Source: a virus. From it: 46,787 bases of DNA. Both the position numbers and the translations under genes were made by a program. This document shows, one piece after another, positions 1 to 46,787 of the stretch (the stretch's first letter is position 1; each line of letters begins with the position of its first letter). The stretch lies in IMG/VR virus record IMGVR_UViG_3300000265_000003, positions 1-46,787 of that record; one strand, given 5' to 3'. A model generated the notes under the pieces. That model was not told the origin of the DNA. It was given only the letters and a program-made list of their open reading frames with translations, and made no database searches.

Positions 1-111
1 TTTTGTCAACAAATGCTCATACTGATCCCACATGTATTCAGATCCAGTATAGTCTTTGTACAATTCACATGCTTTTTTTAACCGAGCGAGGTCATCCGAA
101 TTAAATCTCAT
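1..111 (-). CDS. N-terminal part of a small hypothetical protein (runs off the left edge)
   Basis: An ATG at 111-109 opens a frame that stays open to base 1, giving 37 residues that begin MRFNSDDLARLKKACELY. The visible part is charged and probably helical (DDLARLKKACELYKDY), with aromatic residues near the edge (YMWDQYEH). I do not recognise a domain. It lies downstream of the gp16 and DUF6321-type genes, where T4-like phages usually carry terminase large subunit gp17 or small genes before it. It is not the start of gp17 as I know it. A sigma70-like promoter (136-163) lies just upstream, so it may be transcribed independently of the late genes. Confidence 0.55.
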   Translation of the reverse strand, partial: MRFNSDDLARLKKACELYKDYTGSEYMWDQYEHLLTK

Positions 112-135
112 TGCGGTTACACAGTATTTCTAATA

Positions 136-163
136 ATTATAACAAATATTCTAGCAATTCCAA
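136..163 (-). promoter_or_regulatory. Possible sigma70-type promoter for the left-edge gene
   Basis: On the minus strand a perfect TATAAT (141-136) follows TTGGAA (163-158; 4 of 6 matches to TTGACA) with a 16-base spacer. The expected transcript start lies about 18 bases before the ATG at 111. The -35 part overlaps the end of the upstream coding sequence. The surroundings are AT-rich, so a chance match is possible. Confidence 0.35.
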
Positions 164-432
164 GCACGTAATGATTTATTAATCCTGCTGTCAGGATCCC
201 GTGACGTTTTCTTACTAGTTAGTTTCTTTTTCATGCCCTTCATTCGAGCGCAGAATGATGCCCTTCTGGGATTTCCAACCTTCTTTGACGGTGCTTTAAG
301 GTCAGATCCTGGATTTGCCTTCTCATAAGACTTTCGTCCTTTTTCGTTGAGTCCTCCAGATTTTTTCTTTCCTTCTTTTCTGGTCCAGGCTGCTTCATCT
401 AGTTGCTGCCGTAGTTCTTTAAATGACTTCAT
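151..432 (-). CDS. Small basic DUF6321-type protein
   Basis: This is a 93-residue, Lys/Arg-rich protein with no membrane segment. It contains AWTRKEGKKKSGGLNEKGR, then YEKANPGSDLKAP, FCARMKGMKKKLTS and a C-terminal DPDSRINKSLRAWNC. That motif order fits the DUF6321 family, a small protein common in cyanophages and of unknown function. The basic charge suggests nucleic-acid contact, but this is inference. The ATG lies two bases after the gp16 stop codon. A late-type AATAAATA (458-465) sits about 25 bases upstream inside gp16, so it may have its own late transcript as well as read-through. Confidence 0.8.
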   Translation of the reverse strand: MKSFKELRQQLDEAAWTRKEGKKKSGGLNEKGRKSYEKANPGSDLKAPSKKVGNPRRASFCARMKGMKKKLTSKKTSRDPDSRINKSLRAWNC

Positions 433-434
433 AT

Positions 435-857
435 TTATGAATCGGACTCGCCTTGTTTATTTATTTGTTTTAGCATCTTTTGTAGATCAGCAGTACTACC
501 AACAAATAAATTATTAGTGGTCTTACTATTCACCGAGTTTTTTGTGGGCGCTTCTAGATCCTTCATCTTCTTCTGTAGATCCAGTAGTTTATCAGTGGCG
601 TCTGCTACCTGCTTCATGGCGTTCACAGCGACTTCATACGCTCTAGGGTGCCCTGACTCCTGAGCAACCTCTAACGCCCCGTCTAGCGCCTCTCTGCCCT
701 TATCTATCAGTGAGTACAATGATCCACGGGTATACTCATAGTCTTTAGTCTGATCGTCTTTATCTGTTTTTGGTGGTACTGGTTTAGATGGTTCAATATC
801 AGTAGATTCAACTTCAATATCAAATAGATCTTCCATATTATCTTCAAATTTTGTCAT
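435..857 (-). CDS. gp16: Terminase small subunit, gp16-like
   Basis: This 140-residue protein (T4 gp16 is about 164) has an acidic N-terminal third, then a helical core with the cyanophage gp16 signature: DYEYTRGSLYSLIDKGREAL, followed by ALEVAQESGHPRAYEVAVN and VADATDKLLDLQKKM. The family regulates DNA recognition by the large terminase during headful packaging. Its ATG overlaps the end of gp15 in an ATGA junction, which suggests translational coupling. Position after gp13-gp14-gp15 matches T4 order. The large subunit is not in the window. Confidence 0.9.
   Translation of the reverse strand: MTKFEDNMEDLFDIEVESTDIEPSKPVPPKTDKDDQTKDYEYTRGSLYSLIDKGREALDGALEVAQESGHPRAYEVAVNAMKQVADATDKLLDLQKKMKDLEAPTKNSVNSKTTNNLFVGSTADLQKMLKQINKQGESDS
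458..465 (-). promoter_or_regulatory. T4 late-type promoter octamer AATAAATA
   Basis: The minus strand reads AATAAATA, one base from the T4 late consensus TATAAATA, about 25 bases before the ATG at 432. It lies inside the end of gp16. A second partial match (CATAAATA) overlaps the start codon itself at about 432-439. Confidence 0.4.
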
Positions 858-1657
858 AGAATATCAATCCCCTCATTAAATCCAAAGTCATCTGTACTAA
901 TAATTAGTTCATCATCAGCTGTTGTAATCTGTCCATCACCATTCTTGTCTTCCAATGCCTTGGGACTATAACTGTAAGCAGCACTTCTTCTACTAGCAGC
1001 AAGGTCTCCAACTGATTCGTAGATAATAGCTTTACGGATAATTCCTGTATTAGTATAAGGACCGTAGATGTAAGATTTAGCAGTGAAGTTCAAGGTCCAT
1101 ACAATGCTTCTACGATCTAAGAAACTATCATCCCAATCATCTTCATAATTGATGTTGTTTAATACAATAGCAATATCTTTTCTCTCGTCCATGTCGGTAA
1201 CCATGTTGAGAGTAATATTAAAATTAGGTTGAAAGAACGGCAGAATTTGTTCTAGAATTTGTAGACCATCATCTTGAGATTTGGCAATAATTCCTAGTTC
1301 AAATGACATATCATAAGGAACTGGAACATACTGTGTCTTAACTTCTGTGCCGTCTTCAGCAATAGTTGTTCTGTATTTTTGTACAGGACTTGTTTTACGA
1401 GCACTATCATATGTAATAGCAGTCATCTCAAAGTAAAGACGTGGTATTGTAATAGCAACCTTATTAGATACATCTGGATTTTGCTCTAGACGTGTCAAAA
1501 ATTTCTGCTTAGGTCCATAAGCAAGAGGAACTTTTTCAACCTCAAGTACAGAACCTGTACTTGGATCTACTTTTTTAAGTTCAATGTTATTGAATAAAGT
1601 ACCGAAACCAACTACCGTTTTACGTATAGCTTCGTTATAGAAATGTTGACCAAGCAT
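854..1657 (-). CDS. gp15: Proximal tail sheath stabiliser, gp15-like
   Basis: The 267 residues are close to T4 gp15 (272). The N-terminus MLGQHFYNEAIRKTVVGFG with NNIELKKV is the recognised start of this family. The family caps the tail at its head-proximal end and joins it to the gp13/gp14 neck. The middle (YDMSFELGIIAKSQDDGLQI, then LNFTAKSYIYGP) also fits. The C-terminus holds an EF-hand or dockerin-like loop, DKNGDGQITTAD, at residues 237-248, followed by DDFGFNEGI. The start codon overlaps the gp14 stop by one base (TAATG), indicating coupled translation. Confidence 0.93.
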   Translation of the reverse strand: MLGQHFYNEAIRKTVVGFGTLFNNIELKKVDPSTGSVLEVEKVPLAYGPKQKFLTRLEQNPDVSNKVAITIPRLYFEMTAITYDSARKTSPVQKYRTTIAEDGTEVKTQYVPVPYDMSFELGIIAKSQDDGLQILEQILPFFQPNFNITLNMVTDMDERKDIAIVLNNINYEDDWDDSFLDRRSIVWTLNFTAKSYIYGPYTNTGIIRKAIIYESVGDLAASRRSAAYSYSPKALEDKNGDGQITTADDELIISTDDFGFNEGIDIL

Positions 1658-2781
1658 TAGAATGAATCCATGAAGTTGCCATACTCACCGAAGGGATTAA
1701 CTTCCCCCCAATCGATAAGGTTATCAGCCTCGTCTTCGATTTCTGAGTTTTGATCGTAGGCGCTGTTGGTATTATTTAGAGTGTTAAACGACTCGGGACT
1801 CCAAGTAGCACCTGAAGTTAGACCAGTAACTAGTTCAGCAGTTGTGAAGGTTCCTGTTCTGTTGATGACTTCGAGAGCTCTGGTAGTGCTATCCCAGGAC
1901 TTGACATCCGCTCTATTGTCCTTAGGTGAGTAGTCAATAGTAACACTAGGAGCAGATGTGTACCCGCTACCGCCATTAGTGATAACGACGCCAGTAATAA
2001 GACCACTTGCGTTAACCGTTGCAGTACCCGTAGCATCATTTCCTCCTCCTCCAGAGAATGTAACTGATGGTGGCAGCGATTGATTGTAATACAAACCAGT
2101 GTCTGTCATTACTACACCATCCACAGCATCACCACTAATAGTTGATGTTGCCTTAGCAAGGAACTCGTCACCTACAATTTCCTCTCCAACAACAAAGTCT
2201 CCTGTGCCACCAGGATCCATAAACAATTTAATAGAGCTAGACTGGGTTGTTTCTATTACATCAATTTCAGCAACACCCGTTTCGATACTATCACTACCAA
2301 CCTCATAGATCTCAGCAGTCATTGTATAGAACTGAAGTTTACCCATCTGATAGAAAGGTTGCTCTCTTTCTACAAATTTGATCTCATACAAATCTTTTGT
2401 CAATGGGAAATACAAAAGATCTCCCTCGTTAGGTCTGTTATCTAACGTGAGGGTAGGAGCATGTTCAGTTACTTCTTCATCCCAACGTCTTGTGGAAACT
2501 CGAAACTTTACTTCATCTGTAATACGCAGACCGAACTTACTGATAAATTCAGATGTTTCTCCGAAACCTGTTACGTTCTCTAGAAGCATTTCAATTTGAA
2601 ATTGTTCCTGATACTTTGAATAGATGATGTCATCTAAAGTATTATCTTTCAGGATTGTTCTAGGTAGATAATAGATATCCGATCCGAACAGTTGAATCTG
2701 CTCGTCAACGAGATCCTGTACGAGATTTTGCTCGCCAGAAAAACCGCTATAGTAAGTGGGAAAGTAAGGACTAGTAGGCAT
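1657..2781 (-). CDS. gp14: Neck protein gp14 with an inserted GSGY beta module
   Basis: The N-terminus (YFPTYYSGFSGEQNLVQDLV, IYYLPRTILKDNTLDDI) and C-terminus (DWGEVNPFGEYGNFMDSF) are recognisable gp14 neck protein. The family builds the head-tail connector with gp13. At 374 residues it is well above T4 gp14 (256). Part of the extra length is a glycine-rich segment at about residues 219-286 with two GSGY-type repeats (MTDTGLYYNQSLPPSVTF and ITNGGSGYTSAPSVTI). It sits between GEEIVGDEFLAKAT and DVKSWDSTTRALEV, which otherwise read as one domain. It lies one base after the gp13 stop codon. Confidence 0.92.
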   Translation of the reverse strand: MPTSPYFPTYYSGFSGEQNLVQDLVDEQIQLFGSDIYYLPRTILKDNTLDDIIYSKYQEQFQIEMLLENVTGFGETSEFISKFGLRITDEVKFRVSTRRWDEEVTEHAPTLTLDNRPNEGDLLYFPLTKDLYEIKFVEREQPFYQMGKLQFYTMTAEIYEVGSDSIETGVAEIDVIETTQSSSIKLFMDPGGTGDFVVGEEIVGDEFLAKATSTISGDAVDGVVMTDTGLYYNQSLPPSVTFSGGGGNDATGTATVNASGLITGVVITNGGSGYTSAPSVTIDYSPKDNRADVKSWDSTTRALEVINRTGTFTTAELVTGLTSGATWSPESFNTLNNTNSAYDQNSEIEDEADNLIDWGEVNPFGEYGNFMDSF

Positions 2782-2782
2782 C

Positions 2783-3613
2783 TTATCCGATCATATCCAT
2801 TGGTGGGAGGGAATACTTGGACAGCATTTCTGACTCAAGTGTTTGAACTTCTCTGTTACCATCTTCCCAGATCTGGCGACCATTAAGAGTGATGCCACCA
2901 GGAAGTTGAACATTATTGAATTTGATGAGGTTTGCTCCCCACTGTCTTTTCATTAAAGCAGTGGTGTACCTCTTGAGGAAGGAATCATTATATACTTGGG
3001 TAAATGTTTCTGGATCTATAGCACCCCAACAATCAATTAGTAACCAGTTCCCTTCCTTGAGTCTATTGACATCAATATCAATATACAGTCTGTCTTGTCT
3101 CTTTGAAAATCTATATTGAACAAAAGCACCAGTATTGATAACTTGATCTAAAGTTTCAAAATACTGTTTTGTCATATAGAAATTAGTAAGATCAAAGTTC
3201 CCCATTTTAAATCCATTGGAAAAGGAGAACATGTCCATCAAGAAATATTGGTTTGTCATACCAAACAAACTATTTCTAACAAAGTTTGAGGACACACCAA
3301 ATACTTTACTAATACCCATTACATGATCTGGGACTTCTAGAAAGTTTTTTCTGTGTTCCCATCCAGTAGCATCAGGATTTACAGTTGAGGTAACTTCATT
3401 TTGTGTCGTAAATCTAGCGATGTCAGTATCAGTAATGTTGTGTTTAAGATACATTTGCTCAAGACCATCAAAATGATGTTCATGATAATACTGAATAGCA
3501 TCATCAACGATATCACTTGCTTGTTCATCGGCAATGTTGATTTGTAGTACAGGCGCGCCCAACTGACGTTTACAGTAATCAATTAGTTCCTGCCTAGTGC
3601 TTGGCGCTGCCAT
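2783..3613 (-). CDS. gp13: Neck protein gp13
   Basis: This 276-residue protein (T4 gp13 is 309) begins TRQELIDYCKRQLGAPVLQ and continues DEQASDIVDDAIQYYHEHHF, the recognised start of gp13. With gp14 it forms the neck that receives the finished tail. There is no signal peptide or membrane segment. The first gene of the 13-14-15-16 run follows the oxygenase block. A CTAAATAG motif 25 bases upstream (3638-3645) fits a late promoter starting this sub-operon. Apart from ATG the start region has only a weak ribosome binding site. Confidence 0.93.
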   Translation of the reverse strand: MAAPSTRQELIDYCKRQLGAPVLQINIADEQASDIVDDAIQYYHEHHFDGLEQMYLKHNITDTDIARFTTQNEVTSTVNPDATGWEHRKNFLEVPDHVMGISKVFGVSSNFVRNSLFGMTNQYFLMDMFSFSNGFKMGNFDLTNFYMTKQYFETLDQVINTGAFVQYRFSKRQDRLYIDIDVNRLKEGNWLLIDCWGAIDPETFTQVYNDSFLKRYTTALMKRQWGANLIKFNNVQLPGGITLNGRQIWEDGNREVQTLESEMLSKYSLPPMDMIG

Positions 3614-3637
3614 GTATCTTACACAAAGTCCCTGTTA

Positions 3638-3645
3638 CTATTTAG
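3638..3645 (-). promoter_or_regulatory. Late-type promoter motif CTAAATAG before gp13
   Basis: The minus strand reads CTAAATAG, sharing TAAATA with the T4 late octamer, 25 bases upstream of the gp13 ATG and overlapping the stop of the preceding gene. The same CTAAATA string recurs before the genes starting at 19499 and 33218, which supports a genuine variant of the motif. Confidence 0.45.
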
Positions 3646-4160
3646 GAGAATGTATTTCCTTGATCGTAAGCGTATTCTAAAAAATATCCGTCTGCTCTTA
3701 CATAATGTAAAAACATTTGGTGGAAGTATGAATGTTTGTTGCCTTTCATCATCTCCCTCCAGTGAGGAACTTCCATTCCTCTATAAAGAACTCCATCTCC
3801 AGGATTAGTATGGCATTCAATATTTTCGCCATTTAAGTCAAACCATATTGGCCAAGAAGTTTCTAAATTATTACTAATATTTAAAGACACACTAATTTCA
3901 CATGCTTCTCTATCTGTATGTCTATCCATTTTAGTGTTCTGGAAATAAAACCTATCAAAATAGTACGTGGGGTAAAGTCTTTCACCCATCACTAATTCTA
4001 GTTTATTCTTTACTTCGTAATGTAGTTTTTTAAATTTTGGGTGTGAATAACGAGAAGAACTTACTCCCTTTATGATATCACTTTTTTCTATTTCAAATTT
4101 ATTTGCTGGTGGTTCTTTGTAGACAGAAACATCTATCAAATTTTTTAAATCTACTACCAT
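3642..4160 (-). CDS. Putative 2OG-Fe(II) oxygenase
   Basis: This cytosolic, membrane-free protein has the double-stranded beta-helix dioxygenase pattern: RHTDRE with iron ligands His81 and Asp83, then ISVSLNIS and WPIWFDL, then GDGVLYRGMEVPHW with distal His133 and the strand YFHQMFLHYVRADG. The pattern is typical of short marine-phage dioxygenases. Substrate is unknown. I use the ATG at 4160, 11 bases after the upstream stop (172 residues). A longer frame exists from a TTG at 4199 but overlaps the upstream gene, and the added 13 residues resemble no known start. It is the last of five putative oxygenase genes and is followed directly by gp13. Confidence 0.75.
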   Translation of the reverse strand: MVVDLKNLIDVSVYKEPPANKFEIEKSDIIKGVSSSRYSHPKFKKLHYEVKNKLELVMGERLYPTYYFDRFYFQNTKMDRHTDREACEISVSLNISNNLETSWPIWFDLNGENIECHTNPGDGVLYRGMEVPHWREMMKGNKHSYFHQMFLHYVRADGYFLEYAYDQGNTFS

Positions 4161-4171
4161 CCAATCTTTAA

Positions 4172-4720
4172 TTATTTCCACAATGGACCCTCTACCCAAC
4201 CTACAATAGATTTTCTATTACCATCTCGAATTTTTCTTACTCGATGTTTTATCCTACTATCAAATATGATGATAGTTCCTCTTTCTTTGGGAGCAAAAAA
4301 TGTACCATTGTTATTGTCTAGAAATTGAAGTTCTCCTCCAGAATAATCTTCGGGGGCAGATAACTGAATAGTAAAAGATAATTTCCTAATTAATCCTTCT
4401 TCTACTTCATTAATAGTATCTGTATGCCAATTATAATATTCACCAACATCATATGAAGTAAACTGTAAAGGTCTGTTTGGAGTTTTTACGAGATCATATT
4501 TGAAGTTATCTTGATTTGCCTGCATAACATAGTGATTAGCAAACCCCCCTATCCAATGAGACTGTGGTATCCAAAAAGTTTTACTATTTCTTATTGCTAC
4601 ATTTAGAACATTGTTTTTGACAGTTGCTTGTGATAAGTTAATTTCCTTTGTTTCTTCTAAAAAACTATCAATAACATACTTGGGTAATTGTGTTTTATAC
4701 CAAAATGTTTGAAAGGTCAT
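4172..4720 (-). CDS. Putative 2OG-Fe(II) oxygenase, PKHD/prolyl-4-hydroxylase type
   Basis: This 182-residue protein has a complete hydroxylase core. YDVGEYYNWHTD supplies His99 and Asp101; KLSFTIQLSAPEDYSGGELQF is the characteristic second part; GTIIIFDSRIKHRV gives His159, and NRKSIVGWVEGP supplies Arg169 for 2-oxoglutarate. This resembles the P4Hc/PiuC group, whose phage members have no established substrate. The start overlaps the upstream gene in an ATGA junction. The whole length fits a single small domain with no fusion. Confidence 0.85.
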   Translation of the reverse strand: MTFQTFWYKTQLPKYVIDSFLEETKEINLSQATVKNNVLNVAIRNSKTFWIPQSHWIGGFANHYVMQANQDNFKYDLVKTPNRPLQFTSYDVGEYYNWHTDTINEVEEGLIRKLSFTIQLSAPEDYSGGELQFLDNNNGTFFAPKERGTIIIFDSRIKHRVRKIRDGNRKSIVGWVEGPLWK

Positions 4721-5415
4721 TTTAAAAATCCATTGAATGTAATTCTATCACATTTCCAATTAGTATTAAAATATGGTATATGCCATACGTTACCTTCATA
4801 CATTAGAAGAGTATTATATTCATGTGGTTCTATGTGATACAACTCCCAACCTTTTCTATCATACGTAGATGGGTCTAAAGCGGTCATTGTACTATCCATA
4901 TTTCTTGCTCTTAGATGTCTGTAGTTGATATCCGAGCAGGTATGTTCCATGCCAGTTTCAATATGACGGCAGAACCCAGTACCACTATTAGTTCCTTCTA
5001 ATTCTTTATTCGTATTCAGTGACATTACACAAGCGTAATGCATCCAATCTACATGTGGATACATGCTCATAGTTCTACATTCGGTCCCTGGTTTATATTT
5101 TTGAATGCTAAAAATACTAAGTTTATGATTGTGTAAAATTGTTACTGGAGCAGCCATTCTTTCAAGTAACAAAGTCCTAAAGTGAACGAAAAATCTCATG
5201 TCAACTCCACCTATCCTAGATGTATATCCAGGAATAGAAGAAATTTCTCCCATGATAGTGCTCTTTAGATCTGCTTGCAATCCAATTTCTCTAACCTTAT
5301 CAGGATTGGAAAAGAAATTTTTAATTTTTAACAATCTATTTTTAGATTGTCCCACGTGAATAACATCGACCTCCCAAAACGAGGGGTCGATGTCAAACTC
5401 TTTAGCGTGTATCAT
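4717..5415 (-). CDS. Putative DUF6445-type 2OG-Fe(II) oxygenase-like protein
   Basis: The C-terminal half carries the features of the DUF6445 group. MYPHVDWMHYACVMSLN has a His121-Asp123 pair; GTGFCRHIETG follows; YEGNVWHIPYF gives His212 and DRITFNGFL gives Arg224. The ligand set H-x-D...H...R is therefore intact. The N-terminal 100 residues (FWEVDVIHVG, LLKIKNFFSNPDKVRE) fit the same family. Its reaction is unknown. The 232-residue gene overlaps the end of the coiled-coil gene by four bases (ATGA) and the start of the next oxygenase likewise, so the three are probably translated together. Confidence 0.8.
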   Translation of the reverse strand: MIHAKEFDIDPSFWEVDVIHVGQSKNRLLKIKNFFSNPDKVREIGLQADLKSTIMGEISSIPGYTSRIGGVDMRFFVHFRTLLLERMAAPVTILHNHKLSIFSIQKYKPGTECRTMSMYPHVDWMHYACVMSLNTNKELEGTNSGTGFCRHIETGMEHTCSDINYRHLRARNMDSTMTALDPSTYDRKGWELYHIEPHEYNTLLMYEGNVWHIPYFNTNWKCDRITFNGFLK

Positions 5416-5609
5416 TCTGCCGCTAGTTCTTCAGCATTAGTTTCTTCCTTCTCTTCTGGTGGATTCAACAAGTCTAGAGTTTCCACCCCACCAGATAGTT
5501 TCAATTTATACTCTCTTGCTTTAGCAAGGTTAGCTTCTAGTTCAGCAATTTGCTTATCAGTACTAGCAAGTTGCTCTTCAAAATTCTTTCTAAGTTCTGT
5601 TGTATCCAT
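5412..5609 (-). CDS. Small acidic coiled-coil protein
   Basis: The 65 residues begin MDTTELRKNFEEQLAST and form a probable coiled coil (DKQIAELEANLAKAREYKLKL), ending in an acidic tail (EEKEETNAEELAAE). The ATG at 5609 is preferred; a GTG at 5618 would add three residues (M-I-T). No enzyme motif is present. It sits in the middle of the oxygenase genes, has a late-type AATAAATA 28 bases upstream and overlaps the next gene by four bases. A partner or oligomerisation subunit is possible, but function is unknown. Confidence 0.7.
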   Translation of the reverse strand: MDTTELRKNFEEQLASTDKQIAELEANLAKAREYKLKLSGGVETLDLLNPPEEKEETNAEELAAE

Positions 5610-5637
5610 GGTAATCACATATGATAGTGTGTATTAT

Positions 5638-5645
5638 TATTTATT
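5638..5645 (-). promoter_or_regulatory. Late-type promoter octamer AATAAATA
   Basis: The minus strand reads AATAAATA about 28 bases before the ATG at 5609, at the end of the preceding oxygenase gene. It would give the second half of the oxygenase block its own late transcript. Confidence 0.4.
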
Positions 5646-6189
5646 CTACAAAAATATTGAATGCTATTGAAATTCTTTCTTCACCACTATTGTTTTCTTC
5701 TACATCATGCTCCAACCACGATGGAAAAAACAGTAACATATTTTCTTCTGGGACAATATAATGATAGGTACAACCATCATAAAAATATTTGTGATCTGTC
5801 ATTTCTTTCATCATTGCTCCTCTGGGATCATAAAATCTTATGTTACCAGAATCCTTGGGAGTTTTTACATAGTAAATACCACATAAAAATATATTTGTAT
5901 TCAAATGTGTGTGTCTGGTGTTGTAATGGTTTTCTTTATTAATGTTCGCCCAACTATGAATTTTGTAGGAAGATAACGGTTTGTTCTCTAATCTAGGAAT
6001 ATAATTTCCAATTTCCTGAAACAACATTTCGTTATAGTAATCATCTCCTTGAAATCCACCTACATTTGATCTCTCTGTATTCTTAACAGAAGAACAAAAT
6101 TTTAAAACATCTAATAGTATTTCATCTGTATCTAAATTTAATTGTGACATCCACAAGGGAGTCTCGAATAATGAAATTTGTTTATTCAA
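5641..6189 (-). CDS. Putative 2OG-Fe(II) oxygenase (TIGR02466-like), TTG start
   Basis: This 182-residue protein belongs to the same type as its upstream neighbour. YNTRHTHLNTNIF contains His93 and His95, then LCGIYYVKTP, GNIRFYDPRG, ENMLLFFPSWLEHDV with His161, and ERISIAFNIF with Arg172. The only credible start is TTG at 6189: in-frame TAA codons lie just upstream, and the next ATG (residue 14) would remove the conserved LFETPLW strand. No clear Shine-Dalgarno is visible, so translation may depend on reinitiation after the upstream gene, which ends six bases earlier in the same frame. Confidence 0.8.
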   Translation of the reverse strand: MNKQISLFETPLWMSQLNLDTDEILLDVLKFCSSVKNTERSNVGGFQGDDYYNEMLFQEIGNYIPRLENKPLSSYKIHSWANINKENHYNTRHTHLNTNIFLCGIYYVKTPKDSGNIRFYDPRGAMMKEMTDHKYFYDGCTYHYIVPEENMLLFFPSWLEHDVEENNSGEERISIAFNIFVE

Positions 6190-6195
6190 TGTTTA

Positions 6196-6780
6196 TTACA
6201 TATCAGCAAGGTTGAACGAAACAGAAATTCTATTTCCATCACAAAAATGTGGTTCTACATAATGATCCAACCAGTTTGGGAACACGAAAGCGTGACCAAT
6301 CTTTGGAGTAATTTTTTGATATACACTGTGACTATAATATCTACCAACTCTTGTTTGTGTTCGAGGATCTACAAATACTAGTTGCCCTTCATTTGGATTT
6401 AAATTTTCTGGAACATCCAAATATAAAACACCACTGTATAGACAAGACGGATGATTGTGGAAAACAGAATGATCTCCTTTTCTCATCACCATACCCCAGC
6501 AATTAATTCTTGATATATGTGGCGGGGGAATTGCTCTGTCATTAGAGACAGCATGTTCAGTCAGCATTCTATGAAGTAGAAGCTTCAGATCGTTTGACCA
6601 ATTTTCTTCTAGGTTACATAGATCATCTGTGGAATGATATCCACTAGATCCTCTCATAGAGTACTGAGAGTTGCCAGGAGATTCGGACTCTTGCTGTAAA
6701 ACATAATTAATGATGTCATGTCGAATAGTATCGATGTCTTTAATAATAAAGTCAGATACTTTGGTAATAAATAAATCCAT
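6196..6780 (-). CDS. Putative 2OG-Fe(II) oxygenase (TIGR02466-like)
   Basis: In 194 residues the conserved core runs HSVFHNHPSCLYSGVLYL (His108 and His110 as probable iron ligands, an H-x-H form), GQLVFVDPRTQ, then GHAFVFPNWLDHYV with His173 and GNRISVSFNL with Arg184. This is the pattern of the TIGR02466 putative oxygenases, whose substrate is not known. The gene ends in two consecutive TAA codons and is followed in the same frame by a paralogue starting with TTG. It is the first oxygenase gene after the fibre genes. Confidence 0.82.
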   Translation of the reverse strand: MDLFITKVSDFIIKDIDTIRHDIINYVLQQESESPGNSQYSMRGSSGYHSTDDLCNLEENWSNDLKLLLHRMLTEHAVSNDRAIPPPHISRINCWGMVMRKGDHSVFHNHPSCLYSGVLYLDVPENLNPNEGQLVFVDPRTQTRVGRYYSHSVYQKITPKIGHAFVFPNWLDHYVEPHFCDGNRISVSFNLADM

Positions 6781-6806
6781 AAAAATAGTAAGTCAAGTAC
6801 AGTATA

Positions 6807-7163
6807 TCACAGTCCTAGAGGTTTTTTGATGGTATTTTTTATATGTAAAATATCGTCAAGCATTTCTCCTTCTGGACCAAGATCAGTTCCATTGTCTCTC
6901 AAGTGCTCTAGAATCTTCCAGATAACACCAATTTGCTCAGTTTCATCTGGATACTGTTCTCTTCTTTTTCCAATATAAGAAAGATCTTTGTCATATAGGT
7001 CAGGATGTAGTTTGTGTTCTATAATTATATCTTCCCACTCTTCTCTAGTGAATGGTCTTTCTGTGCCATCACCTTCGACGTGGGTATAATTTTCTGGTCT
7101 CTCTCCAGTATTCCAATAAAAATTGATTTTTTCTTCGTTTGAGATTTCTCTTAATTTTTTCAT
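6807..7163 (-). CDS. Hypothetical protein, 118 residues
   Basis: A soluble, acidic protein that I do not recognise with confidence. The N-terminal half is rich in Glu and aromatic residues (NFYWNTGERPENYTHV, FTREEWEDIIIEHKL). The C-terminal half contains REQYPDETEQIGVIWKILE. That resembles the YP..xxQ..xlw segment of small phage tail-associated proteins, and its position after a fibre adhesin would suit a chaperone or fibre-assembly role, but this is inference. The start is supported by AAGGA directly before the ATG. The 26-base gap before it holds nothing else I can identify. Confidence 0.65.
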   Translation of the reverse strand: MKKLREISNEEKINFYWNTGERPENYTHVEGDGTERPFTREEWEDIIIEHKLHPDLYDKDLSYIGKRREQYPDETEQIGVIWKILEHLRDNGTDLGPEGEMLDDILHIKNTIKKPLGL

Positions 7164-7189
7164 TTCCTTAAATTATGGTGGGGTATAAA

Positions 7190-8098
7190 TTATACGTTCA
7201 TGTATGGACCAGAATCAGGATAATCCCTGATAGATGGTTGAGTAGCATAAACAGCACAAGCAAAGTTACAACCGTTACTAACAGCTCTCATGCTTTGGTT
7301 GTTGTAAATTCTAACTCCACTTAATGGATATCCAGTATTATTATATCGAGAAGCACCTCTCCAGACGCCGCCACCATAGTATGCCCCACCTGCCTGCTCG
7401 GTAGCACCACCACCATGATACCAGAATGACCAATAATTAGCAGTAGAACTGTTTGGTGTATTACCTACGTATAGGTGATTCATCCATGAAGCTTCACCAT
7501 TTGATTGAAGTTCATAGCTATTATTCAGTGTAGTAATTTGGAAGTATGATCTACCACCAGTACCAGAAGCATCTCTGGGTCTACCATCATTAGCGTGCCA
7601 ACCCGATCCCATATGGAAATACTGGGAGCCAGTATCTACATTACCATCTGCTTTAATAAAACGACAGTAGTATTCTCCATTGGCAGCACCTTGCTCATAG
7701 AAGTTCATTACGATTTCGTATGAGTGGTAGAACTGTGCTGGGTTGGCAGTAGTACCAGGACCCCAAACAATATCGACACTACTCCAGTTATCTTTTCTTT
7801 CAACCCAAGCAACTAATTTTCTACCACCAACAGGAACCCATAGAGCACTAGAAGGAGCTCCTGCTGGATTCTCATAATAGTGTTCTAGTTGATGATCTTC
7901 ATCATTATATCTGACGGTTTCACCAGTATTAACAGTTCTTTCAGAACGATCTCCTCTCTTGATACCTGCTGCAGCAAAAGGATCATTACCACCAATTGTC
8001 ATACCCTGGGGCATATTTACTGTGCCGTCAGCACCAAGAGATAGAGCTGTGGATCCGCCAGCAGCTCTAATCTCACTTACTTCTAGAATACTAGCCAT
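7190..8098 (-). CDS. Putative distal tail-fibre adhesin
   Basis: The 302-residue protein begins MASILEVSEIRAAGGST and LSLGADGTVNMPQG, a start common in marine phage fibre proteins. Residues from about 95 onward look like a jelly-roll-type domain: YHSYEIVMNFYE, CRFIKADGNVDTGSQY, then LSGVRIYNNQSMRAVSN and FACAVYA, a strand order seen in short phage adhesins. The C-terminal part is rich in Gly, Tyr and Trp (YYGGGVWRGASRYNN), often exposed in receptor-binding tips. It follows the 3,786-residue fibre gene and has tandem TATAAATA promoters 25-45 bases upstream, so it can be made in large amounts. Host receptor unknown. Confidence 0.65.
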   Translation of the reverse strand: MASILEVSEIRAAGGSTALSLGADGTVNMPQGMTIGGNDPFAAAGIKRGDRSERTVNTGETVRYNDEDHQLEHYYENPAGAPSSALWVPVGGRKLVAWVERKDNWSSVDIVWGPGTTANPAQFYHSYEIVMNFYEQGAANGEYYCRFIKADGNVDTGSQYFHMGSGWHANDGRPRDASGTGGRSYFQITTLNNSYELQSNGEASWMNHLYVGNTPNSSTANYWSFWYHGGGATEQAGGAYYGGGVWRGASRYNNTGYPLSGVRIYNNQSMRAVSNGCNFACAVYATQPSIRDYPDSGPYMNV

Positions 8099-8122
8099 GA
8101 GTTAAAAGTTTTCCTTCAGATC

Positions 8123-8143
8123 TATTTATATCAACTATTTATA
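8123..8143 (-). promoter_or_regulatory. Tandem T4 late promoters (two TATAAATA)
   Basis: Two exact TATAAATA octamers on the minus strand, at 8136-8143 and 8123-8130, lie 13 bases apart and 24-45 bases before the ATG at 8098. The upstream copy overlaps the stop codon of the 3,786-residue gene. Confidence 0.6.
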
Positions 8144-11100
8144 CGATAGACCAAACACCACCATTAGCAATAGTGATTGTATTAGTACTACCAATTTCAA
8201 TAGGACCAATTGTCATAGCGTTAACATTGTTTGGAACAGTGATGTCTTCTCCGATAGAATTTCTATTCGCTTTCATAACACCATAAGTATCCAACCACTG
8301 TGGGTCGCCGTTTGCTCTTAATACGTTAGCATTAGTAGTAGCACCACTCACACCAACAGTTGATGTATTGATATCTACAGAACCTTCGACATCTAGAGCA
8401 TAACCTGGGTTCTTATCAGTTGAGAAGTTGATACCAACCTTAGTAGGTCTATAAATGTCAGTATCGTTTGGAGATTCTGTCCAACGAGAAGTAACAAATT
8501 CGGCATTATTTTGGAAGAGTTGACCGTTGAAGTTGACATCACCTTGAACATTGAGTGAATAAACTCTCTGGATTGGGTTGTCATTTTCGTCAACTTCTTC
8601 AGGATCTGTACCACCAAAGACAGTTGTGTTAATAGCAATTCTATTATTAGTACCTTGGATAGCAAGAGCAGGGGTTGTTTTCCATTCATTGCCAGAATCA
8701 CCATGATCTCCAGCAGTAATCTCGAAAACATCATCACCGCCAATCTGGTTACCAACTCGGAAGTTACTTAGATAACCACCAGCGACAGCTCCTCCAGTAG
8801 CACCAAGGAAGTAGATTGGAGCTCCGTTGTTATTACTAGTTTTACCGATTGTGAGAGCACTATCAATACGAGCATCATCATTTACATCTAGACCAAATCC
8901 AGGATCGTTCTCGCCAATACCAAGACGGAATGGTATTACAACATGCTGTGTTTCTAGGATCAATGGAACGTTATTTGTAGTGCCATCTCTATGATAGAGG
9001 TACAAACCACCCGTAGCACCAACACTATTTTGTCCCGTTCCGAAATCAGTTTCGATACCACCAAAAGCAATGTTCCAAGTTCCAGCAGAACCAGTAATTC
9101 CTGTTCCTCCTTGATGCTGAAGTTTGAGAGCAGAACCGATGTTGGAACCACCACCAGAGATAAGGAATGAAGTCGATGAAGTATCAGGACCAATAACTAC
9201 CAACTTAGCAGTAGGTTCTCCTGAGGGGAAAGCACTTGTACCAATACCAATCTTACCTTCTGATACATCAGCAAAGAACAGATTGCTGGCAGTATTAATA
9301 GCGAAATCATCATCAACAGTATTAGTACCGTTTGTGAGTGTATTACCCCTAACCGTTAGATTCTTAGGAGATCCAGTTGTGCCAATCTCCAAATCTCCGA
9401 GTAGAGTACCGCCATCAATGTCTAGGTTGCCATCGGCAGTACCAATTAGATCAGCAGTAATTGTATTAGCAGCGAAGTCTCCAGATTCATCTCTAAAGAC
9501 AGCAGACTTAATAGTAATAGCACCATTCTGATCTGTAGTAGATGGTGTATTAGTAGAGTTGAATACTACATTACCTTCGTTCCAAATAATGTTGCTACCA
9601 ACGGAGAACGAATTTGGAGTTGCAACTACTACATCTAGGGCACCACTACCTATATTGGCGTCACCACCAGTTGCTACCATCTTAACTGTATAATATGATG
9701 AAGTGTCAGCAGGAACAGTATCAGAAGATCTAAACCAGATAGAAGGAGAAGTAGCACTTCCTTGAGCGCCATCAGCTCTACCGATAATTACTTTACCTTC
9801 GCCAGCATGACTAGCAATACGAACAACTTCTACGTTGCCATCAGGCATACCATCAGCATTGCCATCATAACCAGAAATACAATAGTCATCGAAACCAATC
9901 TGGACTGTGTTGTCGCCAAGAGCTATTACTGGATCTCCGCCAGCAGTTTCAAATGAACCACCAACTTCCAAAGTACCTGTAACGATGGCATATAGAGAGC
10001 TATAGTCAAGACCAGGGGCCGTTGTATTAGCAACGATAGTTCCATCGTTATTATAAACAGCGATATTAGAGATTCTAACTTCGCCAGGATCATTACCAAA
10101 AGCGTCGAGAAGTTTAACTAATGGTGGATTACTGGTGAATGGAGCATTGTCAAAGGCGCTAATAGTAGCAGCAGTAACAGTACTGATGTAGATGTCATAT
10201 CTCAAACCAGCACCAGTGTCCTCTAAAATTCTTATTCTAGAATTGAAGTCCTTAGAAGACTGATAAGAAGGAAGTCTTCTATCAGAAAGATCTCCAAAGA
10301 TAAATGTGTTGGCATTCTGATACCATAGACCAGTTCTGTTTCTCAAACGATAAGCATTAGGTCCAGCAATATCGGCAGTGTTTACAGGATCTGTAGTATA
10401 GTCATTTTGAGAAGTCCAGATTTTTGCCCAAGCACTGAATTGAGCATCAGAATCAACTCTGCTCGATGATCCTCTAGCATAGAAGTTGTTAGCGTCAGTA
10501 AAAGCAATCTGACCAACACCACCATATGGGTTAGTTGTACCAGAACCGCCGCCTCTAAAGGAAAGTACAGTATTATAGTCAGTTGCTGTACTTACGATAA
10601 CACCATCAACTTCTTTAGTCGCTGGGTCAAACAACTGGTTAGCATCATTTCTTCTCACATCGGAAGTGATACCATCAATGATATCCTGTGGCGGCAGATC
10701 AGATGTAAGTGAACCAGTTTTAGCGGTTAGTTTAGCAGTACTTCCCGATTGCTGTGTAATACTGATGTTATATTCACCAGAGAGATAAGCAGGTTTTAGT
10801 CTACCACCATTGATATTGTCAGCATTTCTGAAGTATGTACTCTGGTTGCCATCAAGTAGGTCAGCATCAAGACCAGAGTCAATACCAGTAAAGAGTTGAA
10901 CAGAACCATTACTTCCAACATCAAACTGTGACTTCTTGAATCTAGCAACACCAACTGTACCATATGCTTCATCAGATAAAGTATCTGACGTTACTCGGGC
11001 AACATCAATACCAATGTCACCTTCTTGCTTATCGGTAGTATTAATCTTGGCACGTAGAATTAAACCAGAACCTTCTGTACCAATTTCTGTTGGAATATCA

Positions 11101-14100
11101 GTAATTGTAAAGTCGGCTTCATATCCTTCACCACCTTTAGCAACAGTTACATTTGTAACAACGCCACTCTCAACTCTAAAGTTGAGTTGCATCTTCGAGA
11201 GAATTGTTCCTGTGCCACCTTGAATCTCGATGTTGTTGAAATTAAAGGTTCCGCCTTCATCTTCAGCAAAGTCTTGACCACCTGCTTCAATTTGAACAGA
11301 CTCAATAAATCCTCCAGTTCTAGAAGAAGATTCTAGTAGAACAGGAGATGCTGGTCTAGTAAATTCAATAACACTACCTGTAGCAATAGCACTGGTTAAA
11401 CCATCACTTAGTGTTACTCTCTTATAAGTATCGGTTCCTACAGTAACGTCAGCAATTTGGGTAATTGAAGTTCCTGGTTGAATACCAGTAACCCCACCAA
11501 CAGCGTGACCTTCTAGAAGTAGACCTGTGTTGTTTTGACTAGTTGATAGGAATACAAGATAATCAGCACCACTACTATCGCCAGTAGTAATAAAGTATCT
11601 TGTCTCGGAAGAACGAACTGACTTAACTGCTTTCTTATATGACTGGTCACCAGAAAGGAATGTATTTGAGTTCGCTTCGGTTGAATTATTAGCAAGAATA
11701 CCTGTTGGAATAGGACCGTCTGTAATTCTGTCAGCAGGTACATTTGATGTACTTAGTGATACCCAGTTATCGTCATTATTACTTGAAGTATTGACTGTCC
11801 TAATTATATTTACAGTTTCGGCAGGAACGTCACTAGATTGAATAGTATCAGTAGCGTTGATCTTAATAGCGTTAACAATATCGCCAAATAGTCTGCTTTC
11901 GATTTCGGCAGTTGCTGATGCTCCAGTTCCTCCGAATGTATTAGAGAACGAGATGGTGGGGACAGAAGAGTATCCTTTACCACCTTTATATCCATTAGCT
12001 TCAATAAGATTGATGGCAACGAGCTCACCACCAGCAACGATTGCTACAGCAGATGCTGCTACGTGACCTAGTTCTGTTCCTGTATCTGTAATAATGACTG
12101 TTGGTGGGTTGGATGTAGAATATCCAGATCCACCATCACCATCAGCAATAAAGATTCTCTTGACAACACCAGTTCTATATTCCGTAAGTTGAATCTTACC
12201 ACCAGTATTACTACCAGTAAAGATATCATTAGGTGTAAATGTTAGGGAAGAATCGACGGCAATTCCAACATACAAAGACTCTGTATCTGTATTAAGAATG
12301 TACGCTTCGCCATCTTCGATGGCAATATCACCTGCTCTAATACCTTCTAAAGCAAGTCTAGCAGCTTCGTCTGCTACAGTGAAGACCTCAATTGGACTAG
12401 AAGCAGGTAGTTGAGATTCAGAAATAAGACCAGAATCGGTAAGTTCTACAAGTGCTCTAGGAACTGGGTTCGTAGAGTAGTTCTTATTCAGATACTGACC
12501 AAGGTTATTAATAATGTAATCTCTAACTGCCTTCTGTGTTGGTAGTTTGGAGTCGGAAGATAGTGTACCACCAAGAGTATTACTGTTATCGAAACCAGTA
12601 ACAACAACGTCACCGCCTCTCAATTTCAAGAATTCAACTTCCGAGATAGAAACCGTACCCGTGAAAGTAATGTTACCAGTTCTGTTTTCAATCTTGGCAA
12701 ATGTACCAACTTTAAAGTCACCTAGTTCGTCAGTACCAGAGACATATGTTCTACCATAGTTTTCTGAAACTTGCTCGTTAGAATCAATTTTGATTCCACC
12801 GTTTTCAGGTAGAGCATTATAATCAACACCCGATCCAACAAATTCCCACGTGTGGGAAGAAGAGTTACAGATTGAAGGTCTGTGTAAAGCAACATTCAAT
12901 GTTGCTAGATCTGAAGGAGCAACTGTTAGTCCAGTAGATTTATTTCTTAAATTAATAACTCCAGCACCAGAACCATCAGTCAAGGTAACTCTTGCTCTGA
13001 AAGGAGGACCTTCTCTAAGAAGTTCTACTTTATCAATAAAGAATTCATCATCCAGATCAGCAGTCTCGTGTCCATCAACTCTAACAATATAGTGCTCTAG
13101 TGGAACTCTACCTAAGTTCTCAATAGTGAATTCAGTAAATCCTGTAATGCTTTCAGTAACAACGTCAATGTAAGCACGTTGATAACCAGTAGAGTCGGTA
13201 TAACCAGCGTCAAACTCATATGGGTCTCTTCTAACACCTGTTGATCTTAAAGCAAACGTACCAAAGTTAGAAGCAGAGTTGGTGATAGATGCATAACCAC
13301 CAGATTCACAAAGAACACCATCTACACAGAAGATACAGAAGACCGAAACTAACTGTACATAACCATCTTCAATAATTTTGTATCCAATACCATTTTGCTC
13401 AGAAACAATCGTAAAGGCGGCAGCAACCATGGACTTACCTTGGTTGGGGAAGGTCGCTTTACCATCAGACAAACCAGGGAAAGGACAGTTTGGACTCTTA
13501 ACTTTAGAACCATCAATTAGAGCACCACTACCACCAATCTTAGAGATGATAGAAGCGTTCTGGGTATATGGTGATGCCGAAATAATCGGTAAGTCGTCGT
13601 AGATGCCACGGATAGTAACAAAGTTATTATTAGAATCTTTAAGAACATTCTGTGGATAGGAAATAATACTATCAGCAGTAAATAGTGTTCCCGTAGTTTG
13701 TGTTGTGATTCCTGGTTGAATTGCTGAAGGACTATCAGGATCAGCAGCAAATTCTAAAATACCATCAATTAGAGCAAACGAAGTTGATAGAGAAGTTTCA
13801 ACATCAGCACAAACAGGACTACCACCAGCAGGATAAGCAGCAACTACATTTGTTCCGATAACACGCTCAAATTGATGTGTCGATTGTGGAAGGTGCTTAA
13901 CTGCTCCTGTAGTAGCAGAAACAAATTGATGGACAGATTGTGGTAGATGCTGAACCGCGGTAGAGGTTGCTCTAACAAATGCGTGAGTAGATTGTGGCAA
14001 ATGTGATACAGCGTTAGCAGTAGCACCTTCAAAATAGTGGGTGGATTGTGGCAGATGCTGAACTGCTTGAGAAGTAGCACTTACGAAAGTATGTAGCGTA

Positions 14101-17100
14101 GTGTTTGAAGACGTTCCCACATCGATGGAGATTGTGCCATCTTGACGCTCAATGCCATTGGAAGCAGCACTTACGAATGTATGATCGCCAGTGTAAGAAG
14201 AAGATCCAACATTGATTTGGAAGGTATTCTGAGTTACACTATTGATTTCCATCCAGCGACCAGATGGGTAATCGTAGTTAGCACGTGGGTAAGATTTCTG
14301 TACGGTATTGCCATCTAGATCACAAGTATAAACTAGAGATCCATCATCAACTTTAATATAGTCTCCATTAGAGAAACCATGGTTGGCGACAGTGAATGTG
14401 ATGATACCAGTAGAAGCAACGTAAGGAGCATCAGTTGCTGTATGCTGAGTAGAACCTACAGTAGCAATAGAAAGTGATGTACCACTTGCTGGATCAGTTG
14501 CTCTAGGATACGTGTGTTGAGTGCTATCGCCATCTTGGGCACATGTAAATGTAAGTGAGTTATCAGCAATAACCACACCACGTCCTACGCCAAGGCCATG
14601 CTGACCTATGGTAAGAGTCATGATACCTGTTACAGGACTGTAATCAGCAGCAGATGGTTGGAAATACTTATTAGGACCAGAGATTCCAGCGTTGACAGTA
14701 ATTGTACTAGCAGTTTTTGCTGTAATTGGAATTGATCTTCCAGAGAACGGATCAATACCAGCGCGAGGATATGTTTTCGTGGCAGCACGATTATCCATGT
14801 CACAACTGAATGACAGGGAGTTATCAGCAATAACAACACCTTCTCCTACCGATAAAGTGTTTGATCCAATTGTTAGTACTAGATCTCCGTTAGAAGGATC
14901 GTATGTAGCATTGGTTGGAGTGAATTGTACATTAGAACCTGAAGTTCCTACATTGATAGTAAACGTACCATCTTGTCTAGAAACACTATTAGGAACAAAA
15001 CTTACATAACTGTGGGTGGAAGTATCTCTAGGGATTGGTAGACCACTAATTCTGATAGTATTGATATCAGGAACAGTGATCTCGAACCATCTGCCACTAG
15101 CATACTCATATGAACGTGGATATGTATGTTGGGTAGCATTGCTGTCAAGATCACATGTGAATGTAATAGCATTATCATCGATCTTAATGTAATCCCCAGC
15201 GTTAAATCCGTGGTTGGGTAGAGTAATGTCAAGAATGCCTGTTGCTGGAACATAGTCAGCATTAGATGGACTATGAGTCGTAACACCTACACTAGTGATA
15301 GCAATAGACTTGCCAGCGAAAGGATCGACGCCAGGACGAGGATAAGTTTTTTCTGTAGCATCGTTATCCATGTCACAAGTAAATGTGAAGCTATTATCAC
15401 CTAGGACAACGCTTCGACCTACTCCCAAACCATGTTGTCCTACAGTGACAACCATGTCACCATTAGAAGGATCGTAAGTAGCGTCGGATGGTTGGAAAGT
15501 CTTATTGGCAGCAGAAGCACCTACATTAACCGTAATAGAAGTTTCTGTAGATCCCGTAATCTTCATCGACCTACCAGCAAATGGGTCGATATCAGGACGT
15601 GGGTATGTCTTCTGAGAGTCATAAGCGTCCATAGCACACCTAAAGGTGAAACTATTGTCGTCTAAAACAATGCCTTCACCAAGAGACAGCGAGTGTGAAC
15701 CGATCTCCATGGTGAAATTACCAGTGGCGGGATCGTAAGTAGCATCAGTCGGTGTGAAGCTTACATCAGGACCAGAAGCACCAACATCAATAGTAATTGT
15801 ATTAGCGGTTACTGAACTGATCGGTAATAGTGTTGTGGCAGCTGGCTGATCAGATGCTGGTAAGTAATGCTCGGACTTATTGCCGTCCATAGCACATGTA
15901 AATACAAAAGATTCGATATCTAATCGAATTGACTCATTTGTAGTTACTCCATGAGGAGAGGCAAATGTCATTACGAATTCGCCATTGGCGGGATCGTAAG
16001 TAGCGCCAGTGGGCGTTAGTTGTGCTGTAGGAGTTCCGTTAGAATCAACTAAAATTGTGCTATCTGTAAACTGAGGAATAAGAGTATACAGAGGTGAAAC
16101 GGAATTGCCAGATGCTGTCTCCCAGTTTCTCATTGCCTGGATAGACAGGTCTCTTGTTTTTTGGAAAGCAAATCTAGTAGCACCCAATTCACTAGCAGGA
16201 ATTCCAGTTAGACCTGTGCCAGTATAGTACAATTCGGCACGTGATACAGCACCAGTATTGCCACCAAGAACTAAGTCTCTTAATACACCATTAAGAACTA
16301 AGTTAATGTCTCTACGGCATTTACGCTCATCAAGATTGTTAAGACCAAGAGAAGGATACTGCTGTTTTGTTCTTAAATATGCTTCATCAGCAATGTGGTC
16401 CTTGTTTCTAGAGATTAAATAGGCAGCATCTAGATATGTACCAGAAGAATTATTTGCTAAAACATCTACATAAAGATACGATAGAGTTTGAATAGAAGTG
16501 AATACGTTGGCACAAGCTGGCGTAGTAGGATCATCAATAACTGTAGAATCAATGTATTGATCATTCTGTGAAGCGTATGTTGGTACATATACTGTCTGTC
16601 CAGGAGCACCAGTTCCAGTACGCCACTTTCTCATGGCATAGATTGCTAGTTCTCTGGCATATTCAATAGCACGGACAGTTTGGATGATTTCATAATCAAC
16701 AAAATCAATTTGTCCAACAGCAAAGTATCTTTGAGCAGATTTAATAATATTGTAGTTACTACCAAATTCCAAATCTTGAGTAAGAGCATTTAAGAAATGT
16801 CCGACATCTCTCTTACACTTTTCGTCGCTAACAGGAATATTCCAACTTGGATATGTTTTTTGAACAACTTCACCGCTAACGATACAAGAAACTAGAATAT
16901 CTGCTAGTTGTACCGTATCATCTTCTACCAATCCTGGGTTGGAAGATGTTGTAATAGATGCCACACCCGTAGTATTGTCATAATCAAAATCACTAATATT
17001 GTAGCTATTACTGGTGGCAGTTACTGTTACTGTACCCCCACTTACATATGTGTGTACAAACGTTGAAGTTCCAGCAAAGATTTTAAATACTACTGCTGAT

Positions 17101-19499
17101 GGATTTGTAGCATCAATATCATATACAGAAAAATAGTCTTTCTTGAATTGATCATTGATACGACCAACAACTTCATCAGAAATAAATTTAATGTTGTTTC
17201 TAATTTGTAGGCAAGCATCCTGGAATCTTCTTGCTACTGGTTGAGCAAGCGAGAACTTGTTTGGGGAGTTGAGTAGTGATAGAGTAACCGACTTCGAGGA
17301 ATACTTAACACTGACTACAGCACCAAATGCGTCTGGATTCCAGTTATCTTCGGCGGCAAGATTAAATGATGCTGGAATTTTTTTGGGAATTACAAATCTT
17401 CTAGAACGTCCGTCAGCATCTTCTAAAACTTTATAGATTCTTTGCTTACCATTCAGGAATCTAAGATCGTATGCTCCAGTAAGAGGCATACCAGAGATAT
17501 CAATTTCATCACCATCTTTAAAATCGTGAATGTTGTTGGCACCTTCTAGTGGGTTGGTGTAGAAAATAACCCCACCCAAATCTTCGGCACCACCATAAAT
17601 TTCGTTCTGGAAACCATCGGTGAAAGTTCCTTGCTGTGAGAAGTCAAGTCTTACGATAGGTAGAATAGATTCTTGATCCTCATTAACAAATACTACCTCA
17701 CCTTCAGCACGGGTTGAATTGATTTCACTAAAGTTAACGGTATAAGCAGCTCTAACGTATTCAAATACTACTGTTCCATTGCTATCCTGTCCTGATGTAT
17801 GACTAGGCTGAGAAGTCCCCGAAGTACCAGCAACTACAACAGTATATACATTACCGATTAGACCACCTTGTCCATCAACACCAGTTGCAAATACATCGTC
17901 ACCAATACTATAATCGGTAGTGCCTTCCCAGAAGGTAGTTCCTGTGCCACCAAACAGAAATGTTTCGGCAGATTGGAAACCAGAACCAGTCTGTCTAACC
18001 AGATCAGTAACACTGCCTTCTAAGTACACATTTTGATTATTTGTGTCTGTAATATCAAATGTAATTGTACCAATTGTACCCAGAGTACCAGTGCTAACAC
18101 CAAAAATTTGGATGCCAGCAGATAGATCTGCTCCACCACCATTAAAAGCAAATTGTGCTGAGAAAGACTGTGGTCCAAAGAACTGGTGCCCTACTGGGAA
18201 ACTAGTACCAAAGTCTCCGAGAGCTGTGGAATCATATGTAAGTCTTTGCTTATCGTCAAAGACCATAGCAAAATCCCAAGTACCAACAGAGGCACCAGAA
18301 GAGTTCACTTTATCTTGATAAGTTACGCCAGTGACGTAGTTCTTATCACCAAATTTAAAAATGTGTTTGTTTAGATTATTAGGTCTGATAATAACCAAAC
18401 GAAGGTTGTCTCCTACAATAGAAGCATCAGGAGGAATTGAGATTGGGTTATCTTCAATATATTCGCCACCAGCAATAATAACAGATTCTTTAACCCCAGG
18501 AGTTGTCCATGCCAACTGACATGCTTTCTTAATTGTTCTAACTGGGTTAACTGGAGAGCGACCATCGTTGTCGTCATCACCAATTTGTTCTGAAACATAG
18601 ATACGACCACCAACGTCATTCGTTGCTAGGTTGAGGACGTATTCTGTAGTAGCAATCTTATCTGATTTATCACCAAGTAGAGGTGTGATCGAACGTGGAA
18701 AAATTCCAGCTTTCCCACCTTCGCCAAAGAATTTTACATCAGCATTGCCATCAATTCTAAAACCAATATGCTCAAATTGGACAGTACCATTTAACTCAAT
18801 TCCATCATCATGGAAAGGAGGAATCGTACCAGTAATACCACTGTTTAGTGCCTGATAAATATTATTCAGGACATAGAAATAATCATCTTTATTGACAGGT
18901 GTTGGTGAACTGGGGAACGCATCTCCTCCACCATTCATGAATGTTTTGAGATGAGGAGCTCGAATTTTAATATCTGGAGTAACCAGATTATCAATATCTA
19001 GATTGAGAATATTTGCTGTATCAGAAATGATGGAGGTAGACGTTCTAATAGCACCATTAACGTCCAACTCAAATTCAATAGTATCTAGTTCTGCTTCGCC
19101 AACTGCACCTGTTCCGCCACCACCAGTAATAACTACCGAGGGTGGAAATTCGTATCCATCACCTTGGTTATCAATACCAATAGAAGTAATTCTACCAAAA
19201 GCATCTGTTGTAGCAGAGGCAACTGCCTGTATACCACCAGGAAGTGTTGGTGCTGAAATTTCTACTGTAGGAGTATCAATATAATTCTGACCCCTAGAAG
19301 TAACTGCAATAAAGTCAACCCTTCTACCAGTTCTATTAATACCTACTCTAGGTAATCCAGAAGCAGCGTCAACTTTCGTCTGAAAAATTTCTCTTTCTTC
19401 AGTGCCTGTACCTGCTCTAATACGAACAGAACCCGAACCAATAATGGTAGAGTTAACCCCTCTAAGCTGTTCTCTATCAGAATTTAGCTGAAAACTCAT
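8139..19499 (-). CDS. Giant beta-helix and repeat tail-fibre-like protein, 3,786 residues
   Basis: The largest gene in the window. In order: GSGY-type modules (about 62-135); a pectate-lyase-like beta-helix start (GRIYVSEQIGDDDNDG, about 298-400); two related helical segments (EKCKRDVGHFLNALTQDL, about 880-965, and RKCRRDINLVLNGVLRDL, about 1046-1135); seven C-xx-D...YPR modules (about 1180-1780); four 18-residue HLPQS repeats (about 1800-1880); the continued beta-helix (SPYTQNASIISK, GKSMVAAAFTIVS, SITNSASNFGTFALRS, about 1950-2080); fibre modules with IGIGT and LDGNQSTYF; a DGNADGMPDGN loop near 3213; and an ending like other fibre C-termini (VNAMTIGPIEIGSTN). A GGAG lies just before the ATG. 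It is probably a long fibre shaft; exact location in the virion is not shown. Confidence 0.85.
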   Translation of the reverse strand: MSFQLNSDREQLRGVNSTIIGSGSVRIRAGTGTEEREIFQTKVDAASGLPRVGINRTGRRVDFIAVTSRGQNYIDTPTVEISAPTLPGGIQAVASATTDAFGRITSIGIDNQGDGYEFPPSVVITGGGGTGAVGEAELDTIEFELDVNGAIRTSTSIISDTANILNLDIDNLVTPDIKIRAPHLKTFMNGGGDAFPSSPTPVNKDDYFYVLNNIYQALNSGITGTIPPFHDDGIELNGTVQFEHIGFRIDGNADVKFFGEGGKAGIFPRSITPLLGDKSDKIATTEYVLNLATNDVGGRIYVSEQIGDDDNDGRSPVNPVRTIKKACQLAWTTPGVKESVIIAGGEYIEDNPISIPPDASIVGDNLRLVIIRPNNLNKHIFKFGDKNYVTGVTYQDKVNSSGASVGTWDFAMVFDDKQRLTYDSTALGDFGTSFPVGHQFFGPQSFSAQFAFNGGGADLSAGIQIFGVSTGTLGTIGTITFDITDTNNQNVYLEGSVTDLVRQTGSGFQSAETFLFGGTGTTFWEGTTDYSIGDDVFATGVDGQGGLIGNVYTVVVAGTSGTSQPSHTSGQDSNGTVVFEYVRAAYTVNFSEINSTRAEGEVVFVNEDQESILPIVRLDFSQQGTFTDGFQNEIYGGAEDLGGVIFYTNPLEGANNIHDFKDGDEIDISGMPLTGAYDLRFLNGKQRIYKVLEDADGRSRRFVIPKKIPASFNLAAEDNWNPDAFGAVVSVKYSSKSVTLSLLNSPNKFSLAQPVARRFQDACLQIRNNIKFISDEVVGRINDQFKKDYFSVYDIDATNPSAVVFKIFAGTSTFVHTYVSGGTVTVTATSNSYNISDFDYDNTTGVASITTSSNPGLVEDDTVQLADILVSCIVSGEVVQKTYPSWNIPVSDEKCKRDVGHFLNALTQDLEFGSNYNIIKSAQRYFAVGQIDFVDYEIIQTVRAIEYARELAIYAMRKWRTGTGAPGQTVYVPTYASQNDQYIDSTVIDDPTTPACANVFTSIQTLSYLYVDVLANNSSGTYLDAAYLISRNKDHIADEAYLRTKQQYPSLGLNNLDERKCRRDINLVLNGVLRDLVLGGNTGAVSRAELYYTGTGLTGIPASELGATRFAFQKTRDLSIQAMRNWETASGNSVSPLYTLIPQFTDSTILVDSNGTPTAQLTPTGATYDPANGEFVMTFASPHGVTTNESIRLDIESFVFTCAMDGNKSEHYLPASDQPAATTLLPISSVTANTITIDVGASGPDVSFTPTDATYDPATGNFTMEIGSHSLSLGEGIVLDDNSFTFRCAMDAYDSQKTYPRPDIDPFAGRSMKITGSTETSITVNVGASAANKTFQPSDATYDPSNGDMVVTVGQHGLGVGRSVVLGDNSFTFTCDMDNDATEKTYPRPGVDPFAGKSIAITSVGVTTHSPSNADYVPATGILDITLPNHGFNAGDYIKIDDNAITFTCDLDSNATQHTYPRSYEYASGRWFEITVPDINTIRISGLPIPRDTSTHSYVSFVPNSVSRQDGTFTINVGTSGSNVQFTPTNATYDPSNGDLVLTIGSNTLSVGEGVVIADNSLSFSCDMDNRAATKTYPRAGIDPFSGRSIPITAKTASTITVNAGISGPNKYFQPSAADYSPVTGIMTLTIGQHGLGVGRGVVIADNSLTFTCAQDGDSTQHTYPRATDPASGTSLSIATVGSTQHTATDAPYVASTGIITFTVANHGFSNGDYIKVDDGSLVYTCDLDGNTVQKSYPRANYDYPSGRWMEINSVTQNTFQINVGSSSYTGDHTFVSAASNGIERQDGTISIDVGTSSNTTLHTFVSATSQAVQHLPQSTHYFEGATANAVSHLPQSTHAFVRATSTAVQHLPQSVHQFVSATTGAVKHLPQSTHQFERVIGTNVVAAYPAGGSPVCADVETSLSTSFALIDGILEFAADPDSPSAIQPGITTQTTGTLFTADSIISYPQNVLKDSNNNFVTIRGIYDDLPIISASPYTQNASIISKIGGSGALIDGSKVKSPNCPFPGLSDGKATFPNQGKSMVAAAFTIVSEQNGIGYKIIEDGYVQLVSVFCIFCVDGVLCESGGYASITNSASNFGTFALRSTGVRRDPYEFDAGYTDSTGYQRAYIDVVTESITGFTEFTIENLGRVPLEHYIVRVDGHETADLDDEFFIDKVELLREGPPFRARVTLTDGSGAGVINLRNKSTGLTVAPSDLATLNVALHRPSICNSSSHTWEFVGSGVDYNALPENGGIKIDSNEQVSENYGRTYVSGTDELGDFKVGTFAKIENRTGNITFTGTVSISEVEFLKLRGGDVVVTGFDNSNTLGGTLSSDSKLPTQKAVRDYIINNLGQYLNKNYSTNPVPRALVELTDSGLISESQLPASSPIEVFTVADEAARLALEGIRAGDIAIEDGEAYILNTDTESLYVGIAVDSSLTFTPNDIFTGSNTGGKIQLTEYRTGVVKRIFIADGDGGSGYSTSNPPTVIITDTGTELGHVAASAVAIVAGGELVAINLIEANGYKGGKGYSSVPTISFSNTFGGTGASATAEIESRLFGDIVNAIKINATDTIQSSDVPAETVNIIRTVNTSSNNDDNWVSLSTSNVPADRITDGPIPTGILANNSTEANSNTFLSGDQSYKKAVKSVRSSETRYFITTGDSSGADYLVFLSTSQNNTGLLLEGHAVGGVTGIQPGTSITQIADVTVGTDTYKRVTLSDGLTSAIATGSVIEFTRPASPVLLESSSRTGGFIESVQIEAGGQDFAEDEGGTFNFNNIEIQGGTGTILSKMQLNFRVESGVVTNVTVAKGGEGYEADFTITDIPTEIGTEGSGLILRAKINTTDKQEGDIGIDVARVTSDTLSDEAYGTVGVARFKKSQFDVGSNGSVQLFTGIDSGLDADLLDGNQSTYFRNADNINGGRLKPAYLSGEYNISITQQSGSTAKLTAKTGSLTSDLPPQDIIDGITSDVRRNDANQLFDPATKEVDGVIVSTATDYNTVLSFRGGGSGTTNPYGGVGQIAFTDANNFYARGSSSRVDSDAQFSAWAKIWTSQNDYTTDPVNTADIAGPNAYRLRNRTGLWYQNANTFIFGDLSDRRLPSYQSSKDFNSRIRILEDTGAGLRYDIYISTVTAATISAFDNAPFTSNPPLVKLLDAFGNDPGEVRISNIAVYNNDGTIVANTTAPGLDYSSLYAIVTGTLEVGGSFETAGGDPVIALGDNTVQIGFDDYCISGYDGNADGMPDGNVEVVRIASHAGEGKVIIGRADGAQGSATSPSIWFRSSDTVPADTSSYYTVKMVATGGDANIGSGALDVVVATPNSFSVGSNIIWNEGNVVFNSTNTPSTTDQNGAITIKSAVFRDESGDFAANTITADLIGTADGNLDIDGGTLLGDLEIGTTGSPKNLTVRGNTLTNGTNTVDDDFAINTASNLFFADVSEGKIGIGTSAFPSGEPTAKLVVIGPDTSSTSFLISGGGSNIGSALKLQHQGGTGITGSAGTWNIAFGGIETDFGTGQNSVGATGGLYLYHRDGTTNNVPLILETQHVVIPFRLGIGENDPGFGLDVNDDARIDSALTIGKTSNNNGAPIYFLGATGGAVAGGYLSNFRVGNQIGGDDVFEITAGDHGDSGNEWKTTPALAIQGTNNRIAINTTVFGGTDPEEVDENDNPIQRVYSLNVQGDVNFNGQLFQNNAEFVTSRWTESPNDTDIYRPTKVGINFSTDKNPGYALDVEGSVDINTSTVGVSGATTNANVLRANGDPQWLDTYGVMKANRNSIGEDITVPNNVNAMTIGPIEIGSTNTITIANGGVWSIV
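13862..14100 (-). repeat. Four tandem 54-base coding repeats (HLPQS, 18 residues)
   Basis: The plus-strand string GATTGTGG recurs at 13882, 13936, 13990 and 14044, exactly 54 bases apart. The encoded unit is of the form HLPQSTHAFVRATSTAVQ, with substitutions between copies. The repeats are in frame inside the 3,786-residue gene, so they can gain or lose units without breaking the protein. Confidence 0.85.
14100..16060 (-). repeat. Seven C-xx-D...YPR protein modules with a higher-order duplication
   Basis: Units of about 75-120 residues carry a core such as TFTCDMDNDATEKTYPRP with DPFAGKS or SGRW afterwards. Their YPR codons lie near 15597, 15336, 15115, 14760, 14503 and 14284, with a degenerate first copy near 15868. 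The order of subtypes is A-A-B then A-A-B, and each B is followed by an RQDGT segment. This indicates that a block of three was duplicated. Confidence 0.75.
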
Positions 19500-19538
19500 G
19501 TTACTCCGCTGCCAGTGCCGATGATTTTATTCTCTTAT

Positions 19539-19546
19539 CTATTTAG
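19539..19546 (-). promoter_or_regulatory. Late-type promoter motif CTAAATAG
   Basis: The minus strand reads CTAAATAG about 40 bases before the ATG at 19499, between the 171-residue gene and the giant fibre gene. It matches the motifs before gp13 and the 2,690-residue gene. Confidence 0.45.
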
Positions 19547-19548
19547 CA

Positions 19549-20064
19549 TCAAGTCCAGTCAATACTTACAACTTGAACGTATGCTAACCACTTAATTGTT
19601 TGTCCAGCAACACCTCCTTGCTTGGTTGCCGTATAACTAACTCGGTTACTAGCACCTGAGTCAAAAAGTTCTACAGTCCAAGTTTCTCCTAAAGGAACGC
19701 TATCTTTAATAATAGTAGTTAAATTTGATAATTCGTTAGCAGCACCACTAGGACTAACGTAAACTGTAGATTCAATTTTTGTTGATAAATGTCCTGCTCC
19801 AGTGTTATTAACACCAACTATATGTCCTGTTATAAAGTTAATAGACGACGATGGTACAGGAATTTGCCCAGCAGTATCATCTAGAGCAAGCACCGCTGTG
19901 GTGGTTCCTCTTAGAATATAATGAGAAGATGCCGCATCAGCAAAAAATTTATTTTTAACTTCAAGAGAATTGACATTTTGAATGTCTTTTGTGGAAGAGA
20001 TCAGTGTAGTATTCTCTACAGAAAATCCCCCGAATGAATCAAATGCTTGTAATTGTTCTGCCAT
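19549..20064 (-). CDS. Hypothetical structural protein, 171 residues
   Basis: I do not recognise the family with certainty. The protein is rich in Ser, Thr, Val and Gly with alternating hydrophobic residues, as in beta-structured virion proteins (SSHYILRGTTTAVLALDD, SINFITGHIVGVNN, ETWTVELFDSGASNRVSY, TIKWLAYVQVVSIDWT). It lies two bases after the stop of the 1,630-residue fibre gene and has a good ribosome binding site (AGAGG). Its position between two fibre genes suggests a fibre connector or head-domain subunit. There is no signal peptide, membrane segment or enzyme motif. Confidence 0.7.
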   Translation of the reverse strand: MAEQLQAFDSFGGFSVENTTLISSTKDIQNVNSLEVKNKFFADAASSHYILRGTTTAVLALDDTAGQIPVPSSSINFITGHIVGVNNTGAGHLSTKIESTVYVSPSGAANELSNLTTIIKDSVPLGETWTVELFDSGASNRVSYTATKQGGVAGQTIKWLAYVQVVSIDWT

Positions 20065-20066
20065 TT

Positions 20067-23000
20067 TTACCTCTTAGTAATAGTGTTTACAACAGTCACC
20101 TCGATATTATCACCAGCACTTAGATCGGCACCTAGGGTAAGTGAAATACGAACATTTTGTGATCCATCAATGTCAAACAAAGAACTAATTAGTTCTTGAC
20201 CTGTCTTCACGTTATTGGTGTCGGTGAAGAAAATATCTGTTCCGTCATCGATAACCAAATATTCCGTAATTTCTTTATCCCCTGTTGTTAAGTTGTTTGC
20301 GGTTACAATAACTTTAGCCGAAGCTTCTACATTTTTGTTATAAATGGAAGCATTTCCAGTATTTGACAAACCTTTTTCTAGTTCAAGTTTGGTAGTAGAT
20401 ATTCTTACGTTCTTATAATTAATATTTGTTAGATCGCTATTCAACATAACAATATTATCTGGATTGCCAGTTCCAAATCCTAGATTATAAATGGTTTCAC
20501 CAGTATTATTAAATCTAATTAAGTGATCTGTATTTAGACCAGAAGAAAGACCGATATCAAGTTTTTCTTTAGAAGATAACACGAAGCAAGTATCAACAGT
20601 ATCTGTATCAATAGTGAGAGCAAGAGAATTGAAAGTAACTTCGGATGCTTCAATATTTAACGTACTAGACACACTACTAATAGTATCCATGGAGTCAAAC
20701 TCCATAGCCGTAGAAGTAATTCTTAACGTATTGTTTCCGCCATTTTTAAAGAATAAAATGTCTTCGTCAGCACCTGGAGAAGATTCTGCTTTAATTTCTG
20801 TATCCTGGTCAATATCTTTAACGCCGCCAAGTCCACCCCATTGAGCACCGTTATAACCTTCAAATTGAGTATCATCAGTATTATATCTAATAGATCCTCT
20901 TTCTGGAGATCCTTTAGAATTGTTATCACCAACAGGAAGAACTAGCGATGTTGGAATATCAATCTTAACTTTCTTACCTGTACTAGGAGTGATAAAAATA
21001 TCATTTAGAGTAGATGAGATATTGTTGTTAGAGAATCTCAGTTCATTATTGACTACTAGATCTGTGAATCCTGCTGGGTCAATACGAACCTCAGATACTT
21101 CTTCATAAGTAATGAAAGATACAGCACTAGTAAAGTATTTTAGAGTAGCGGAACCGTTAGCAAAGTTATTGCCAGAAGTATCTGTTGGTTCATTACCAGA
21201 AGTTGCTGCCTGTCCACCAGAAACAACTAGATAAATGTTGTTGCTATACTTTACATACTCATCAGTTACTAAACTTCCATTTGCCACCCAGTTAGTGAAT
21301 GTCGGAGCAGAAGTATTAATAGATCTAATTTTCTTGACATTAACAAACTCTTGATACTCGGGAGTAAATTTTACAGTATTAATGTTGTCATTAATAAACC
21401 ATAAAGTATTGTCATTAGCTCCTACGCTTTCTTCAGCAAGAATAGTTGTATTGCCATCTAGATCTCGTACACCACCTAAAGAAGACCAAGATCCATTAGT
21501 AGCACTATATCCTTCATATTGATTTGTTGTAGTATTGAAACGAATGTACCCATCATATGAAGTAGATGGTTTGTCTGACTCAAGACCAGCGGGAATTTTT
21601 AGAGCAGTGACTGAATCAATTTCAGTTACATCGGATGTAGATCCTGGTTTTAGAATTAGTGCTGTGCCAGGTGCCGTAGAAATTTCAGCATTTTCGATAA
21701 ACAAAAGATCATTAGAATTGATCTTACCTAGAGTTTTTACCTCTCCAGAAGTTTCTACTTTTCCTGTATCTTTATTGAGAGAAAGTAGAGAACCAACATT
21801 TACATTAGAAGTAAAATTAGTATTGACAGCAGTAACTGAAAGATCAGTAGTGGCGGTTATAGAAGATGATGTTAATGCTGTTACAGCAGCTTCTGGTGTA
21901 GCGAGCGAAGTTGTAAACGATCCAATATTAATAGTAGCAGTATCGGTAACATCTAATGTGGTAGAACCAATCTTTCCTTCACCAACATCAAAAACAATTA
22001 CATCAGTAGATTCAACATTAGTAATATTAGCAGAAACACCACTACCGAAAGCTTTTGGGTTACTGTTGTCGGTAGTTAATAGTCCTTCTTGACCATCTAT
22101 TCCCCCAGCATCTGCTACGCTAGAAGAATAAATGTATAAATCTGGAGTACTATCATTAATAGTAATTGTTAAAATGTTTGCTGCTACACTAACACCTTCT
22201 GTATATTCTGTTCCCCTAAAAGTAAACGTAGCACTACCCGATGTTGATGCTGGTAGACTGAAAGTTATTGTTGTTCCATCAATAGAACTAATAGTTGTGT
22301 CGGTAGGAACAGCGCCATCTCCAAAAGTCACAGCAGCCGACATACCAACTACCAAACCAGTAACAGAGGAAAATACTGCTTGAGTTGCTCCTAGTGTTAA
22401 AGTTGTAGTTAAATTCTGTACCGTATAATACTCTCCATCGGGAACTTCACTTAGTTTAAATATAGTTCCGTCAGTAATAACAGTGTCACTAGTATAATCA
22501 AATTGGTATGTATCTCCAGAATACAAAGTTAGATCTGGATGAAGAACACCATCAATGAAAAATCTTGAAGTTGCCGTAGTAGCACTAGCAACTGTAAATG
22601 TTGGTGATGATGTACCGTTTTCTACTAATATATCAGCGGCAACAAATCCAAGTCCATCAATTAGTATAGATCCAATAGAACCAGAGGCAGGAACACTTCT
22701 AACAGTTGCTAGTGTAGATAGAGAAGAAGATTCTACAAGGAAAGTAATGTTATCTGCTGGGGTAGATCCTCCAACATTTCCGCCATTAATTGTAATAACG
22801 TCATCAACAACATGACCAAAACCGCCATCAACAATATCTACAGATATAATTTCACCGAGCGCGCCGATTTCTCCACCATCACCTCTAGTGACTAAGAATG
22901 AAGCACCTGTTCCAGATCCAGTGGTAGAACTTTGATTAACTGTGAATTCTCCACTAGATGATGTTGTAGTTCCTGTGGGAGTACCACCTTCGATTACTCC

Positions 23001-24959
23001 ATCTCTAACTTTCACAACATCATCTACAGCAAGAGATCCAGCATTAAGAGCAGGACTGAAAGTTAATTCTTGTACTGGTCCAGCTGTTACAACTTTGGTG
23101 ATTGGTGATGACAAATCTCCAGGAGATATGGAAATAGTATCTCCTATGGAATAACCAACTCCACCTTCTGTAATAACAATAGAATTTACGACACCCGCTT
23201 GATTAATTGTGTATTCAAACTCATCCGATCCTGTGTTAGATCCCCAAGGAGGAGTAAATGTCAATGTAGGGTTGCCAGTTACTGTTGGTTCGGGTGATAG
23301 TGATATTTGATTTGTATCAGTATCAAAACTATCTAAAGTAGTTCCAGCTGCGATATTATTTCCCGAAACAAGGAATCCACTAGCAATAGTTAATGATGCT
23401 AAAGTTGGTACTGAAATTTCCCATGACTCGTCAACAAAAGAAATAGTAGCACTAGCAGTTTGTTGTCCAGGTAAATTAAGCACATTACCAGCACTATATC
23501 CTATACCATACACACTAAATTCTGGACTTCCAATAGATCCAGGATCTTCGTTTAAAGTAAATTCAAATCCAGATCCTGGTGTAGAGGCAGCGGAATTCCA
23601 TCCAAGAACATCTCCATTGTCATAACTTGCTCCAGAAGACGTGGGAAGAACAGATGTAACTGACCCATCTACTGTTTCGCTAGAAATTTCAAATACACCT
23701 ACGGTATTAGCAGCAAAAGATAAACTTCCACCATGAATTGTCAAGGAATCGTTAGGACGATAATTTAAAGCATTAGTACCTACAAAATTGAATACGGTAA
23801 TAATACCACCAGCAACTGTGATGTCAGCAGTACCACCAGATCCTTCATCTCCGCTATTTACTTGAGCTCCAGTATTTGAGACATTAATTGCCCCACCCAT
23901 ACCATCATGATTTTCACAAACATATTCAAGACTAGTCGAACCAGCAGAAGCAGCACCTCTTCTTACTACAAGTTCAACAATCGAATTAGAAGCACCGTCA
24001 TTTCCGTACTTAGTAATTATAAAATGATCAGAATTTAAACTTGTTCCTCCTGGTCCATTAAATGCTAGTGGGTGTCCATCATTAGTGGCACTAGAAACAT
24101 CGAAGTAATAAGTATTACCTTCGTAAATAGTCAATGTGTCCTGAGTTACACCATCAATTTGGAAAACATTATCTGGTGGAGGTGTGCCTGGATTCGCTAC
24201 AGTAGTTACTACAAATGTTTGAGATGCATCATTCAATACTGGAACACCAGGAAATTCTCCATCTGCTAATCCAGAGCCAGCATTAGTAATATTAATGCCG
24301 AGAGATACTGATCCAGCAACAGAAATTGTAGCGATACCCCCAGAACCACTGCCATTGCTGAAAGGTTGGTTTAAATATACACCTTGACGATATCCAGATC
24401 CACCATCAGTGATTTCTCCAGTAATTCCAGGAACTGTGAATGAAAGTGTAGCACCAGTTCCATTTCCTCCGAGCAATGGAGAAGAATAACTTCCTTCAGT
24501 ATAATTTTCTCCAGGTTGGGTGACACTGCCCGAATAACCAACTACCTGAACTGTGGCTTCGGAAAATTGACCTGTTCCTCCAATAACCCCAACCAACAAA
24601 TACGTTCCTTCATCATAACCACTACCACCATTTACGAGTTGTATTCCTGTAGTTGTAAGACTATTTTTCCTTACAATAAAGTCTTGATAAGTTACTGCTT
24701 CCGTTGGTTTATAATCAAAAATTTTCTTACCAGAAGCAGCAACTCCTAATGTAGACTGTCCCGATTTGTAAAACCCTAAAGTAGTATCACTAATAAATCC
24801 TAAAGAAGGATCGCCTACAGTTCCATCACCAATTCGTAAGACACCAGTGGACAAGTCACTACCACCTTGATAAATCTGAAACAGATTATCTCCAAGTTCA
24901 TTAATTTTTTGCCTTTGGACCTCAAAGGTATCTGTTCTGCTGACGTTAATTGCGGGCAT
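20067..24959 (-). CDS. Large fibre/baseplate protein with a cupredoxin-like domain, 1,630 residues
   Basis: The N-terminus NVSRTDTFEVQRQKINELGD is a familiar start of large cyanophage structural proteins. GSGY-type modules follow at about 110, 187, 230, 603 and 716 (for example LVNGGSGYDEGTY). Residues about 265-365 form a cupredoxin-like domain: VFQIDGVTQDTLTIYEG, YYFDVS, DGHPLAF, and EYVCENHDGMGGAINV, which supplies His, Cys, His and Met in the order of a type-1 copper site. A second copy at about 800-950 starts the same way (FFIDGVLHPDLTLYSG) but lacks the Cys-His-Met part. Two copies of an EGY...LGGV module lie near 1138-1200 and 1353-1410. It overlaps the 66-residue gene by 14 bases. Confidence 0.82.
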   Translation of the reverse strand: MPAINVSRTDTFEVQRQKINELGDNLFQIYQGGSDLSTGVLRIGDGTVGDPSLGFISDTTLGFYKSGQSTLGVAASGKKIFDYKPTEAVTYQDFIVRKNSLTTTGIQLVNGGSGYDEGTYLLVGVIGGTGQFSEATVQVVGYSGSVTQPGENYTEGSYSSPLLGGNGTGATLSFTVPGITGEITDGGSGYRQGVYLNQPFSNGSGSGGIATISVAGSVSLGINITNAGSGLADGEFPGVPVLNDASQTFVVTTVANPGTPPPDNVFQIDGVTQDTLTIYEGNTYYFDVSSATNDGHPLAFNGPGGTSLNSDHFIITKYGNDGASNSIVELVVRRGAASAGSTSLEYVCENHDGMGGAINVSNTGAQVNSGDEGSGGTADITVAGGIITVFNFVGTNALNYRPNDSLTIHGGSLSFAANTVGVFEISSETVDGSVTSVLPTSSGASYDNGDVLGWNSAASTPGSGFEFTLNEDPGSIGSPEFSVYGIGYSAGNVLNLPGQQTASATISFVDESWEISVPTLASLTIASGFLVSGNNIAAGTTLDSFDTDTNQISLSPEPTVTGNPTLTFTPPWGSNTGSDEFEYTINQAGVVNSIVITEGGVGYSIGDTISISPGDLSSPITKVVTAGPVQELTFSPALNAGSLAVDDVVKVRDGVIEGGTPTGTTTSSSGEFTVNQSSTTGSGTGASFLVTRGDGGEIGALGEIISVDIVDGGFGHVVDDVITINGGNVGGSTPADNITFLVESSSLSTLATVRSVPASGSIGSILIDGLGFVAADILVENGTSSPTFTVASATTATSRFFIDGVLHPDLTLYSGDTYQFDYTSDTVITDGTIFKLSEVPDGEYYTVQNLTTTLTLGATQAVFSSVTGLVVGMSAAVTFGDGAVPTDTTISSIDGTTITFSLPASTSGSATFTFRGTEYTEGVSVAANILTITINDSTPDLYIYSSSVADAGGIDGQEGLLTTDNSNPKAFGSGVSANITNVESTDVIVFDVGEGKIGSTTLDVTDTATINIGSFTTSLATPEAAVTALTSSSITATTDLSVTAVNTNFTSNVNVGSLLSLNKDTGKVETSGEVKTLGKINSNDLLFIENAEISTAPGTALILKPGSTSDVTEIDSVTALKIPAGLESDKPSTSYDGYIRFNTTTNQYEGYSATNGSWSSLGGVRDLDGNTTILAEESVGANDNTLWFINDNINTVKFTPEYQEFVNVKKIRSINTSAPTFTNWVANGSLVTDEYVKYSNNIYLVVSGGQAATSGNEPTDTSGNNFANGSATLKYFTSAVSFITYEEVSEVRIDPAGFTDLVVNNELRFSNNNISSTLNDIFITPSTGKKVKIDIPTSLVLPVGDNNSKGSPERGSIRYNTDDTQFEGYNGAQWGGLGGVKDIDQDTEIKAESSPGADEDILFFKNGGNNTLRITSTAMEFDSMDTISSVSSTLNIEASEVTFNSLALTIDTDTVDTCFVLSSKEKLDIGLSSGLNTDHLIRFNNTGETIYNLGFGTGNPDNIVMLNSDLTNINYKNVRISTTKLELEKGLSNTGNASIYNKNVEASAKVIVTANNLTTGDKEITEYLVIDDGTDIFFTDTNNVKTGQELISSLFDIDGSQNVRISLTLGADLSAGDNIEVTVVNTITKR

Positions 24960-25146
24960 TTCTTACGATCTCTCTAAGAAGTAGTTTGATTTCAGATAGT
25001 TCTTCCTTCAATGTATTTATGTCTTCTAGTGCGTTGTTAAATGTACGAGAAAAGTTTCTGGGAGCGGGTTTGTCGGTGTTGACAATCGCTCCCGTAGTAA
25101 CATCACGAAAAAGATTTTCATGACCTTCAACTTTAAGATATCTCAT
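24946..25146 (-). CDS. Small coiled-coil protein common in cyanophages, 66 residues
   Basis: The N-terminus MRYLKVEGHENLFRDVTTGA, then IVNTDK, is a recurring start in T4-like cyanophage small proteins. The last 30 residues are a probable coiled coil (ALEDINTLKEELSEIKLLLR). Function is unknown. It overlaps both neighbours: its ATG shares one base with the stop of the 2,690-residue gene and its end overlaps the start of the fibre gene by 14 bases. This tight packing suggests coupled translation with the giant proteins, perhaps as an assembly chaperone, though nothing in the sequence shows that. Confidence 0.75.
   Translation of the reverse strand: MRYLKVEGHENLFRDVTTGAIVNTDKPAPRNFSRTFNNALEDINTLKEELSEIKLLLREIVRNARN
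25014..25021 (-). promoter_or_regulatory. Possible late-type promoter motif CATAAATA
   Basis: CATAAATA on the minus strand lies 54 bases before the ATG at 24959, inside the 66-residue gene. The distance is longer than at the other sites, so this is a weak call. Confidence 0.25.
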
Positions 25147-28100
25147 CAGTATGATGCTACAGCTCGTAGGTCTTGAATCTTTGGTACATAAGAAGGGTTA
25201 TCAGTTTTCATAATAATTTTAATAGCGAAAGATGTAAACTCAGGTAGATTAGAAGCACTGAATGTTAATTCTTGGTAATCCGTTTGCTTCTCAAACTGTC
25301 CCGAGATAGAGTTTGCTGGAGTAGCAAGATTATTTACATCTGGGTTGCCATCTTTGTTAAATGGAATCCAATTAATATCATCAAAGTTTGCTGAACTAGA
25401 AGACTGTCTAAGTTTATAATATATCTTAATATTTTCAATATCGGTAAGATTCATTGTAGATCTTACATCAATAGCAGAACCAGCATTATCAATAAAGACT
25501 TCCTTAGTTACATACTTGGCAACTGAAGAGCTGTTAACAGCATCTGTTTCTGGAACATAGTCAACTCCAGTTGTATAATCAATCGTATTAATTTCGATAA
25601 ACTTAGGATCATCATCTCCAGTAGATTGAACTACATCACCCGTCCTAAAGATGTCTGGTTGTTGCTGACTATCAAGTTGTTTTCTAGCATAAGCTTCTGC
25701 TTGTGAAGTAGAAGCAGTGTAATTATTATTAATAGGTTGATAAGAGTTTTCCACAATTAGAATTTTATCCTCAGCATCCCATAGGATGACCTTACCATTA
25801 ATTTTATTGGCGTAACTTACATCCTCATCTGTTGGGGAGTAGGCAATAACATTAGAACCCACACTGAAGTTAAAATCAATCTCGGAAATTGTAGTGATAG
25901 TAATTCCTACATTAGAAATTTCTACTCCATCTGTACCAATTAGGTTTAAAGATTCGCCTTGCTGGAAAGGAGTTATAGTTCTTAGTCTAATAGTAGCATT
26001 GTTGTTTTCGTAACCAGTAATCAAACCTTCTGCTTTAGAAGTTTGTCCAACTACAGAAAGATTTACACCAACCTGACCAGCATTTGATCCAGTTACAGCA
26101 AAAGCAAGAGTGAATAAAGGTTGGAATTTAACAATTTGATCTCTCTTACCATATCTATCTTCATAACCAGTAGCATTTTCAATTCTATTGCTAGCTGTTT
26201 TTACAGTAGCAGTTCGTAGATCGATTACGGGTGATAGAACAGAAGTATCTGTGGATAACTTGAATTTATACTTCAGTGAATGTGCCAAATCATTCATAGT
26301 TTGGTTAATTCTAGAAGCAACAATTTTTTGATTAGTAAAGAAGTGCTCTTCACCAAGGAAAGTCTTCTCATAGTCAACAAAACTATATGAAGTGTAGTTT
26401 TTAGTATCAGAATCAACAGGTACTACATCAGTGGTAGCAACAAACGATTCAATCTTAGTACCATCTAGTTGTAGATATGGAACCTGAGCATATAGACGTT
26501 CAAATTTTCTGTTGTAAGAAGCAAGAACATTGTTACCACCACCAATGATGCTAGATCCAGCACCATTTAGACTGATGATGTTATAAGAATCAACACCAGT
26601 ATTAGAAATTTTATACAGTCTTTGATTTAATGTAACTCCTGAAATACCGCCAACATCTTTTGCTTCTTGGAAGAATACATAAGAGTTTCCAATATCTTCA
26701 AAACCGTTATCTCTGTGATAAACTTTTACAATAGAATTGTTGTTCTTGAATAGTGATGAAGTAGCATTAGTAGCAGATCTTACACTAGTCTCGAAAGGAG
26801 ATGTCTGTAGTTTTTCGTAACCTAGATTTTCGTTAGTAACTTCAATCTCACCACCAGTAGTATCAAACTCAGCACGGTACATAATAAATTTAATATCTTC
26901 AAATAAATCTTCTGTCCAATCATCAGTATTTTGAGATTTATATACGGAACCTAGAGAAGGTTGGGTAGTGACGACATTACTTGTTGAAATTTCTTCCTCT
27001 CCAAGCACTGAAGCCCACAATTCATATTCGATAGAGTCTGTCTCGATAGTGAGAGCATACTCTGTATTGTTTTGTAGATATACAGGATGCTTGAAATCAA
27101 ATCTAGTTGGAGTGGTAGATTCTGTCACACCGCTGTAATCAATAGCAATACCCATTCTTACAGCAGGTGTGTCAATTTCGATAACAGATTCAATGACAGC
27201 TCCAGCAGCACCAAGACCTACACCCTTGACGACAACAGATGGTGGTTCGGTGTAACCTCTTCCAGTAAGCGAAACTTCACAGTTGTATACCTTTCCATCC
27301 GAAACAGAAATAGAACCCGTTGCCGAGGATCCACCAGGCAACTGAGGACTTTCGATAACAATAGAAGCAGTCTCGTAACTAGCACCAACAGCACTAACTC
27401 TCAAGTCTGTTACCTTACCAGAATCTTTGGCGATGAATACACCTAGAGTAGTGTTATTTGTGGCATTAAATGCTGTGACAGAAGGAATTGATAGAGACTC
27501 ATTTGCTTTAAATGTAGTTCCATTATGATTACTAAGAACCAGTGTATAAACTTGTTCTTTGTTCATTTGGAAAGAACTACTGGTGTCATCACCAACTCGT
27601 ACTAAATTAGAATCAAATACCTTAGCAATAGGACCAGCAGCATTGGAAGTTTTGCCAGTTACAAATTCATCGAGGTTAACAGTAACAGTTTCAGTTTCTC
27701 CTGTTACATAAACTCTTAGGTATGTTTCTGGAGTTAGTGATACTTGTGTGCCAGGAATAATATTTTTTCCTGGTTTACCAGCAGCAACGTCTGTTAGATA
27801 TGCTCTAATAGGAATAGTCTCACTCTTCTTGTTGAAGAACAAATCAACCCCAGTTGTCATCAGACCGCCATCAAAGTTTTCAATCTTGAACGTTTGGGCA
27901 AGTGGATTTGGTTTGATAGGGTTATCAGTATTACTATCAACTAGTTGTACACCTTCATTTGCTTTGAAGAATGAAGTGGCAGTTGATGTAATACTAGGTG
28001 GATTGGAAGGGGTAGTTCCAGAAGCATAGTACTTGACCTCAGCATAAGAATCAACTTCGTTCTTATCAGCGTTATTAGAAGCAGATGTAAATCTGATAGT

Positions 28101-31100
28101 CTTTGTACCTGTGGAGAATCTGATTTCTTCGCCAGTCTGATCATAATCAACAGTATCTACATTACCAGTCCATCTGGTGTTGGATACAGGAGGAAGACCA
28201 GCTGGAATCAAAATAATACCAGATAGATTGCCATTAGAATCAGTAACAAGAGGAGCTCCGAAAGTAGAAAGGGAGTTGCCTGCTTGACCACTAAAACGAC
28301 TATCAGGAATGACCCAACGTCCAACATTACGACCTTCCATAAACACATAAACAGTAGTGTCTGGTTTTAGTCTGTTCATCACAAACTTAACAGGAATTGA
28401 TCTAGCAAAGAACTGTAGAGAAGTAGCAACTTTCTTATCACCGATAGTCTTAGTTGAAACACCTTTACCTACTTCATTATTCTGTGGACTTACATTAGAA
28501 GAACTAGCAATATTGGCAGGTTGAACGGTGGATTCGATATCTTCACTGTTAATATTAGCAAGAGATTCGATAGGTAGAATACCAACATCAGTACCACACC
28601 AATTAACGATAAATGAGTTGTAGATACTGGAGTAAGCATCGGATACAACATCTTTCGCTAGGAAGATAGAATTAAGTTTCGTATTGGAATCAACAACCAA
28701 AGGAGCAATACCCTGATCGTACCAAGAATCTTGCTGAGGAGTAATTACACCTTCACCAACATACTGAATAACAACAAATGGATTTGGGTTAATAGTTTTG
28801 GTAGCATTCTTATTACTCAGTAGTTCTACATTCTCGAAAGGTAGCGTGACTACACCATCGTTGATTACATATCCAGCAACTGCTCTCTGGTCATCTCTAG
28901 TATTGATTTCTTTAAGAACAAAACTATCTTCTTTGGATTGTGCTCTTAAAACAGACTGCTGAGTGTCGATAGCACATCTATAATCATCAGATTTTAGATT
29001 ACCTGTTCTATGTGCTTCAAAGTTATCCACAAGGAATCCAGATTTGAATCTGTCTAGTCCAAGTTCATCTTTAACTTGCATGTTTAGTGCTTGCTGCTCA
29101 AGAATGCTTAGGGTAGTGTAATACTCTAAGCGTTCAATTCTCTTTTCTAGTTTGCCGATATCCTTCATGGTATAACGCTTGTTATCCACAGGAACAATTC
29201 TTACATCCTTACTAGTATTAGTATAAGCAGGGATATGGAGATAGCAAAGAGCAACAGCATCATCTAATGGTTCTGGTTTAGATGGGTTCATGGAAGCATT
29301 ACCTTCCTTGATAATAAAGTCTCCTTTTTTAGTCAGGAATAGACCGTCAATACGATCTAGATATTGCTTCTCGCTAAAGGATACTGTATAAGATAGGTTA
29401 GAATCAGAAGCAGGAGTTCCTGTTGGAATTCCACCTGTACCTAAGAATGTGATATAGTCTGTAGTATCGAATCTTTCAACGATAGATTGATCTTGGAAAC
29501 CAGTAATAGTTGTATTACCATCAACCTTAGGTCTGAAGTCAATGGAGTCTCTAAGAGAAATAACACCATTAACAGTTGAGTTGAATAGAGGAATTTCATC
29601 AGGCAACACACCCGCTTCATGGAGATATGAGTCAACTGTACAGAAGTCTCCTTGAGAATGCTCGAAGAAATCAAACGCTGCTACTAGTTGACCAGTAGGA
29701 GCATCAAAACCAGGCTTCAATACAATTCTAGAAACATCATAGTACGTATCTCTTTGTCCGTTGTCAAACTTGTACTTGTAAGTTACATCAGTACCACTAA
29801 CTAGGTTACCAGCAGTATCAACTACAGGTGGGTTGGTTGTTGTTCCTTCGTAAACATACTTAAGTTTAAATACGTCAGAATATGAGAATGTCTCAATAAC
29901 ATCAGAATCGTAATCCTGACCTCTTAGAGGAATTACACGGTCACCAGAAGAGATGATAATGACACGCTTGTTTCTGATAGCACTCTTAAGTCTAGGACGT
30001 GCTTTATCGATCTCGACAGTAGCAGTTAGTTTTAGTTTAGGGAAGTTGCCATCAATAATATTACCAAAGTAATCTGATGGTAGATCCTTGATTCTCAAGG
30101 CACCAGCAGTGACACTACTAGCAGTAATAACTGAATCTGCTACCTCAATATACCTGGGATCAATGAAAACAACATCACCATTTTCTACAACAGTAGATGA
30201 TCCTTTATCTAGGACAGTGACTATGAATTGCTCTTCACTGAAACTAACAAATGTTTGTGTGCCAACAGGTAGTTGAGCGGTAAATGTTAAGTTGCCGCCA
30301 CTAGCAGATAGATCAGTGACAAAATCTTTTCTTACGTGATACTTAAACTTAGTGTTGGAAGAATCACTAACTAGAGATGCTACTTGCTTACTGCCAGTTG
30401 GGAATACAAGGGTAGCAGAACTATTAGATAGTCTAGGACGTAATCTTACAATAGTAGCATTATTAATATCAGCAGGTAGAGCGTAGTCTAGATAGATTCT
30501 AGACTTCTCAGTATCTTGTGGTAAGGTAACATATTGTACAATATTTTTGATAACATTGTTATTAGCATCAGTAAACTGGATGATGTCACCTTGAATCAGG
30601 TCGCCAGTTAGATCAGCACCAAAACCATTACATTCAATAAACTTGAATCCATTATTACCGAAGAAAGTGAAGTCACTAATTTGCTTGTAAGTAGCATAAG
30701 ATGTTGAAGTGAAATCAACATCAGCTGTAAATGTATAGTTGTTAAACGTAGAAGATACAGATTTTACATTTTGGGGAGTAAATGTAAGTACAGTTTCTTT
30801 GAATAGTACGGGTACAACAATTGCCTTATCGTTATTAGATCCATCTCCAGTAAATCCAATTGATGGCGGAGAGGCATAAGTTTGCTGTAGAGAACTTCTA
30901 TCTTCTACACTAACTTTAACTACAGCACCACCATACAAGACAAGACCAACTTTAGATTGATCAAATTCTGTGCCATTAATTACAATTTGAGAAGAGTTGG
31001 TGTAATTAGTGCCTCTCTTAGTAACGATGAAGTGAGAAATAGTATTCTCTTTAGCAATCTTGATAGCGTTGTTTTCTTCATCAATAATTGTTTCGCCAGC

Positions 31101-33218
31101 AATAAACTGACCTGACAATGTACTTACAAATAATGTAGAGATGCCACTGAATTGTGCTTCGGAATCATTTTCAATTACGCCATATGCTTTACTCTCTTTA
31201 CCATAGATGTACTTACCATTCTTGAAAGTTTGAGCGATAATTTCTTTCTCTAGTTTCAGTCTAGTAAAGAAGACAGGATTGAAGTATGAAAAACCAAACG
31301 TAGCATTGTATGGAGTAGCAGATCCTGTTCTACCTCTAGAAAGAATAATATCAGCATCAGGATTGAATCCATTACCTCTGCTGATTAGTCTAAAGTCTTT
31401 TGGTTTGGATACACCAACAATAGGAGTAAATGATGGATTGTAATCAACAACTAGACCATATGGACTAGCAGAAGTTTCCATTTGAGTTTCAGAAGTGTAC
31501 ACATACCTTCTGTAATCAGTCTCATCACTATCAAACTCTTTCATGTACTTGTCTAGGTCACCTTTGTTACCTAGAATTGTAAGTTCGCCAAAGTATGCTG
31601 AGTTAGCACTATTAACCTCAGGACGGTTGACAATAGCTTTACCAATTACCTTAGCACTCTTACCATTAATCGTTCCAGTTCCTCTAGTCGTAACAAACCA
31701 TACTTCATCGGGAAGTTGGGAAGTTTGTGTAGGAACATCTCCAATTGCTTGAACATAAATGGTCATGATACCTTGTTCCAAACCAAATGGTTCGGATCTT
31801 CTACTAATAGAATCTCTAAAGTATCCGTCTGGTTCTAGACCAGAGAACCCAATTGTACCATCATTAAATACACTGTTTAGAGATACAGTTGGATATCCAG
31901 TGAGTTCATCGCCAACTGTGTTTAGAGGAATACTGCCATAGACATTAGTTATATTAAATTCAGGAAGACCTTTTGTTTTAATAGTTACGTTATCACGGGA
32001 TAGAGTATCTCTACCTTTGGAAACATCAAGAGTCTTAGTTTCTTTGTTGATAATTTCATAACCCTTAACATATGCTTTACCAGCACTTACGGATAGAAGC
32101 ATCTGACCTTCTGCTTCAACTGCCGAATAGGTTCTGTTTACTAGACCAGTCTCGTTGCTAAGAGCATATACACCATTGTTACCATTTCTTTGATAGTATT
32201 CTCTAACGTCATAATCAAAATCTTCTACAACATAATCACCAGACTCATCAAATGTTCTTCTTGCTAGAGTCTCTTCTAGTAGAGTATAATCTGCTGATCT
32301 AATTTGTTTTTCTACAATTCCATTCTTGATTTGAACCAACTGGATGAAATTTTTATCAGTATTAGCACTGTAATCAAACTTAGTGACATTTAGATTAATG
32401 CTAAGACGATGAGCACCAGGAGCAGAAGCGTTGGAATATCCTCTTGCGTTATCTGCTAGGGAAGTGTCCTCTTCAGGAGTTACAACACTTTCAGTAACAG
32501 TAAAACCTACCTTAGCTGATGCTTTATTATAATATTTGTTGATAATCAGTAGTTGTTTTTTGTTTCTTACAAAGAAACCATTAACAAAGTAAACACCTTC
32601 CTGTACATCAACAGCAGTAGCAAACCCCATAGCACGGCTGCTAAAGGTTTCGATATTGCCAGAAGTAGGATCTTCTACATTAATACTGGTAGGGAGTACG
32701 CTACCATCTGTACCAACTACAAGTAGAGGAGTGTTGATACCAGCAATAACTTCTAGCGTTTCTCCTTGTCTGAAGGTAGTTTCGTTGCTAGCAGATCCAC
32801 TAGTGGTATATTTTACGAATAATGTATCTGCTTCAATATCAGATCCATATTCAGAACTTAGTACGCGCCCAACAACTCCAGAGTTTAGTCCCTGGAGTTG
32901 TGTGCCAATAAGTTTTTTAATATCATATTTTTTGTAAACGATTTGTCCGTTTTCGTTTACAGCAACTTCAGATACAGAAGATAACTTGACATAATCAAGC
33001 TTGGTATTAAGTCCAACCTCTCCAGGGATGACTTGCTGTCCCTGTTTGAAGTTGAACTTACCAAAGCTTTCTACCTGATTCTGGAGAATCGATTGTAGAG
33101 AAGTTAATTCTCTAGTTTGGACCGAGTATCCAGGTCTGAACAAAACTTTATAAAAGTTTTTTCCAGGATCAAAGTCATCATAATATGGTGCTACGTTGAG
33201 ATTCGTCTTCTGTGGCAT
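25146..33218 (-). CDS. Giant DUF4815-type baseplate/structural protein, 2,690 residues
   Basis: The N-terminus is diagnostic: KTNLNVAPYYDDFDPGKNFY, KVLFRPGYSVQTRELTSLQS and QVIPGEVG belong to the DUF4815-type proteins of marine myoviruses. Later family segments are GGLMTTGVDLFFNKKSETIP (about 1783), RFDFKHPVYLQNNTEYALTI (about 2040) and QPSLGSVYKSQNTDDWTEDL. The ending is KIIMKTDNPSYVPKIQDLRA. GSGY-type modules are inserted near 733 and at about 1940-1985, the latter between family segments. Synteny after gp8 corresponds to T4 gp9-gp10, which supports a baseplate role, but homology to these is not shown. The start lies beside a hairpin holding its ribosome binding site and a late promoter. 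Confidence 0.85.
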   Translation of the reverse strand: MPQKTNLNVAPYYDDFDPGKNFYKVLFRPGYSVQTRELTSLQSILQNQVESFGKFNFKQGQQVIPGEVGLNTKLDYVKLSSVSEVAVNENGQIVYKKYDIKKLIGTQLQGLNSGVVGRVLSSEYGSDIEADTLFVKYTTSGSASNETTFRQGETLEVIAGINTPLLVVGTDGSVLPTSINVEDPTSGNIETFSSRAMGFATAVDVQEGVYFVNGFFVRNKKQLLIINKYYNKASAKVGFTVTESVVTPEEDTSLADNARGYSNASAPGAHRLSINLNVTKFDYSANTDKNFIQLVQIKNGIVEKQIRSADYTLLEETLARRTFDESGDYVVEDFDYDVREYYQRNGNNGVYALSNETGLVNRTYSAVEAEGQMLLSVSAGKAYVKGYEIINKETKTLDVSKGRDTLSRDNVTIKTKGLPEFNITNVYGSIPLNTVGDELTGYPTVSLNSVFNDGTIGFSGLEPDGYFRDSISRRSEPFGLEQGIMTIYVQAIGDVPTQTSQLPDEVWFVTTRGTGTINGKSAKVIGKAIVNRPEVNSANSAYFGELTILGNKGDLDKYMKEFDSDETDYRRYVYTSETQMETSASPYGLVVDYNPSFTPIVGVSKPKDFRLISRGNGFNPDADIILSRGRTGSATPYNATFGFSYFNPVFFTRLKLEKEIIAQTFKNGKYIYGKESKAYGVIENDSEAQFSGISTLFVSTLSGQFIAGETIIDEENNAIKIAKENTISHFIVTKRGTNYTNSSQIVINGTEFDQSKVGLVLYGGAVVKVSVEDRSSLQQTYASPPSIGFTGDGSNNDKAIVVPVLFKETVLTFTPQNVKSVSSTFNNYTFTADVDFTSTSYATYKQISDFTFFGNNGFKFIECNGFGADLTGDLIQGDIIQFTDANNNVIKNIVQYVTLPQDTEKSRIYLDYALPADINNATIVRLRPRLSNSSATLVFPTGSKQVASLVSDSSNTKFKYHVRKDFVTDLSASGGNLTFTAQLPVGTQTFVSFSEEQFIVTVLDKGSSTVVENGDVVFIDPRYIEVADSVITASSVTAGALRIKDLPSDYFGNIIDGNFPKLKLTATVEIDKARPRLKSAIRNKRVIIISSGDRVIPLRGQDYDSDVIETFSYSDVFKLKYVYEGTTTNPPVVDTAGNLVSGTDVTYKYKFDNGQRDTYYDVSRIVLKPGFDAPTGQLVAAFDFFEHSQGDFCTVDSYLHEAGVLPDEIPLFNSTVNGVISLRDSIDFRPKVDGNTTITGFQDQSIVERFDTTDYITFLGTGGIPTGTPASDSNLSYTVSFSEKQYLDRIDGLFLTKKGDFIIKEGNASMNPSKPEPLDDAVALCYLHIPAYTNTSKDVRIVPVDNKRYTMKDIGKLEKRIERLEYYTTLSILEQQALNMQVKDELGLDRFKSGFLVDNFEAHRTGNLKSDDYRCAIDTQQSVLRAQSKEDSFVLKEINTRDDQRAVAGYVINDGVVTLPFENVELLSNKNATKTINPNPFVVIQYVGEGVITPQQDSWYDQGIAPLVVDSNTKLNSIFLAKDVVSDAYSSIYNSFIVNWCGTDVGILPIESLANINSEDIESTVQPANIASSSNVSPQNNEVGKGVSTKTIGDKKVATSLQFFARSIPVKFVMNRLKPDTTVYVFMEGRNVGRWVIPDSRFSGQAGNSLSTFGAPLVTDSNGNLSGIILIPAGLPPVSNTRWTGNVDTVDYDQTGEEIRFSTGTKTIRFTSASNNADKNEVDSYAEVKYYASGTTPSNPPSITSTATSFFKANEGVQLVDSNTDNPIKPNPLAQTFKIENFDGGLMTTGVDLFFNKKSETIPIRAYLTDVAAGKPGKNIIPGTQVSLTPETYLRVYVTGETETVTVNLDEFVTGKTSNAAGPIAKVFDSNLVRVGDDTSSSFQMNKEQVYTLVLSNHNGTTFKANESLSIPSVTAFNATNNTTLGVFIAKDSGKVTDLRVSAVGASYETASIVIESPQLPGGSSATGSISVSDGKVYNCEVSLTGRGYTEPPSVVVKGVGLGAAGAVIESVIEIDTPAVRMGIAIDYSGVTESTTPTRFDFKHPVYLQNNTEYALTIETDSIEYELWASVLGEEEISTSNVVTTQPSLGSVYKSQNTDDWTEDLFEDIKFIMYRAEFDTTGGEIEVTNENLGYEKLQTSPFETSVRSATNATSSLFKNNNSIVKVYHRDNGFEDIGNSYVFFQEAKDVGGISGVTLNQRLYKISNTGVDSYNIISLNGAGSSIIGGGNNVLASYNRKFERLYAQVPYLQLDGTKIESFVATTDVVPVDSDTKNYTSYSFVDYEKTFLGEEHFFTNQKIVASRINQTMNDLAHSLKYKFKLSTDTSVLSPVIDLRTATVKTASNRIENATGYEDRYGKRDQIVKFQPLFTLAFAVTGSNAGQVGVNLSVVGQTSKAEGLITGYENNNATIRLRTITPFQQGESLNLIGTDGVEISNVGITITTISEIDFNFSVGSNVIAYSPTDEDVSYANKINGKVILWDAEDKILIVENSYQPINNNYTASTSQAEAYARKQLDSQQQPDIFRTGDVVQSTGDDDPKFIEINTIDYTTGVDYVPETDAVNSSSVAKYVTKEVFIDNAGSAIDVRSTMNLTDIENIKIYYKLRQSSSSANFDDINWIPFNKDGNPDVNNLATPANSISGQFEKQTDYQELTFSASNLPEFTSFAIKIIMKTDNPSYVPKIQDLRAVASY

Positions 33219-33219
33219 G

Positions 33220-33269
33220 TTATTCCGCCAAATACTCTACTTTGTTCGTTGAAGTATTTAGCGGAGTAA
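33220..33269 (-). promoter_or_regulatory. Hairpin sequestering the ribosome binding site of the 2,690-residue gene
   Basis: Bases 33220-33236 pair with 33253-33269: a 17-position stem with one G-U pair and one mismatch in the minus-strand RNA, and a 16-base loop. The 3' arm contains GGCGGA, six bases before the ATG. The 5' arm contains the late-type motif CTAAATAC. There is no U-run, so it is not a simple terminator. Confidence 0.65.
33254..33261 (-). promoter_or_regulatory. Late-type promoter motif CTAAATAC inside the hairpin
   Basis: The minus strand reads CTAAATAC, 36 bases before the ATG at 33218. A transcript starting 5-8 bases downstream would begin in the loop and so lack the 5' arm of the hairpin. 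Confidence 0.45.
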
Positions 33270-33277
33270 AAAAGAAA

Positions 33278-35155
33278 TCAGAACTCAATAACGAGTTTGA
33301 TGTCTTCAATCTGGTCAGCAGCACGGGTAATGAGACGACGGTTCTCAACATAGATGATCTCACCAGTGTTATTACCGATTTCAGGAATGGCAAGACCACT
33401 ACCGAAAGTAACACCTACGAGTGTGTCATTGTTGCCAGCATCGACAGTACCAGAAGCAAGCGATTGAGCACCAGAGATAGCATTGCCGCTATTCTGGAAT
33501 ACTCTTACGACTCCAGCGTCTGTATGTAGTGAAGGAGACTGGATGTACTTAAGTACGCCAGCACCACCAGGACCAGCATTACCAGAATCTCTTTCCCAAG
33601 AAACGACAGTACCGAAAGCAGAACCACCACCTGATGATGTCTGTGTAATTACTTCGTCAGCAACGAAGTCAGCAGTAGCACCAGTAACTTTAGCAGCATA
33701 TACACCACTTAGTGTAGGAGCGGTAGCGAAAGTACTACCACCAGCAGCAAATGGGTCACGGATAATACCAATACGACGGAAGTCGTTATCAACAGGGAAG
33801 TCGCCAGAACCTTCAGCGTAGGTTAGGCGGATGTTCGTCATAACACGCTTGGCGTTGAGTTCTTCTTCAAAGTTAGAACCATGTCCACCTTGAGGAGGAA
33901 GAACTGCTTCCATAGCACCAGTAGCGTTAGCAGGAACAACACCAGATGTCTTCGTTGTTAGAGCTGGATCGGTATAAAGTCCGATAGGAGCTCCAGTCCA
34001 ACCTGGATCGCCGTTCTCAAGACCATCTTGGAGAGGAACAGTAGCATAGGTGTAATCCAATCCAGAGTCAGTTACAACTACAGAAGAAAGAACGCCACCA
34101 GCAATAGTAACTTGTACAACACCATTACCACCATCGCCAACAATAGGAGCATAATAAACACCATTGGTTAGACCAGAACCTTGATTCTCAATCAAAACAA
34201 CGTCAACTGCGTTAGGGGACCCAGTAGCAATTGCTTCAGTTGCCTGACGAGAAGCGTTCGTTGGAAGAACGATTGGCATGAAGTCAGTAGAAAGAAAACG
34301 TAGTACGTCATCGGTTGGGATGGTGTACATGTACTTCCAAATGTAACCGTTAGCAGCAGGGTCCTCAGTAAATAGACCAGTAGCACTAGCATAAGTGCCC
34401 TGACCACCAGAAGGTGTAGTCTTGGGCTCGTTAGTAGCAGTTTGACCAGTAGGATTTAGATCAGACTCTCCATTAAAGAGACACTTAAATACTTCGTACT
34501 GTGAATTAATTAGATAATACTTAGCATCAGCAATATTGGTAGCGCCAGTAGCAGCTGCTTTACCAATTTGACCACCACTACCAGGAGTAGTAGAATAGTC
34601 AGGCTTCCACATGTCAAACTTGGGGTTAGCAGCGGTATCCCAGTTGAAACGACGGATTACACTACGAGCAAAGTCGGTGGTGATACGCTTGGCAGCAATG
34701 ATGTCGTCATAAACATCATACTTTTCAGTTTGGTTGTCAAGGGGTACAGGGGGAACGTCCTCTGTAGCATAACGGTAAACGCCAGTCAATGCTTCAGCAT
34801 TGGTGTCGGCAGTACCATTCCAACCCTTAAGTGCTTGACCAGCGGTAGGAACCGAATTGGTCTGTGGACCAACAGAGTGGATAAGTAGAGAATTTTCGTA
34901 GACTTCTCTAATAGTAGCCTTAAATGTAGCGGAACCATAATTGGCACCGACATATACTTCATTTCCTGCTACAAAGGCCGTAGCATTAGCATTGAAAATT
35001 TCTAGGTAAGCATCCCATCTCTGGGGACGACCTACGAAGAAATACATCCTCGTTTTCTCAGGAGAAGTATCTGCGCCACCAACGGGCTCAGACAGCGACT
35101 CAAGGAATTGGGTAGCGTTAAAAATTCTAAACTTATCTGAGATAATGGCAGCCAT
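33278..35155 (-). CDS. gp8: Baseplate wedge protein gp8
   Basis: The start AAIISDKFRIFNATQFLESL with RMYFFVGRPQRWD and later YYLINSQYEVFKCLFNGESD, GYIWKYMYTIPTDDVLRFLS is the recognised gp8 pattern. The family forms part of the baseplate wedge with gp6, gp7, gp10, gp25 and gp53. At 625 residues it is nearly twice T4 gp8 (334). The added length includes a GSGY-type pair at about 322-375 (IENQGSGLTNGVYYAPIVGD and VVTDSGLDYTYATVPL) and glycine-rich loops. The sampled base composition is richer in G+C than the oxygenase region. Two overlapping TATAAATA promoters lie 37-50 bases upstream. Confidence 0.92.
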   Translation of the reverse strand: MAAIISDKFRIFNATQFLESLSEPVGGADTSPEKTRMYFFVGRPQRWDAYLEIFNANATAFVAGNEVYVGANYGSATFKATIREVYENSLLIHSVGPQTNSVPTAGQALKGWNGTADTNAEALTGVYRYATEDVPPVPLDNQTEKYDVYDDIIAAKRITTDFARSVIRRFNWDTAANPKFDMWKPDYSTTPGSGGQIGKAAATGATNIADAKYYLINSQYEVFKCLFNGESDLNPTGQTATNEPKTTPSGGQGTYASATGLFTEDPAANGYIWKYMYTIPTDDVLRFLSTDFMPIVLPTNASRQATEAIATGSPNAVDVVLIENQGSGLTNGVYYAPIVGDGGNGVVQVTIAGGVLSSVVVTDSGLDYTYATVPLQDGLENGDPGWTGAPIGLYTDPALTTKTSGVVPANATGAMEAVLPPQGGHGSNFEEELNAKRVMTNIRLTYAEGSGDFPVDNDFRRIGIIRDPFAAGGSTFATAPTLSGVYAAKVTGATADFVADEVITQTSSGGGSAFGTVVSWERDSGNAGPGGAGVLKYIQSPSLHTDAGVVRVFQNSGNAISGAQSLASGTVDAGNNDTLVGVTFGSGLAIPEIGNNTGEIIYVENRRLITRAADQIEDIKLVIEF

Positions 35156-35191
35156 TGATAGTCTCTCGGTGTGTGAACGTTTTGTCTGATT

Positions 35192-35205
35192 TATTTATAT
35201 TTATA
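35192..35205 (-). promoter_or_regulatory. Overlapping tandem T4 late promoters before gp8
   Basis: TATAAATA occurs twice on the minus strand, at 35198-35205 and 35192-35199, sharing two bases. The pair lies 37-50 bases before the gp8 ATG and covers the stop of the upstream gene. Confidence 0.6.
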
Positions 35206-38200
35206 CAATAGAGAAAGGAATAATCTCGTCGTTATTAGCGACAACATTAGGACCTCTAACTAGTGTACATCCGTCAAAAGTAGTGGATGTTTTTGAAGTG
35301 TACTGAATTACATTTCCACTTTGAGTAAATATATATCCCTCGTTAGCGAAATATTCAGTGCTTTGAACAGTAATAGGTCCACCAATAGTTCCAGAAGAAC
35401 TACTAATAGCAACAGGATGTTGTGTAGTAGGTATACCTATGTTGAATCTATCACCATTACCAAGAAGAGCAGAATTTGAACGGAAGTCAAAATCACGGAT
35501 AGATAACGTTGGGTAAATGCTAGCTACATCCTGTAATGTCAACCCAGAAGAAATACCCGAATCAATTAGAGCATTGTCTTGGAAAGATCCGAGAGTCAAC
35601 CCGACATTACCAAGACTATAATCTTCAAATCCAGGAGGTTGTCCCTGGTCTCTATTTTCTGCTGAGAATGTACCGCCATTACGTAGATTAACCTCATTAT
35701 ATGGATCAAGTAGTTGTACTACATTTCCATTTCTTTGATTGATGAATGTTTGTAGTACATACTCTTCAATAATATAGTCAATAATAGCAGATCTATAATC
35801 AATCTCTGTACCACCAGATAGTGAATCAAATAGACCACCTAGTACCAAAGAAACTGTGGTTGAAATTGTATCAATATCTTGAACAGAACCTACAATTTCA
35901 GTTGATCGGTGATGCATCACGAATGGATCAGCAATGCTGCTCAATTCTTGGACAGCAACTCTTGTTACATCGAGATTTGTGAATGTCACGATGCTAGAAG
36001 ATAAAGTATCAATACGAGTATGTGGATTTTCAACAATTTGTGTAGAAATTCCCGATATTGTATTGAGTACATCAAAGTGAACTTCATTCGTTACGATAGT
36101 TTTTTCATAAGAAGAAGTTACAACTTGTGATGTAGAAGCAGCGGTAGCAGATACACTACCAATAGAAACAGAAGTAATCTGTGCTGTAGTGTCTAGTTCA
36201 ATTTGCTGCTCTTGAGTCAGTTGAAGTTCTGTAACTTGAGCACCACCAGTTACAATTTGACCATTTACATCAACTATATCAGCAACACCAGCAGTGCTAA
36301 AGGAGATTCTAGAAGAACTAGAATGAACATTAGTAACAATATTATAAGAAGCTGGTGGAATAATTGTGATTTGCTGATGTACTACACCAACAATGTCAAC
36401 TACATCTTCTAGATCAACAATTTGCTTGATCTCATTAGTGTTTGGTACAACATCAATAAGTTCACTGATTGACTGAATTTGTGCTGTCTTCTCAAGTTCT
36501 GTAACAGGGGATTGAGCAACACTACCCTCACTGAGGATAACGTTGATACCACCAGATAGTAGAACAGTAAATTCTGGTTGAGATAGAATTAGTTCGCCTG
36601 GAGTATGAGCAGCAGGAGTGGATCCTTGGAATCCTCTAACGACATCCAAGAATCTGTCTTTCTCTTTTCTTCTGTAATAGATGTACTCACCAGCAATGAG
36701 AATTCTGCTTGGGGTGTCTGGGAATCCAGTAGTATTAGCAGCATAAACAATAGCAGATGTATCTGAGACAGGAGCATCGACAAATGTTCCAAGTCCACCA
36801 TATGATGGGAATGGTTTTGGAATAAATCCTTTGTTTGCCTTGATTTGGATAATCTTATTGATTTCCTCTGTCGTAAAAGTCTCCAGAGTAGCAACAGCTT
36901 CAAATCCAACAACACCACCAATAACTTGAGTGAGTAGAGGATCAATATTATATTGTATTGCTGGAAGTGTAACCGCAGGTGATTGTACTCTTGCTTCTGT
37001 TGGAAACTTCTCATCAGTCATCATGACTTGACGTTCTTCTCCTTTAAGAGTATGAACTATAGATGTAATCTGTCTATCAGAATTCAATTCTGGGTCGAAT
37101 CCACCCAGTGAAACAATAGAGTTGATCGCTTGTGGACTGAATGGACCACCCTCAATTCTAATCTCTGTCACAATGACTAGATTGCTCAAAGAATCAATCT
37201 CAGTTTCAATCCTGAGCTGAGTTAAACTATCAACTTTACGATTAAGTTCCTTAATTCTCTTATATCTTCTTGCTACAATAACTCTTGGTGGTTGAGTATA
37301 TCCACTACCAGGACTAGTTAGAATAACGTCTAGGATTTGTCCACCATAAGCAATAATTTCTGCTTTTGCTCCACCACCATTGCCATCTACAGGAATGAAA
37401 TGAACTTCAGGTGTAGTGAAGTATTCATAAGCAGTTGGTTGTAGTAGAATTCCTTCATCAAAGAATAGTGATAGATCTCGCTGGTTGAAATCTACATCAG
37501 AAACATTTAGAGTGGTGACAGCACCAAATTGGTTTACATTAGCAGTAACACTTAGACCTTCGCCTTCAGTATCTCCTTCATAATTAGATGCTTGTACCTT
37601 AGCATAGTGCTCATTCTGGATAATATCGCCATCAACAAAAGACTTAGTGTATACTTGATCAGGAGTTCTTATAATTTCCCGATACTCGTTTTCACCATCA
37701 ATAAGAATCTTGTCTCCAGGTAAAAGATTAGCAAACAATGAATTCTTGTTATTCCAAGCTTTATTTCCAAGTTCAACACCATACAACCAGGAAGGTACAT
37801 CTTTTTCAAGAACTCTAAGTCCTTCATCATCTACCTTGTATACAGCAGATACAGTGTATGTTCCTGAAATTACATAAGAACTATATCCAAATGCTTCTGG
37901 GCAAATGGAAATATTAGTATTCTCGTCAACACTGACATTAGTCGGAGATTTCAAGGTTAATATGACCTGATCGGCATTAACCTTATCTACATTATTAATT
38001 TTACCGAGGATAGTAGTACCTTGCTTGATATGTAAATCTTGACCAGCATATTCAGCTAACTCGGTGGCCACAGCAGCAGAAATTCCAACGCCAGATAGCG
38101 TTAGTAAAATAGAATTATTATAAGTATACGGTTCAAAATCATAGAAAGTAAGAGTTTTTGCTACATCTCTACCATACATTAAAATAATATTAACATCCTG

Positions 38201-41200
38201 TACCGTTCTATTACCAGCACTATTTTCGGAAAACTTAAGTGGTTTGGTGAAAGTAATGTTTGGACCTACAATAGTATATGACTCAGTATCTCTCTGTAAA
38301 ACACCATCGATGAATACTAGAGCATACTTGGGATCATCAATTTTTCGTACAGAATTAGTTACTTCATCTTGAATTAGGTATGGTCCACCAAATCTATATT
38401 CATACAAACTAGTATTGATATTGAAACGTTCGTAACTACCAATACTATAGATAAAACACTTTTCGTAGTTCTTTAAAATTTCTGGAAGTTCTTCAGCAGG
38501 TCCATAAAGATCTTCATTATCAATAGGCGGTTTTGTAAAACGAATGATGTCAGCTACAGTATCATCTTCATCTCTAATAATAGAATATGAATTACCAAAT
38601 GGTTCAGTCTCTGTATTTCTTGCTTTTTGAATGACTCCATTCAATCCAACGATTAGATTTTCATAAGGATCTGTTTTGACAATAGTTCCATCTTCCCAGG
38701 ATAGCGAAAATTCACTTTGAACTCCATCAAATTGATCAGCAATAGATTTGACTTTTTTAAAGTACCTATCATTGAAAGAAGATTTCTTAAATCTAATTGC
38801 TCTACCGTAGAACTTAACAGGGTCAACATCTTGACCTTCTACAACACGGGCACCAAGTGGTGGTTCAATAAATGTAACTGTATTACCACTAATAGTATAT
38901 GCTACACCTGGTTCTTGGAAAATACCATCTAATGTACAAATTAATTGCTCATTTTTAGTGAGTTGTAGTGCTAAACCATTTTTATTATCAATTAGAGTAA
39001 ATACAGTGTTGCCAACTAGGTTGCCAGTAGTCTCGTCAAATTTACCGTCGAAAGCAGGAGAAAGTCTTACGTTATAAGTTACAGTTTCAGTAGCATCAAA
39101 AGTGTCAATAGAAATCGATCCACGACCTTCCTCTACATTGAGTTGTTCTAGTTTTTGTTGAATAACAGTAACAACTCTAGATGATGATATAGAAGTAATT
39201 TGTACAGGTGGTAACTCAATTGTACTGATATAGTTAATAGATGGTTGAGAAACAGGCATCGGTGATGCGCCAGCACTCTCAACTACCATTTCACCAAACA
39301 GTTGGAAACCAGCAGGGTGAGTAGTTCTCTTAATCAGATTACGCCATTCATTAATAGAAGTTTTTGATCTAACTACGTAAGAATAGTCTTGGTAGAAATA
39401 AGAGTCTTGTAGACGTTGATTAGCGTTACTTAGTTTACCTCTATCAGAAGAGAAGAATCCAAAATTGTCTACATATGATCTTATATCTGGTTCAAAATCT
39501 GTACAATACTGGGTATAGAGTGTGGCAGTTCTATTACCAATGGCAGATACAATGGGTGACCCACTATCAAAAACTCCAGTGATACCAACGACTTTCAGTA
39601 GGTTACTTCCTTCTCGGTAACCATTATTAGCAACAACAGCAGTAGCACCAGTAGAGTTTTGACTAATCCTCTCTCCTGAGAAGAATGTATCGCTAATATT
39701 TCTAAGTACAAATGTACTTGGAGATTTATAAGATCCTAACTGAGATTTATCGCTATTGAATCCACGACCAGGATTGTTAATTTTAATATTTTGAGGAATA
39801 CCAATATTTGTAGACTCCAGATAGATCTTTACGTCAGATTCAATAATTTTTGCTGTGGGTTTGTATGTAAATCCACTACCTTCTTTTAATACAGTAACTT
39901 GAGTAAGTTTTCCATTAAACTGTTCACACTCATACTGATATCTATCTCCATCAGTATCTATTAAGATAATAGTAGGTTTTACATAGTTATTACCCTGATC
40001 AATAATAGAAAATCCAGTAACTACTTGTCTGATAGGATCCCAAATAGGATCTACAGCAGCTTCATTTACTTCGGAAGGAACTACACCTGTAACAATGGGA
40101 ATACTGTTATATCCTTGACCAGTGTTAACAACATTAACAGAATGGATACCACCAACAGCAAGTCTAGAGCTAGTAATATATGAAATCGTACCACTACCAT
40201 CGTATGCTGGAGTTTCATTGAGTTGATATACAAACTTTTTATCAGTATTGTAAATAACTTCTTTCAATCCTACTAAAGGATCGTCTATAATTCTCAAATA
40301 TGAACCACCAGTATCAACATCTGGTGATACTTTAATAAAGTAAAAATAATTTTGGAAATTGATTGCTCTTCTTTCTTGGTAGCTATTTGTGTAAATAGCA
40401 GGACCAAATCCTAACTTAATACAAACAAAAGCACCAGCATTACCAGGAGCAATACCACTAGTCTCTTTTTCTTCGGTAAAAATATTATAATTGGCACTAG
40501 AAGAGAAATCCAGGAATGTATCCGCCATAGAGAAGTGGCTGACATCAAACTTGTACTTGTAATACTTTTGGATATCCAGAACTGGATTAATATTAAAGTT
40601 TGTGTTATCTGTGGAAAACTCTAGTTTGAATGCCTCTTCATCTACGGTCTTGAATAAAACTAGTTTTTGTGGAATACTACTATCAAAGAACGAAGAACTG
40701 TTAGATAGAACTTGAGGTTGAGTGGAATTATAATCATACGATACATCAACAACATGTGTAGTTGAATCGTATTCAATCAAAAACGGTTTTGCTATGTCAG
40801 CACCAAAAGGTCTGAATCCATCATCAAATCTATAAAAAGCATCTTTTAGTGTTACACCAGCATTATTATAGTGGTTAGTTGGTGTTGTGTTCTGTCTACC
40901 CCTTTCAACAGTAACTTCCTTAGTAACTGTGTCAACAGCAGTAACTTTTAGAATTTCTGGACCAATTTCTAAGAAATCTTCTTGGGATATATTATTAACA
41001 TTAGATAATTTAAGTACGGTATTATTATAAGCAAAACCTACATGATCAACTTCTAATACTAGTCTCTGTGGAGACTCTTCGGTAACACTTCTACCTAAAT
41101 CAGCATCAGCAACAGTTAGAATGTCGCCTTTCTTATACCCCTTACCTTTAGTCGTAATTAATATTGATGCTACACCACCAGAACCTAAACCTTGAGGATT

Positions 41201-44200
41201 TGATACATCAATAGTTGCTAAAGCATTACCAGAATTTCCAGGTAGTCCGATATTAGTTCTTGCTTGAGAAGAGTCACGGAAAATTAGCTCAACATCGTAA
41301 TATGTAGAAGCAGCATATCCAAAACCACTGTTAAGAACGTCAGCACTACCAATACCTTCATCTATGATAGTTGAACTATGTGATGGTTCTAGAGCAGTAG
41401 CAGTTTGATATAAACGCTTTCGTACAAAGTAAGTTGTCTGTGTAGAAGCATCATCAGGAAGAATATCTAATGTTACCTTATCACCTTTACCTAAATTATG
41501 ATTTTCTGCTGTAGTAGCAATAGCAATATTTTCATTAATGACAAATGGTTGTAAGTCTGTACTTAGTGACAAAACTGATACAATCTCGACACGGTTACTA
41601 TCACTAAGATTGGAACTTCTTAGATAGTAATCGGAAGTTACGAAGAAATTATTACTACCAGAAACTCTAATTTTTACTGAGTTCTGTCTACTGGTAGTTT
41701 CTAGGATAGTTCCTGTTGCTTGATCTTCGTTATCATCATTAGTCAACCTCATCGTTGAACCAGCAGTGAAGTTGGCATCAGAATCCAAAACTAAAGTTAC
41801 AACTAGAGTTTCTGAGTCAATCGTGTTATTTAAATTAAAACTGCCAGTTACATTTCTAAGAACCAACTCATTATCGTTAAATACGTCACCAATCAAAAGT
41901 CCAGTAGCAAAAACTGTGCCATCAGCACCAGTTTGATTAATTTCATCTCCTTCAAACAAATAAGCGTTCTCTTGAATCTTAATTTGAGAAGCTTTGGTTT
42001 GAGTTGATTCAATGGAGGTTACATCTTGACCAGTAACTTGCTGTACAACAACAACACCATCTTTGCCGCCAGTTGCTTTATTATCAATATAAACATTGTT
42101 GCCTGGAGAAAAATTATCAGTAGAACTCTCTACATATCCAGATGAAATATTGCCAGACTTAACATCCAATAACGATCCAGAGAATCCAGACCCATTTCTT
42201 TCAGACAAAGATGTTCTGTATGTTTTAAGACCTACTGGAATATCGTCTTGTGAAATGTTCGAGTTATAATTAGAGTCTACTGGTAAAGAATAGAAGTTAG
42301 TACCAAGAATATATGGAAACTGGGGAACTTCGGCAGCATCAACAGTAATAAAATAAGCATATGTGCCATTAGGATACTCTGGAGTTATACAGAATCTACC
42401 ATTGTTCTGATCTAGTTCTGTCTTACCAGAATTTACACTAGGAACCCAACGATAGTCATCAATAAATGATCCAAGTGGATACTTACCAGTATCAGGACCA
42501 TTAAGTCTAGATCCATTAATAACATAACCCGAAATGAGTTTCGATATACCAAGTGATGGATTATAGGGATCAGTGTAACCTAGAGGACCGTAAATTGGAT
42601 TGCCATCATAGGCATATCCAATAATAGGTGAGTGGAGACTTTCATTTTGTACATTACTATTATAATCATTGACAGTAAGATATGCTTTCTTTCTAGCTTC
42701 AACTGGGTTAGCAATATAAGCGTATCCATAATCTCTTAGTGGATTGTAATTAGCAAGAACTGTACCATTGCTACTATCAAGATTGTCTTTAATCTGATTA
42801 TACCTGTTAAACACCCATCGCTTAATTTTGGCGTTGGCAGTAGCATTTTTACCAACAGCTTCTACAGAAACATCAGTATATCCTCTGGTATAGAACCTAC
42901 CAACAGAAATTTTCTTAACTTCGCTAATACTGCCGTCAGAATTAAGAACAGTCTCGAACTCAGCAAAGTTTCCTTTACCGAGGGTATCGACAATACGAAT
43001 GGTTGGAGGAGAAGAGTAATATCTACCAGCATTAACAATATTCATGCTAGTGATAGCACCAGCCGTAATAACAGGTTCTAGAACAGCATTTTCACCAGAT
43101 GTGATTCTAATAATAGGATCTTCACTAAAAGTTTCGGTAGTAAGGATCTCAATATCACCTACAATACTACCATTAAGTGTACACCTTGCCTTGTTAGTCA
43201 TTTCATTGACAAGAACAAAGGGGGCATTAACATACGAAAAACCTCTAGAGGTTATTTCGGTTGATTCGATAGCACCTTTCTTAACAAACTCATCTGATTT
43301 GTAACTAAGAGCAGGTACACCATTAATAAAAATACCAACATCTCTATTAGAGGTTTTGTAAACCTCTGTAGTAGTGATGGGGTTCTTACGAATTAGTTTT
43401 AAATGTTTTTGATCTAGTAAATTTACTCCATAAGCAGTATCTACCAAAATATTGGCAGAAGGATATGAAGATGAGCAAATATAAAAATACTGATCATCTT
43501 CAAACACTGCTCCTACATCGGCAACAAAAGGTTTCTGTACTCCTTTGATTTGATTAAAGTCATTAGCGGGATCTTCATTGATACTCCACCTAATTTTGTT
43601 ATAAACGGTATCATAGACAATAGGATTGTTAGTTTCAAATCCAGCATCACCAACTTGTACCAAATCACCACTAGATGAGTATGGAGCTGTATATGAAGGT
43701 AAGATATTATAAAGAATACCTAGTGTTGTAAATTTTACACCATTATTATTGATCGTAGAATAACGATATACGGATTTGCCAGCATTATGGTTTCTAATAG
43801 GACCAATACGTTGATCAATGATAAATTGATTGACAGTTTTATCCTTATATGTAATAACTTCATCGCCAACTATAATTTTACCCGTCTGAGGGAAACCCAT
43901 AGTAGACTTTACTGTAATGGTATCGTCTGGACCAGAAGCAGCAGGTAGAAGCACAGTCGTGCTAGTCCTTCCCGACACTTGGAACTGACCATTTACTGTA
44001 GATGGTTCTAGGATGACCTCATACAGGTCCTCTTGTCCATCACTACCAATAGAAATGATGTTATCAACAACTGCTTGAGCAAAATCGATTCCTCTGTCGT
44101 AACCATCGATCTCTTGGGTTACACGCTGACCAATTAGACTAAAAATGTCTCCACTATTAACTTTTACTTTAAGAGAATAGTTTTTAGTCCAATCAGAAAC

Positions 44201-44899
44201 CGATGACTTTAATGTAAAGTTTTTTGGATTGATGACTTCAGGTACATCCTGAGGATCATCAGTAATAATAGCATTAAACAGAAACTTGATTGACTTATCA
44301 GTACCCTTCGCCTTGTAGAACGAAGTAATGTTCTTAATTAGTGATCTCTTGTCAACATCCTCTTTGAGATATGCCTCTGGAAACTCTGCCAGGTAGGTCT
44401 TCTCAAACTCTTTAACTAGAGCATACAAAAATAGATTACTGATATTTCGTACAACATCTCCCTGATAATGAGGGGCAGATGAAGTTGTAACAAATGTTGA
44501 TTTGGTATATAAATCTCCTAGAGTAGTATTACCACTCACACCTCTAGAGACTTCTGAGAATACATTACCGTTTCTAGTCTGGTAAAATAGAATCTCATCA
44601 CCAATTTGGACATAACCATCCCTCTCAGGGAAAGAATCTCCATTCGACACTTCAAACGATGTAATATCAGCAGTAATCGAAGATACTAGTGTAGATTGCT
44701 GCTGAAGAAGATTTTTTTCATAAAAATTGATATCCCTATAATCACTAAAGTTAGAAATGATATCAAGTGGTTGGCCAGCAGATTCCTGCTGCTCGTAGTA
44801 TTTTTCTACGAACTTAGAGAAATTTTCGTACTCGTACTGGATAAACCCTGGGAGTTGTGACTCAATCAGGGACGATAATCTTCTCTTCTTGGCAGCCAT
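35201..44899 (-). CDS. Giant gp7-position baseplate protein with a YHYH-like domain, 3,232 residues
   Basis: The N-terminal 220 residues (LIESQLPGFIQYEYENFSKF, YLKEDVDKRSLIKNITSFYK, TDKSIKFLFNAII) are typical of the protein between gp6 and gp8 in T4-like cyanophages; T4 gp7 has 1,032. Residues about 755-865 form a YHYH-like domain: GYAYDGNPIYGPLGYTD, LDQNNGRFCITPEYPNGTYA, FPYILG. At least eight GSGY-type modules occur (near 556, 623, 1193, 1250, 1596, 1633, 1673 and 2530). Five IGDE...RG modules lie near 86, 326, 1296, 2716 and 3176, and three NGVxQ modules near 1990, 2083 and 2196. It starts seven bases after gp6. A baseplate wedge role rests on synteny. Confidence 0.82.
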   Translation of the reverse strand: MAAKKRRLSSLIESQLPGFIQYEYENFSKFVEKYYEQQESAGQPLDIISNFSDYRDINFYEKNLLQQQSTLVSSITADITSFEVSNGDSFPERDGYVQIGDEILFYQTRNGNVFSEVSRGVSGNTTLGDLYTKSTFVTTSSAPHYQGDVVRNISNLFLYALVKEFEKTYLAEFPEAYLKEDVDKRSLIKNITSFYKAKGTDKSIKFLFNAIITDDPQDVPEVINPKNFTLKSSVSDWTKNYSLKVKVNSGDIFSLIGQRVTQEIDGYDRGIDFAQAVVDNIISIGSDGQEDLYEVILEPSTVNGQFQVSGRTSTTVLLPAASGPDDTITVKSTMGFPQTGKIIVGDEVITYKDKTVNQFIIDQRIGPIRNHNAGKSVYRYSTINNNGVKFTTLGILYNILPSYTAPYSSSGDLVQVGDAGFETNNPIVYDTVYNKIRWSINEDPANDFNQIKGVQKPFVADVGAVFEDDQYFYICSSSYPSANILVDTAYGVNLLDQKHLKLIRKNPITTTEVYKTSNRDVGIFINGVPALSYKSDEFVKKGAIESTEITSRGFSYVNAPFVLVNEMTNKARCTLNGSIVGDIEILTTETFSEDPIIRITSGENAVLEPVITAGAITSMNIVNAGRYYSSPPTIRIVDTLGKGNFAEFETVLNSDGSISEVKKISVGRFYTRGYTDVSVEAVGKNATANAKIKRWVFNRYNQIKDNLDSSNGTVLANYNPLRDYGYAYIANPVEARKKAYLTVNDYNSNVQNESLHSPIIGYAYDGNPIYGPLGYTDPYNPSLGISKLISGYVINGSRLNGPDTGKYPLGSFIDDYRWVPSVNSGKTELDQNNGRFCITPEYPNGTYAYFITVDAAEVPQFPYILGTNFYSLPVDSNYNSNISQDDIPVGLKTYRTSLSERNGSGFSGSLLDVKSGNISSGYVESSTDNFSPGNNVYIDNKATGGKDGVVVVQQVTGQDVTSIESTQTKASQIKIQENAYLFEGDEINQTGADGTVFATGLLIGDVFNDNELVLRNVTGSFNLNNTIDSETLVVTLVLDSDANFTAGSTMRLTNDDNEDQATGTILETTSRQNSVKIRVSGSNNFFVTSDYYLRSSNLSDSNRVEIVSVLSLSTDLQPFVINENIAIATTAENHNLGKGDKVTLDILPDDASTQTTYFVRKRLYQTATALEPSHSSTIIDEGIGSADVLNSGFGYAASTYYDVELIFRDSSQARTNIGLPGNSGNALATIDVSNPQGLGSGGVASILITTKGKGYKKGDILTVADADLGRSVTEESPQRLVLEVDHVGFAYNNTVLKLSNVNNISQEDFLEIGPEILKVTAVDTVTKEVTVERGRQNTTPTNHYNNAGVTLKDAFYRFDDGFRPFGADIAKPFLIEYDSTTHVVDVSYDYNSTQPQVLSNSSSFFDSSIPQKLVLFKTVDEEAFKLEFSTDNTNFNINPVLDIQKYYKYKFDVSHFSMADTFLDFSSSANYNIFTEEKETSGIAPGNAGAFVCIKLGFGPAIYTNSYQERRAINFQNYFYFIKVSPDVDTGGSYLRIIDDPLVGLKEVIYNTDKKFVYQLNETPAYDGSGTISYITSSRLAVGGIHSVNVVNTGQGYNSIPIVTGVVPSEVNEAAVDPIWDPIRQVVTGFSIIDQGNNYVKPTIILIDTDGDRYQYECEQFNGKLTQVTVLKEGSGFTYKPTAKIIESDVKIYLESTNIGIPQNIKINNPGRGFNSDKSQLGSYKSPSTFVLRNISDTFFSGERISQNSTGATAVVANNGYREGSNLLKVVGITGVFDSGSPIVSAIGNRTATLYTQYCTDFEPDIRSYVDNFGFFSSDRGKLSNANQRLQDSYFYQDYSYVVRSKTSINEWRNLIKRTTHPAGFQLFGEMVVESAGASPMPVSQPSINYISTIELPPVQITSISSSRVVTVIQQKLEQLNVEEGRGSISIDTFDATETVTYNVRLSPAFDGKFDETTGNLVGNTVFTLIDNKNGLALQLTKNEQLICTLDGIFQEPGVAYTISGNTVTFIEPPLGARVVEGQDVDPVKFYGRAIRFKKSSFNDRYFKKVKSIADQFDGVQSEFSLSWEDGTIVKTDPYENLIVGLNGVIQKARNTETEPFGNSYSIIRDEDDTVADIIRFTKPPIDNEDLYGPAEELPEILKNYEKCFIYSIGSYERFNINTSLYEYRFGGPYLIQDEVTNSVRKIDDPKYALVFIDGVLQRDTESYTIVGPNITFTKPLKFSENSAGNRTVQDVNIILMYGRDVAKTLTFYDFEPYTYNNSILLTLSGVGISAAVATELAEYAGQDLHIKQGTTILGKINNVDKVNADQVILTLKSPTNVSVDENTNISICPEAFGYSSYVISGTYTVSAVYKVDDEGLRVLEKDVPSWLYGVELGNKAWNNKNSLFANLLPGDKILIDGENEYREIIRTPDQVYTKSFVDGDIIQNEHYAKVQASNYEGDTEGEGLSVTANVNQFGAVTTLNVSDVDFNQRDLSLFFDEGILLQPTAYEYFTTPEVHFIPVDGNGGGAKAEIIAYGGQILDVILTSPGSGYTQPPRVIVARRYKRIKELNRKVDSLTQLRIETEIDSLSNLVIVTEIRIEGGPFSPQAINSIVSLGGFDPELNSDRQITSIVHTLKGEERQVMMTDEKFPTEARVQSPAVTLPAIQYNIDPLLTQVIGGVVGFEAVATLETFTTEEINKIIQIKANKGFIPKPFPSYGGLGTFVDAPVSDTSAIVYAANTTGFPDTPSRILIAGEYIYYRRKEKDRFLDVVRGFQGSTPAAHTPGELILSQPEFTVLLSGGINVILSEGSVAQSPVTELEKTAQIQSISELIDVVPNTNEIKQIVDLEDVVDIVGVVHQQITIIPPASYNIVTNVHSSSSRISFSTAGVADIVDVNGQIVTGGAQVTELQLTQEQQIELDTTAQITSVSIGSVSATAASTSQVVTSSYEKTIVTNEVHFDVLNTISGISTQIVENPHTRIDTLSSSIVTFTNLDVTRVAVQELSSIADPFVMHHRSTEIVGSVQDIDTISTTVSLVLGGLFDSLSGGTEIDYRSAIIDYIIEEYVLQTFINQRNGNVVQLLDPYNEVNLRNGGTFSAENRDQGQPPGFEDYSLGNVGLTLGSFQDNALIDSGISSGLTLQDVASIYPTLSIRDFDFRSNSALLGNGDRFNIGIPTTQHPVAISSSSGTIGGPITVQSTEYFANEGYIFTQSGNVIQYTSKTSTTFDGCTLVRGPNVVANNDEIIPFSIV

Positions 44900-44906
44900 C
44901 TAATTA

Positions 44907-46712
44907 TTACTCTGGGTATACCGTGAATTTACTCTGTGTTACATCAACATCGAGGAAAAGTTCCCTGGAAGCATTGATGTCATTGGACTTTGGTTTAACT
45001 CGAATTTGGATTCGGTTGTCGCTAAAACTACCTTGAATGATAGTTACATCATATAATTTGACTTCGCCTTTAACGTAATCAACGGTCCCGATAGAATCGT
45101 TTAATGTAATTTTTTCACTAGTCAAACTGTCTAATCTATATAGGGCGATTACACCATCCCTATCTTCAAAATACACTGTGTATGAAGGGAATTCGGTGAC
45201 TTTGAATCCCGAGGACACTAAAGATGGTCCGTTACAATCTTGGTAGAATTCGTTCTGGAAACAAACCTCATAAAATGTTGTAGAATTAATCTGAGGGAAG
45301 AAATCTTTTCTCAACGTGATCTCAGTTTTATTTGAGGCAATGGCACGATCAGAATTGTCAATTGTTGATACAAACTTACTAAATCTGAACTTACCGTTGA
45401 ACTTCTCAACATCCGACTGTGCTAGGTAATTATTAATACCAGAAATAACTTTGTTCTTAATATCTTCTGGTTTTTGGGTAGTTACAGCAGTGCTATAGTA
45501 AATTGAAGTATTTGCTTCAATATACAAAATAGATGGGTCAATAATTTCTGGAATGACAGAAGCGACCATGTACCTCTTCATCTGCTCCACAATTTGCTTC
45601 TTAGTGGTAGATGATAGGAAACTTGCTTGCTCAGGCTTGACAACAATTTTTACTTTACCATATTCTGGGGGATCATCCTCTTCGCCACCAAAAATAATGA
45701 TGTCGGAAATTGCTGGATAGATATTTCTAACAATACTAGAGTAGTCTGTAGCAGTGACAGCACGGTCCTGAGTGCTAAAGAACTTGGGAGCGTTGTATTT
45801 GATCTTACTGAGTGATTCGATGTCAGCACCGCCGTTCGCTGCTACTGTAGACGCTGAATCGACAGCAATGTTATAGACATACCCAATATTGCTAAACTTG
45901 TCGGTAATAACACCATTAAAAGTAAAACTTTTCGCTCCGTTAGTTTCTGGTCCATTAGTTACAAGATACGAGACTTCAATTTTATTGCCATTTTCAAGTT
46001 TTTTACCTAGTACACCATCACCGAAGAAGAGTTCGTAGCGTTCATCTTCGATTTCGTCTAGGAAGAATGAAGTTGACCTGTAGTCAACGTTTAGAATGTT
46101 CTCAGCGTAGTCGTAGACCTCGTAGAAGGTCGATTGCTGACTTTCATACACTTTGACCCTCACCGAGTTAGTATCGACGCCTGGGTTCTGTATAATGAAC
46201 CTTTGGGAAGGTAGAGCATTATTAACTACAAATGTACTAGTAATGAGAGTTCCTTCGTAGACGGGAACATCATCAAAATAAGCAACACTGTTTTCCACAG
46301 GCACTGATTGATCTTCAATTGTTACATAAGAATACAATGTATCATTGAATACTGTTGTAAATCCTGTACCTTTCTGTAATACAGCAATTTTTGGAGCAGC
46401 ACCAGGATATGACGCTGTAAAGGTCACCTCTGCCCTCGGAGCAACCTTTGACTTAGGTCTATAACCTAATTGCTTGGCAAGAGAGATAACGTTGTCCCTG
46501 AGCGTTGCTGAGTCCAGGAACATCTCATTCACCACCATGTTAGTGTTGAATGCTGTGTAGTAAGTATTGTAAGCAAGAATGTCCAATAGGACACTCATCG
46601 ATGATCCTTCAAAATCATACGATGTGAAATCAGTCTGTGCCCTCAAATATTCCTTAAGAGCAGTTTTAATGTCTTGGAAGTCTAAATTTGATACTTGTAC
46701 GTATGACGCCAT
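44907..46712 (-). CDS. gp6: Baseplate wedge protein gp6
   Basis: The 601 residues (T4 gp6 is 660) begin with the gp6 pattern: YLRAQTDFTSYDFEGSSMSV, LLDILAYNTYYTAFNTNMV, LRDNVISLAKQLGYRPKS. The central baseplate J-like segment YNAPKFFSTQDRAVTATDYS, followed by IYPAISDIIIFGGEEDDPPE and YGKVKIVVKP, lies at about 300-380. The protein joins neighbouring wedges into the baseplate ring. There are no inserted GSGY-type modules, unlike its neighbours. The gene ends with TAATAA, seven bases before the next ATG. The ribosome binding site is weak. The upstream gene ends two bases before its ATG. Confidence 0.94.
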   Translation of the reverse strand: MASYVQVSNLDFQDIKTALKEYLRAQTDFTSYDFEGSSMSVLLDILAYNTYYTAFNTNMVVNEMFLDSATLRDNVISLAKQLGYRPKSKVAPRAEVTFTASYPGAAPKIAVLQKGTGFTTVFNDTLYSYVTIEDQSVPVENSVAYFDDVPVYEGTLITSTFVVNNALPSQRFIIQNPGVDTNSVRVKVYESQQSTFYEVYDYAENILNVDYRSTSFFLDEIEDERYELFFGDGVLGKKLENGNKIEVSYLVTNGPETNGAKSFTFNGVITDKFSNIGYVYNIAVDSASTVAANGGADIESLSKIKYNAPKFFSTQDRAVTATDYSSIVRNIYPAISDIIIFGGEEDDPPEYGKVKIVVKPEQASFLSSTTKKQIVEQMKRYMVASVIPEIIDPSILYIEANTSIYYSTAVTTQKPEDIKNKVISGINNYLAQSDVEKFNGKFRFSKFVSTIDNSDRAIASNKTEITLRKDFFPQINSTTFYEVCFQNEFYQDCNGPSLVSSGFKVTEFPSYTVYFEDRDGVIALYRLDSLTSEKITLNDSIGTVDYVKGEVKLYDVTIIQGSFSDNRIQIRVKPKSNDINASRELFLDVDVTQSKFTVYPE

Positions 46713-46714
46713 GG

Positions 46715-46787
46715 TTATCTACTGCTCTCTAAGAAGAATTCGATGTTGTTTTGTAGATCCGATCTTCCTCGAATCACATACTCTAAT
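46715..46787 (-). CDS. C-terminal end of an unidentified protein (runs off the right edge)
   Basis: A minus-strand frame enters at the edge and ends in TAA at 46717-46715. Its last residues read LEYVIRGRSDLQNNIEFFLE followed by SSR. The frame is chosen because the alternative ends at a TAG near 46719 with a less protein-like sequence. Position before gp6 would fit another baseplate gene such as gp25 or a hub component, but the 24 residues do not allow identification. Confidence 0.4.
   Translation of the reverse strand, partial: LEYVIRGRSDLQNNIEFFLESSR

Follow-up and report, generated by a model that had tools for sequence, protein, structure and literature searches.

A conserved cupredoxin-like domain with a putative type-1 copper site in a predicted virion protein of marine phages

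Does a fibre protein of a marine phage bear a copper site on the virion? This question is raised by a 1630-aa ORF of IMG/VR virus record IMGVR_UViG_3300000265_000003, of which all 46,787 bases were analysed (hereafter the window). A sequence-only reading of this DNA had proposed that the protein contains a cupredoxin-like domain with intact copper ligands, together with a second, enlarged copy in which these ligands were lost. The genes of the window form a T4-like cyanophage structural module, with a gp6-like, a gp8-like and a DUF4815 protein as well as very long fibre/baseplate proteins. The profile of phrog_6005, 'virion structural protein', spans residues 1-1630 of the ORF (E=0), and a structural protein of Cyanophage S-RIM32 is 56% identical to it over the full length. 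By profile and homology, the ORF is a virion structural protein of the baseplate/fibre module of a T4-like cyanophage; that proteins of the phrog_6005 type are present in the particle is predicted from annotation and gene position. The protein is not named among the 45 virion proteins in the accessible text of a mass-spectrometry paper on S-SCSM1 virions. A single-sequence PDB search gave no match, and Pfam and NCBIfam searches with the whole protein returned noise only.

Elsewhere in the window, positions 3642-6780 hold three 2OG-Fe(II) oxygenase-like genes (4172-4720, 5641-6189 and 6196-6780) and, beside them, a gene matching a PHROG named ferrochelatase (3642-4199). These genes adjoin neck and head-closure genes. 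A 185-aa open frame at 21535-22092 (+) lies antisense to the structural gene and is probably fortuitous.

The sequence motifs quoted in the sequence-only reading were all found in the ORF where that reading had put them. DGHPLAF starts at residue 294 (nt 24080-24060, minus strand) and YVCENHDGMGG at residue 346 (nt 23924-23892, minus strand), while in the second copy FFIDGVLHPDLTLYSG lies at residue 800 (nt 22562-22515, minus strand) and LYIYSSSVADAGGIDG makes up the ligand loop. The first two motifs supply H296, C348, H351 and M354 with the spacing C-x2-H-x2-M, which is the His, Cys, His, Met order of type-1 copper proteins that had been proposed. The features are collected in the table.

Table. 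Features of the structural gene and its two cupredoxin-like domains (positions in the window)
Feature	Position	Strand	Basis
1630-aa virion structural protein with both domain copies	20067..24959	(-)	ORF call, phrog_6005 match, S-RIM32 homologue
Copy 1, cupredoxin-like domain, residues 262-362	23874..24176	(-)	Domain profile, AlphaFold2
His296, first equatorial ligand position, two residues ahead of a strand	24072..24074	(-)	Invariant in 60 diverse copies
Cys348, thiolate ligand position, end of the penultimate strand	23916..23918	(-)	Invariant in 60 diverse copies
His351, second equatorial ligand position	23907..23909	(-)	Invariant in 60 diverse copies
Met354, axial ligand position	23898..23900	(-)	97% Met in alignment A2; Gln in one orthologue clade
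Copy 2, second cupredoxin-like domain, residues 797-967	22059..22571	(-)	Profile, AlphaFold2, alignment A3
Degenerate ligand loop of copy 2, LYIYSSSVADAGGIDG, residue 941	22092..22139	(-)	Aligned with S-RSM4 and L180 loops
Inserted β module in copy 2, residues 848-916	22212..22418	(-)	Without counterpart in copy 1; alignment A3 and own profile
Partial further copy of the inserted module, residues 531-569	23253..23369	(-)	Profile, E 2.6e-05

The AlphaFold2 model of copy 1 (pLDDT 91.1, pTM 0.81) has seven strands in the cupredoxin/plastocyanin order, with H296 just before a strand, C348 at the end of a strand and H351 and M354 in the loop before the last strand. When compared with PF00127-type cupredoxins in hhalign, the domain gave probabilities of 46-72 (E 2e-4 to 3e-5, valid for a single comparison) with Cys-x2-His in register. 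The controls scored 0.1 (Big_2 Ig-like domains) and at most 3.4 (50 column shuffles). Profile similarity to known cupredoxins is thus present, though moderate rather than overwhelming. Over the 60 members of a diverse domain alignment, PF00127 was the best-scoring Pfam family (four of 60 members, best E 0.0012), followed by multicopper oxidase families; window copy 1 alone had no Pfam match at E 0.1, PF00127 Copper-bind included. Copy 1 resembles plastocyanin, pseudoazurin and amicyanin (PF00127) in its His...Cys-xn-His-xn-Met order and, in the AlphaFold2 model, in the Cys that ends the penultimate strand and in the order of strands, and the domain family aligns with their profiles with the ligand loop in register. 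The C-x2-H-x2-M spacing is that of amicyanin. However, plastocyanin has an Asn after the first His where copy 1 has a Pro, and unlike the PF00127 proteins the window domain has no Pfam match, is embedded in a 1630-aa virion protein and has a copper site that is predicted. We conclude from fold model and profiles that residues 262-362 are a cupredoxin-like domain with a type-1 copper ligand set, forming a putative metal site.

The sequence-only reading had named a lack of ligand conservation across homologues as an argument against its proposal. The domain profile recovered copy 1 at residues 261-364 with E 6.1e-31 (the window copy itself is one of the 60 profile rows), and H/C/H/M was kept in all 16 aligned phage homologues, where the ligands account for four of the eight invariant columns. 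Among 150 non-redundant full-length domain copies, 148 had H-C-H followed by M or Q (140 H-C-H-M and eight H-C-H-Q), one had D-C-H-L and one D-A-T-M; some scan patterns contained ligand letters and therefore favour intact copies, while the tblastn set is independent of these letters and the whole-protein scans depend little on them (one of six patterns). In the 60-member alignment, which was picked for diversity and has members 22-64% identical to the window copy, the only invariant columns were one Tyr and the positions of H296, C348 and H351. Because of this conservation across homologues, the ligand set is not a matter of chance, and the proposal withstands the argument from homologues.

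The changes that do occur are in keeping with known chemistry. Met is the axial residue among orthologues, and in one clade members with Gln occur beside others with Met; both residues are known axial ligands of blue copper proteins. Copy 1 with an axial Gln has its counterpart in stellacyanin-type proteins, a likeness drawn from general knowledge and confined to ligand type. The ligand loop is C-x2-H-x2-M in most copies, with x3 in a few relatives (L047, L060) and x4 in Sf-CH1b (C-V-N-H-A-A-S-Q-M), which is tallied as Q in the axial-residue count although its x4 loop reaches a Met. As judged from the alignments, this range of spacings resembles that of known blue copper loops. These Met/Gln and loop-length changes suggest that a metal is held: they would be expected in that case and are hard to explain otherwise.

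We also examined the second copy. The domain profile matched its first half at residues 797-877 (E 1.9e-10) and, in the same order, its second half weakly at 914-949 (0.16). Its AlphaFold2 model reached a pLDDT of 87.3, and a Foldseek search with this model listed the cupredoxin AcoP and laccases, weakly. The existence of a second copy, its enlargement, which is due to the inserted β module, and the loss of its ligands were all borne out. In alignment A3, the ligand positions of window copy 2 are T832, S945, V948 and A951, whereas S-RSM4 and L180 have H, C, H and M at the same positions; the loop LYIYSSSVADAGGIDG aligns with LYYYCLNHADMAGEDG of S-RSM4 and LYYYCQVHSDMSGEDG of L180. As these two have all four ligands, copy 2 can hold the full set. 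On the alignment and profile evidence, copy 2 is a true second copy, split by an insert of about 70 residues.

It is conceivable that window copy 2 has not simply decayed, and that it is an adapted scaffold in which the inserted module took over a function. The insert occurs in every copy 2 version in alignment A3, and a related module lies elsewhere in the chain (residues 531-569). However, the versions that carry the insert include the canonical ones, so that replacement of the lost site by the insert alone was rejected, and in S-WAM2 both insert and ligands are lost. We regard this explanation as rather doubtful.

Of 77 chains that cover both positions, 18 have a canonical copy 2 (His and CxxHxxM), 38 have a long-loop variant and 21 have a copy 2 without ligands. 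The first His and the Cys were retained in all 38 long-loop variants, which comprise C-x6-H-x2-E in 33 cases, C-x6-H-x2-M in three and shorter loops in two. For instance, copy 2 of L192:8935-9537, L201:8935-9537 and other orthologues has His/Cys/His with C-x6-H and a Glu at the axial position (HxxE). The C-x6-H-x2-E variant looks like a possible carboxylate-axial copper site; in placing a Glu at the axial position it recalls the Glu ligand of nitrosocyanin-type proteins, again from general knowledge and in ligand type only. One orthologue (L320:5186-8824) is spread over several open frames, and the gene looks interrupted or misassembled.

The states of the two copies appear to be linked. Copy 1 was canonical in 55 of the 77 chains, and none of these 55 had a canonical copy 2; their copy 2 is either of the long-loop kind or, as in the window, no longer has its ligands. 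Conversely, copy 1 is not canonical in 22 chains, and 18 of these had a canonical copy 2; in three of the 18, a degenerate copy 1 is still there (L306 and the near-identical pair L288 and L291). A Fisher test, in which kinship is ignored, gave p 4e-14. In a tree built without the two domains, the copy 1 and copy 2 states each change at least nine times, and independent pairs on supported branches gave 3.8 of six changes in the opposite direction and none in the same direction (p 0.125, an underpowered test). In addition, seven further isolates lacked copy 1: five of them had a canonical copy 2, S-B43 the long variant and S-WAM2 none. In S-WAM2 (L339:1001-4780), the chain is without any canonical site. 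Overall, no chain among the 84 showed two canonical sites, and 78 showed a single one. S-B43 and S-WAM2 break the rule 'one canonical site in every chain', and only 'never two' is free of exceptions. Since some phages carry further domain copies in other genes, the at-most-one rule holds per chain and not per genome.

The domain was also found far from the window virus. By tblastn against phage records, 50 records with the domain were obtained, including phages of Synechococcus, Prochlorococcus, Pelagibacter and Methylophilales, and IMG/VR scans yielded 55 relatives for the window domain and, for the consensus domain, at least 586. It occurs in fibres of Pelagibacter podophages, in Melnitz-type Methylophilales phages and in S-TIM5. 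As judged by homology, the domain is widespread in fibre and baseplate proteins of marine phages and not peculiar to the window virus. Given that hundreds of ocean viruses share the domain and its residues, a metal site may be present on the tails of many marine viruses. Cyanophage PSS2 (L012:4013-4351) encodes the domain as a separate 112-aa protein, in which three of the four ligands are lost (D-A-T-M). In bacterial assemblies, the domain was found in phage-like sequences binned with bacteria. In marine bacteria, SAR86 among them, it also forms the end of lipoproteins that have a clear lipobox. One SAR86 secreted lipoprotein (L031:5851-6333, about 161 aa) consists of little beyond the domain and has all four ligands. 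Two others (L030:4630-6336 and L034:4636-6330) carry it C-terminally and have no Pfam match at 0.01; L030 contains a protease-like HExxH stretch (HEYFH).

What, then, does the conserved site do? Our preferred reading, which we hold to be probable, is that the virion bears a cupredoxin whose site is functional, is probably of the type-1 copper kind and may take part in host contact. This reading has to be weighed against a generic Ig-like or β-sandwich decoration domain whose YxC-x2-H-x2-M loop would be structural and without metal. Phage fibres often carry Ig-like domains, and structure searches lean in this direction: Foldseek of copy 1 against the PDB found nothing at E<0.001, put Ig-like chains first and had no cupredoxin in the top 50. 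A PDB profile search likewise mixed plastocyanins and pseudoazurin (weak, E 0.4-1.3) with antibodies, which match through a shared YYC stretch. However, the TM-scores to the Ig-like chains are just 0.28-0.45 by query length, and hhalign scores the Big_2 domains far below the cupredoxins. Moreover, 58 of the 60 aligned copies have a single Cys, so that Cys348 is not half of a disulphide and the disulphide of Ig domains is missing. An Ig-like identity of copy 1 was rejected for want of a Cys pair and of profile similarity to Big_2. A structural loop would also leave unexplained two invariant His and an invariant Cys amid a variable domain, as well as the Met/Gln exchange, and we consider it decidedly unlikely. 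A cupredoxin fold could instead hold another metal, such as zinc or iron, or else Cu(I) as a static ion that is purely structural and plays no part in redox chemistry. Sites made of Cys, His, His and Met can take up several metals in vitro. There is also a precedent for metal on phage fibres, as HxH motifs on T4 gp37 and on Alteromonas phage R22Y bind iron, a matter connected with the Ferrojan horse idea (PMC11705849). Like these fibres, which are discussed for ocean phages, copy 1 would place a transition-metal site on a phage tail protein, though this site is predicted; they differ in that the HxH fibres bind iron through paired His at the fibre tip, whereas copy 1 has a four-ligand set with a thiolate in one small domain (PMC11705849). 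No HxH motif is present in the copy 1 sequence, and the ligand order, the spacing and the Met/Gln axial exchange are exactly those of type-1 copper proteins, which makes another metal or a static ion unlikely.

The virion might also use the site as a redox element, exchanging an electron with the host surface or sensing copper or redox state before DNA injection. Most type-1 sites carry electrons, and cyanophages have plastocyanin genes of their own, which homology traced in 401 phage records; in the S-CAM4 record, this cupredoxin, PetE, occurs together with the virion domain. On the other hand, PetE has a signal-like segment at its start and is a separate family, encoded by an auxiliary metabolic gene at other loci. 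With the PetE set alone, the virion domain gave an hhalign probability of 11, which is remote. A recent origin of the domain from phage PetE was rejected, as the similarity is remote and the loci differ. The domain belongs to a long structural protein, for which Pfam and PHROG profile searches recognised no partner redox centre, and it occurs in phages of non-photosynthetic hosts (Pelagibacter, Methylophilales) as well. We consider a redox role highly improbable.

According to the favoured reading, a virion cupredoxin, residues 262-362 would bind a single metal ion, most likely copper; His296, Cys348, His351 and Met354 would make up this mononuclear type-1-like site. Free copper is scarce in the cytoplasm, which makes the loading of a virion site a real question. 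The protein would fold metal-free in the host cytoplasm, and copper would be taken up later, either in seawater once the cell has lysed or when the virion meets the host envelope; such late loading is likely because virions assemble in the copper-scarce cytoplasm. The loaded site would then fix the ligand loop at the exposed tip of the domain, where the loop would contact the host surface and not take part in long-range electron transfer. A contact role is likelier than electron transfer because the site would form an exposed end in a chain with repeated β modules, because no partner redox centre was recognised and because the hosts range from photosynthetic to heterotrophic. A broader proposal, which we put forward as tentative and on balance doubtful, is that several kinds of marine tailed phages bear true type-1 copper centres on their virions, formed by a family that Pfam does not recognise. 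The cyanophage chain would keep one working canonical site, whose place would have switched between two positions, the second of them also having a carboxylate-axial long-loop variant; host contact or particle function would require the metal.

Nothing relevant on cupredoxin or blue copper domains of virions or phage tails came out of a search of the open-access literature. This agrees with the earlier view that a copper site on a virion would be unexpected; as a claim of rarity that view does not stand, since the domain is commonly met with among marine phages. Both fold and site are of a known kind. A virion-borne version in fibre and baseplate proteins that is not recognised by Pfam and has two alternative positions per chain was not found in the open-access literature, where the nearest published idea is that of iron on phage fibres through HxH motifs (PMC11705849).

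The family forms a natural series of ligand variants (Met, Gln and Glu, loops from x2 to x6, and complete loss) at two positions of one protein. If copper is bound, the idea of iron on phage tails would be extended to copper, with a well-understood site, and abundant ocean phages would have virions that are copper proteins. This would have consequences for host attachment, for the trace-metal chemistry of seawater and for the dependence of infectivity on copper and chelators.
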